Shown here one piece after another: positions 1 through 64,000 of a stretch of 64,000 bases of DNA; position 1 is the stretch's first letter; every line of letters begins with the position of its first letter. The stretch is from Adineta ricciae (taxonomy: Eukaryota > Rotifera > Eurotatoria > Adinetida > Adinetidae). Under the pieces are notes generated by a model. That model had not been told where the DNA came from. It saw only the letters and a list, made by a program, of their open reading frames with translations, and ran no database searches. The DNA is taken from assembly GCA_905250025.1 (NCBI GenBank), contig CAJNOJ010000065.1:62001-126000 (forward strand). The letters run 5' to 3'. A program made the translations under genes and the position numbers.

Positions 1-1485
1 CCATAGGTTTAGCTGATTCGTCAAAAGATTTCTTCTCTTCAGTTGTTAAGTGATGATCGATTATTTGTGGTCTAATTGAACAAAAAGCATAAAACAAAGA
101 GAATTTCAGTAGAAAACTACTTACGGTACTTTGATTTGTGGCGATGGAACTAGAACAGATCCTGATATAGAAGAAACAGTCCATCCGATACACGAAAAAC
201 ATACCATATTCTGAATTTTGAAAAGGTTCCAGATGACCATTGGGAGCTGACGATGATTTGTGAGACACAGTTATTGCTGTTGTTGATGATGGCTGTAAAG
301 GATATCATTATATGATTTGATTGAGAAGTTTTCGACTTACTTGCGGTTCATTTTGTGTGGGTGGGTGCGATTTGTCTGTTTGATATTGATTACCTTTCTG
401 CAATAACATGACAAGTTGTCCTTCAGTTAGACCTTGCGGTAATTGCGATGGTGAATAAATATGACGACGAACGTTAATTGCATTAGAACGATCAATAGGT
501 ATATTGTTTGGAAAGAATTGTCCTGATTGCGGAGCATCTCGAATGATTAGAACGAATTAACAAAGGAAAAATTCAGATCTTGCTCATTCTATTTACATGG
601 CTGTCGATCTCGTTCGTTTCCGTAATAGTTAGGAAACGCTTGAGATAAATTATCAGTTGGATAGTTTTGTAATTGTCCGTCGTACGGATTTTGATACTGA
701 GGACTATAATCATTATATTGATTTAAAGGTCGATAATTACTATAGTGTGAAGGAATATTCTATAATTAAATGACACTTGTAAAAAGTGAAAAAAACAACG
801 ACGACGACGACGGAAATCATACTCGTGGTGAATGTCCATAAGGCGCTAGACCATTTTTTATATCACGCATCATTGATACATCCTCATAATCAATTAAAAC
901 CATGTTATTATCTACTCGTTTGTCTGATATGCGATTCAGTGTGTTGGTTGGTACATAAACCTAAAACGATGTCATCGATTTGATCTGCCGTCAATATTAC
1001 TGACATACTTCATAGACTGATAGTTCATCATCGCTGTGCTGCATGATATGGTAATCGTTTTGATATTTCACAGGTCGGGGATATTGATAATTATCAATAG
1101 TATCATCTCGATAGTATCTCGAACGATCTGTTCTTGTTGAAGAATCTCTTTCTTGCTGATAACCTCTCCGCCGGTAGATGTTTTCATATTCTCTCTCTTG
1201 TCTCGAATTGAGATATTCGTCATTTTTGAGATCGTAGATTTGCTCGTCATTTCGATCGTCCAAGTAACTTCTCGATTGCTGCTGAGATTTGCTTTGAGTT
1301 TTATTGCATAATTCTCGCATGAGATTATTTTCCAATCGACGAATTTCTGGTATTTCAACATCATCATCATCGCGATTGATACATAATAGAAAACAATTGT
1401 CCAGGTAGCGATCACGATGATTCGGTGATCGAACAGGATCACTTGATGGTTGAGGTGAGAGACCTTGACGATCTCGAAACACCAT
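1..1485 (-). CDS. Unrecognised multi-exon protein, 3' end missing (off left edge)
   Basis: Exons read from right to left: 1009-1485, 823-960, 597-759, 341-537, 205-292, 125-161 and 1-71 (continuing beyond the window). All junctions are GT-AG and the frame stays open across six introns of about 43-62 nt, which is the main evidence that this is a gene. About 390 residues are visible. The product is rich in Arg, Asp, Tyr, Gln and Pro (for example repeated Tyr/Gln/Pro/Asn around 597-759) with no transmembrane segment or signal peptide, so it is probably a disordered scaffold or adaptor. The visible tail contains the charged stretch HHLTTEEKKSFDESAKP. The start at 1485 is the first ATG in the open frame; an upstream exon cannot be excluded, because an open frame of 74 codons lies at 1603-1827 on the same strand. 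I do not recognise the family. Confidence 0.6.
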
Positions 1486-1602
1486 GGCAAAATGTCGGTC
1501 ACAGAAGGTCAAAAAATGAAAATTTGTATTACTACTATTCGATCGAATATTAAGTAAAACAAAAATAGGTAAAAGTTCGCGCGCGCGACTTCTGTGCAGA
1601 TT

Positions 1603-1827
1603 TCAATATAGTTTCTGGCTTTTGTCAAAACGAGCATTGGACCTATTTAAGTACAGATCTAATGAGATTTCTATCCAGTCAAAGAAGATGTTGTACATAT
1701 CGTCTGCGACATTGTTATGACACGTGATAGAGCGGAAGTAATGCTGCGACGCTTGGATGTGTTCTGTTAATAATAGATACAAGAGTTGGAAAATTGGATA
1801 ATTACTATCGGAGACTTTCACAGACAA
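1603..1827 (-). other. Possible upstream exon or 5' UTR of the left-edge gene
   Basis: An open frame on the minus strand with no ATG at its start and a hydrophobic/aromatic composition. It lies about 120 nt upstream of the first supported exon of the left-edge gene. A GCGCGCGCG run lies between them. No convincing donor joins it in frame, so it may be leader or noncoding sequence. The remaining stretch to 2250 holds nothing I can name. Confidence 0.15.
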
Positions 1828-2251
1828 TTAAATCTTTCTCAATGGCTATTTTTAATAGAACTTTTACAATTGTAATTTGTCGGCGTATGCAATTATACGA
1901 TTTGATTATCTAAAGAAAAGTCTTCAATAAAGGAAGATCGACAGGTTTTTTGTACCCGTAAGTAACTTTTCTTCTTTAAAACTGAGTTATTAGGATTATC
2001 TGTTTAACATATGCGTACTGTGACATCTTGTTTAGTTTGTCATTTTTGACAAAGCCTTTATTGTCTGGAACACGCATGCCTTTTCTGTTACAGTTTTCAT
2101 TCCTACAGCATGTATCTGTGTGTGGGTAGTTTTCTGGTAGTAAAATGAGTGGGCGAAAATGCCAGAAAGATTAGAACAACGAACTGCTGACTAATCATTT
2201 AGTATTAATTGGATCCGCTCGTCGAGAAAGAACGAGAAAGTAAAAAGATCT

Positions 2252-2265
2252 TATTTATATAAATA
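2252..2265 (+). promoter_or_regulatory. TATA box of the NPY-like gene
   Basis: The sequence TATTTATATAAATA lies about 70 nt before the ATG at 2331. A transcription start about 30 nt downstream would give a short leader of roughly 40 nt. It is the best TATA element beside any gene in the window, fitting a strongly and selectively expressed peptide gene. Start site and use are inferred. Confidence 0.55.
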
Positions 2266-2330
2266 GATCTATTCTTTCTCTACTATCGAGTTGTATTCAC
2301 ATAGCGAGCTTAATACAAAGTAGGAAACAT

Positions 2331-2778
2331 ATGGCACCAAATCATCGATTGTTTGCTGTTAGCTGTATAACTCTTCTTCTGATTTTGATCATTTCGAAAT
2401 GTCATGCATCATATCCACTGTTTGGTGAAATACCAGGTAGATTTCGATTTGATCGAGCGTTTCATGCCAATCGGCGATTATTTTAGTTCCTCAACGTCCT
2501 GCAAAGTTTGCGACGAAGAATGATGTAGATCGTTATGTTAATCGAGTAAGTCGACAGACATCTCTCGTGCTGAATTCATCATTGATTCGAATCTAGATGA
2601 AACAATATTATGAAACAATGAAGCATTTAAGATATTGGCGTCGAGCTATCGATCAATCGGATGAAGAATACGATGACTCGTTAGAAGGTATCTTTTTGGA
2701 ATATGAACAAAAGTGATATACATGGTTCTGATTCTAGATATAATTCAACAATACAAAAATCTAAATTATAAACGCTAA
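2331..2778 (+). CDS. NPY/NPF-like neuropeptide precursor lacking the amidation glycine
   Basis: Four short exons (2331-2436, 2487-2545, 2597-2687, 2738-2778) separated by three introns of 50-51 nt give a 98-residue protein. Residues 1-26 are a clear signal peptide (long Leu/Ile core, cleavage likely after CHA). The mature part then shows the NPY fold pattern: a Pro-rich arm (YPLFGEIPVPQRP) followed by an amphipathic helix. In a 21-residue comparison with vertebrate NPY the helix keeps D, R, Y, the later Y and the final R-Y at identical spacing (DxxRY...YY...LRY). NPY/NPF peptides are normally amidated from a Gly before a dibasic site; here the dibasic site is Arg-Arg but the preceding residue is Trp (RYWRR). 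An acidic C-terminal propeptide follows, as in other NPY precursors. None of the introns falls at the Arg codon that is often interrupted in the family. Family membership is inferred from pattern; the open four-exon frame and signal peptide are seen directly. Confidence 0.7.
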
Positions 2779-3802
2779 TTATCATGTCAAATCACGAACT
2801 ATCACAAGAAAACTTTTCTTTTTCATAAAAGTCTCCGCCGTGTGTGTCATACCATCTGTGGAAATCTATGTTTTCTTTTGTTTAATACATATTCCTAGTC
2901 ATGATGATATTCTACACTCGCTACTGATTATGTTGATACATGTATTGCCAGGCCAACAGTGTGACAAAGTAATTGCTATTATTTGATCTGCTAATTTTAT
3001 CAGAGATATCCAGTTTACGCGATACATTTAATGCAAAACGAGAATATATGTAAGATAACACTGTAGGACTGACTAACGTCAAGCTGTAGGTAATGTACTA
3101 TGCAAATTCATTGAGTATTCATGAATGTTACCATATGGTGGCTGTTGCCGCTCGCCAAATTTCTGTCGGGTTTACTCGTTACTGTTTTTCACGCTTTGTT
3201 TAACATTCAAATCAACTTGTCATAGTTTGTGTAAAAAGTACAATGTCACTCTAAACTAATACACTTGAGTGCTGACAAAGACTTTGTTGCTGTCTGTTTA
3301 AACGAGTACTGGAAACCAAACTTCTATTTCCATTATTAGTGTTTCTCTTCATTATATACGTTTGTTAAACTGATAAGATTTTGTTTACTTTGATCTCGAA
3401 TGATTTTCCTCGCTCTGACATGTTGTCAATCTATTCCCAATACTCCAAATAGATCTATCAATCAATGTCAGCAGTACGTTCTGTGAAGATTTATGCACTC
3501 ATGTCAACAGAATTACTTGTTTATTTTCTCGCATTTGATTGAAAGATGAAATTTATCAATATTGTCGTTTGAAAATAATTCTTTATATTTTTGAAGAAAC
3601 AAAGCAGTCCTGTACAAAGGAACGAACAAAGAAAAAAAAGAAAAACCACACGAAAGATGTATATTAAATCTATACTTAGAATACTAGATACATTATCTGA
3701 TAATGGGCAACTCACAATCGAACACAGCATACATATACACACATGCACAAGACGTTGATAATAAAATAGAGACATCTTTTGTGGCTAATGAATAAAACAA
3801 TC
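2779..3802. other. Intergenic, no gene supported
   Basis: About 1 kb of AT-rich sequence downstream of the NPY-like gene. Open frames here are short and hydrophobic without splice context. It presumably contains that gene's 3' UTR, but no canonical AATAAA was found close to the stop. Confidence 0.4.
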
Positions 3803-4089
3803 ATGTACTGTTGTCAACGAAGAAGAGAGAAAAAGGCAATGAAGAGATATCACATGAAAATAAACTAATCGTCGATTCGTCATCGGATGTAAATCACAGG
3901 ATTTCTAAATCAGGCGTACATGAACTCTCTTCCGAAGTCATCGAAAGCGGATCAGGTGATGCCATTGGTGCACGACCTTCGCGTGATAATCGACGATATC
4001 CTGAAAGACAAAGAATGTTATCAATTGGAAAGAACAGAATTCAATTTGAATTGTTATCTTCTCTCATGCATTTGTTTTCTCGTATCTTG
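3796..4089 (+). other. Isolated coding-like open frame, possible orphan exon or gene relic
   Basis: An open frame without an ATG at its start, rich in Lys, Glu, Ser and Arg (for example RDNRRYPERQRMLSIG), reading to a possible donor (GTAAAAAC) at about 4090. The composition resembles protein more than the surrounding noncoding DNA, but no acceptor or partner exon was found. It lies just beyond the 3' end of the TRPC gene on the opposite strand. It could be a decayed fragment, an exon of an unrecognised plus-strand gene, or chance. Confidence 0.2.
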
Positions 4090-4256
4090 GTAAAAACTTA
4101 CATCTGGTCGAGAATTACGAAGAACACAATATCGATGAACGACGGTAAAATACTGAAGGTATATGGAAGAATGTGCATATATGTGTGAACATGTGTAAAC
4201 ATTTAATGATATATAGTGCAACATGTATGATATGTGTATGTGTAAACAAGATAGGG

Positions 4257-7200
4257 TTACAATATAGTTTCCAAAATAGCCACTTCACCTGTACCCGTCG
4301 TTGACGTCGACGTTGGAGTTAGATTTATTGACGTCGATGCTGTTGTTGCTAGTGCTGGTGTCGACGCTAGTAGTGGTGGTGGTGGTGGTGTTGCTACTGC
4401 TGGTGGTATCGTAGTAGTATTAGTAATGGTAGCAGGTGGCGATGGAGCATGTTGATGCATAGTCTGCAATATAGATGAATGTATTTGTTGTAAGCTTTGT
4501 CTGACCATTCGTGCTGTGGGACTATTCGGATGATTTGTTCGTGTTCCTGGTGATTCGATAGGTATAATCGTTGCAGGTGCTGACGTTCTATTATCAGTAT
4601 CCGTATTAGGGAAGATTTGGTTTGAACTTGAACGTATTGGTTGAGATTTGATATGACTAGATGATGGTGATTTCGGTGTCAATGTTAACGTTGGTGATGA
4701 TGATATTGGACGAGGTGAATCAACTCTTTCATGTGCTAAACAGGTTTCTTCGATTAAACTTGTCAAAATAGTCGAATCAATCAGTTTTTCGATGGTTGAT
4801 GTATGTGGCAATGAATTCGGTGGATCATTGGATGAATCACTTCGTGGTTTGATTGCTGTAATAGCACGTTTGAACTGTGTTGCTAGTTTATGTTTCGGAT
4901 TCGAAAGTATCGATGAACTCGATTCATGTTGTTCATTATGGTCAGATCTCGTTCGATCTTTCGGTATCAGAGGATTCGCATCTCGAATAGCTGTTGACAC
5001 GTTGAACATATTTTTATTGATAGTCTTTTCTAGATTCATTTTGCCTCGTTTTCGACCCACTCGAGCTGCTATGAAAGAAAAAATCAACAGATAAATTCGG
5101 AAAGTCTTTTGAAAATATCTGAATAAAAAGAGAGGATGCATTTCAAACGCATGCAATCACAGCAAAGTATGCAAAACAAAACCGCTTTATTATTTCTCAC
5201 ATCTTGTTAATGCCTCAACTGGTTCAAATTTGCCTGTGTCTAAGTTTACCAATGATGTTTCAATAGTCGAATGAAAAAAAAATCGAATGATTAGTTCAAC
5301 AAACCTGGATTTTTCTTCAATGATTGCACTTTGAATCCATTAATACTCAAGATTTCCAATAGTTCAAATCTAAAAGCAAGATTCATTGCTCAGAATGAAG
5401 AACACGCGCGAGATTCTTACCGGAATGCAGAAACATCTTGTTTGATTTCATTCAAATCGTCTTCTGTCACACCTTCGGTTTGATCTTTCTGTTGACGTTT
5501 CATTATGTATCGTTTAACTAATTCACGTATGACTGTTTGATATTTAACTTCTCGTTCGTTGATTTTCAGGAGAATTTTCTAGAAGAAATACCATCGTTGT
5601 TTGGTTTTACAAACTTCACGAGGAGTCTTATACCTTAATGCTCTGCCATCGATTCCTTAGATGCGTTTTTGAACAACCACATACTCGACGATACAAGTAT
5701 CGACAAGCATAACAAATGGATTTGGGACTTGGAACAATATTGAACGGCGGCGGCAAGGTTCCACCATCTTCAAAATAACTTGTCCAAAGTTTTGCTCTAT
5801 AATCAAAGCAGAAGTCGAGTTCTATTTAAAAAGATTATCCGAATTCTTACCTCGCAAATTTCCATTCGGTTTCTGTTGAATTCTAAATAGACATACAAAA
5901 AAAACATTTTGAGATGGTCGCATTACAAGTATTTGCTTACAGCTATGTACTGATACGAGTTACTCATCATAGCAATAAGCATGTTAAGAAGAACGATAAT
6001 CATAATTGATGAGTAAACACCGTACATCAGTAAGCCAATAAACATAGTAAATGTGTGTTTTTTATATATTTGAAATGCTTGCAGATCGATCAAACCAAAC
6101 GTACCCCAAAAAAGTGTTTGCAAGGATTCGAAGAGACTGTGGAAAGAAACGACAAATGTTGAGTAGAAATGAAAATCATCTAACGTTCGTACTTAGAAAA
6201 ATGTTTGTGTATATCTTTAGCACAAATATCATCAGAACCTGCGTCATCTTTTTCACATTCGCTCTTTTTCATTCGTGCGTAGTACCAGAATAATTGATTG
6301 AGACCGCAGGCAAAAGCAAATGCTACCAACATGATTAAGACACTGAATTTCAATATGTCGTGTACCATTCGACCTAGGGAGATTTGCAATGGCCCTAAAT
6401 GCGGATTGATCGTGAAGATGTAGACAAGTTTAAGTGAACTGAAGATATTTGCTGCGGCAAAAATTCCTTCAGATATTAGGGTAGGATCCCATGCATTCCA
6501 ATCAACTCGCCGAACATTGTGACCAGTTGAGATTCCGATAGACTCGGATGTGAGATTATGACGGACATGAGAGGAATGAGCACCTGCTGTTGTATTTGTT
6601 CCGAGAGGTACTGTTAGTTTTCGTTGTAATTCGTTCTCTTCTCGATTTATCTAAATAAAGCGAAAAGAAAACTCTTTCTATCCGATGATACTTCATCTTA
6701 ATTCGATTAGGTTATCATTTCTTATCAAACGGTTCTCTTTCTTCTTTGCTCCTTGCGGCATTCCTATTTCGTTCGAGCTTACTTTAATAAAAGCCATAAC
6801 ACGAAGAGCGATCGTTGCAACATAAAGACAATTCGTGATCCAATCAAGTAAATTCCACGTATCCGCCTAAAACAAATCTTCAATCAAATCATTCGCTAAT
6901 CATTTCGTCGTTTTCTACCATATATTGATGTAAACCTTCTTGATATAACTGTTTTATTTCCGCCCAGATGAATCCAGCTACGTAGAGCATAATCTACAAA
7001 GACGAAAACATTGTATCGTACAGAAGAAACAAAATAAACATCTTTGTAATTGGCTTACTGCTAATTCCACAGGATTAGGTGGTGGACCACGTCTTTCATT
7101 AATTTCAACTTCAGTACCTGATAGTAACTTTCCGAACTCAATTCGAAGAGAAACAACAAACAGTAAAACTAGAGACAAAGAGGAAAAGTTATGTTGTTTA

Positions 7201-10200
7201 GTAGAAAACGAATGTTCATACTTAGGAAGAAAATGTAGGAAACCGAATGACAGATGAATTTTATGAATGGTTGTCGCATGATTCGACCGATACTACTTCG
7301 TGGCATTATTAGATAAGCGATAGACAAGACAGGAAAAAGTAAACCAACAAAAGCTGTGATGAGAATTTTGATCACCGAATGACGACGTCGAAAGCCTGGT
7401 AGACCTTCGTACCACAGAGAGGCAAGTAATTGCTGACAATGTGAATGTGAAACAAACTTGAAAAGAAAAACGTACGTTAGTTATCTGAGAGTTGATCTAT
7501 ATGTATCTGATGTACCTTCTTCTGCTTATAACGTATAGCTAATTTTAGTCTGGCTAACGTCATTTTCTCGGTTGTTTCAGATAGCACCGGCGGATTTTCT
7601 GCATCGTAATTTAGAATAATTTCCAATTCCTTTGATGAACGTGTTTCAGCTAGTAGTGCTGCACTATAATCTTGACATTGCTGAGCTAATTGTTCGTACT
7701 CTTGTTTAAATTCGTTTTCAATTCGTGATAATCGTTTCAGTTCGCGATTTAAATCAAAGGCTGTCATGATTGGATCCCGACTTGATAAGGAGATGTAGCA
7801 TGGTGATGACAAGGCTTTATATGCGTTGATACGTGATCGGGAATGTCTTAGACTGTCTTCTTTATTGTAGACAAGACATTTTTCACAATCACAACGAACA
7901 TCGTGAGGTTCAGTTACTTTTTCACCTAGAAAAACGAAATAGGCAGTCAAATGAAAGCTTCGTTCTGTATCAGTAAGATTGGAATTACAAGAAAAATCAT
8001 TTCTCTACCTCTTTCCAGCAAAATCTTGATAATTTCATAATTGTCTCGATGTGCAGCCAGGATAATTGGTGTAATATCGGGTGTATATGAACGAGATGTA
8101 CTCAAATTAAGTTGATCATTCACCTAAAAATATTCATCCAAAGATCAATAGAAATCCGGATGAAATCATCTTTGTAGAAATTTGCCTATCTATTTTTCAA
8201 GTGTTCACGCACACACAAAATATAAACAATCAATCTTTATCCACAGAGTTTACTGAAGAATCATCTACATATACATAGTGAGTGCTAACTAGAAGCCTCT
8301 TTTCTCTCAGATTGATTTATCAATAAGAATATAATTATTTCGCATGAAATGAACATTTCAAAGATCAACTGGCTATCTGCTACTGAATTGTTGATGGTTA
8401 TTGTGGAAAATCTCTCGTAGAAATCTTATGTGAATGACAATCAAAAGAAACAACAAATATTAGAAGAACACTGGTGATTCGTGGAAATATGAAAGTGTAC
8501 GTTTGTGCGAAAAAAAAGATGAGCAAGTGCAAAATGTGTGTGCATGTGTTGTTTTGTGCAATAGCAGTCACAACGGGAATTATCCAATAAGTCAATCCAC
8601 TCATGCACGTCAAGAGCGAAGAAGAGAAAAAAAATCGAAGGAAATTGAGGAAATAAAGAAGACAAAAATGAAAGTCGGTCGTTTTCTTATGCGATCGTAA
8701 CGCCTACCGATTGCTGATCCTTTCTCCGTACTGCTTGTAGGAGAAAGGCCCATTTAGATTTGGAATTCTAAATACAAAAATAACAAGTCGACGAAGAAGA
8801 AGAGAGAGAAGAGAGGTCACACGGAGATACATATAAGGCAGGACATATAAGCACCGATGGATAAATAGATATATGATAAAATAATAATAATAATAGATAG
8901 ATAGATAGATAGAAAAAAAACAGACTGTCATGCTTTAAATATAGATATGTATGTATATATATTTTGTGCATGAACTGATCTCTAAACTAGAATATACAGT
9001 TGTCGATAACAGTAAGCAAATGTCAATCTTTTCATATGTTTTGTTTTCTCGAAGAAGTGAATAGCTTAGAAAGAATTCGCTTAAACAGGGATAAGAAAGA
9101 GGCAGGTAATCATAATGTAGGTTCACATAATTTTTCCGGATGATACTCATCAGTGTGAACAAACCTCCTGGTCAGATGTATCAGCAACATTAACAGTCGT
9201 GGTTATAATCTTTTCATTTCCACTAACTGTATGTTTTGCCGATAGGTTTGATTTCGATGTATGGAAGAAAGACCATGCCGATTTTGACTAGTTTAGCGAT
9301 ACGAAGTACTTTATTTACGATATATACGCAAAGATATTGATGTGATAAAGATCAATGTTCGAATGGAATTCGCTGCTCGTGCTTACCTTTTGCGAAACAT
9401 CTGGTGTTTCTTGTGGTGTTTGCTCTTCATTCTTTTTCTCCCTTTCCAGAGCGACTTGGGCAAACGAGAATAATTGATTTGATTTATCATTTATGGCAAT
9501 ATTATTTGGACACTATATCAAGACAAAGAATAAATAAACAAAACCAACATATACATAGGCAGAAATCAGAAATTGGATTCTTTTTATGTTATCTTCTTGT
9601 GATTTAATAGGTAGAGATAGTCTCAAAGGATATCCTTGACTTTTTCCTCTCCAGCCTTGACAGGCGGAAGAACAAGGCGAAGGATACCTTTGTAGATGAT
9701 TCTAATAATCTAGTAATAATAAAAAGTCTTTTTTTATTTAATTAACAATTCGAACTCAATGATAGATTACTTTTAAGATCGATATGCTTCTGTCGTCTTG
9801 CATTGCGAAAGCTTTTGCCCTCTCGTTCTCTTTCCTAATGAACTCATCTATTGTGAAATAACTTGTTGATAATATCTTTCAATGTTCGCTAGATATTAAA
9901 AGTAAATTAAATTGTGATAAATCTATTTTGCATTTTGTTATCGAGATTGTTGTCTTTTTATCAATGGAAAACATCTGACAGATTGGATAGACAAGCGCAA
10001 CTGACATATATCCTGTCAACAGGATGACGAGACTTACTTTACTTTTCTCTTCACCAGTATTATTCGTCATTGGTTTCGGTTGTTGCTGCCGAAGATCTTC
10101 GTGATGGAGAAGAAGTTCTACGGCTATTGAAACACAAGCAAGTGAATAGAAAAGTTCGCCTTCAATGTAGTTCTTCTTTACCTTCAACAAATTCTTCATC

Positions 10201-11138
10201 GATAGCATGAAGTAATGCTTCACCTGTATCAACATTATAATTCAACAGTAGTTCAATCATTTCAATGTTCTCATATTCGATAGCTAATCAAGTCAAACAA
10301 AGAAGGATTAAAAACGTGTTTTTGTTATTTTCTACGATAATAACCTATTAAAAGTGCACTTCGACCTAATGGATCTAGACAATTGATATTGATCGGCGTT
10401 ATTGGCGTGTCAGCACTGACTGATGCTGATGGTGCTGAAGTACTCATGTCGAGATACCTTCGAGTTGTGGCCATATCTCCTCCTAGAACAACAGATGCAT
10501 ACACATAATTAATCGCTCTTGTTTATTCGTAGTATTTGAGGCAAATTCTTTCATCAGCTGTTAATAAAAACCCGTCATCAGCTGTAGTTCATTGTCTTTT
10601 GCGCTAGTTCTTTCGTCATTTCTTTTTTTTTGTTTTGAACAAAATAATTATCTACTAGTTTGTTGTCTCATCGACATGGCTTTTCCGGATGGATCTTTTT
10701 TATCTCTGAAACTGTCGTTCTAATAGGATTTCCATGAATAATATTTCCTTCCCTCAAGGCATTTCCGAACTTCGATGGTATAAATAAAGACCAAAAATAA
10801 GTATTAGATTTGAGAAGAGCTTAAAAAAGACAATCTAATCCAATTCGATTACACTTCTAACTAGATTTTCTCGTTTTTATTCATAAAAAGAAATTCTCTT
10901 CGATTTCATTTCCGATCACATATATATATAGAGATGGATTCTTCATTGGCTTCCTTTAGACAAAATTCTCATTATTGTCCGTTTGAAAAAAAAAACAAAA
11001 AGATTCAGTGAATATTATCACATTCTTCCTGTCTTAGTTAATCTTGATTTGATGTGTGTCAAAAAGAGAATACTTTAGAACTTTTCCTCATCTCATTCAC
11101 GCGTCTGTCTGTATAGGATAAAAATAGATAAAAGCAAG

Positions 11139-11186
<48 letters not shown>

Positions 11187-11583
11187 AAAGAATATAGACT
11201 TGTCTTCGCTTGTTACTGATTAATAATGAATCGTTGCTTGGCTTTTTTTTTTCTTGAAAAGAAAAGATTCTCCGAAGAAAAATTTTGCTTGTTTTCCTTT
11301 TATATTAAACAAATATCTAATTATGAATAGATGGCTAAGCTGCTAGTCAGAGCTTTCAAATGAAATCAACTTTCTTTTGCTTACGTTCAACGGCGACAAG
11401 ATACTTTTTTTCATCCTGTGTCAATTCGGGATCTCGCCTTAATTGCGCCATTTGTTGTGCATATGTTTGCGATGTTAACGAAGCAGAATTCGCCAAATCA
11501 GTAATTGACTCATTAGATGAACGTCCCACTAACTTTTCTGCTTTATGGTAATCTTTCATAAGCCGTTGGATCGCTCGCGACAT
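4257..11583 (-). CDS. trpc: TRPC-type cation channel, complete
   Basis: Nineteen exons: 11385-11583, 10345-10482, 10182-10283, 10043-10123, 9387-9454, 9165-9287, 8009-8123, 7516-7925, 7222-7456, 7059-7168, 6919-6993, 6783-6866, 6193-6650, 5941-6136, 5851-5882, 5634-5796, 5421-5578, 5305-5369, 4257-5068; 3624 nt, 1207 aa. Plasma-membrane, Ca2+-permeable tetrameric channel downstream of phospholipase C, by family knowledge. Visible: N-terminal ankyrin repeats ([37 protein letters not shown] split by position), the pre-membrane helix with [12 protein letters not shown], six membrane segments, the LFW pore motif at about 741-743, and the TRP box EWKFARAKLW at about 804-813. Two exons (9165-9287, 9387-9454) insert a polar linker among the ankyrin repeats that other TRPCs lack or vary. 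The last exon gives a 270-residue Pro/Thr/Ser-rich tail ending in ETIL, a class I PDZ ligand. The start at 11583 gives the conserved [17 protein letters not shown] region 50 residues in. Confidence 0.95.
8124..9164 (-). other. Long TRPC intron with (TAGA)n repeat
   Basis: A 1041-nt intron in a gene whose other introns are mostly 50-230 nt. It carries a TAA/TAGA tract at about 8882-8912 and no open frame that I can splice into the gene. Such a long intron may hold regulatory sequence. Confidence 0.5.
9626..9690. other. GC-richer island with imperfect inverted ends inside a TRPC intron
   Basis: Within the intron 9455-10042 a 65-nt block is clearly less AT-rich than its surroundings. It begins with the palindrome AAGGATATCCTT and ends with a near-complement (AGGATACCTT), so it could fold into a hairpin with a loop of about 40 nt. 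Both strands read as open protein-like frames across it. No function can be assigned. Confidence 0.3.
10483..11384 (-). other. First TRPC intron, contains (GA)18 microsatellite
   Basis: A 902-nt intron between the start exon and the first ankyrin exon. It contains an uninterrupted GA dinucleotide run and poly-purine tracts. No coding exon was found in it. Confidence 0.6.
11147..11182. repeat. (GA)18 microsatellite
   Basis: A perfect dinucleotide repeat of 36 nt within the first TRPC intron, likely to vary in length between individuals. Confidence 0.9.
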
Positions 11584-14500
11584 TTTGAACAATATTTTAT
11601 AATAATAATACGAAGAAGACGAATAACAAGGAGTTTTTAAAAAAATAGATAATAGCCACACAGACACAACATATAAACTAGACGAATATATGTATACACA
11701 TGGATGCTAAAATGATTGAAAAAAATGTCGACATAGTTATTGTTATATTCACTTTATTATATTTTACTATGAATAGAATAAGAACAATAGAAGAAGGAGA
11801 AGGAAAAAAAATGGAGGAAACATGCCAAGAAAACTTATTTATATGAAGCTGAATAAAAGTTGTGAAAGAAGAGTGGTATTAGTCAAGATTCTCTCCTCCT
11901 CACATCAGACAGCGTGTCTTATTTGCAAGCGCGTCTCAGACGAACGAGCGAAACTCAACGATAGGAACGTATTAAATAATAGCTACATTTGATTTGTTTC
12001 CAGTCCTCGTCGTCCTATTATCATCAACGCGTGTAGTCGAAAGATGCTAACAACTCAGCGACTTTCCTCATGCTTACTCTCAAGCCTTCGTATATACACA
12101 ATGCATATCTTGCATTTCATCGTTCTCCTGAAATTCTTCATATAGCTACGTTCGGCTTCTCTGTTACTCGCTCTTTCCCTGTTGTTCCCACAGGCGTTGA
12201 CACTAACTAGAAAGCAAGTGCTATCGATACCGCTTGGATGCTTAGATTTTATGTTCCTCTCTATCGTCTTTGATCGATCTCATCCTATCATTCGATGATG
12301 ATGAGAAGCGTAAATCGTTCGCAAGAATTTTTTTTTCTTCATCTTATTATATCGTGTTAGTCTTCTCGGCTTTAGTGTAATGATTAGGTGTCGGCATCCA
12401 ACGAAAGATTTCTAAAGGACGTCGCACCAGACACATACAGAAAAAAAGGCAATCGTAGTCATTATTCTGATCCTTCGTTATGTTCGTCTTTCTCTTCTCG
12501 TGTAACCTTTATACTTTTCAGCATGATGTCAACGGTTCGTCAGTATACAGGTAGTTATTTCGAGGGGAAAGGAGAAGATAAAGAACTACAGAAAAAAAAG
12601 GTAAGAAAGAAGAAAAAAGCGGAAATTGTCATCATTCTCACGGTTGCACACAGGGGAATATTCTTAATGGTGATGAGAGATTTTATGTGACAACGACGAA
12701 CTAAACAAGAGAGAATAAAAAAGAATAAATAAAATAGAGTACATAATCAAGAAATATATGTAAATACGAAGATCAAGGGACGAACAATAGACTTGTTAAT
12801 GATAGCGTGTAATTTTCTTCTTCATTGACTATAATATCCTAAACAAAGTGATTGCGTTGTTCTTTATCGTTCTGTATGTCTAACTATTTTCTTGCTAAGG
12901 CCAATTGGCAATGATGGTTGAGGAAAAATGTATGTCGAGTAAATATCAACAGTTGTCGCATAACTGAAATGAGAACAACATGATTAAAATATCGAATCAA
13001 ACTAGCTGGCTAGATCTGATTTCGTCGAGATCCGATGAAGATGAAATGATTCCAAGTCGTAGACAATTGATTACTTAACTAATTATATCTTCATCGGTGA
13101 GAGTCGATGTTTATTTCAGATGTCTCGGTCAAAGAACTTCTGCTCGTTTGCTGTGCTATTTTTCCTTGCTGAATAATATGACTTGTTTGCATTCGCGTAA
13201 CAGACAGATATATAGTAAGCTACTCGCGCATCCAACGAGATCGAATCTGCATCTCGTTATTAATTAGAGAGATAGAGGGAGAAAAAAAGAAAAAAACATC
13301 AGCAACGAACGATTGCTTGATCAATATGCTACACAATCTTTATACTTCTCATTTAGTTTTGCTTCGTTCTTGTCTAGATTTCAATCAAGCATATAATATT
13401 ATCGAACGTTGCATGGAAAAGATCGATCAATCCTATTTTTCTCAATCCGTCATCGAGATAGAGAAAAAGATTGTTATTTAACGCAAAAAATAATATTCAA
13501 TCATTAGAATTCAGATGGATCGATGGATGAATGAGCGATCGACTGAAGAAAAAGAGAGAGAGAGAGATAGAGAAAGAGAGAGTCAACCAGATACACACAT
13601 TTACAAAGATCAACACGGAGGTTGAACTCTCACGTTGCAAAGTGATATAATATCCTAAAAAGCTCATCTCTAATAAATACATAAGCATAGATAAAAAACC
13701 AGTATTATTTCTTCAATAGTCGTCGTCGTTGTTGTTGTCATCGTTGTCGTTCGCTTTACTAATGTGATGCTTGCACAACGAACAAATCGTAGAATGAGAA
13801 CGATGAAAAGAAGAAGAAGAAGAAGAAGAAAACAGACACGAGAAAATACTGCGAAGGAGTATGTAGTCCTTTTTACTATATACATTATGAGAGCATAACT
13901 TCTTGAGACAACTCGTTTGTGAGCATCGGCTCTATTGTGAAATTTCTAACCATTGAACTATACATGAAAATTTGCTGCTGACGATATTTTAATCGGTGCC
14001 GTTCAATACAAAGGAATAGAAAAGAATAAAAACAAATACAGCTGATGGCGCCGGACGACCATACCGTTTTCTACCCGGAGTCACCTTGACGAACTATCGA
14101 GTGAAAATGTATGCGCGTGTGTATGCGAAATCAAACATACACCACTGTTAGCTGATTAACATAGATGCGGAATATGTATGTATATATAGATATGTGTGTG
14201 TGTGTGACACAGATGGAAAAAATAAAAGAAAAGAAATGAAAAGAATTTTCGTATGTTTTAAGTAGAAAACTGTCGATTTGCTTCTTAGTGATCCTCATCT
14301 GTCATCGTTTGATGGTGGACGTGGGGCGCCCGCAGGCTATATATTTCAAATACAAAAAAAGAAAAAGGAGAAAGCTTGACATTTTGTTGTACTTCCTTCC
14401 GGTATTCTGTGCAGTGTCGATGAGACTCCGATGTCAAACTAATCGCTATGGGGTTTGCAAAAAAAGAGCGAAGACTGTTCAACAAAACAAAGGTCCTATT

Positions 14501-16579
14501 GCTTATCAATGTTATTAATCATAGCTGTCGTTTACATTGATAACAACTGTAGCAATAGTAGTCGAACTAAGAACATCAACGAGTCATTATTCTGTTAGAT
14601 GTTGATGACATTGTGAAGAGGAGAGGAAAAAAGATTTCAGAGGGAAACGATGAAACAGAAGAAAGAGAAAAAGCATCCGACCGAAGCAAATGTCAATCGC
14701 AAAATATTATCAAGCCGGCACAGAGCTGTTATATATACGCAGACACATGTGTCATCGTTTGCAAATAGGCAGAGACCATTGTTCGCTTGAGATCGATCTC
14801 TGCCCAACGAGGAAAAGAAAAGAAGAGAGAGAGAGAAAGCAAAAAATAACTGGAATAAACAAATCGATGGCACCCGTTGCACACACACACACACACACGT
14901 TATTTTTCTTAATACAACTGATAGCGGAAATGAAGCGGCTAGCAACCCGTTCGTCGTGCTACTTTTCGATATCTTTGCTTTCCGTATCAATGACTAGTCA
15001 GATTAAACTGCTAGTTGCTCGTCTTCTCGAACTTTCTTTCGTATCAAAGAATTGTTTTAATCATTAGTTCCGGACCTCTCCTCGATTTAAATATAAATCC
15101 ACATTTGTATATTTGTGTATGCATATAAATATAGATATACATGCTGATGGACTTCATCTGTAACACACTAAACAGATGGAAACACTATCAGGAAGAAAAG
15201 AATTCAGTTATGTTTGATTTTTGATGAGTTATAGAGGAAAATGCATTTAGCGATGGATGTGATAATGATTGTTCATGCGTTTCGATTAGCATCTATTTAA
15301 CATCTTATCGATTGTATAAGACAATCGACATATACAGATGGTGAATTTATTAATCGTCAATAAAGACTAGTCTGATGATGCTTTTCATATCTAAATAATC
15401 TTGTGTGTCAATCAGGCAAGACTAATATCAAAAGAATACATGCATAAATGCCAGTGAAATGTAAGAATTACCATATATAAATACAAAGAAGTATAGAATG
15501 CAAATCTTCAACTTGTGATATTTCTCGTTTCGTTGATAATAAGACAGTTAATTAGATTTTCTCTTACTTAACTATTATAATGTTAGCTTTGTCTATTGAG
15601 TGGTATGAAGAGGAAAAAGAACGTGTGAAGTCAGGATTTGCGAAGAGTATATGATATAATAAGGTTATCGAACCATGACCTGGATTATTCGATGACTGGT
15701 CAGCAGAATTAAAGCGAGTTGTTTGTTAAATTGTCATCAGTAATATCGTCGACTACGTCAAATAGAAAATATGCTAATTGTATCGTGAAATTTGCCGAGT
15801 AGAGTCGTTTAACAGCTGGAAGAATATATGACATTAAAGAGGAAAAAAAACTATCATCAAATTAACTACTGATAACATTTGTCGTCGCATAATAGTAGTC
15901 TAGAGCCCAAAAACCTAATGAAAGAAAATGAGAAGAGAAGTTTTTTTTGTCAGGAGAAAAAAAGGCGTTTGTTTGTTTTTATTACTAATTATTTCCTTTT
16001 TTTTTTCTTCATGAACAACTTGAATTTTACAGTTTGGATCATTAGAGTGGATGGAAGAAATAAAGTCCTTAAGATACCAATCAGAAACGATATTCTGAGT
16101 ATAGTCTGATGATTACTTCGAGCAAAACAAACAACACGTAAGCGATAATGACAAGCAAGGTTTTCTCTCCTGGAGATATCGATGATCAGCATGTATTTCC
16201 GTTTGGATTTTGTATATAGACTAATGATAGCAATGCAGTCGGATCAAAGATTCAAATGTCTTTCTTTTCATATAATGACTATCGATGTCGGAAAACGATC
16301 GATTGTGTTTCATCTGAAATCCAAAGAGAAGAATGGAAAACTATGTGTACGCGATGTTGCTTTCATTCTATTGTTTCGCTTTCTTTGATATATCTACCTA
16401 CTTTCATGTATTCATATTCGAGGTATCCGATAGAGAACGATAGTCGAATCTTTCTTTCTCTCTCTTGGATTTTATTTATATCGTCACCTAGACGTGTTCA
16501 TTTCAGTTGCACTCGTTGGTTTCGTTCGACTGGTGACTATCTAGCATAAGCGTATCTTTGAAAGTCTAAGTTTGTGATC
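11584..16579. other. 5-kb region without a supported gene
   Basis: Lies between the divergent TRPC (minus) and type II membrane protein (plus) starts, so it holds both promoters. It has many low-complexity tracts: GAGA runs near 13540-13580, a GAAGAA run near 13810-13830 and a (CA)n run at 14880-14898. Open frames are short, hydrophobic or repeat-derived and none shows splice continuity or a known motif. It may contain regulatory elements or noncoding RNA that cannot be recognised by eye. Confidence 0.45.
14880..14898. repeat. (CA)n microsatellite
   Basis: A short perfect CA dinucleotide run in the 5-kb gene-free region. Confidence 0.8.
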
Positions 16580-17881
16580 ATGAATCCAAACGGTTCGATC
16601 TCGATGGGCGATGAAAAATTTCAAATGAATGTCGATCAAGATATTGACGATCACAATCGACTAATAAAATCACGTTTCTTGAATCAACGTCGACCATTTC
16701 GTTTAGCATCATTGATTTATCCGATTTTATTGGCTATACTTCTTATAATCGGCACTGTACTTTTAATTCTTACAATCACTCGACGACAAACATGTCGACA
16801 ACAACAATTGGAACAAGCCGAAGTTCTTCTAGGATACAAACCTGATCTTCATGTAAGCATTTCGACCAATATCTCTTCTCTGTCTCTTCTAATCAGACTT
16901 GTTTAGATGAAAACATGGGTACCATGTGTAAAAACAGCCACAAAAGCATGCGCATGCCCAGCAACGTTTATTCATTCTTCAGCGAATCCATCGCATTGTA
17001 TTCCAAATCATTCGCGTTGTCTCGAATCATGTAAAATGAACGAACATTGTAAATGCCACAATCTAGTCGATCCACTTCGTTGCCGTATCGCCACACGTGG
17101 TTGGTTCGATAATGAAATAAAGGTTGGTCCTGTCGAACGTTTTCGCAATCCAGTTACAAATCCATTATTACAATACACATGGATGGATAAATTCAATCGT
17201 CAATTAGAACGTTTATTAGTCGATTTACGCGGAGGCGAACGTTTGTTTTTAAGTGCTGATAGACAGACAGGTATTGCTGTTCATGAACATGATGATGATT
17301 ATTTATTGAACGAACGTTGGACTAAAGTTGAAATCAACAGTACACGACAACACATCGTCTATACACAACTAAATCCCCAAACACACTCCGTATGTGAATA
17401 ATAAAATCTATCTTCTTCAATAATACTTCAACTTCTCCTATCTATTTAGTGTCGTATGTCATCATTACAAGATGATGGTTCAACCACTCATGGACCAGTT
17501 CATTCATGTCCAGGTACACCAATGGGTGCTCCATACTTTTTTGGTGTTGCTTGCAAAGATGTTCTTGTTCTCTGGCACGGTTCTCGTCAGATTAAACTTC
17601 GACGACAAGAAGGTTGGACCATGGCTCGCCATCATTTTGAATCAGTCATTCCACATCTGCCTGTTTTACTCGATCCATTCCATCGTTATTACTCTTTATA
17701 TGACGATTCTATGATCGAAGTCAAGGATTTGAATGGAGACGTTCTTGCTCAACGTTTTACTGATATTATCAAACCAACACGATTCGAATTTATCGATCAT
17801 CATGGTACAATGTGGGTTGCTAATCAAACACATATGCAATTGTTTCATTCCAAGAATGATCAAGCATGGCTTGATTTTTAA
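16580..17881 (+). CDS. Uncharacterised type II membrane protein with Cys-rich ectodomain
   Basis: Three exons (16580-16852, 16907-17389, 17450-17881), introns of 54 and 60 nt, 395 aa. The N-terminal 40 or so residues are polar and would face the cytosol; one strong membrane anchor follows (about residues 42-63, Leu/Ile-rich, ending in TRRQ), and no signal peptide precedes it, so a type II topology is expected. The extracellular part begins after a short stalk and carries a Cys cluster (CVKTATKACACP... CKMNEHCKCH, about residues 95-137), then a 250-residue region with regular Trp/Phe/His-rich strands (TRGWFDNE, LVLWHG, GTMWVANQ) that could form a beta-propeller-like fold. I do not recognise the family. 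The ATG at 16580 is chosen because it is the first in the open frame. An alternative acceptor ten bases upstream of exon 2 would shift the frame and truncate the protein. Confidence 0.8.
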
Positions 17882-17936
17882 AACAGCTCTTTTATTATTC
17901 CGTTCATAGACTACGTTTTAACTTTTATTCAATATG

Positions 17937-17942
17937 AATAAA
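17937..17942 (+). terminator. Polyadenylation signal AATAAA
   Basis: Canonical hexamer 55 nt after the stop of the type II membrane protein gene. Confidence 0.7.
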
Positions 17943-18381
17943 CAACCATACACCGTTTCCCAAAACATGATTCGTTTCTAATCAGAAAGTGCATCAAACC
18001 TATTTTTCTTCGTCTGATTGACAGGTGCGTGCAATAAGACCTGTACAGTTGATCGCTTATCTTAGATTAGATTAAAGAAAAAGCACATGCTTCATTATTC
18101 AGTCAAGTGTCTGTCTACATTATAATCTATACCGAGCACATTTGTCGTTTATTTTTTTCGATCTACTTTCGCAAGTACAGATTTTGTTTACGTATTTCAA
18201 CATGATGATGCGCGTGTATTGAAGAAAATAAGTAAACTTGAAAAGCTTTCTCGATCACTATCTACTAGATAGAATGCTACAATTGTGTGCACATGCAACT
18301 GAATCTTATTCTGATTGTTGAACAATACTATTTACTATGATTTCAGAAAAAAAAGACAAGCTCATATTATGTTGACGATTC
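17943..18381. other. Convergent intergenic spacer
   Basis: Short AT-rich spacer between the 3' ends of the type II membrane protein gene and the ABCG gene. No further feature seen. Confidence 0.5.
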
Positions 18382-18387
18382 TTTATT
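18382..18387 (-). terminator. Polyadenylation signal AATAAA of the ABCG gene
   Basis: The reverse complement TTTATT lies 80 nt beyond the ABCG stop codon, at the usual distance for a poly(A) signal. Confidence 0.6.
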
Positions 18388-18466
18388 TATTATTTTCATC
18401 TACGAACTGTATTACACAAACAAAACATGTACAATCACCTTCAACAAACTTTGTTTTGAAAGTTAT

Positions 18467-20655
18467 CTACGTTCGACCGCTACTTGTATTGACGAACCTT
18501 AACGCCAAGTATGCACAGAAACGAAAACAGACAAACATGCCAAAAAGAACAAGAAAATTCAAACCAATATTAATTCCATAATCAAAATATTGGAGTGCTT
18601 CATTACTAATGAATGTTCCGTTCGGATTATTTCGACACGAAACCACATAGGAGCCATCAACACATTCATACACTTGTCCACCTTTGAATTGTAATTGTAA
18701 GCATGCGTTATAAGCATACTTGAAAAACGAGAACCATTTGCCCCAAACACCCAGCCAATGTGGAAGATTTCGAACGAAGAAGCCGCCGACTAACATCAGT
18801 GTGATCAGAAGGACTGTTGCAGCTGTAATGGCATGATGCAAGTTTTTTAACGCTGCACCCAAAAGTAGACCGAGTGATTCGGCTACCAGAATGGATAGAA
18901 GTTGAAAGACAAGAATGGCAAGGAAGATGCCAAAGTTGTTGTTAATTCTCGCCATCCAGTAGGAAATGATTAGAAACATTGTTGGTAAAACCAACTTCAA
19001 GGGAGCTTCAGCTAATGATTTTGCAACAAAATAAGCTGATAAACGAAATGCACCACTTGCACGTTCCTTTTCGATAACACCACGTTCAAATGGAAAAGAC
19101 AACAGACCCATCATCAGTGTGTGTAAAGGCCAAAATGTCATGAGAAAGAAAATAAACGACGATCGATCAGGTATCGTGTCTTCTCGGAATTCCATCCGTA
19201 ACCAACACAAACCACTTATTATAGCTAAAACTATTGACTGTATAAAGTTAAGAAGAGTAAACTGGGCTTTTCCTGTTAATCGGAAACTTCGTGAATATAG
19301 AATTAACATTTGTGGCAAAAATCCGATTGGCCATTTGCCTTCACGGCCATCTGGAATCAAATTCACGTTGTCCGGATTGGTCAGATCACTTTCTTTTCCC
19401 GATGGCTCAGCCATCAAATATCGACTAGATTCTGACAATTGACTTGGTATTTGACCACTAATGATTCGATGCTGAAGGTATGCTTCCTTCAATTCTTCAC
19501 GAATTTTCATATCTTGATTAACGAGATCCATAACGTAATCTGCCGGATTGTATTGACTTGGACAATTGTAGTTCATTGTTGAAAAGTATGCGAGAGCATT
19601 CGATGGTCGACCCTGTGAATAACAATTAGTGAGTATGAATATAGCGTGTTATCAGTTTATACATACCATGAAGATGCCTTTGCCATCTGCGAGCAGAATG
19701 AGTTGATCAAATGATTGAAAGATTTGTGATGATGGTTGATGAATGGACGTGATGATTGTTTTTCCTTGCATAGCCAATTCACGTAGTACATCCATGAGTG
19801 AGACAGCTGATGTACTGTCCAAACCGGATGTGGGTTCTATACAAACGCGTACACATGTACATATAGACGAATACAATGAAGAACATTTACTAACCATCAA
19901 GAAAGATAACACTGGGATTAGTGAGAAGTTCAGTTCCGATATTGACACGTTTTTTTTCTCCGCCAGATATTAACATAATAGGAGTATTAGCACACTTTCG
20001 AATACGAAGTTGATCGATAATGTTTTCAACTTGTGCAAGTTTATCTTTTCGAGATAGATGATTGGGTAACCGAAGAAGTGCAGTATAGGTAAGTTGCTGT
20101 TTGACAGTTAAACTTTCAAAGAACAGATCTTGTTGAAGAACATAAGCAAGTTTTCGCTTCATAGCGCGATCATATAGCTGATTATTGTACCAGACATTAC
20201 CGGTGACACCGCTCAATGCTCGACCAGCAAGTGTATTCAGAAGTGTTGTTTTACCACATCCTATGAAAGAACTAGATGTGTACACATCATAGTGTGCACG
20301 TATGCCACTCACCTGATGGTCCCATAAGTGCGACAATTTGTCGGGGATGAATTTGGCCAGAGAGTTTGTCGAGAAGAGTTCGTTGAATGAACCGTTCTTT
20401 GGACGATGGATCGATCATTTTAGCCGGAACATTGATCACTTTGGAAACGTTATGAAACGTAACTGTGATGCGCGGAGATTGTGCTGCCATGATTTGCTCA
20501 CCTTCAATCGACATTTGAGTTTGTAATGTATCACCATCACGCATTTCAATAGTATATATTTTATGTTGGCCATTAGGAGTATATGCCGGCGGTTTTTCAT
20601 ACGTTGGAGCAATATACGATGGATTGATGTACGCGCTTTGATCTGCAGAATCCAT
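18467..20655 (-). CDS. ABCG (White-type) half-transporter
   Basis: Four exons (20313-20655, 19895-20260, 19667-19836, 18467-19612), 2025 nt, 674 aa. ATP-driven exporter that must dimerise; substrates in the family are lipids, sterols, pigments or xenobiotics and cannot be told here. Domain order is ABCG-typical: nucleotide-binding domain first, then six membrane helices. Visible motifs: Walker A GPSGCGKTT (about 112-120, split by an intron), Q-loop LQQD, signature ISGGEKKR, Walker [15 protein letters not shown]-loop SIHQPS and [11 protein letters not shown] after the domain. All catalytic residues look intact. The membrane part keeps the re-entrant Cys-containing loop near the end ([10 protein letters not shown]). 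An open frame continues upstream of the chosen ATG to about 20792, where an AG acceptor is possible, so an additional N-terminal exon or a longer start is open. Confidence 0.93.
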
Positions 20656-21461
20656 ATTACTATTAACTTTTGATAGATGAAAGAAATTGAATGACGCTAT
20701 GATTCGCGTCTCGTCTTTATATACATCGGGAGGATAGTAAGGTGCACTCAAAATACGATAATTATCATCATCATTATTATTGACGTGTATCGACTGCAAT
20801 ATGCAACCTCGTACTTTAATGCCGATCTCGATATGTTAGTGTCGCGTATACCTCTGACGATTGACATAAAGCAGAAAATGTATGCAATATGTACTTTGTT
20901 AAGGTAGAAAAAGTGCTTCGTAAGAATGATGTTCGAGCTTTTTTATTTGTTGTTTACAAAAGGTGCTATTGTTAGATGCGTATCGTCCGATATGCTTAAT
21001 TGCTATGGTTCACAAACGATCGTAATAAATTATCGTTGCACTTCATGAATCCTTTTCTGTTATACCTTGTATCTTGAGATAGAAAGTAAGTCGAAAAAGA
21101 GAATAATATGTCCTTTTGGAGAAGAAATTTTATCTTTTATCTATTCGAACATGTTATTAACACAAAAAATAACCGGGTGTTGTGATAGATAGCATACTTG
21201 TGTTTTGTTGTTTTATATTTAATTTATGATTAATCGTTCGAGTAATTTTCAGGCGAACTTTCTCTAATGAGTATTTATTTATGTAAGATTTATTTTCACT
21301 AAAAAATGAAGCATATTCATGATTGTGAGATCACACTGTAAACAAAAATAGACAGAGACAGAAAAGTCAGGAAAAGAATATCTAATTAAGTGACGAACGA
21401 AACTCGAAAAGTCATTAGATAAAGCACCGTCGTAGAAAAATGAAACCCAAATCAGCTGACA
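20656..21461. other. Spacer between ABCG 5' end and ORP 3' end
   Basis: AT-rich, no gene. A reverse-strand AATAAA (TTTATT at about 21274-21279) lies about 185 nt beyond the ORP stop and may be its poly(A) signal. The rest would contain the ABCG promoter and leader. Confidence 0.4.
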
Positions 21462-24400
21462 TCAGAAGATATCTGGACAGACATTCCAATTTCGTTGCCA
21501 ATATTTCTCATTGGAAACCCAAACATCTTGTCCGGTTATTTCATGTTTCATCAGACGAAACCATCTAAAAAACAAAGGAATGAGAGAGAAGTCAAACAGC
21601 AGAATGGTTCGTACCTTGGTTGCCATTCTTCTCGACGCTTTTCCAATGCTCGTCGAGAGACCCGTTGTTTTTCTTCGAGACGGTCTTTTTCTTGTCCAGC
21701 TAAGTCAATATTACCTTCTTCCATTTGACGAATATCCGGACGAAATCGTGAATCTGTTGGTGGTAACGGTGGTCGAGTTTTCTTATCTTGTTCTGTCCAT
21801 TCATTTAATGCCATTGTAAATAAAGAAAAGTTGTAATACTAAAACGGCTTATTCTTGACTTATGAAAGGTTACTTTCGTAATTACTTGTGCTGCATAGTC
21901 TAGTTTTGGAATGATTCTCCAGAGTGTGATCGAATTTGGTGGAAGATTGAGTTGTTCGTGTGATGGATCAACATCTGGCAATTCTTCGTCTGGATCATTA
22001 CTATCAGCGCCATTTGTTGCTGTTGTCGCTGCTGCTACTGCGGTTGTTGCTTGTTGGGGAGGATTTTTCGAAGCATTCTTTAGATCTTTCTTCTGTTGTT
22101 TCAGAAATGCTTCGAAATGATTGATATCAATTGAATACAAAGCATCTGTCCAATAGCCGTATAATCCACGTATTTTATTTTTGCTAGACATTCAATCGTG
22201 CATCACTACTATGTAGACGATTTTTATAGGTTGTTACTTACTTGCTATCGTAAATGTAGCCTTCAACTTTATGTAATTCTTTCGATGACCATGAATAGGG
22301 TTTAAAATTAATAATTGCTTTAATCTTATTAGAATGATTGACAATTTCCATTGTACCATGCTAAATTAGAATTGTCAAAGCATAATCAAATGTCACATAC
22401 GATGAGTACAATCTCTTACATATTCGAACCAGAGCTTACCAACAACGATATTATGAATTGTACATGTCACACTTTCCCATGTGTAGATTTCCTTATGCCT
22501 AGTGATGAGAGAAAACGAAAGCAATGCCACTATTTTGTTCACGTATCTTATCCGCCTACCGTTTAAGCTCTAATGTTAATAAACCTTTGGGATTAACTTC
22601 CATATTTTTAACAGAAAACTTTGCTTTCGGCAAAATACTTCCGTAAAATCTCCATCGATCGCCATTGTTTTTCGATTCACATGTAAATGCGCTTACTGGT
22701 GGGTGATGACTAACTTGTTCACTCATATAACGAAATGGTACATCATCTCTTGATAAAATTTCGAGATAAAATATCATCGAAAGATAGTAACATCGTTCTT
22801 ACCGAACGAATTCGTACGTTTCACCAAGCAATGGATTGAATGGTTTCGATAGACGATCGCAATTGTTCGATATCGATGAAACAGCGAAAGCGGCAACGTA
22901 CTATGCAAAAAATAGTTAACAAATCTCCAACAAAAATAGGAATATACATACCTGCATTCTCATGTGTGGATCAGTACATTCGTCTGCTCGATCGAGTAGA
23001 TACGAATAGAGCGCATTCTCGGTGAATCGCTGAAGAAACGAGACTGGCTCATTCCAGACAATTGGCATTGTTATTTTCGATAATTCCTACAAAAATAAGT
23101 TGCATTTCCTCGACGACGTACTCAGAACTTTTCTTCCTGCTCAAATTACAATTATTATTTACGTTAGTTTCTAATATCCCAAGGCAAATTATTCTCGTCT
23201 GCCTATAGTTCTAGCCAGATGTTATCCACAACGTCAACAGGTGACATTGAGCATTTCTATTTTTATGAATAACAAGTGCGACTAGTTGATGTGAATAATG
23301 AGAAAAACAAACGAGACGTTTGTGTTTATTGCTGTGTATACAAGTGGAATGTTTCTTATTCCCTAAGTAATGCAATAGATAATTCTGATGTAAATTAAAA
23401 CTGATTCTAATCTCATTTGTAATCCGAATTAGAGCGACTCTTCTAACACAATTGGACTTTATTTCATGCTATGTTCTATTTCGATGAAAAATTGCACATA
23501 ATTGAAGTGCTTTGAAGACTTAATCTGACACATCGAAGTGGAGAATGTCTTACTTTTCCAATACATTGTTTCAGGATACTCCAAATGCTGATTTGTGAAC
23601 GATCAAACATTGGTACAGGAAGTTTTGTTCTAAACAGAAATCACAAGACAATACTTCATCAAGGAAACGGATAATTCGAATCGTTACCTCTGCGCATTTT
23701 TCTGTAATGCAACATATAGATTATCCATATGTGTATTGAAAGAATCAAGAGAAAAAACTGTTTCTAGAAACCGATTGGATGATATATGACTTTAGAGTTT
23801 AATGAGAGAATTCAATATGCGTTTATGACTTTTAAATGTTAAGGCCACTGAGTGAGAAGAAAAAGAAAGAAGTGTTTACTAGTTCTTCATTCTTTTCTTC
23901 TCCGTTTTTTTCCGAGCAAGTGTAAGAATGATATAGAGAATTTTATTTGCTGTTCATCCATCCGAGAGATAATTTCTTTCTCTTGCCTCTTTTAGAGAAG
24001 AAAAGAAAAGAAAAGAAAGAAAAGACCTGCCACTGTAAAAAGGATTCTAACTGGTTTATCTAGTCAGAATGTTTTCGATCACGCCACCTTTTCTTTCTCT
24101 AATATTATATTAAACTTAATGTCTCGAGTCTGAATGCGTTAGAGAAAAGAGAAAGATAATAAAATTAGAGAAAAGTAACAGAGAGAGAAACGAGAGAAAA
24201 AGTCCGAGCTTCAAGTACTCGACATGATGAGATACAAAACAGAAATTTAACTTTTACTTACCGACCAAATTGCTGCCGGCAAAGACTGTTCCAAACACGC
24301 ATTAAATCTCGCTGAATGCCATCGATGTAATGATCAAAATCTATGTACAGAATGAAAGAAATCCGCTTTCTGGTATGTTATTTTGAGGAAGTACCTAACA

Positions 24401-25240
24401 CTGATCTTAGCTTTTCAATTCGACCATAAATATTAAATGTTTCTCATTTGATATCATTTCTCTTTCCTTCTCAAGAGTTACTCATTTCGTATGACTAATC
24501 AAACTTGTTCTATGACAACTACTTAATTATTAACGCGTTGATGAAAACAATAATAATCCAGGAGAAAATCAAGACTCATTTGAGATAGATAACAAACTAG
24601 GCTTTTCATTCTGAGTAGATCATCGATTATCAAATTGAATAAATAATTAAACCACCTCAAAAACACAATCTCGTTAACTCGAGATTTGTCTCTCTCACTC
24701 TCACCCTTCAACTCCATACTTCCTGGAACGAACACATCCTAGATAAAGTTCAGTTTTCCATCGACATGAGCATAACGCCTTCTAGACGTTTTCTTTTTCA
24801 ATAATGTTACTTGCCATCTGAACGCAAACCAAATAAATCTCTTGAGAATATTCTCTTATCGATTGTCCTTGGTAAATCTAATTAAATTTTTTCGTTTCCA
24901 TCTCATAAATATCATGAAAATTGAATGTCGAAGAGCAATGCTTTCTGATTTATGAAGTACAACGAATAATAGGAGACGGATTATTGAAAAGATATTGTCA
25001 TCAAGTACATATTGTTCACGTTCACAAGTATTTCCGTTTGCAAAAAACGGATCAACTTCAGTGCAGGAAAGAATACTTTCTAGTAATAAATATGTATCAT
25101 TTCGATCTTTGCCTATCCTGTTGACCCAATGTTAATATTTACTAATTCTTACGCAAAACATCTACTCGAAAGCGTGAGGAAGTAAAAAAGCAGTTACCAT
25201 CAGCGTCAAAAAATTCATCGTCCGTTTTAGATTGTGCCAT
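21462..25240 (-). CDS. OSBPL2: Oxysterol-binding-related protein, short form (ORP1/ORP2 type)
   Basis: Eleven exons (25198-25240, 24262-24340, 23554-23629, 22952-23086, 22803-22900, 22560-22748, 22420-22498, 22242-22360, 21886-22183, 21615-21838, 21462-21564); 1443 nt, 480 aa, the length of human ORP2. Lipid-transfer protein that exchanges sterol for phosphoinositide at membrane contacts. An FFAT-like motif EFFDADD (residues 9-15) near the N-terminus would dock to VAP on the ER; there is no PH domain or ankyrin repeat. The ligand domain has [17 protein letters not shown] and the signature EQVSHHPP (about 154-161), then [14 protein letters not shown] and the C-terminal [18 protein letters not shown] block. 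Sequence details ([23 protein letters not shown]-like end) match the ORP1/ORP2 subgroup best. A Gln/Ala/Thr-rich insert sits around residue 310. Three introns near the 5' end are long (467, 632 and 857 nt). Confidence 0.94.
23630..24261 (-). other. Long ORP intron with purine-rich repeat
   Basis: A 632-nt intron that contains a tandem GAAAA run near 24000-24020 and other polypurine tracts. No exon can be spliced from it in frame. Confidence 0.4.
24341..25197 (-). other. First ORP intron, 857 nt
   Basis: Separates the 14-residue FFAT-bearing start exon from the rest. No coding exon is seen in it. Its length, against about 55 nt for most introns here, suggests regulatory content or an alternative promoter, but nothing specific is visible. 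Confidence 0.4.
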
Positions 25241-26251
25241 TTGTCTTAATCAATCTAAATATATACGAATTAAACAAAGAATTTCAATTCAAAATTCAAC
25301 TTACAGTCTGCGAATAGATTAAATCTCATTATAACGATGAACATGAAAAATCTTTAAATAAGAGAAGAAAAGAAAAAGTACTCGCCTAATAGTCACTCGT
25401 TTAATCCTTTCTTTTTTCGGACTTTTAGTTGAAGAAAACGGTGAAGTTATTTTTCAATGCATTACGATAGTCAGCATGGCTTGAATTTGTATACAGAGAA
25501 AGGTTCTCTTACGCCCGTGTTTCTTTTTTCTTCTTTTCTTGTCGTCGTAATTTTTTTATTGTATGCTGACAGTATTCTATATGATTTTTCTTTTTTTCGT
25601 CATCGGCTGGCATGCATTATATTTTGGTAATACCAATGTACGTCTGTGGACAATAGACAAAGGTAGTATGTAAATATAAGAAAAAGAAAAACAGTGAAAC
25701 TCGTTGTGTAATGAAAGAAAGCAAAAAAAAACATAGAAGCCGACGTTTGTCGATCTAGGCATGTTGTTGTTGATAGGTCTCTTTTCGTTCATTCATTTCT
25801 ATTCATACACATACACAAAGAAGAAAAGGATCAACTTTCGGATCGATTCAATCTACTGATAGGTTACACGAGATGAAATTTATTATGCACGAAAATACAG
25901 GGTTAGTTTCTAGTTGACATAATCTAAGTTCAATTGAATCAGAAGCCAGGTGCAACGAAAAAATCTGTCAATGGATCGATGTCTGACTTACAAAACTTTG
26001 GATTGAATGGAAATTGTGAATGTGAGAGTGGAGGCGAAAGATGCCAGTCAGCTCTGATACGAATTGGACAAGAATTTTGATTGGTTGTTCAGTTAGGCAA
26101 TGAAACAATCAATGACGAGTAATATGACTCATGAAAACGCAGCAATTGAAAAATTTGTTGTAAAGAAAGAAAGAACGAGAAATTCTTTTGTTTTTATTTC
26201 CAAGATTTTTTTTCTGACAAATGGCCTGAGAATAAATTTTGAAACAAAACT
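25241..26251. promoter_or_regulatory. Divergent promoter region between ORP and USP32
   Basis: About 1 kb separates the start codons of two genes transcribed in opposite directions, so both promoters and leaders must lie here. No canonical TATA box is placed well for either gene. Confidence 0.5.
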
Positions 26252-32037
<5,786 letters not shown>

Positions 32038-32953
32038 TTTAATAAGCGAACAAAAATTTCTTCAGAAATGACATTATTTTTGTTTTTTTTTTGTAAACAA
32101 TATATACATATTTCTCTCCGGTGCTTTTATGTTGTATAATCAAAATCGACATATATACATACATACAATCCAGAATCAAAACGAAAGAAATTTCTTTGTG
32201 CTTATTCGACTGTTTGAATCTAACTGAACCTGTTTTTTTCCTTTTCTTGTACAGCGAACATCAGCAAACTTGTGCAACTTATGTTGGTTTTGTTTTTTTT
32301 TTCTTTTTCGTGTATTTGTATGAAGATGTACACACAGTTTTCAAAAAAAATAATATGAGACATATAAATTGCTATTTTTCCTATTAGATTAACTGATGAT
32401 TAGTCACCGGTTGCCAATTTGATAACCGTTTTCTTCTTCGTTCCGTTGTGACGAGAAACATACGGTGTTTGGTCAGAAAGATAAGGATGCATATCAGCAA
32501 TTTATATAAAGAAAAAGATTGAAGTGAACGTAGATAAGAAATTAGATCATTTGTTTGACAAAAGTACGTCAATGTGCGAGATTTGAAGGAACATGCATTT
32601 TCTATGAGAAAGAGTGTGGCTATAAAATCAAAATCATTGACCGTCGAACAGCGCCCTCTGAATTACTCAACAAGAGTACTCATTGCTCAGTATTCGGTTG
32701 ATTACCTAAACCGAGAAGGAAAGAGAAAAACGAGAAAAAAATACATGTTTATTATACATCAAAATGGTGGTGAAATGATCGATTCATTCACCTGAAACGA
32801 TAAAAAAATAAGAAATCAATGAATAACTCAATTATTCGTATGAGGTTATATTTACATTTGTTTTTTTTCTATAGATGTAAATACATCTTTTGCCAACGTT
32901 TTTCTTTTCCAACAACAACAACAACAACAAATCAACAATAAAACGATTTCGAA
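32038..32953. other. Spacer between USP32 and TAO kinase
   Basis: AT-rich, poly-T rich; no gene supported. It holds the USP32 3' UTR and the TAO kinase promoter and leader, with an ACA/CAA-rich run just before the kinase start codon. TATAAAA occurs at about 32621 but is too far from the start to assign. Confidence 0.4.
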
Positions 32954-35900
32954 ATGCCACTGCCTCGTTCAGCGAGAGAGGCTATCGCCAATGATAGTGA
33001 ATGTGGCAATCTGTTCTCTCTTGATGATCCCGAAAAACTATTCGTGGACCTCCGGGAAATCGGTCACGGTAATTTTGGTGCTGTTTATTACGTAAGTTAC
33101 AATTTGTTGCAAAATCGATCATCATTTTATGTCTTTTGCTCAGGCTCGAAATTCGGAAACAAATGAAATCGTTGCAATCAAAAAGATGTCCACAGGACGA
33201 AAACAGAATCCTGAAGTTTGTAGAATTCAAAGATCGACTCTCTGTGTGTGTACCTATTACCTTGAATCTATTCTAGACGTGGCAAGATATTTTGAAAGAA
33301 ATACGTTTCCTCCGTGAACTTAATCATCGTCATTGTATAGCATATCGTGGATGTTATTTAAAAGAATATACGACATGGCTTGCCATGGAGTATTGTCTTG
33401 GCTCGGCAGCTGATTTGATTGAAGGTTAATCAAATGAAGAATTAGCAATTCGATATCTTGTGATGTACTTGTCGTTCTAGTTCATAAAAAGTCGTTAGCT
33501 GAATGTGAAATAGCTACAATTGTATGTGATACATTATGTGCACTTGAGTATCTCCATTCGATACATCGAATACATCGTGATATCAAAGCAGGAAATATTT
33601 TATTAACTGAAAATGCCATTGTCAAACTGGGTAATTTCGTAGAAATGATTCATGATGAAAACCGAACTTTCCTATGTTTTCTCTTTAGCTGACTTTGGTT
33701 CTGCTTCGTTTACCAGTCCAGCAAATAGTTTTGTCGGCACACCGTATGTCTAAAAAAGCAATCGTATGATTCACACGCCATGCTCTGTTCTCTAATTAGT
33801 TACTGGATCGCACCAGAAGTGATCCTAGCAATGGAAAATGGACAATACGATGGTAAAGTCGACATCTGGTCACTGGGAATCACTTGCATCGAACTTGGTA
33901 ATGATTTTTTATTAGTTCTTTTAAGAGAAAGAAAATGTGTGAATGAATATTTTTCTAGCTGAACGAAAACCGCCTCTCTTCAATATGAATCCTATGTCAG
34001 CATTGTATCATATTGCACAAAATGATCCGCCAACGTTACAGAGTAATAATAGTGAAAATCAGACGCGCACAAGTGATTTTGCTTTATTTATTGCCATGTG
34101 CTTAAAGAAAAATCCATGTGAACGACCAACAGCAAAAGAACTTCTCAATGTAAATGAGATTTGCTTACAGAATCTAGACATCAACCGATAGTTGATTTCT
34201 TTTATCTTTAGACGATATTCATAAAAAGTCAAAGTAATCGTGAAAGTCTTATTGATTTAATTCGACGTACGAAAGACGCTGTGAAAGAATTTGATAATAT
34301 ACGTTACCGTCGAATGAAAAAAGTTCTGATGGGTCATGACGAGCATAATACATCAAGTGCAGATCTTCATCAATCTGTAGAGGTGATCAATATGGACACA
34401 GATAATTCCAATAATATTGATAATGAACTTCTAGTAAAATCTAGAATTCTTCTTTCGGCGTCAAACTAGTTTTGTCTCTCGTTTTTCGTTAATATAGGAT
34501 GATCGAACATTAGATGACGATGAGGATGATGACGATACACATAGTGCTGATTTGGTTTCCGGAACTCATGATCTTCATGCGGATGATGACGAAAGCTTGA
34601 ATTCAAGTGGTTCGAGTCTTCAACTACCAGTTCCGCCACCTTCAGCTATTTTCAAAGGCTTACTTATGAATAAACAGATATCAACGTCATCTCCACCTAT
34701 ACAGAATCCCATCTACAGTGGCATGCCATCGAATCCAATCAATGCAAATCGAAGAATCGCACCGGCAGATATCGTCTCATCGTCAAATAATAATCAATCA
34801 TCATTCCAAACGCAAACGAATGAATCAAGCAACGTCCAAATGAGAAAACATGTAAGATGATCTCTCGAGAGTACGGCCAATTTTCGAGTTTCTATTGAAT
34901 TCAAATTAGTTACACCATTTGGAATATCCGCTGACTCAACACCGTCGTAATGGACTGCATCAAAATGAGTTTTCGACAATAAAAACTACGCGTATTGTCA
35001 TACGTGAACAGCGAGAACATAATCAAGAAGATCAACAACTGGAGCAATTTCGCGGATATAAACGAATGAGACGCCAACATCAAAAGCAATTGAAACAGGT
35101 TGACATCTCACTCTATCACATCAGAATTTTGTTGCATTCAGATTTCTTTTCTTCGAATTAGTTTGAAGAACGTTGTCGTACTGAAAAAAATGATTTACGT
35201 TCGAAACTCGAACGTGAATACAATGCCTTTCAAGAACAGATTACTTTCGAAAACAATCGTCTGTTAGAAAAACATCGTAAAGAACTAGCCGATCGAGTCA
35301 AATATAATCAGAATCATTTCCGAAAATTCGAACGCGAACAGGAAGATAATTTCGACGATGAATTGAAACGATTTCAACAGGAACAGATCAAACAGTACAA
35401 ATTGAAGAAAGAAGCGTTCAAAAAAGTCAGACAAACGAACATCACTTGTTTAAATGTTCACACAAACTGTTTCTTTTTTGTAGGAAGTGTTAAATTCATC
35501 ATCGCGATCAAAGACAGAAAAAGAAGATGAAATCCGTCGATTAAAAGATGATCTACAAATGAAATTACGTCAAGACGAACAAACATTACGAGTGCAATTG
35601 AATCACGAACATACAGTTCGAAGATTACAACTCAAACGACGCAAATTATTGTTACTACACGCACTCGAACAAAAGCTAATTCAAGAAGTTCATATTGCTT
35701 TCAAAGTTCATTCCACAGTAAAACAAATTTTCTTTTAGAAATGTACAAAAAGCATGGACACAATCGTGCAACGTCATGGATTACTCAAGAAGCATCATGA
35801 ATTAACCAAAGAACTAGAATTGAGACAACTAGCGAATCTACACAGGTAGGTTAAAAACGAATTTGATTTAAATGAAAGAAGCTCAATCTTCACCATTAAT

Positions 35901-36955
35901 TATTTGTCATTGTTTTACAATTTAGAACGCGAAATGAATTCACGCAGAAGCAACATCTCACAGAAATGATCAATTTCAATGAATATAGTAATCGTCGTCA
36001 AAAAGAACTAGTTAAACGACACGCATTAAATCAAAAACAATTTCCGAAGAACATTAAAGTACGACATTTTGGTGTCACTTTGATCGTACATACATATTTC
36101 TATTAGATAAAACAAGCGGAAATTAAACGGCAACATAAAGAAGCATATAATCTTCAATCTCGTCAATACAAGGCACTAAAGGAAAATCTTCGTCTTGAGT
36201 ATATCAATGTCACATCAAGTCGTTCACGCGAAGAACTTGATTTGAAATTGAAAACAATCAAAGACGATCAACGGAAGAAGTTCGATTTACTCTATCAACG
36301 TTACGAAGAAGCTGTACAACGAATGCTTGATCAGCAAAATGTAAGTGGCAGACATGCAGACTGGACGAAGTTTTTCGAATGGATTGTTTTCAGATTAAGT
36401 TAAACTCCGATCAAGAACGCGAGCGTACTGCATTGAAGGCTATACTTGATGAAGATCAAAGGAATCTATTCAATTTACAAGAAGAAAGTCGACTTCGAAT
36501 GGAACAGCAACATTTAGATGAACGAAAACAGTTGGAACGTAACATCGAAGAACGATTGAAAAAACTCAATGAACAAGTATTTGATTCGTTAGAGAAAGAG
36601 ATCAAGTTTTACTCATCATCTCGTTTAGATGGAACTTGAATTAGCTGAATATAACGATGATCGTAGTCGACAAATCACATTACTTCTAGAAAAACAACGT
36701 TGTGAATTAACTCAAACAGATCGTGATATCACTAACTTAGGTGTGAATGTTGCTGATCTTGCAGATACTATCCAAGATATTCACTTCTTTTCCGCTAATC
36801 CACCCGTTCATTTGACAGCTCAAGAAAAGCAGCTATTTACAGGCAGTGCTCATCCGAATAATCGTGCATCGATGATCAGCTTACAACGTTCGTATAGTAC
36901 AAATTCTTTTACTTCAAATACAACGAATGGTAGTGGAGCAAACGCACATAAATAA
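32954..36955 (+). CDS. TAOK: TAO-family STE20 kinase, complete
   Basis: Seventeen exons (32954-33091, 33144-33215, 33277-33424, 33481-33630, 33689-33743, 33800-33897, 33959-34149, 34212-34433, 34498-34851, 34910-35098, 35162-35425, 35484-35687, 35739-35845, 35926-36058, 36107-36340, 36394-36576, 36629-36955); 3069 nt, 1022 aa, close to human TAOK1. MAP3K-like Ser/Thr kinase feeding p38/JNK and Hippo signalling and microtubule control, by family knowledge. The kinase domain is N-terminal and intact: Gly loop [14 protein letters not shown] (Lys about 59), HRDIKAGN (about 151-158), ADFGSAS (about 170), WIAPEVILA. An acidic, Ser-rich linker follows, then the conserved [18 protein letters not shown] and long Arg/Glu/Gln coiled coil. 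It ends in a short Ser/Asn-rich tail with no transmembrane segment (unlike TAOK2). In exon 8 an alternative donor at 34383 would remove about 17 residues in frame. Confidence 0.96.
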
Positions 36956-37427
36956 TCTCTTGATATTAACAATCTATGTGAATACAGTGATCCTTCTTAT
37001 TTTATTCGCTGTTTCTCGCTCGTTCGAGTTCAATTCAGGTAAATCTATCTCTTCCAAAATTTTTTTTTTGTATAAAATCGAACACTCTCTCTACTGCAAT
37101 CAGATTATAATTGTTCATTTTGTTCTCTCTTTCTCACGCTATCTCTGTCCTATGACTTATATATCTTTTGGTTTTTATCATATACGTAACAAACAGTTTC
37201 TTTTTTTTTCTTTTGTTGCTTTGCTTTATATATACATATGTATACACTATTTTTCTAACTGGTCTCTTCTGATATTTGACCAAAAAACCATCCTACGAGA
37301 CAAAAATTGGAACATTTACGGTTGCTTATATATAAATATAAATATAAATATATTCGATTACGATAATTCATAATTTAATTTTAGATTCTTTTCTTCAATT
37401 TTCTACTTTTTTTTGTCAGTAACAAAG
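36956..37427. other. Short spacer between TAO kinase and NDFIP
   Basis: Pyrimidine- and AT-rich, including a TATAAATA-type tandem repeat at about 37328-37352. No gene seen. The two genes are transcribed in the same direction about 470 nt apart; a TTTTTTGTCAG acceptor-like site just before the NDFIP start suggests an intron in its leader or a trans-spliced leader site. Confidence 0.35.
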
Positions 37428-38383
37428 ATGAGTGATAGCAATGCAAATCATGTAGCAGTGACTGTCGAACAATCGACAGCAACTCCTGTTTCTGCACAGG
37501 CCCATGAGAATGTTGAAGCATCTACGACGGTGCAAGCAACACCATTAGGTACGAAATTGACGACGGATTGTATCCAGATAACCTATCTCCTATGTATTTG
37601 TTTTACATTAGATGGACCACCACCTGCATATGAAGCTGCTCCATCATCGAACGCTAGTGCTAATAATCCTGCTAATGTAGATGAGGCTGTAGGTGTGATA
37701 GAAGCTCCACCGCCATATTGTCTCGTCGATCCAAGTAAAATTCCCAATATGGATCATATCCCACATTATTCGCAAATAACACCTGTTGAAATTATTGATC
37801 TAAATATGAACAGTAGTGCTGGCAACGAGCAGGTAAGAGGAAGATACTCTGTTGATTTTCCATGGAATTGTGTGTCTTTTTTAGTCAAATCGTTATCATA
37901 ATCAAGCAGCGATTGCAGCTTGGCTTTCATCGGGTTCGAACATGGACATCGGTACAGATTGTACATTCCTTATGGCATTGTAAGTATTCTGTCCGTTCGA
38001 TGTCCAGTCTCGTTCAATTCTTCTTTGTAATATTTAGTATAATTGCTTTCTTTTTCAATTGGATCGGTTTTCTTGCCGTTATTTGTCTTATTCCGACCAT
38101 TGCTGCTCGTTTCGGCGCGATGTCAGGGTTTGGCTTGAGTGTCGCCAAATGGATAACCGTTGTTCGTTATCATGAATTGAATAATTCATCCTATCTTACA
38201 CCAAGTAACATGTCCACACCTTATCATCGAACTATCGTTCATGATCCTGCACATAACTTCGTCTTTGCTATCGTTTTATTTGCTGGATTCTTCTTGTTCG
38301 TTCGTGGTTTAATATCTTATATTGCCGTTAAGAATCGTGCAAATCAACATGGGCAAACAGCAGATGTTTTCAATTGGTACTAG
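37428..38383 (+). CDS. NDFIP: NEDD4-family-interacting protein
   Basis: Four exons (37428-37548, 37612-37832, 37885-37979, 38038-38383), 783 nt, 260 aa. Membrane adaptor of Golgi and endosomes that recruits and activates NEDD4-type HECT ubiquitin ligases through PPxY motifs. Two such motifs are visible, PPAY (about 44-47) and PPPY (about 73-76), in a disordered Ala/Asn-rich cytosolic region. Three hydrophobic segments follow, including the family signature FFFNWIGF and GAMSGFGLSVAKW, and FFLFVRGLISY before the C-terminal end. The family's usual third PY motif is not obvious. The open frame upstream of the ATG begins right at an acceptor-like TTTTGTCAG, so a noncoding first exon is plausible. 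Confidence 0.93.
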
Positions 38384-38461
38384 ACTTTCAAGAAAACTAC
38401 TTCAAGAGACCTTCTTATATTCTCTTCGCTTGTCGATCTGTTACTAATATTGTTCTGAACA

Positions 38462-38467
38462 AATAAA
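38462..38467 (+). terminator. NDFIP: Polyadenylation signal AATAAA of NDFIP
   Basis: Canonical hexamer 78 nt after the NDFIP stop. A second AATAAA occurs at about 38597 and could serve as a distal site. Confidence 0.7.
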
Positions 38468-39142
38468 ATCTTTCGGGACAATGTATTTATATCAGCTAAT
38501 CTACATATACGTATATTTTTTTCTTGTTCTCGAATATATGGATGTCTTTTGTCCTTTTTTTTTGCTTATTTCATCGATCAAATCCTCTTTTTCGAAATAA
38601 ATATCGTATGTTGTATTTAATATCATTTACGAATGTTTCTCGTATCCAATCGACAAGAAATCGCAAATCGGGTTTATATGGTTTTATTGTCTTTTAGTGT
38701 ATAAATAAACGTAATCATCAGATGTGATTAGATCTTCGTATGATGATGAGTTTAGAAGAGATAGAGCAGAAACAGAAAAGGTTATGTACAGTAAACACAC
38801 GTACTAGAAAAGAAAGAGGTGTGAGAAGAAAATCTATAACAACGAGAACGGGAAACAACAACAACAACAACGCCTTTCTCATTCTTATATACAAGTGATA
38901 GAAAAGAAAAACGACAATATTGTTCTGAACTACCGGCTAGTATGGCAACCAACACAGTTCGGTAAAAGAGAAAGAAAACGAATCAGCAAGAGAGATGAGA
39001 AGATATGCATGTAAAAAATGAGGATGGTTGACTGCTGCATATAAACCGTATGTAACACACCGGCAACTTGACCTGAACTGTTCGATTTTATTTTTCCAAG
39101 GGTAAATTGAGAAGGGTTACGAATTGAGAATATTTCGAATGT
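38468..39142. other. Convergent spacer, NDFIP and ankyrin gene
   Basis: AT- and purine-rich, with an AAC/ACA triplet run near 38858-38872. It contains the 3' UTRs of both genes and nothing else recognised. Confidence 0.4.
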
Positions 39143-39969
39143 TCAATCATCTAATGACATCGACGCTTGTCGAAGGTGCTCTCGTGCATGACGGTGTGAT
39201 TCTGAGCATGAACAGCCAATCATCATTTCTCGGTTTAGCAATGTATCAGCTGTTGCTTGGTCACCTGTTGCAACTAGAATAGCAAGTCAAATAAAATTTT
39301 TCGATAAAAACGAATGAAATTTTATACGTACTGGCTGTGTGAACAGCTGATTGTCCAAGCCAACCGTTTTGGTGAATATCGGAACCGGCTTTCAATAGAT
39401 AATCAATGATTTCAGCATGTGTACCACGGACAGCTGAAAAAAAAACATCAGACGTATTTCAACGGATAAATTTAAAATCGATAAATCTTACCAAGAATGA
39501 GTGGAATATCTCCATCGTCATTTTTGCAATTAACACTAGCTCCGTATTTAACAAGCGTTTGAACTACATCGAGATGGCCATTTTGAGCGGCAGCGTGAAG
39601 AGCTGTATAGCCGAATTGACCTTTCTTTTGGATATCAGCACCAGCATCGATTAATGCTTTAACGATATCACGTCGACCAAGCATAGCAGCGTTCATCAAT
39701 GGTGTATAACCATAAGCATCAGGAGCATTAATATCTGCACCTAGAGGACAAAATAAGCAGTTAAATCGAATTTCATTCGAGTTCAGAATATTTCTTTACA
39801 TACCTTCACGAAGCCAGCATTTAATTCCTTCTAAAGAGCCGCATTCGGCTTCTTCTGGTAGAGAACGTTTAGTTTTCTGTGGACTGTTGAATAGGTTCAA
39901 AACAAGATCAGTAGTTGTTTTGATCCATGAAACTGGGTAGTAAATGTCGCTTGTATCAATTGAAGGCAT
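39143..39969 (-). CDS. Small ankyrin-repeat protein
   Basis: Four exons (39804-39969, 39492-39740, 39332-39433, 39143-39273), 648 nt, 215 aa. Residues 1-45 are a non-repeat leader (MPSIDTSDIYYPVSW). Four to five ankyrin repeats then fill the protein, with consensus pieces GYTPLMNAAMLGRRDIVKAL, GYTALHAAAQNGHLDVVQTL and GASVNCKNDDGDIPLILAV. The last repeat is degenerate and is followed by a short His/Ser-rich tail (SCSESHRHAREH). Nothing beyond a protein-binding role can be inferred; no other domain is present. Exon phases agree throughout and introns are 58-63 nt. Confidence 0.88.
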
Positions 39970-42654
39970 GATAAAAATAATGTTAGACTGGATAATCTAA
40001 ATCGAAGTTAAATATCGATAATAGAGGTTTTGCACTCGTTGGTAGCCTCTAAAGACTGTCCTTGTATTTATTTACGTGGTAAATCTCTGCTTTTCTCTCT
40101 CTCTCCCGACGTCTATAGTTCTTTTTCGTACGTTTTTACTCCATATTTGCATACATAGAAGATAGTATTCGAGAAAGAATAGAAGTAACTATCACGCGCT
40201 CTACACGCAGTAAAATGTCCTCTCCAATCTCGTTCGTTTTACCATCGTTACATACAGCGATGAGAACGAGAAGAAAGACGATTGGTGGTAAGAACTCAAG
40301 GATAGCATGTGATCGATGCTCGCGACTGTTAATGGCATGCGTTGAGTGTGTGGACTATGGAATGGAGAAAGTTCTCCTAGATTTTAGCATGTCACTATGG
40401 AAAATCGGAACGAGAACTTTGTACAGTACGATCGGTACTGAACTCAAATGATAATTCTTTCTGTCATCGACCAAAGTACATCAGTTTAGAAAATCTATTC
40501 TGAACTCTGAACCTTATCCATTTCTACATGATGGTGTACAACGAAACAAAACGAGAGAAATATAGAGATTACATGGATGGAAGTACTAAGTCGAACCAAG
40601 TTGGAATTTCACCTACCTGATTTGATCTGTGAGAATATATGACAAAGATCAGTTTGATTGAGGTGTGGCTATATGCACAACAACAAGCCTGTGATATGAT
40701 AGAGGAATCGAATTTGCGCTGGATATTTATTGACGAGAGAAAGAGAGAGAAACTTTGGAAGAATAAGGAGCAGGTCGTATGACTCTATCACGCACGCTCT
40801 GCATGGGTTTTCTTTGCGTCTGTTCTGTTTTGCATTATCGTCGTGTTAACCAAGCCTCCGAATGTCACGAGTTTTGTGCGTGATCGACACTTTCTTATTG
40901 TTGAAATAAAGCACGAGGATAACTGTCTCAATATATTCTGCGTTTTTTATATGAATATAATAAAAGAAACATAAATCAGATATTGAAAGATATATAACGG
41001 CATTAAGTGCAAAATGAGATACTAATGAGAAGGTGTGTAACATTAATACGTATACATATGTTTTAAAAGTAAAACATTCTTTTCGATAAGACGACTGAGT
41101 TTGCTATGACTATTCAAAATAATTCGATTTACTGAAGTTCTCGATGTTTTCGCAGGCATGACGGTGAAAGATTATCGTGCTTCTTAGGGTGTGATCAAAG
41201 AGCATCGATCATAATGTAAACAGAATGACAAAAAAAAAGTCGATCTTTGGAATTGACATGCAACTTGCTCTCTCATGTACACTTGTTTTGATGCATTTTA
41301 TTAATAGTTCTAAACAAATTCAATGGCAGAGAAAAGTGTGTTTCGATTAGCAACTACGCACGAGGTAATCATCTAAAAAAAGGTATATACTCGATGATAA
41401 ATAAATCTCGCATTGAAATAACAAGATTGTGGGTGTTCAGATTGTTGTTATTATTATGTTTGGGTATTTTCGTGTTACTCGTGTTAAATATGAGGGCATC
41501 AACTGTCAACACGTAGTTTTGTATGATCACGACGCAAAACATACATTTTTAATAAGAGAAGGAGAACTGAAAACATGTGTGACGATGTATTATATTCAAA
41601 TAGGAAAAAGTCCGTAACTTTTGTTTGGTACTTTAAGGGTCAAATTTTTTATTACGTAGCCGTTATTTCTTTTAAACGGACGATGATAGAGCGGGCGTGG
41701 GCCTTGGAGATCTAATCATTGTTTAAATATTCACGCATAACTAATGGATTTTCACCGACGCATATTCGAGCGAGGAGAATATACGTTTCTTTTTCTAATC
41801 ATGTTTTGAATAGAAAATATTTTTTGTGTATTAGACAACGATGTCAAGGTGGTATGTACTGCTGACGAAGGATAATAGTGACTGATTTTCGTTATTGACG
41901 TCAATCGACATAGGTATTTGTTTATGGATACAATCATAAGATAAAGTTCATTTTGTAGGACGACGAGGCCGACGAAGTTGGACAGCGATGAAGAAATATG
42001 CAGAAATTTGCATCGCTGTTTGGTATTATTGCAATTTAGTCATGAACAACGAAAAGAATGACAGATAAAATAACTTCAATCGAAGCACATGATGTGTGAT
42101 TCAGTAAAAGCATTGAATACTTTCCAGTACTATTTGACATTTGAGTAAGATTTCTGTGAAAGTCAATTTTCTATTCGGAAAGTTAATAAGAGGCGTGTCA
42201 TCTTGCTTGGCAAGAATAAGCCTCTTTTTTTTTCAATTAAAGACTCTCAAACAATAAATGATATCCTATCAGGTCATATGCAGCATATGGTACATTTCAC
42301 ACGCGCGCCTTTGTCTACAGACCAAAGTCAATCAATCATCTGTTATTAGAAGAAAATTGATAATTTATCAAAGAACTAAAAGCACGAGCACATGACTTAT
42401 CAAACAGATGACGCTAGATTACATTATTAGATGATATGAATGAGAAATTTCGATAATCGGAATAATTTCCGGACATGTTCGCGAATGGTTTTTCCCTAGT
42501 AAACTTTGAAAATAATCATTCCTGTCTTATAATTCAACGATGAATTTAAACCAATAAATCTTTCATATGTATGAGTCATCGTATCTGCTCTGATAAGAAT
42601 TTTGTTCTCACGAACGAATTTTGAGAAAACTCTCTGGTTCTGATCAAGATCGAG
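39970..42654. other. 2.7-kb divergent region, no gene supported
   Basis: Lies between the divergent starts of the ankyrin gene and VPS35L. Open frames at 40215-40451 and 41429-41617 (plus) lack splice context or motifs. It must contain both promoters. The stretch is AT-rich with scattered poly-A/T and GAGAGA tracts. Confidence 0.4.
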
Positions 42655-45600
42655 ATGTCTTCTATTTCAAGTAAATGGGTACCGAAACAACGTGATTATG
42701 TTTCCGAACATAAACAATTCAATAAACCAACAACCGTAACAACAAATCATCCACTCGGTGTAATTGTTGTACGTTCTCGAAATTTTAGCATAAGAATGAT
42801 CTTTTATCAAAGACTTCCATTATAGGCCAGCAAACAACAAACAGTTACATCGACGACATCATCACCTATTATTGATCCACTTTCAGCGAAAATCAGTCAA
42901 GTGGATATCGACCCATTGTCTCGCGCATTATCTGCGGCGATTAGTACAAATAAGAAAGAATCATCCGATGGAATAGCAGCAACAACACCTGATACATTCG
43001 AACCATGGTCAAGTAAGAAAAGTTTGATATTAAATCAATATTCCACAACCAAGAAAATCAGTATGACAACTGCAATGAATAATACTAACGATGAAGCGAC
43101 TATCGATAATTCTAAAGGTAGGAAGGTGTTCATTGTGTTGGAAAGATTCTTCATTTGTTTATTTAGCTTCGGATATGACCACAACATCGGAAAGAATTAA
43201 GAATCGTTTAGAGCAATTAGATGCATTTGAAGTAAGAATGCACGTGGATTGTCGAAATCTATGTATTTCATGTTCCTATGTTGTTTCAGGGTGGACAACA
43301 AACTCAAAGTTTAACTCAACAGGAATACATCAATCGAATCAATGAAATGAGTCGAGATATGAGTCAAGCATGGAAAAGTGATCAACGCGTTAAAACATTA
43401 AAAATCGCCATTCAAGTAAAGACAGTCGCTCATCTAATTTCAATTCTGCTAACTGTTACTTTGCTTGCAGTGTTGTAAATTATTAGCTGATATGAATGTC
43501 ATGGAATTCTATCCGAGTAAATTCTGTTTGATTACAGATGTATTGGACACGTTTGGTAGGAAGATAGAAAGAAGATATCCAATGATTTCTATTCCCTTAT
43601 CTAGGTAAAATGGTCTACACGCGTTTGTTAGAAAAATGTGCACCACCAAATGGAAAAATTCGTAAGATAAGATTAAATATTCGATAGAAAATATTAGTGA
43701 TTACTTCTCTTAGCGGATCGTATTGTGATTGATCTTGTTCCCGAAACAACGCGCGAAACTGCTCGAAATTGGTTTTACAAAATCGCTATTATCCGTGAAT
43801 TACTACCACGTATTCTTGTTGAAGCAGCGATTCTTAAATGCTACAACTTCTTATCGGCAACGTAATGATTGTTTTCATTTCTCTGACAATACTAGATTTG
43901 CTTTGATTCTTCTAGACATTATCAATCTACATTGGTACAATTAGTCAAAATGTGCCGAGGTATTGGTGATCCATTAGTTGCTGCCTATGCTCGTTGTTAT
44001 ATTTGTCGAGTAACTATGATTTGAACGTATTGAATCGATTAGAATTTTCTGTTAATATATCATAGGTTTCTATTGATATCGATTTCAAACATCGTGAACC
44101 GATCGAAGTCGCTTTTACTGATCTATGTCAGTCATTTCATCAAATTACTACGCCAACTGTTAAAAATCTATATGCATCGCAAAAACTAACAACTAGCATA
44201 TATTTATCCTTATATTCACCAGCATTAGATTGGGTAGTTCAATGTTTATTACATAAACTAGATGACAAGAAAATCGAACAAATGATAAATAAAACTAAAG
44301 CAGGCTTAGACGTGCCAAGGTTAGCAGGATAATTTCGTTTTACAAAGTTGTAGCATTCATATGTCCTTGTTTTATTACTTTAGTGGTGGTATCGTATTGA
44401 ATGCACTTTTGAACACACTTCCGCCAAGTCATGTTCGTGCGAAAGTACAAACGTATATTGGGATGATCAATGACTGCGACGAACAATATTTTCCCAAGGT
44501 AAAGTAATGCAATTTTGACAAAGAGAGTACTAATGAAGATTATTTTAGAGTATATTGTATCGTTCATTAGGTTTATCTCTTCTCTTATCACCGCCAGAAT
44601 CGACACCCTCGGATATACAGATACTGAGCAGTGTTTGGAAAGTGGTGACGAAGTTCAAAGATCCATCGGTGACAAGAACTTTCTCTAACTCAAAGTGTGA
44701 CAAGATCCGTTTCATTCCTTTTAGAGTTACATGGCATGTGCTGAAGTCTGGACGGAATTAATTTCCAAAGAATATACTGTAAAATCTTCGATTGAACTCA
44801 TTCGTCTATTCTCGTCACTTTTTCATTTGAATAGATCCGAGAAGTGAACACTATGATAGGTGATATTATCAAGCATTTAACACCCGATCGTGCTTTCGAA
44901 GAATATTATGGGAGATTGCACGCAATTATGATCAAACTGCTAACAAATGTCGAAGATTTTGCAGCTCTATTCTCAATGGTACTGAATGACAAAGAATTTG
45001 TTTGATTATACTGTTCCTATTACTACTAGGATAAAATCTTGCCATTTCTCGACTTGTTCCAACGAGAAAACGTTCGAGTAGATATATTCAAATCAATCTT
45101 ACATGCATTTGTCAGCAGGTTTGGATGTTGAATGATGTCATACTTCATTCGTAAGACTTATCTATTTGTCTAGAAACTCACAGGAAAAAACTAATGATCC
45201 AGTATTAATAGCTGCAATGATTCATTGTGCTAAATGTGTGCACGACACACTTGGGTAAGTCTAGTTCGTTTACGTATACAGGAATCTAATCGTTTCGTTA
45301 TACAGAGCATTGACAAATGATGATGAACTACGAGAAGTTAGTGGACTCTTATCTGCTATCATACGTAAGGTCGATTATGGCAAAGATGTTGAGCAAGAGT
45401 TGAAATTTTGTGTGGAAGCTCGTGGATTATTTGGTTATATCGATTCAGTTACAATTACACTCATTCAAGTAAGAAATGTAGAAAAAGAAAGATATTTTCA
45501 ATCGTAACAATTGTCTCACGTTGATAGAAAGTCAACAAATTAGCTATATCCACGTATCATAATGTCAATGGCGTTCACTCGGCTGCTACATCATCATTCA

Positions 45601-46721
45601 TCCGGGCTTGTATGGCTTTTTGTTATATTACAATTCCAACGTTAGAACATCCGTTACATAAACTTCAATTATACACACTTTGTTCACAAACAGCATATTT
45701 GAACCAAAGTCCTTCACAGGGTAGGATGAGGACAAATCGAAATCGCTTGTAACTTCTTCTCATAATGTATTTCAGGGGATGGTTTTCTCAAAACCGCGAT
45801 TACCTTGCTATCTGAATTTCCAAAACAAATTGAGATCGAAGGAAAACCAATATCAAGTGATCGATATCTCTATGAATCGATTACTAACATCATGGGCACA
45901 CTTGTTGTTGTACCAGTATGCGATTTTATATGTAAAACTTGCAGAGAAAACTGTTATTCTTTCTTTCAAAAGGATAATCCCGATGGCAGTGTTCTATATC
46001 TCGCTAATGGTTTGAGTAATGTCATTAGTCAAATGAAATGTTTCGACGAAGCAAGTGAAACGCGTGCGCTGCTTCTGATGAATATGCTCTGTTTTCTTAC
46101 TACACAAGTTCAATCGACGTTACCATATCATATTCCAAAAGGTATGTTCTCATGTTGGTCGAAGAATGTCTTCATTCTTTGTTGAAATTAGTCGAATCAA
46201 ATGATACTTTGTATGGTAATGATGAAAATTTTATTAATGAAATACATCAACGGTTGAGTCGCCTTTGCGAACAGATCATTCAGATTCTGAAAGATATGGG
46301 CAACACGGTAAATATGAAACGATGCACGTTATAGAGGTGAACTCTTCTCTGAATCTTTAGAATCCAAAGCGTCAGTCGTCATTGGCTCTCGAGTTTTTCA
46401 ATCGTTTCATTGCGCATACTGACTTGAGTCAGCCGAAATGCTTAAAATTTGTTGTTAATCTTTGGAATTTAATTCAGAAAAATGCCAGCCCTGATACACA
46501 AAAGACTGCCGTATGTCTCACTAAAGTTCTGTATTAAAAATATTCTGTTTTTCTTGCTGTAGAAGCGAATGTTGATTGCTATTGAGATAAATTCGAATTC
46601 TGATCAGTCCTTTAAACACTTACTCGAACTTTTATCCGGCACGATGAATGAAACCAGTCGAGTATCATCTCGCTCGTCGTCAACATCCAATTCGATACAA
46701 TCATTCAATACTGGTGATTAA
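42655..46721 (+). CDS. VPS35L: VPS35L, retriever complex subunit
   Basis: Twenty-two exons (42655-42768, 42826-43117, 43167-43231, 43290-43415, 43471-43555, 43605-43661, 43714-43861, 43916-44009, 44066-44319, 44384-44498, 44549-44668, 44725-44778, 44835-44978, 45030-45118, 45174-45254, 45306-45468, 45528-45720, 45776-45915, 45973-46141, 46192-46307, 46361-46510, 46563-46721); 2928 nt, 975 aa, as in vertebrates (about 963). Scaffold of the retriever cargo-recycling complex (with VPS26C and VPS29) on endosomes. The N-terminal 140 residues are Ser/Thr/Gln-rich and disordered. Then the conserved core begins: [87 protein letters not shown], ending in [11 protein letters not shown] and a helical repeat. 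The protein is an alpha-solenoid with no enzyme site. The Ser-rich tail is short. Confidence 0.96.
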
Positions 46722-46833
46722 AATCTTTTCCAAAATTAGCAATAATGATTCTCTCCATACCTGTGATTAGTCGATTTCGTCCTTTTTATTTCTGTGGAAA
46801 CCAATTATGATTGATTTATGTATTTTCTTATAA

Positions 46834-46839
46834 AATAAA
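46834..46839 (+). terminator. VPS35L: Polyadenylation signal AATAAA of VPS35L
   Basis: Canonical hexamer 113 nt after the VPS35L stop. Confidence 0.7.
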
Positions 46840-47151
46840 GATTTTTTAGATCATTTTTAATACCATACGAAGCGTTGTTTGTATTTTTCTTGAAAGTCCA
46901 GTTAAGTCAAATTGTTTGCTTTTTTTATTGTGAAAGAAAAGTCCTTAAACGATACTTATTCTAAATATGAATCACTCGAGAGAGAAAAACCATTCTATGC
47001 TGACATAAAACTATTTCTTATAGTTCTTGATGATGCGAAAATGAATGAGACCAGAAAAAGAGAAGGAAAGAATAAGATAATATTGACGTTATTGTTGTCT
47101 GTCTACATTTATCATAGCACCAACAAACATCTTATTTATTTGAAACTTGCT
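46840..47151. other. Convergent spacer, VPS35L and spondin gene
   Basis: Contains the spondin 3' UTR. The 103-codon plus-strand frame at 46912-47223 runs antisense into the last spondin exon and is not supported. Confidence 0.4.
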
Positions 47152-50100
47152 TTAACATGGGGTAGTTGTTTGACAATAGCGCGACTCTTTCAATGGTCCA
47201 CACCGTTTGCCACCATTACGTGATCGACGTACAGGTACACGTGTACGCGTTTGCATAGCATCTTGACCACAGCCGGTACATGATGACCAAACGCTCCATT
47301 GACTAACAACACAATCGACCGGTGCTAAAATGAATCATCATTGAAAAAATATATCTTCTAAAGGGAAGAATACATACGACAACGAATAATATGGCATGAT
47401 TGTGTCTCTTCCAGTTGTATCGATCGACAACGATGATCATCAACATGATGAGTGATTAATAATGTTCGGCTACGACGTCGAATACCGTTCGGTCCACATG
47501 TTACTGAACACTCACTCCATTCACTCCAAGGACTTGTCGGACATGATCGATCAGTGCCTGCAAAAGAAAAGTATTGAAATGTTATTTGATTTTCAATAAT
47601 CTTTACCTTCGGCAAGAAAACTTTTACAGGCAGTCTCACATTCCATTTTATCAGCGAAATTGTTCTTGTTATTACCACGGGCCGGACATGAAGTGAATGG
47701 TACGCATGACATGCTCGTCTTATTGTAATGATAACGTTGTAAACCACGGCATCGATTATCTTCAGCTGGTTCGGACATGCATCGATCTAGATAGTTGATT
47801 GTGAAAATTTGATAGAACGTTTTCTTGTATCTAGGTTTACCTTTATTCTCATTTTTGTTGCAATGCATCGAATCTGCGCCTTGACATTGACGTTTTTCGA
47901 TCAAATGAATGTCTTGGCATTGAGGATCATGATGTGAATTACCATTGATAAACCATCGTCGTCGTTCTGTAGCTCCTTGACCACATGATACAGAACATGG
48001 CGAGAATGATGACCAGTCAGTCACAGCACATCTAAAACAAGATCTTTTAGATTGGAAAGTAAAACGAAAGCAATTCATTTACTGTGCAACTTGTTGATTA
48101 TCGTCGTCACAATCATCACCTGATCTTTCGTAACACATTTCGCTTTCACTTAACCGTTCATTACATCCGTTGTGATCCCGATTTTTGTACATTCTAAAAA
48201 CAGAAAATCCATTCGAAAATGTTGTGCAAGACAAGTGTAGAAAGCCAACCTTGTTCGTGTTCGTAGACCATTTCCACATTTGACATTACAAACACTCCAT
48301 TCTGACCAAGGTGATGTCATACAACGAGGATCAGCCGATTCGTCTTCTGCAAACATTCAGACTATTTAATAGAAAAGAGCAGTGAGTGAAAAAAAAGGAT
48401 ACACACCAAGTAATTCAACGTTCGATTTAGCGACTTCTTTGTCGTTCTCGACTTCGTTTGTACGACTCAAGTCGACAAAATCTGGACCAAAGTCAATAAC
48501 TGACGGTGTTTCCGTATGCTGTGGACGACCGCTTGGACATGATACACCTTGTGTCATCACCCGTTTAATACTCAATTTGGCAAATGGTGGTGGCTGTTGA
48601 CCTAAGTATTCAGAAAACAGAGAAAAATCAGTATCAACCTATTGTTTTGTTTAATGATCGTACCAAAGAATGGCGATCGATTGTCGGTAATATTGCTTGA
48701 AAGAATCGGTGTAATTGGTTTACGATGATGTTCTGGGCGTTTTGGTCCCTAACGAAATATGAAATGTACATTCGGTTAAAAATTATCAAAAGTTTCATTT
48801 ACATTGTAGCGAACACCCATGTCAGTTCCTGCGTCAAATGGATGAAGTAATTCTTCGTAGCTATCTAACCAGGTGCAATTTGGAAGACATAAGTCTAAGC
48901 CGGACACACCTAGTTAAGATAATGAAAATGCCAAGTAGATTTTTGTTTTGTGCAGAAGAAAAACGAATCGAATTACCAGCAACCCAATCGGGTGACGGTC
49001 CAAGCATTGTTACAAACGATAAGAAATGATGGTTTCTCGATGATGTAAAGGCACCTGTAGTAGCTTTTGTAACATTAACTGTCCATAGACCAGGTATGAT
49101 CATTATGTTTCGAATGACACCAAACTTGGTCTGAGAAAAAAAAACAGGAACAGTTTTGGTTTCGTTCTCAACTAATCAGATTTTTAGAATAAAAAATCTT
49201 ACGTGATTTTTTATTTCTTTCTGCATTGTTCCAATGGCACCCCATTCGGCAACTTGTTTCAAACCATCGCTAGCAATCTCGCCATAGTTCCACACTAGAT
49301 TACAAAAGAAATGTAGAAGCTACGACATTTTTCTATTGCAATCAATTACGTGAATATTCTTGACTATGGATAGCTCCAATCAAATCAGACCAATGGAGAA
49401 GATGTTCTACAAAACGGCAGATATATATATTACTTTCGATAGGGATAGTATTTACCAGGTGGCCAATCTTTTGGATGCGTTTGTTTCGACCACAAGCCTT
49501 GAAATGTTATTTGAAATTTCGCTTCGTCGCATGCACAGCAAGGATGACGAGGTCGAAAAGTGGCCTTTGGCATATCTATAGAAATTAACTGAATGTTCAT
49601 AGGGAAATTTGTATGCTGTCTTTACCTGTCATCATTTGTTTATGTTTCATAGAATTACCATTGCAGTCAATGGTACATGATTGACGCTCTTCCAAAACTT
49701 CCGTACAGTGACCATGCATAGCAGCACGCTTGTCTGCATACATTCTTGTTCGAGTTTGCGTACCTGGTCGATGACATGTAGCGTTCGAACATGCTGACCA
49801 TTCACTCCATATTGAAACAAGACATCGTGGATCGTGAACCACTATGAAACAAGAAAGATTCTATAGCAGTTCTTCTACGGTATCAATCAGACATACTTGA
49901 TTTATGGTCTTGAATGAGTTCATCGCACATTGCTTCGCATTCTTCGTGTGTCATGAAATTATTGTCATTGCCTATGCAAATTAGACTTCCAGTAGTTAAA
50001 TTAAAATGCATTGTATCTCTACCTCGACATCCACCATATGAAAATTTAGTACATTTACGTGTTGTACCATCGAAATAGAATCGATCGATAAATTTGGTAC

Positions 50101-53100
50101 ACGGACCAGGTTCGAGTGGATGCATACATTTCTCTAAAATAGCACAAATATTCTGATCATTAGTTGAATACGTTCTCTTCGATAACCTACGTTTTCTTTC
50201 AGCAGCTTCCATGCTTTTAATCATTGTTCGTCGTGTGTCTGATAGACGATACATTTGTGCTGGATCGCAAGGTGTATGACAATCACGAAATTCTTCTAAT
50301 GGTTCCGAACAAAAGCCCATTGCTAGAAATTTGACTTTGTATGCACGAAATCGAACTTGCGTGCCGGGTCCACAAACAGACGAGCAAGCGCTCCATTCAG
50401 ACCAGGGCAAAGTCATACAGCGTGTATCTTTGCCATCCTCTAAAAATATAAACGTATTATTCAATATATTTGTGTTAAATAGAATCCGAATTCAAACCTG
50501 TGCGTCCACGTAATAGGATGTCGCATGTATCCTCACATACGTCTCGTGTAAGAAAGTTATTGTCATTAGCACCACAACCACTGTAATCAAATTCTAGACA
50601 TTTACTCATGTCCAAATTGAAATAGAAACGACGTTCATATTGTGCACATGAGCCGACTTCGAGTGATTGCATGCAAATACGTTTTTTCTCGATCATATCT
50701 GTTAAACGGCCTTGTTCACAGAGAGGCTTCATTCCAATACAGGACTCTTTTTCCATCAATTGATACTCCGATCGGCATTGAGACTTGTCGCCACCTTTGA
50801 GCATGGTACGTGATCGAGTACGCATACCTTCGCCACATGTAACTGAACAATGAGACCATGCTGACCAGTCGCTAACCATACACCTAAAGTCAAGAGTAAT
50901 TTACTTGTAAAGAATGTTTTAACAGAAGATTTCGGAGCTTTACATCGAAGTATCCAAGGAATGCGGATGGTTATTTGTCATCATTGATGAGCATGATGTC
51001 GAGTGACATGAAGCCATATCATAAGTACGTTCATCGCAGTGATGACGGAAAGCTTTGTCCGGCATAAGATACGAACGTCGTCGTGTTTTGATGCCATGAC
51101 CACAAGTAACCGAACAGGATGACCAGGGCGACCATTCGGTTAAACGACATTCAGGTGTTGAGGCTTCTTCTACATAGTAGAGTAAGAAAAATTGTAGTTT
51201 GCTAGTAATCTAGTTACCATAAGCGTAAACTAATCTTCCTGAATGATCGTATTTTTGTTTCACTCGTTCATTTCGATGATGCACCTGTGAGAGATCAACA
51301 TCAGGAGATGATTCTTCACGGTGATGATGATTTGTTCGTTGAGAATGTTGTCTACCATTCTGATTATTTGGACACTGAGTTCCACGGACCAGCGTACGTT
51401 GAAGTGTAACGCGGGCAACAGGCATTATTGGTTTACCTACTCGCACAGAAGGCAATGCAATTAAAAAGCACAGTGATCCCAGAACTAACTCATTGGATCA
51501 TGAAAAGATGATGTTGGAGAGATGGTACCAGTGATTGCGTGAATTTTCTCCAATGGCACTGTCGGCAATCGACCAGACTGAAATCAAAGTTCATACATAG
51601 GTATTTGCATGAACGCAAATCGAATCCATTGAATTTACTGTATATGTTGTTCCACTATCAATTCCAGCATCCAATGGATAAAGATCTTCCGAATATTGTT
51701 CAACCCATGTACAATTCGATAAACATAAATCTACTGCATTGACTCCTATAAACAAACAATAGAAAATATTTTCAATCCAATTCATTCATGATTATACGCG
51801 ATCAAAAGAAAGCATTACGAAATAATGAAGAAAGCATATATACCTGTGAACCAGTCAGGACTGGGCGAGATTTTGCTCACAAAACTCAATTTAGGATGGC
51901 GAGGAGAAACAGTAAATACATTCATTGCTGATGACATTTCATTAGATGACATTTTCAAAGGTCGAGCAAGTATTAAACTACGAATAACACCATTAAATGA
52001 CTATAACAAACAAAAAGCACTGGATCACATATGTATACAACATCAATGAGAAATACAAGAAGACAACACGAATACAATAGGAATTATGTTGTACATTGTG
52101 AGAACAATCTACCTATGAAAGAATCAGAGGATTTTATGTTTTCATCTATGTATCTGCTGACAAGAGATAGACGATGAAAATCTCGATTCGCTCGAATAGC
52201 TTGGTACCACCATGAGCCAGACATGAGAAAACGCAAACCAACTGAATCACTTTCACGTTGCTATTTTAATTTTTGTAAAGAAAATCAATAGTTGACAAAA
52301 GATATCTTCGTCATACTAACTTCATTTGCTAGATCTTGTTCAAGTGCGTGAGTATCACCAGTGAGAACTAGCTGACTTAAACCACGATTAGCATATGCAC
52401 CAATTTCAAATAATGAATAATTAGAATTATGAACAGCACCGACAGTTGTTGAGAAATGAGCTTTTATAAAAATAGAATTCCATGTTTTATAAGATCAAAC
52501 GAAGTTTTCTCTTACCTGTTGTTGCTGGCCAGTCTTTTTTGTGCGTCTGTGGTGACCAAAGTCCTTTAAATGTTAATTGATATTTGGCTTCACCACAAGC
52601 ACAACATTGTTGCATCATTTTTTTCATATGCATTTCTGAAGAAGAAAACAAAGCAATTCTTGTTATACTGACATATAGCATTGCGTATTCCTTGGCATAC
52701 TAACGATCTTCACACATGGTATAGGTTAACGCATTATCATCTTTGAACCAAACCGTATCCGATCGTACTACAGTTGCTCTAAACACAGTAGTTTTGTACT
52801 GTTTCACCTGCTCTAGTCCTTAGAAAGACAATATCTACTTGAATGAAATACATCCCTGCGGATGACGTGGTGCAATCCAATCGACAGAAATCGAATTTTT
52901 CAATTTATCTGGATTCGCATCTGTAACACCGCCAGGACAATTACGTTGACTGATGATCGCTTCTTGCGTTGATTCGTCATTTGTATGCGTCGATGGTAAT
53001 AACTCAAATTGTCCGACTGGACGATAGGCTTGATCATCAGACCATGTTGATGGTACAGCAATAAGCATAAATTCTTTGAACGATGACTGATACGTTTGAC

Positions 53101-53346
53101 TTTTGAAACCGCTCAATGAAACTAGAAACTTAATCTTTTGATATCGTATATCTTCACAAATAATCTCTTACCTTTGTATGTTCGACCCGGAACATATGTT
53201 TTAAAACTACCTTCAACTGTTATACGAAAACCATTATCCCCTGACGTCTGAGGTACAAGATATCGCGATGAACGATAGCAAGTCGGCGGTTGTGCAAGAA
53301 CAACATTGTAGAAAAGTAATAAGTGAAGAACATACACAACTAACAT
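47152..53346 (-). CDS. F-spondin relative with two Spondin_N domains, eight TSP1 and three Kunitz domains
   Basis: Twenty-eight exons: 53172-53346, 52839-53121, 52705-52778, 52516-52635, 52321-52460, 52113-52260, 51844-51927, 51639-51745, 51490-51577, 51218-51439, 50944-51169, 50498-50883, 50023-50439, 49897-49971, 49626-49841, 49456-49575, 49350-49406, 49203-49294, 48977-49130, 48803-48909, 48664-48748, 48407-48601, 48250-48346, 48083-48193, 47841-48031, 47607-47786, 47378-47557, 47152-47324; 4503 nt, 1500 aa. Secreted matrix protein. Order: signal peptide (1-18), Reeler (about 20-178), Spondin_N (about 183-410), TSP1, TSP1, Kunitz, TSP1, Kunitz, TSP1, a second Spondin_N (about 928-1150), TSP1, TSP1, Kunitz, TSP1, TSP1. 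TSP1 cores such as WSPWSSCSVTCG and WSEWSACSSVCGPG are clear; both Spondin_N keep CCACxEAKxQxTFxGLWS and SPDW. The exon joining the two halves continues the frame with no start, stop or signal peptide between them. F-spondins normally have one Spondin_N. Confidence 0.93.
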
Positions 53347-54784
53347 TGTCTTGTTAATGTAATGTATGTTGAGAAAATGTACCTGTGCTTGTTTAAACTA
53401 CAAGAGAGAGACAAAAGAAAGAAAATATGAATATTTCAGGACATAACCAACAATTGTAATAGAATACAAGGAAAATAATAACAACAACAACTAAGACGAA
53501 GAACTGTATGTTTGTATATGGAAAGCACCAGAAAGAAAGAAGAAAGAGACAGAGAGAAAGAAAGAAGTAAGTAATAAATCAATAATAAGCGAAAGACAGT
53601 ATATTCTATTGAAGAAATACGACGATGATGATGATGATGAAAGGCTAATTTCTCTTTTTTCTCCTTGCACTTTTGTTTTCTCTGATATGCCAACTGACAA
53701 TCAAACGAAATCAAATCAAATCTTCAGACAGTTTCAATAATGTCTAATTACAGATATAATACGAAAATACTATTCAGATTTAGTAATTCGAAGCAGTTTT
53801 ACAATACTCAAGAGAATAGAAAACGCACGTTCATACTCGAAAACAATGTTGAAATTCAGAATTCTCTAAGATGTTCTCTTTTCTTCTGCTTCTTCTTTCT
53901 GCTTAGTCAGTTCATAAATAATTTAGGTTTTTATCGATTGAGAAGTGATTTTTTTCTCATCAACAAACTTGCTGTGATCTCGTCCTTGAAAGTAAGTAGT
54001 TTCACTATTCTACAGAGACGAATATAATTGAAAAATGTCTATCTTGATAATAAGAGAACTCTATAATGATAAATAGTACTTCGAGGGCACATAGATAATA
54101 ATAAACATGCTGTCTTTTCGTAATAAACAGATGGCATTGCCTAAATGACATTCTTTTGATATGCACAATTTATTAAGAAATCCTAAAGAGGCCAACTCGA
54201 TATCGACGATTCCACATCGTTATCAGGCGAAAAAAACATTCAGCTTACAATCAAGCGATTATGTTTCCTGTTAGTCTCTTTTATTGGCAGCTAAAAAAGG
54301 AAAATCTCTTTTCCGTCTTTTCTATTATTCAATGGGCTCTTATTTACTTTTGAACTTGCGATTGAATGCAAAATGTCCTTACTCAGAAAAGCAATCATAC
54401 CAACGGCAGCGAGTCTATCAAAACAGCTGCCATAATTCAGAAAATAAAAGGAAAGTCACCGCAACATCGACCTTGTTCCATGGAAAATATACTTGCAAAC
54501 CGATAGATAATATACCTAACAGATAGTATATTGTTTTTCAGCGTATTGGATACTTGATTCAATAAACATGTACACACAAATGAATTATGCACACTCAAGA
54601 TCTACCAATGAACGTCATAAACGAACATAACAAAAAAATTGAAAAATGATTAAACAATACGAAAATTCTTTAGTGTCTAGAACGACAATACACACGCGCA
54701 TGCACACATATACACACAAATGAGATAATAAAAAAACAGTGAGAGATCTATTATTGACTATGATATATGAATTCATGTCGTTTC
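53347..54784. other. 1.4-kb region, spondin promoter and 3' side of AT-hook gene
   Basis: Purine- and AT-rich. No gene supported; short plus-strand frames at 53740-54027 and 54284-54526 lack splice context and motifs. Confidence 0.4.
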
Positions 54785-55610
54785 TTAAACGTTGTTAGTC
54801 GTATTTGCAGATGACGATGCAGCAGATGCGACAGCTACTGGTGTCAATTCTGCGGCTAATTTTTTTGGTCGGCCTCGTTTCTTAGCTATGCTATCGGATT
54901 TAGCTGGTGGTTTTGCTTTTAGTGCTGATTTTTTGGCAGAAACAGATCCAGATGGCCGACCGCGTCTTCTGCCCGATGAAGTTTCTGTTGATATCGGAGA
55001 TTTCGCCGGCTTTACAACCTTTTTAGGCGAGGATCCGGATGGTCGTCCACGTTTTTTCTTTTCTAGTGCAGATGCACTATCTGTTTCTTTTGGAACTTCT
55101 ACCGGATTTGCTCGAACCTAAAAGACGTCTTCATCAGATCGATAGTTTCTGGAAACGGGAAGTTTTACTTGTGGTTTAACGATGCTACTGATTTGTTCAG
55201 TTGGCGCGACCACGTTCTTCGATGGTCGACCGCGTTTCTTTTTATTTGCGTTACCATTTGCTGACGGTTGTTCGTTTTTTCCTGATGTTGTCAATACAGC
55301 TTTTTTGGTTGATGACGTTTCTCCTGTTGTTTTGCTTGGTCGACCACGGCCACGTTTGACCTCATTGGCATTCTTTATCACCTTCATTGTACCTGCAGAC
55401 TTCGGTGGACGACCTCGGCCTCTCTTTGCATTGACATTAGCTGATGATCGATTGTTTTTACCTTGATCTAGATGACAAGTATTCCTCTATGAGTGGCAAA
55501 TAAACAAACAAAACTCATTTACCATGAACACCGTTGGTTGCTGCATCTGTATCCATAGGCAAAACTCCGGCACTGTCATTCAAAGTTGAAGCATTGTTCT
55601 GTTGTTCCAT
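54785..55610 (-). CDS. HMGA-like protein with six AT-hooks
   Basis: Three exons (55523-55610, 55169-55467, 54785-55117), 720 nt, 239 aa. Chromatin-associated proteins with AT-hooks bind the minor groove of AT-rich DNA. Six hooks are visible, each with the core RGRP: KRGRGRPPK, KRGRGRPSK, KKRGRPSK, KKRGRPSG, RRRGRPSG and KKRGRPKK, spaced by 25-50 residue Lys/Ser/Thr/Ala linkers. Vertebrate HMGA has three hooks. The protein starts MEQQNNAS with a short acidic-neutral leader and ends in an Ala/Ser/Thr tail without the acidic end of HMGA. The second intron (55118-55168) is 51 nt and, if retained, stays in frame and ends in TAG, giving a three-hook product. The dense plus-strand open frames over this gene are antisense. 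Confidence 0.88.
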
Positions 55611-56793
55611 TTAAAGTTCGATTTTGTGTAAATAAATCAAAAGCGAATCTGTAGCGAAAAGAAAAAATAAGAACGTCTCAATAAGATGAGCTCGATTGAC
55701 CGATGTTTCTCTAATGATAGAGAAAGAACAAATGAACAATGATCGACTGATCATCTTTCTCTATTTCTCATTGGCCAACGAGATAAGATCTTGTATAAAA
55801 ACCTGTCTTTCGTTTTCTTTTGAATACTACTGAAATATTCAATGGAAGAGTACGTTTGACTGACGACTTCACTCGACAGGTTATTAGCACTTCGTTTTCA
55901 TAAAACATGGCACTCAAGATAATAGAATGATACGCATATCTTTCGTCTGTGTCAAGTGACATCTGTTATCTCTTCCGAGTAGATTACGATTGGTTTGATC
56001 ACAAAAAGAGCAATCTTTAATTATAAAGGATGTCACTTCCTTTTCTTATATGCTTTTTTTCCTAATAAACAAAAAAGAAAACGCACGCACGCACACGGGA
56101 AAAAGATACTGTACACAAAAAGAAACCAATGCTCGGAAAACAAACAAACAGATCGGGTATAAAAGACCGAAAAAACGAACCCGTTCTAGATACTTGTTGC
56201 TAGATATATATGTATATATATATACAAGCAGAAAATGGTCACATCGAAGTTTTTTTACATATATACACTGACAAGTTAATGTTGTTCGTTTCTCATCTTT
56301 ATCATCAAATGTACATAAAGAGGAAAAACAAATTCATATGTAAGAAACAGAGTGCAAGAGAGAGCGAGAGAGACAGACAAAAAGAATCACAGATGAAACA
56401 ATGACGTGTACTGTAATAAAGAAGAAGAAGAAGAAGAAGATATACAAGTATATGTATGTACATGGGGAAAAGACATGAAACTGTTCTTCAATGTTATGCA
56501 CAAAAAGAAGAAGGAAAAAAACTCGAAAGAATAAACCAAACAAACAAACGAACAAACAACAGATCAGTTGATTGTGAAGCAATGAAACGAAACGAAAGAG
56601 ACAAATGTAACAGGAAACGAACTAATGGTATGCTAAACCGGGAAAATCAACTCTCTCACACTCACTTAATTTACAACACACAGAAATAAAAGTAATAGAG
56701 ATACCTGAAATGGTCTGGTTGTTACAAATACGCACGCACGCACACACATATATTATATATATATAGAGAAAATTTTTATATACAAATTTCTTT
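55611..56793. other. Spacer, AT-hook gene promoter and 3' side of ankyrin/poly-Q gene
   Basis: AT-rich with TATA-containing runs (TATAAAAG at about 56158 on the plus strand, and TATATATATA near 56208) and GAAGAAGAA near 56420-56440. No protein-coding gene is supported. The TATA-like element at 56158 has no open reading frame of useful size after it. Confidence 0.4.
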
Positions 56794-57799
56794 TTACATC
56801 ATACCAATCTGATTGAACACAGATTCATCATCGCCGTATAAGTCAATAAGAACTCCTAATACTTGAGGATGTTCATGAGCAATTGCCCATTCAACAAGTG
56901 ATTTGTCACCTGTTTTGCGGCGTTCTTCATACCGACGCCAATTGGCACCGTGCTTCAGTAACGTAACAACAACAGAACCTTGATTGCATTCAATAGCTCG
57001 TTCTAATGGAGTCTTATCTTCGAAGCCAGGATAATCAACGGGAAAACCACGTGTTAATAAATATTCAATGATATCAAGACGACCATAGCCTATGGCAACA
57101 TTTAATGCTGATTCACGAGCCACCGAGATGCAGTACTAGAATAGAAAAATTCGATTTTATTTGTTATCCGATCATGGCCAATATTCTTATTGATAAGAAA
57201 TCCTACGGTCAACAAAAAGACGTTGACTCGCAGCGAAAACCTTGGTCATGATTAATCTAAAATTGAGCTTTTCAAGCATATAGAATGGATGAAAACGAAC
57301 TACCCCTACATATGTGCGTCAATTTTATTTTGATTCACTGCACCAATTCAAAGAGTAAAACTCAGGAACTTTTTTCACTTTCCCTCCTTCTAGAAAGTAA
57401 AAACAAAAACGGTACCTCGATCAACCTTATTTTCTATGCACAATAAGAAATCTATGCTATGGTGATTCATAATCGATGGTTTGAGAAAGAAAAACAATCT
57501 CTTCTATTTGTTTTGCCTATGTTCTTTTTCAATACTTTGTTGTTTTTTCGCATGCAACCGAACTTACGGGATTATGACCGAGATGAAGGAGCAGATCGAC
57601 CATAGTAAGTCTTCCGTTATCAATAGCAGTGTATAGTGGTGTGTGACCATTGGAATCGAGTAAACATGTATCAGCGACTGTTGGCTGTTGTCGAAGTCGA
57701 CTATGTAAACGAACTATTCCTGTAACATCATTTGTTCGAACAGCATGATGCAAATCAAACTTCGGCAGAGGTAACTCCGAAAGTTGTTGTTGAGGGTTT

Positions 57800-57832
<33 letters not shown>

Positions 57833-57978
57833 AGTTGTTGATGTTGAAGTTGTGGGATTAGTTTCGTCGGATGAGAAGGTTGCTGATACGGGGCATAATG
57901 GGTACGATGTTGAGCAATCACAGGACCTCCGTTATGATGATGATGAGAACGGCGTCGATAATTACTCTCAGTTAACAT
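56794..57978 (-). CDS. Poly-Q ankyrin-repeat protein
   Basis: Two exons (57568-57978 and 56794-57135), 753 nt, 250 aa, joined in frame across a 432-nt intron. The N-terminal half begins MLTESNYRRRSHHHH and holds a His/Pro/Gln-rich, presumably disordered region with an 11-residue glutamine run (mixed CAA/CAG) near residues 46-58. Ankyrin repeats follow: FDLHHAVRTNDVTGIVRL, GHTPLYTAIDNGRLTMVDLL, ESALNVAIGYGRLDIIEYLL, KTPLERAIECNQGSVVVTLL and a final degenerate repeat ending in LIDLYGDDESV. The exon break lies inside a repeat. An open frame extends 19 codons upstream of the chosen ATG with a hydrophobic start, which could be read as a signal peptide, but the composition argues for a cytosolic or nuclear protein, so the ATG at 57978 is preferred. 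No family beyond ankyrin can be named. Confidence 0.82.
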
Positions 57979-60900
57979 CTTACTCGTGATCACGATGGAA
58001 ATAAACAAAAAAAAAATATCTAAAAGTAAAATCATACATCAGCTAAGAGAAGATATATACATGTAAATGACCTTCTCCTCCCTCTCGTCGTCGTATTCTT
58101 CTTCACATCACCCTAGATCGATGGTCTAGCATGCCCTAAGTGCATCTCTCTTTCTCTCCCTTTCTCTATTAATCGAAAGAGAAAAAACGAAGAGAAGAAA
58201 GTAGAGAACGAATTAAACTCGATATCCAGGTTGTTCGTCTTTTTATTCGTACATATCACGAAGCAAAATAAAGAAAATAACGTTTTATTATCAAAGAGAC
58301 AACTCTTTCGTGTCTGATAGATTTTCATTGTGAGCTGGTGCACAGCGTCAGCTGTGATGAAATGAGTAAGCACGGGTGAGAATGAATCAAGAAAAGGATC
58401 ATATCAGAACAATTGGCCTCCACTTTCTTTAGATAGCGTAATAGCTTTGTCCTCCACGATTACTTGCTCACATGTGTGATGGACGAGATGGATATGGCAT
58501 AGGCATACGTCCCTATTTCTTTTCCCTACGTCCTTCTCCGTTCTTCATCTATTCATATATCCCCTTTGTTCGATAATTTTATTGTCAGCTACGCACAACG
58601 ACACAAGGTCTCGTTCTCGTAAGATGCGTACGGCCTACACGCAAAAGAAAATGAATAGAATGAAGAGAAAAAAAATGTACTCAGTCTTTCTATCTACAAT
58701 AAATGCCGTTTTATACGTACTAGCAGTGACCAATACATGTATATATTTGCACACTAGTTATTTAGTCGACGACTTACGTCTGCGAGTAAAAACAATGCAT
58801 CTGTTTTTTTTAATTCTTAAGTGGTGCACTGACGTGTCTTTCTTTTTCGCTATGTGTGCTATGCAACCAATTGCCTCAAGCATGTACGATATATCCAGTC
58901 AGTCATTTACTTTAGAGATGAAAGCATCATCATCATCATCCTTTTTGTCTCTATTATGCTTACAATTACCTTTGGTGTGTATGTCTACCGAAAAATAAGA
59001 AGCAAAGCGAAAAAAGAGGTGAAGGCATAGAAAATGATTCAAATGAAAAGAAAAGGCAATGTGTGCTGCTGCTGCTGTTGTTGTTGTTGCTGCTTCTGTT
59101 TCTCTTGATGTCTAAATCAAGTAGTAATACTAACACGACGAATCATATACGTGTGCTTGTTCTTCTATTTCTTTTTTCTTTCTTTTTTTTCTCTGCTCTC
59201 GTTCCCCAAAAAACCGCATATATACATACCAGCTGCTTGTCGAGTCTAGGCATTGAGAATTCGACGAGAGAAAAGAGAAAGAAAAACTGAAATTGCGAGA
59301 ACAGAGAAGTTATACCCTTGTCTCATCGGAAAACATTCGGGCTGAAGGGTTGCGTTTTACGCGATCTATTAACAATACACGTAGGCGAAAAAAGCAAGAC
59401 GAAGGAGAAGAAAGAATGGAATTCCTTCTACTCACTGTTTATTCTTAGATGAATTGACGTTTGTGTTTTCTTGAGAAAAAGAAAAGAAAACGCTACAAGA
59501 AAGCTAATTAGAATAGAATAGAATCAGTACAAGTCTTCTTTCATGAAAACAAACATGTTGAACGGTATAGCAAATGCTATTTATTTTTCGAGAGAAAAAC
59601 AACACGTCCTCAATCGTCAATTTTTACCCACAAAACTAGCTCACTGACGGATGGATAATAAACAGCGTTCGAAATGTGAAGCATTAGTATCTTAAACTAA
59701 TGTTCCTAGCGAAAGAAAAAAAACCGCCCATGATGACATTTTGTGAATGTTAACTATGAGAGAAGTATACAATCAATCGTTGTCATGCATATGTAATTAA
59801 TCGATCCCATTCATCTTTCTCTATCTCTCGTATACTCGACGTACCGATGGAATTGAAGAGAAAAGAAGAAAAAAGAAAGTCATAATAATTATACATTTGA
59901 AAAATTTGTTCTCTTTCACTACTCGGTGTTTACCTCTTGTGCACGAAACTAAAATGAAAAGAAAACAACATCGAAATAAAGAGAAGAAAACACACAAAAA
60001 AGAAACTTTCTGATTATTATATACACGTGCCACGTCACGTCAATAATAGTGACGCAGAACTATCCAATTGGGTGTTATTTCGCCGTATGATGACGTTGGA
60101 TCTTACATCATCTCTCATGTGATTAGTTTTCTCTTTGTACGGGAGAAAAAGGATTACCTATTTAAGATGTACACATATGATATCACGAAAATGGATGAAC
60201 GTAACATGAGTTCAACAAGTAATCAACGGTGAGAAAAAGAAAACTGATAAAACAAAATCGAAGCAAAGAACATTGTTGACTCGAGAAATCTTCATTGTGA
60301 TCAATTATAGTAGTAGACGACAGACACCGATTGTAGAAAAAAAAAAACGAAAAAGCAACCCATCATTATCATTATCGTGTCTAAAATGATCACCTTCGTT
60401 GTATACGTCTATTCGTCATCACCTCATCTATCATCTTGCTTTCTTCATCATACAATTGATTCGAGACATGATTAGAGATAGAATAAAGCGAGAAGAAGAA
60501 ATCAAGTCGATTCGTTTTGAATGATAGTGATTTTTTATGAAAACATCTGGCTAATCAACTGCTCACTTCACGAGTCGATGAAAGATTTTTGTTTTTCATT
60601 GCTCAGATTTTTTTTGTCGAATCATTATTTGATGAAGAGCAAGATAAGAAAACGGAATATAACGAAATTTTTTCCTTCGAGAGTATGTTTTACGCAGAGC
60701 AAAAGAACCTGTGCACTGTCGTTTTCTGAATGGAATTCAATCCGTTGTATTTTACTCAAACACACATTTGTGTATACGCAATTTTTACACTCATTTCTTG
60801 TATTGTTCTTACCAAATTTTACACTAAAAGAACAAATCTGTTTTTGCAAGATAATTATTTGTAGAAAAACAGAACTTTTATCGTTAGTCGATGTACTCGT

Positions 60901-63554
60901 ACCGAACTTTGTCCTACCTGCACACATACACACATATCAAATTTTAATTCAACATGTTTTTGTTGAGATAAAAGCAACCTGTTTAGCTGATGTCTCTATG
61001 AATAAAACCAACATTTAAAAGGAATTTTCTTTCGTTACAAACTCTACCTGGCACAATAATGTTGTTCGATTGAATAGATCTTCATAATTGAAATGAAAAT
61101 TGTCAAGTTGTTTGAGACCAATGCAAAATCATTTGGATATGCGTCGAACATATGTGCACAAGAGTCAACTGAATCGTTCGTTCATGTTTGAGATTATGTC
61201 TTTAGCTTAATGCTAATGACAGGATAGAAAGTGAAAAGCTGATAGAAGTGCACTGTTTTCATCCTCAAGAATAGAAATCTACGACATACTTTTCATACCG
61301 GATCTCGGGAGAATTAGATTTCAGTTCCGTTAATCAATCAAACTTGACATATTGATGTTGAACGAATAATTGTTTACTATTCCACTTGAGCAATAGGAAT
61401 CGAAATCGTGTACTCACACGGATGACCCACACCAATCAGTTTTCTAAAATGAAAGTTTTGACGACATGCTTTGATACTTTCTGCTTCTTAACTCAAAATT
61501 CGATACAGACCTGCATATGTATCCATGTTGGTCCTACACATCGGTAATAATGCATTTATTCTCATCATTAATTTTCATGTTAATAAAAACCAACTACATT
61601 TGCTAATTCCTTTACATTAAATTTTAATGAAATACGAGTAATTCACAATCATAGAAGAGCAGCTCGGATGATTTATTCGTTATCATATGATAGGTAATGA
61701 CGTACAACTGTTAGAACGGTTTATTATTGAAGCATACTGAAATCATACGACTAGGAAAAAACGATATGACGTGATTTTGTTCCACGTGATTAATATTTTT
61801 TAATCATCACCAGCAACAACATGACGATCAAAAATAACGATAAGAAAAATAAATACAAAATCGATGTCACTGTTATAGACGATAGTGGGCGCTAGTCTAT
61901 TGATACGACAAAGTGTAACGAAATCTAAACTGATGAGCATCGAAGGACGAACTTTTTACGACCATGCTTTTTAGTTATTTCGTTTTATAACGCTCACAAA
62001 CAATATCCGTCGTATATGTTTTGTATTGACTAGTTTATTGACCTTGTTCCGCTCAATCTTAGAACATAAATATGCCAAATTATGTACATCAGAACCAGAT
62101 TACGATGCTTGGACATGATTCCCATGAGACACTGTAGATCTCTAGAGCAAAGAAACTACGGAGAATATTCGGTAAATAATTACATATGTGGAGCAGGATA
62201 ATTGACGAGTTTTTCCTACTTAGATACCTAAATAGCAATAAATTATTTGTTAACCTTGTTTTATTTCGTTGACTCGATCTATCGTAAGATATTTATATCT
62301 TGTTTCTATCGTAGACTATTTGTCTTTGATTTCGTTGCGTAAACTTTCATCAAACTAACTTCATTAGAATAAGCTATTTGTATATAACAGAAAATTACTT
62401 TTATCTCATTTGTCTTGCCAACATAAATTCAGCCGATAATCTTTCTGAACAGATGGCTTTTGACATATGATTATGTAAAGCGCAACTATGGAATAGACCA
62501 ATCGTAGAAAAGACTAATATTTCTATTGCGGTTATCTCTATTCAATATTACTCCGAAGGATCTATATGAATGATAGAGAATTCGATGTCTTTTATGATGT
62601 TTACTAGACTGAATGATTAACGACTGTGTCGATTCATGCGATTTTTCATAATTTCAACAGAAAATCTTTTGTGTATTCGTGATATTTGATTATTTACTAT
62701 CCATTCGTCTATATATAGACATATGATGTAAATAATTGCGCTTACTTCAATCGAATAACAGTCAAAGTGTAGTCTGAAGCCATAAAAGAAGTAAATTTAA
62801 TATATAAATTATCAAGAGCAGTTCAGACACAAGTTGCTTTTAGTATTTTCGAACTTATCTATGATCGATTTGATCTTTTTAAAAGACTATTGATATGCTT
62901 ATGTCAACGTATTCAAATCACTCGGACTATTTCCAATGGTCTGATGCAGTCAATGTACTCGTCATGTGAAAACTCTGATTTGCATAATAATCCGTTTTTT
63001 TCAATAACTATCGTACATATATAAAAATAGTCTGAAAATTGAATGTCAATACTGCTTCAAACTCTTATGGTTTCTCACCCACACCGCACGATCTCAATAA
63101 TTCACTCGAGGTCAAATATTGGTATAGACAATTTCGTACGTGTGTGTTTTTCTTCACATAGTGTAGTATATATTATAAAAAGGGAAGAGAAAAAGAAACA
63201 GGGACAAAAGTAAGTAGAAGAGTGAGGATGTTGATGATGATGATAAACACAACAGTGAATAAGACGACGATACCATGACGAACAAGAGAAGAAAAAGAAA
63301 GAAGAGTATGACGCTGCGAGAGAAAAGCGCGCAATAAAGAACGTAGAATAACAGCACACACACACACACATGACAACGACAAGACACAAGTTATAAGAGA
63401 AAAAAATGAAGAAAAACGTTGTTGCCTGCCAGACATCATTCTTATTCTTCTAAAACTGCAAATTGTTGGACGATTGCAGGATCTTTTGCTGCTTTATGTT
63501 CTTATTATATACATTGATAATAATAATAAAAAATAAACACCAAATTTCATGCGA
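57979..63554. other. 5.6-kb region without a supported gene
   Basis: Between the ankyrin/poly-Q start and the CNOT2 3' end, both on the minus strand. Contains a CTGCTG/TTGTTG run near 59063-59092, poly-A tracts (about 60340) and a TTTTTT-rich stretch. The longest frame (60521-61018, plus, 165 codons) is hydrophobic and Cys-rich, lacks a motif and overlaps another frame on the opposite strand; it is not called. Promoter of the ankyrin/poly-Q gene and the CNOT2 3' UTR must be here. Confidence 0.45.
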
Positions 63555-64000
63555 CTATCTCGAAGGATTCGTGTTGTACGATGACACAGGCGCATATTGT
63601 TGTTGTTGTTGCTGTTGTTGTACACTTGATTGTTGTTGAAATAGTTTGGAAGTAATCAAATCTTGTTGTTTCGTTGCCGGATTCACTATGAAATGGTATT
63701 GAAGAGATCAACTGTCTATCTTTGCAAATATCTTGTCTTACCATCCAATTTTTCGTAATCGATTCGCATACTTTTATGTGTTTTACGCCAAAGTTGTACA
63801 TCAAATACGAAATAAACACCTGTTTCATATGTATCATATTTTTGATCTGGCATGACATTTTTTATTCGAGTCAACCAGATGCGTTCCTCTTTATGATAGC
63901 GCCAATCTCGTCGATATAATTCTGCAGCAGCTAACAATTGCACATGATCATTACCAAATAAATAAAATAAAAAAAATACTGTATCTTCATTTAATGTGTT
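63555..64000 (-). CDS. CNOT2: CNOT2, C-terminal part (runs off right edge)
   Basis: Last two exons visible: 63742-64000 (continuing) and 63555-63685, intron 56 nt. The conserved NOT-box is clear: LNEDTVFFLFYLFGNDHVQL then AAAELYRRDWRYHKEERIWL, and WRKTHKSMRIDYEKLD. CNOT2 is a structural subunit of the CCR4-NOT mRNA deadenylase complex, pairing with CNOT3 through this box. The C-terminal 44 residues are an extension rich in Gln (VQQQQQQQY) that ends NTNPSR. The N-terminal part lies beyond the window. CNOT3 shares the box but CNOT2 matches the surrounding residues (HKEERxWxTR) better. Confidence 0.92.
63603..63650 (-). repeat. CNOT2: CAA/CAG repeat encoding Gln tract in CNOT2
   Basis: A CAACAACAG-type run near the end of the CNOT2 coding sequence, read as glutamine. 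Probably length-polymorphic. Confidence 0.6.

Follow-up and report, generated by a model that had tools for sequence, protein, structure and literature searches.

A predicted NPY/NPF-like precursor with a non-amidated tryptophan end beside an amidable duplicate in a rotifer genome

The gene at positions 2331-2778 of the window, that is, of the whole 64,000-nucleotide stretch of DNA analysed here, is best explained as an intact NPY/NPF-like precursor. Its peptide would end in a non-amidated Trp, beside a duplicate gene whose peptide also ends in Trp and is amidable. This reading is considered moderately probable. The window gene is referred to as E1 and the duplicate as E2.

The 98-amino-acid product of E1 (MAPNHRLFAVSCITLLLILIISKCHASYPLFGEIPVPQRPAKFATKNDVDRYVNRMKQYYETMKHLRYWRRAIDQSDEEYDDSLEDIIQQYKNLNYKR) comes from a spliced model of four exons on the forward strand. 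Exon 1 (2331..2436) encodes a signal peptide of approximately MAPNHRLFAVSCITLLLILIISKCHA, judged by eye, and the mature start SYPLFGEIP, and ends in phase 1. Exon 2 (2487..2545) encodes the Pro arm and the beginning of the helix (PQRPAKFATKNDVDRYVNR) and is identical in the copy on contig C6. Exon 3 (2597..2687) contains the helix, the C-terminal segment MKQYYETMKHLRYW, an Arg-Arg site, and the start of an acidic C-flank, whereas exon 4 (2738..2778) contributes the end of the C-flanking peptide (...IIQQYKNLNYKR) and a TAA stop. Intron 1 (2437..2486; 50 nt, GT...AG, phase 1) and intron 2 (2546..2596; 51 nt, GT...AG, phase 0) have positions and phases common to types B, C, and E2 of the family described below. 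Intron 3 (2688..2737; 50 nt, GT...AG, phase 1) is absent in E2, whose frame stops earlier. An earlier note on this DNA had described a four-exon gene with this frame and the order Arg-Tyr-Trp-Arg-Arg, which the sequence and spliced model confirm. Its three introns are also present in the model, but their lengths are 50, 51, and 50 nt instead of 50 nt each.

The codon at 2636..2638 is TGG (Trp), flanked by TAT and by CGT CGA, and encodes the probable last mature residue. It is the same in the C6 copy, and Trp is also found in E2. The next codon (2639..2641) is CGT (Arg), the counterpart of GGT in E2, which encodes the amidation Gly. CGT CGA (2639..2644) forms a putative Arg-Arg prohormone-convertase site. 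Alternative splicing of E1 was examined with donors at 2633-2700, acceptors up to 2800, introns of at least 35 nt, and GT-AG sites only; GT occurs in exon 3 at 2640 and 2680 only. Trp follows Tyr in all six combinations, so that the restored Gly that the note had envisaged was not obtained.

The C6 copy, an apparent allele, has 93% DNA identity with the window gene and the same codons, and its frame and splice sites are intact. Over the segment that runs from Val-Pro-Gln to Arg-Arg, the two alleles differ at 0/108 bases, and elsewhere at 30/340 (17/189 in the CDS and 13/151 in introns, leaving out a 3-nt indel in intron 2; Fisher p 0.00026). Synonymous changes in the peptide are also zero (approximately 22 sites). 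Because these synonymous differences are absent and the split was chosen after the gene had been seen, the identity is moderate evidence, and chance or gene conversion may have added to it. The whole-CDS dN/dS of the alleles is 0.36. The degraded allele proposed earlier does not agree with an intact homologous copy that encodes an identical peptide, and E1 does not appear to be simply a broken allele.

E2 (L030) is an intact gene of 82 amino acids (MALYRPYLILSLTICLFLIFSSCQAYQLFRDISIPNRPIKYHVLSDSDRNIDRMKQYHDTMAQLKHWGRSVDEFDNGNDNNL) on the minus strand of C1 (C1:1035918-1036290), with exons at 1036191-1036290, 1036069-1036127, and 1035918-1036007 and introns of 63 and 61 nt. Its match in the initial genome search was weak (C1:1035918, E 0.0056), and a DNA search of the genome found no other near copy of it. 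Its two introns match introns 1 and 2 of E1 in position and phase. A blastp comparison of E1 and E2 gave 41% over 80 residues (E 1.3e-23), and a downstream neighbour (window 3654-3987) is common to both. Because of the same introns and this common neighbour, E1 and E2 look like two sides of a duplicated block. They are also alike in having a signal peptide and a helix end of the form MKQY(Y/H)..TM..L(R/K)(Y/H)W. In contrast, E2 has an amidable Gly-Arg after Trp where E1 has Arg-Arg, its C-flank is shorter and lacks intron 3, and 17/36 peptide residues are identical. The remaining 19/36 residues differ, with dN/dS 0.61 at dS 0.65, suggesting that the long-term constraint on type E is weak.

The E2 precursor reads ...LKH-Trp-Gly-Arg with codons TGG GGT CGA, whereas the window reads TGG CGT CGA. 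Because Gly-Arg comes after Trp in E2, Trp is most likely the last residue in both peptides. In the simplest alignment of the sequences, Trp would end both, with E2 amidated and cleaved at Gly-Arg and E1 cleaved at Arg-Arg. The change is therefore placed one codon away from the GGG to TGG replacement of Gly by Trp that had been claimed, as E2 has Trp and then Gly; it likely lies between GGT and CGT in the codon after Trp and not in the Trp codon. The accompanying claims fared better: an amidation codon was lost by apparently one base change (CGT in E1 vs GGT in E2), and the Trp ending is indeed unusual (LRYW in E1 and LKHW in E2). The predicted Trp-amide end of E2 (LKHW-Gly-Arg) is itself unusual.

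An alternative considered is that Trp occupies the former Gly column and that E2 acquired, by chance, a Gly following it, which would then not be the old amidation site. Counted from Tyr-Tyr, which is fixed by an intron, E1 and E2 have nine residues to Trp, and types A and B have eight to Phe. Because type E has this one residue more, a gap-free alignment puts Trp in the Gly column. However, the Trp-Gly-Arg of E2, taken alone, is an ordinary amidation and cleavage site, and when the copies are aligned at the last residue, the peptide is followed in 14/14 by Gly or Arg and then by Arg or Lys, which makes this alternative quite unlikely. A Trp in the Gly column, maybe derived from Arg, had come from an ungapped alignment and from trees without E2, and was dropped given the intact E2 with Trp-Gly-Arg.

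The family was searched in the window's own assembly (130.5 Mb, 1033 contigs), and the family counts are lower bounds. Hand-made gene models gave 14 copies. Type A comprises C67 (L003), C214 (L004), and C31 (L005), which end in ...ARPRF-GKR, and type B comprises C28 (L011), C392, and C16, which end in ...GRPRF-GR. Type C consists of C1:609 kb (L012) and C13, with ...GRWRV-RR and ...GRWRS-RR, respectively, and type D of C110 (L006), C163 (L007), and C80 (L008), with ...K[I/V]KLV-RR. Type E1 is found on C65 (the window) and C6 (...HLRYW-RR), and type E2 on C1 (...LKHW-GR). The residue after the peptide is Gly in 7/14 copies and Arg in the other 7/14 (the E1 pair and types C and D). Gly-Arg becomes Arg-Arg in the copies without Gly, and Arg-Arg is present in 7/7 of them. 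Within the 14 copies, RPRF-Gly is found in types A and B only. Classic NPF genes (type A), with a phase-2 Arg-codon intron and ARPRF-Gly-Lys-Arg, coexist with the Gly-less types. The apparent allelic pairs C65/C6, C163/C80, C214/C31, and C392/C16 have whole-CDS dS values of 0.09-0.12.

Synteny was compared for C80/C110, the type C pair C1/C13, and E1/E2. C80 and C110 have a common downstream gene, and in C1/C13 the common gene within 10 kb is the peptide gene alone. The CDS of the type D genes (C110, C163, and C80) has no intron, whereas their relatives have two or three, and an acceptor-like TTTCAG (CTTCAG in C110) lies immediately 5' of ATG. This looks like intron loss via a retrocopy; alternatively, the acceptor could belong to a 5' UTR or to trans-splicing. 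In type B C28, the NPF peptide is followed in the C-flank by an EF-hand-like loop (DVNGDNSIAPDEF; 22.8 bits to PF13405, cut-off 25), and a similar loop is found in the C-flank of type C C1 (DINHDHIITKSEF; 20.0 bits). In the Pfam scan, no EF-hand match was found in the C392 and C13 precursors.

Several matches were not counted among the 14 copies. Two of them, C50 and C33 (L017 and L018, minus strand), are allelic-looking open frames with a weak NPF-like stretch (PPKFNPWQDYRAYLDQVKTYINRLNPY), which in C50 scores 18.8 bits against Hormone_3, above the window protein's score. In these frames no signal peptide and no basic site directly after the helix were seen, and they could be a further relative or chance. 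C18:527631 (E 0.14) was also left out. C71, C681, C74, C129, C395, and C2 were read in frame, and no precursor was recognized by eye.

Against Pfam Hormone_3 (PF00159), E1 scored 16.9 bits, under the cut-off of 28.7 bits. In the nine of the 14 copies scanned, types A (34.6-36.2 bits), B (51.3-51.6), and C (31.0-32.7) passed, and type D (25.3-25.4) was below the cut-off. Exon 3 of E2 alone matched no Pfam family, and a phmmer search of the window peptide against PDB gave five matches, none of which was NPY or NPF. Type B matched tapeworm NPF in PDB (E 0.00048). Profiles built from the paralogues were then compared with shuffles of the post-signal part. With the profile of six amidable A and B members (C67, C214, C31, C28, C392, and C16, some rows being near-identical), the window protein scored 18.1 bits, which 0/20,000 shuffles reached (best 12.0). 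When types C and D were added (11 paralogues), it scored 29.8 bits, again with 0/20,000 (best 12.4). These scores uphold the NPY-family resemblance described earlier. That description was to be given up if sister copies also had Trp and the helix match disappeared among homologues; the allelic copy does read Trp-Arg-Arg, but the helix match persists. The score of E2 against the A+B profile was 1.6 bits, which 550/20,000 shuffles reached and which is no match above chance, whereas it scored 23.6 bits against a 13-member profile (0/20,000 shuffles). Because it fails the former and passes the latter, E2 is tied to the family only via the window gene.

In the C-terminal region, the amidation Gly is absent in both E1 alleles (CGT, Arg) and present in E2 (GGT). 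The RxRF/RxRY motif is absent in E1 (LRYW) and E2 (LKHW), and a basic cleavage site (Arg-Arg) follows the peptide in both E1 alleles. For the PP-fold, in which the Pro arm packs on the helix, AlphaFold2 was run on the type D copy C110 only, and it gave a coil and a helix from residue 38 with low confidence (overall 57.8, pTM 0.31); the blocks within residues 31-50 had pLDDT values of 79 and 84.

A hallmark of NPY/NPF genes is an intron between bases 2 and 3 of the RF/RY Arg codon, which is conserved over several phyla in the available parts of PMC8536682 and PMC7314547. Type A has this intron; it is missing from B, C, E1, and E2, as well as from D, whose CDS is intronless. In types B, C, and E, a phase-1 intron lies just ahead of the Pro arm, and a phase-0 intron precedes the Tyr-Tyr/His helix turn. 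Without the hallmark intron, types B, C, and E may not be strict NPY/NPF orthologues, and the window gene is best called NPF-like and not an NPF orthologue. In PrRP-type genes, a phase-1 intron near the peptide N-terminus is stressed as a feature in the part of PMC7314547 available. E1 has this pattern, with the phase-1 intron 1 at IP|VPQRP and none in an RF/RY Arg codon, but it ends in LRYW and not in the amidated RPRF of PrRP-type peptides. It is conceivable, although unlikely, that types B-E are NPY-like but belong to a separate lineage, as with the echinoderm NPY-like peptides that were re-assigned to PrRP/sNPF by their introns; the phase-1 intron near the N-terminus of B, C, and E and their missing phase-2 Arg-codon intron point this way (PMC7314547). 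Against this, type B scores higher to Hormone_3 (51.3-51.6 bits) than classic NPF (34.6-36.2 bits), has a Pro arm, and matches tapeworm NPF, and introns can be lost and gained.

Constraint was strongest in types B and D. In the type D peptides of C110 and C163, 13 synonymous and 3 nonsynonymous changes were found (dS 0.81, dN/dS 0.04), and C110 vs C80 gave dS 0.53 and dN/dS 0.06. Elsewhere, dN/dS was 0.03 in amidable B, 0.12 in A, and 0.24 in C. Up to Arg-Arg, 35/38 residues are identical between C110 and C163, compared with 16/52 aligned residues after it. Type D is thus offered as a firm case, as judged from its sequences, for a Gly-less peptide in use. These values bear on the proposal that E1 is a degraded gene that has lost amidation and is drifting towards a pseudogene. 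RFamide free acids lose most of their activity or potency in the part of PMC4058657 available, and the dN/dS of 0.61 between E1 and E2 would fit such decay. However, frames and splice sites are undamaged in E2 and in the two E1 alleles, these alleles encode one and the same peptide despite their differences elsewhere, and type D, which is also Gly-less, is strongly constrained, making degradation decidedly improbable.

The Gly-less paralogues may alternatively be secreted cationic helical peptides, for example in host defence, that are no longer receptor ligands, as with full-length PYY in Paneth cells. The net charge is +5 in E1 and +6 and +4 in type C, versus +2 in A and +3 in B, and E1 and E2 have diverged fast. 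PYY1-36 is described as antimicrobial in a charge-dependent manner (PMC10878018, available part). Such a role is doubtful, as type D has the same charge as amidable type B (+3) with similar helix moments (0.32 and 0.30), and its near-invariant peptide (35/38) resembles a specific ligand.

A tree was built from 38 hand-aligned columns, with the Gly column left out. E1 and E2 group together (97), then with D (98) and then with C (80), and B is outside and paraphyletic. The placement of D+E and of C is the same in earlier trees without E2, in which an arrangement with two losses could not be rejected (AU 0.12). In topology tests, C+D+E together was not rejected (AU 0.54), whereas E outside B+C+D (AU 0.008, but SH 0.145) and C with D alone (AU 0.046, SH 0.227) fared poorly. 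On the tree with E2, the Gly and Arg states require either three losses (in C, D, and E1) or a single loss followed by a regain in E2, the latter being more parsimonious than three losses provided that the tree is correct. In both scenarios, the codon would have flipped more than once in the family, each flip taking one base (GGN/CGN), although the direction of change is inferred from the sequences.

In the proposed processing, the E1 precursor would enter the secretory path, and the signal would be removed near Ala-26. A cut at Arg-70/Arg-71 with trimming would release a peptide of approximately 43 residues, with a Pro arm, a helix, and the end ...HLRYW as a free carboxylate, alongside the amidable ...LKHW peptide of E2. 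Replacing Gly by Arg at a Gly-Arg site like that of type B would remove the amide donor and at the same time create the dibasic Arg-Arg cut, and the same would apply to types C and D. The cleavage of E1 is itself a prediction from its sequence, and Arg-Arg might be unused, with a precursor that acts uncut or is cut elsewhere. This is very improbable, as Arg-Arg is present in 7/7 Gly-less copies and the conservation of type D drops right after it. Because related receptors read amidated ends, the processed E1 peptide most likely has a receptor that has diverged, or a role that has changed. In NPY-family peptides, the amide is considered necessary for binding to the receptor. Docking places the NPF C-terminus in the receptor (PMC8536682, in part).

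A PHM-type amidating enzyme is encoded in the genome (C371 exon, E 1.3e-18). C94 is PHM-like by eye only, and C61 (L039) gave a dopamine-beta-hydroxylase-like monooxygenase match in the family search. C18 (L034) and C152 (L037) were rejected as amidating enzymes, as they are dopamine-beta-hydroxylase-like in comparison with PDB. Within the window, exons of a TRP-type channel with TRP_2 and Ion_trans domains lie downstream of the peptide gene at a distance of a few kb (6183-8004, minus strand). The window also contains ABC transporter exons (18470-20414, minus strand), a NEDD4/Bsd2-domain frame (37856-38380, plus strand), and TSP1/Kunitz-domain exons (47596-50491, minus strand).

To our knowledge, a Trp end is new to the NPY/NPF family. 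In the literature listings and paper passages covered, neither a rotifer NPF nor a non-amidated NPF paralogue was described, and there was no account of these genes. The parts of two publications that were available described Gnathifera as lacking deeper neuropeptide sampling (2021; PMC8557429) and Rotifera as among the groups yet to be explored (2018 review; PMC5818035). It can be suggested tentatively that sister NPY/NPF-like genes switched repeatedly between amidated and free-acid products via one Gly/Arg codon, and that -RYW, -KLV, and -RWRV/S free acids have stayed in use, the first of them alongside a duplicate that ends in Trp-amide. If true, there would be receptors able to read a carboxylate or Trp end where the amidated RF/RY end is thought to be indispensable. 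An amidable and non-amidable duplicate pair sharing Trp would be a natural experiment on a change in a key peptide-receptor contact, to which two more Gly-less types, one of them strongly constrained, would add.

Compared with known systems, E1 is like NPF/NPY (PF00159) in its signal peptide, Pro arm, Tyr-rich amphipathic helix, basic C-terminal segment, basic site, and acidic C-flank. It is unlike them in having no amidation Gly, LRYW instead of RxRF/Y-NH2, no Arg-codon intron, and a Pfam score below the cut-off. Type B shares with E1 the positions of the phase-1 and phase-0 introns and the PxRPxxF...Y helix. However, type B ends in GRPRF-Gly-Arg, and its C-flank is EF-hand-like, as scored in C28. 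E1 has a Pro arm shorter by one residue and one residue more before the end; it ends in Trp, has Arg in place of Gly, and contains a third intron. The starfish PrRP-type or "NPY-like" peptide, unlike E1, is amidated and lacks the long Pro arm and Tyr-rich helix. Anglerfish peptide YG and seminalplasmin are non-amidated. In Platynereis, the WI peptides are non-amidated relatives of the amidated Wamide/MIP family (PMC3890597, available part). Like E1, they are a non-amidated paralogue of an amidated neuropeptide family and serve as a precedent, although they belong to the Wamide/MIP family and not to NPY/NPF.
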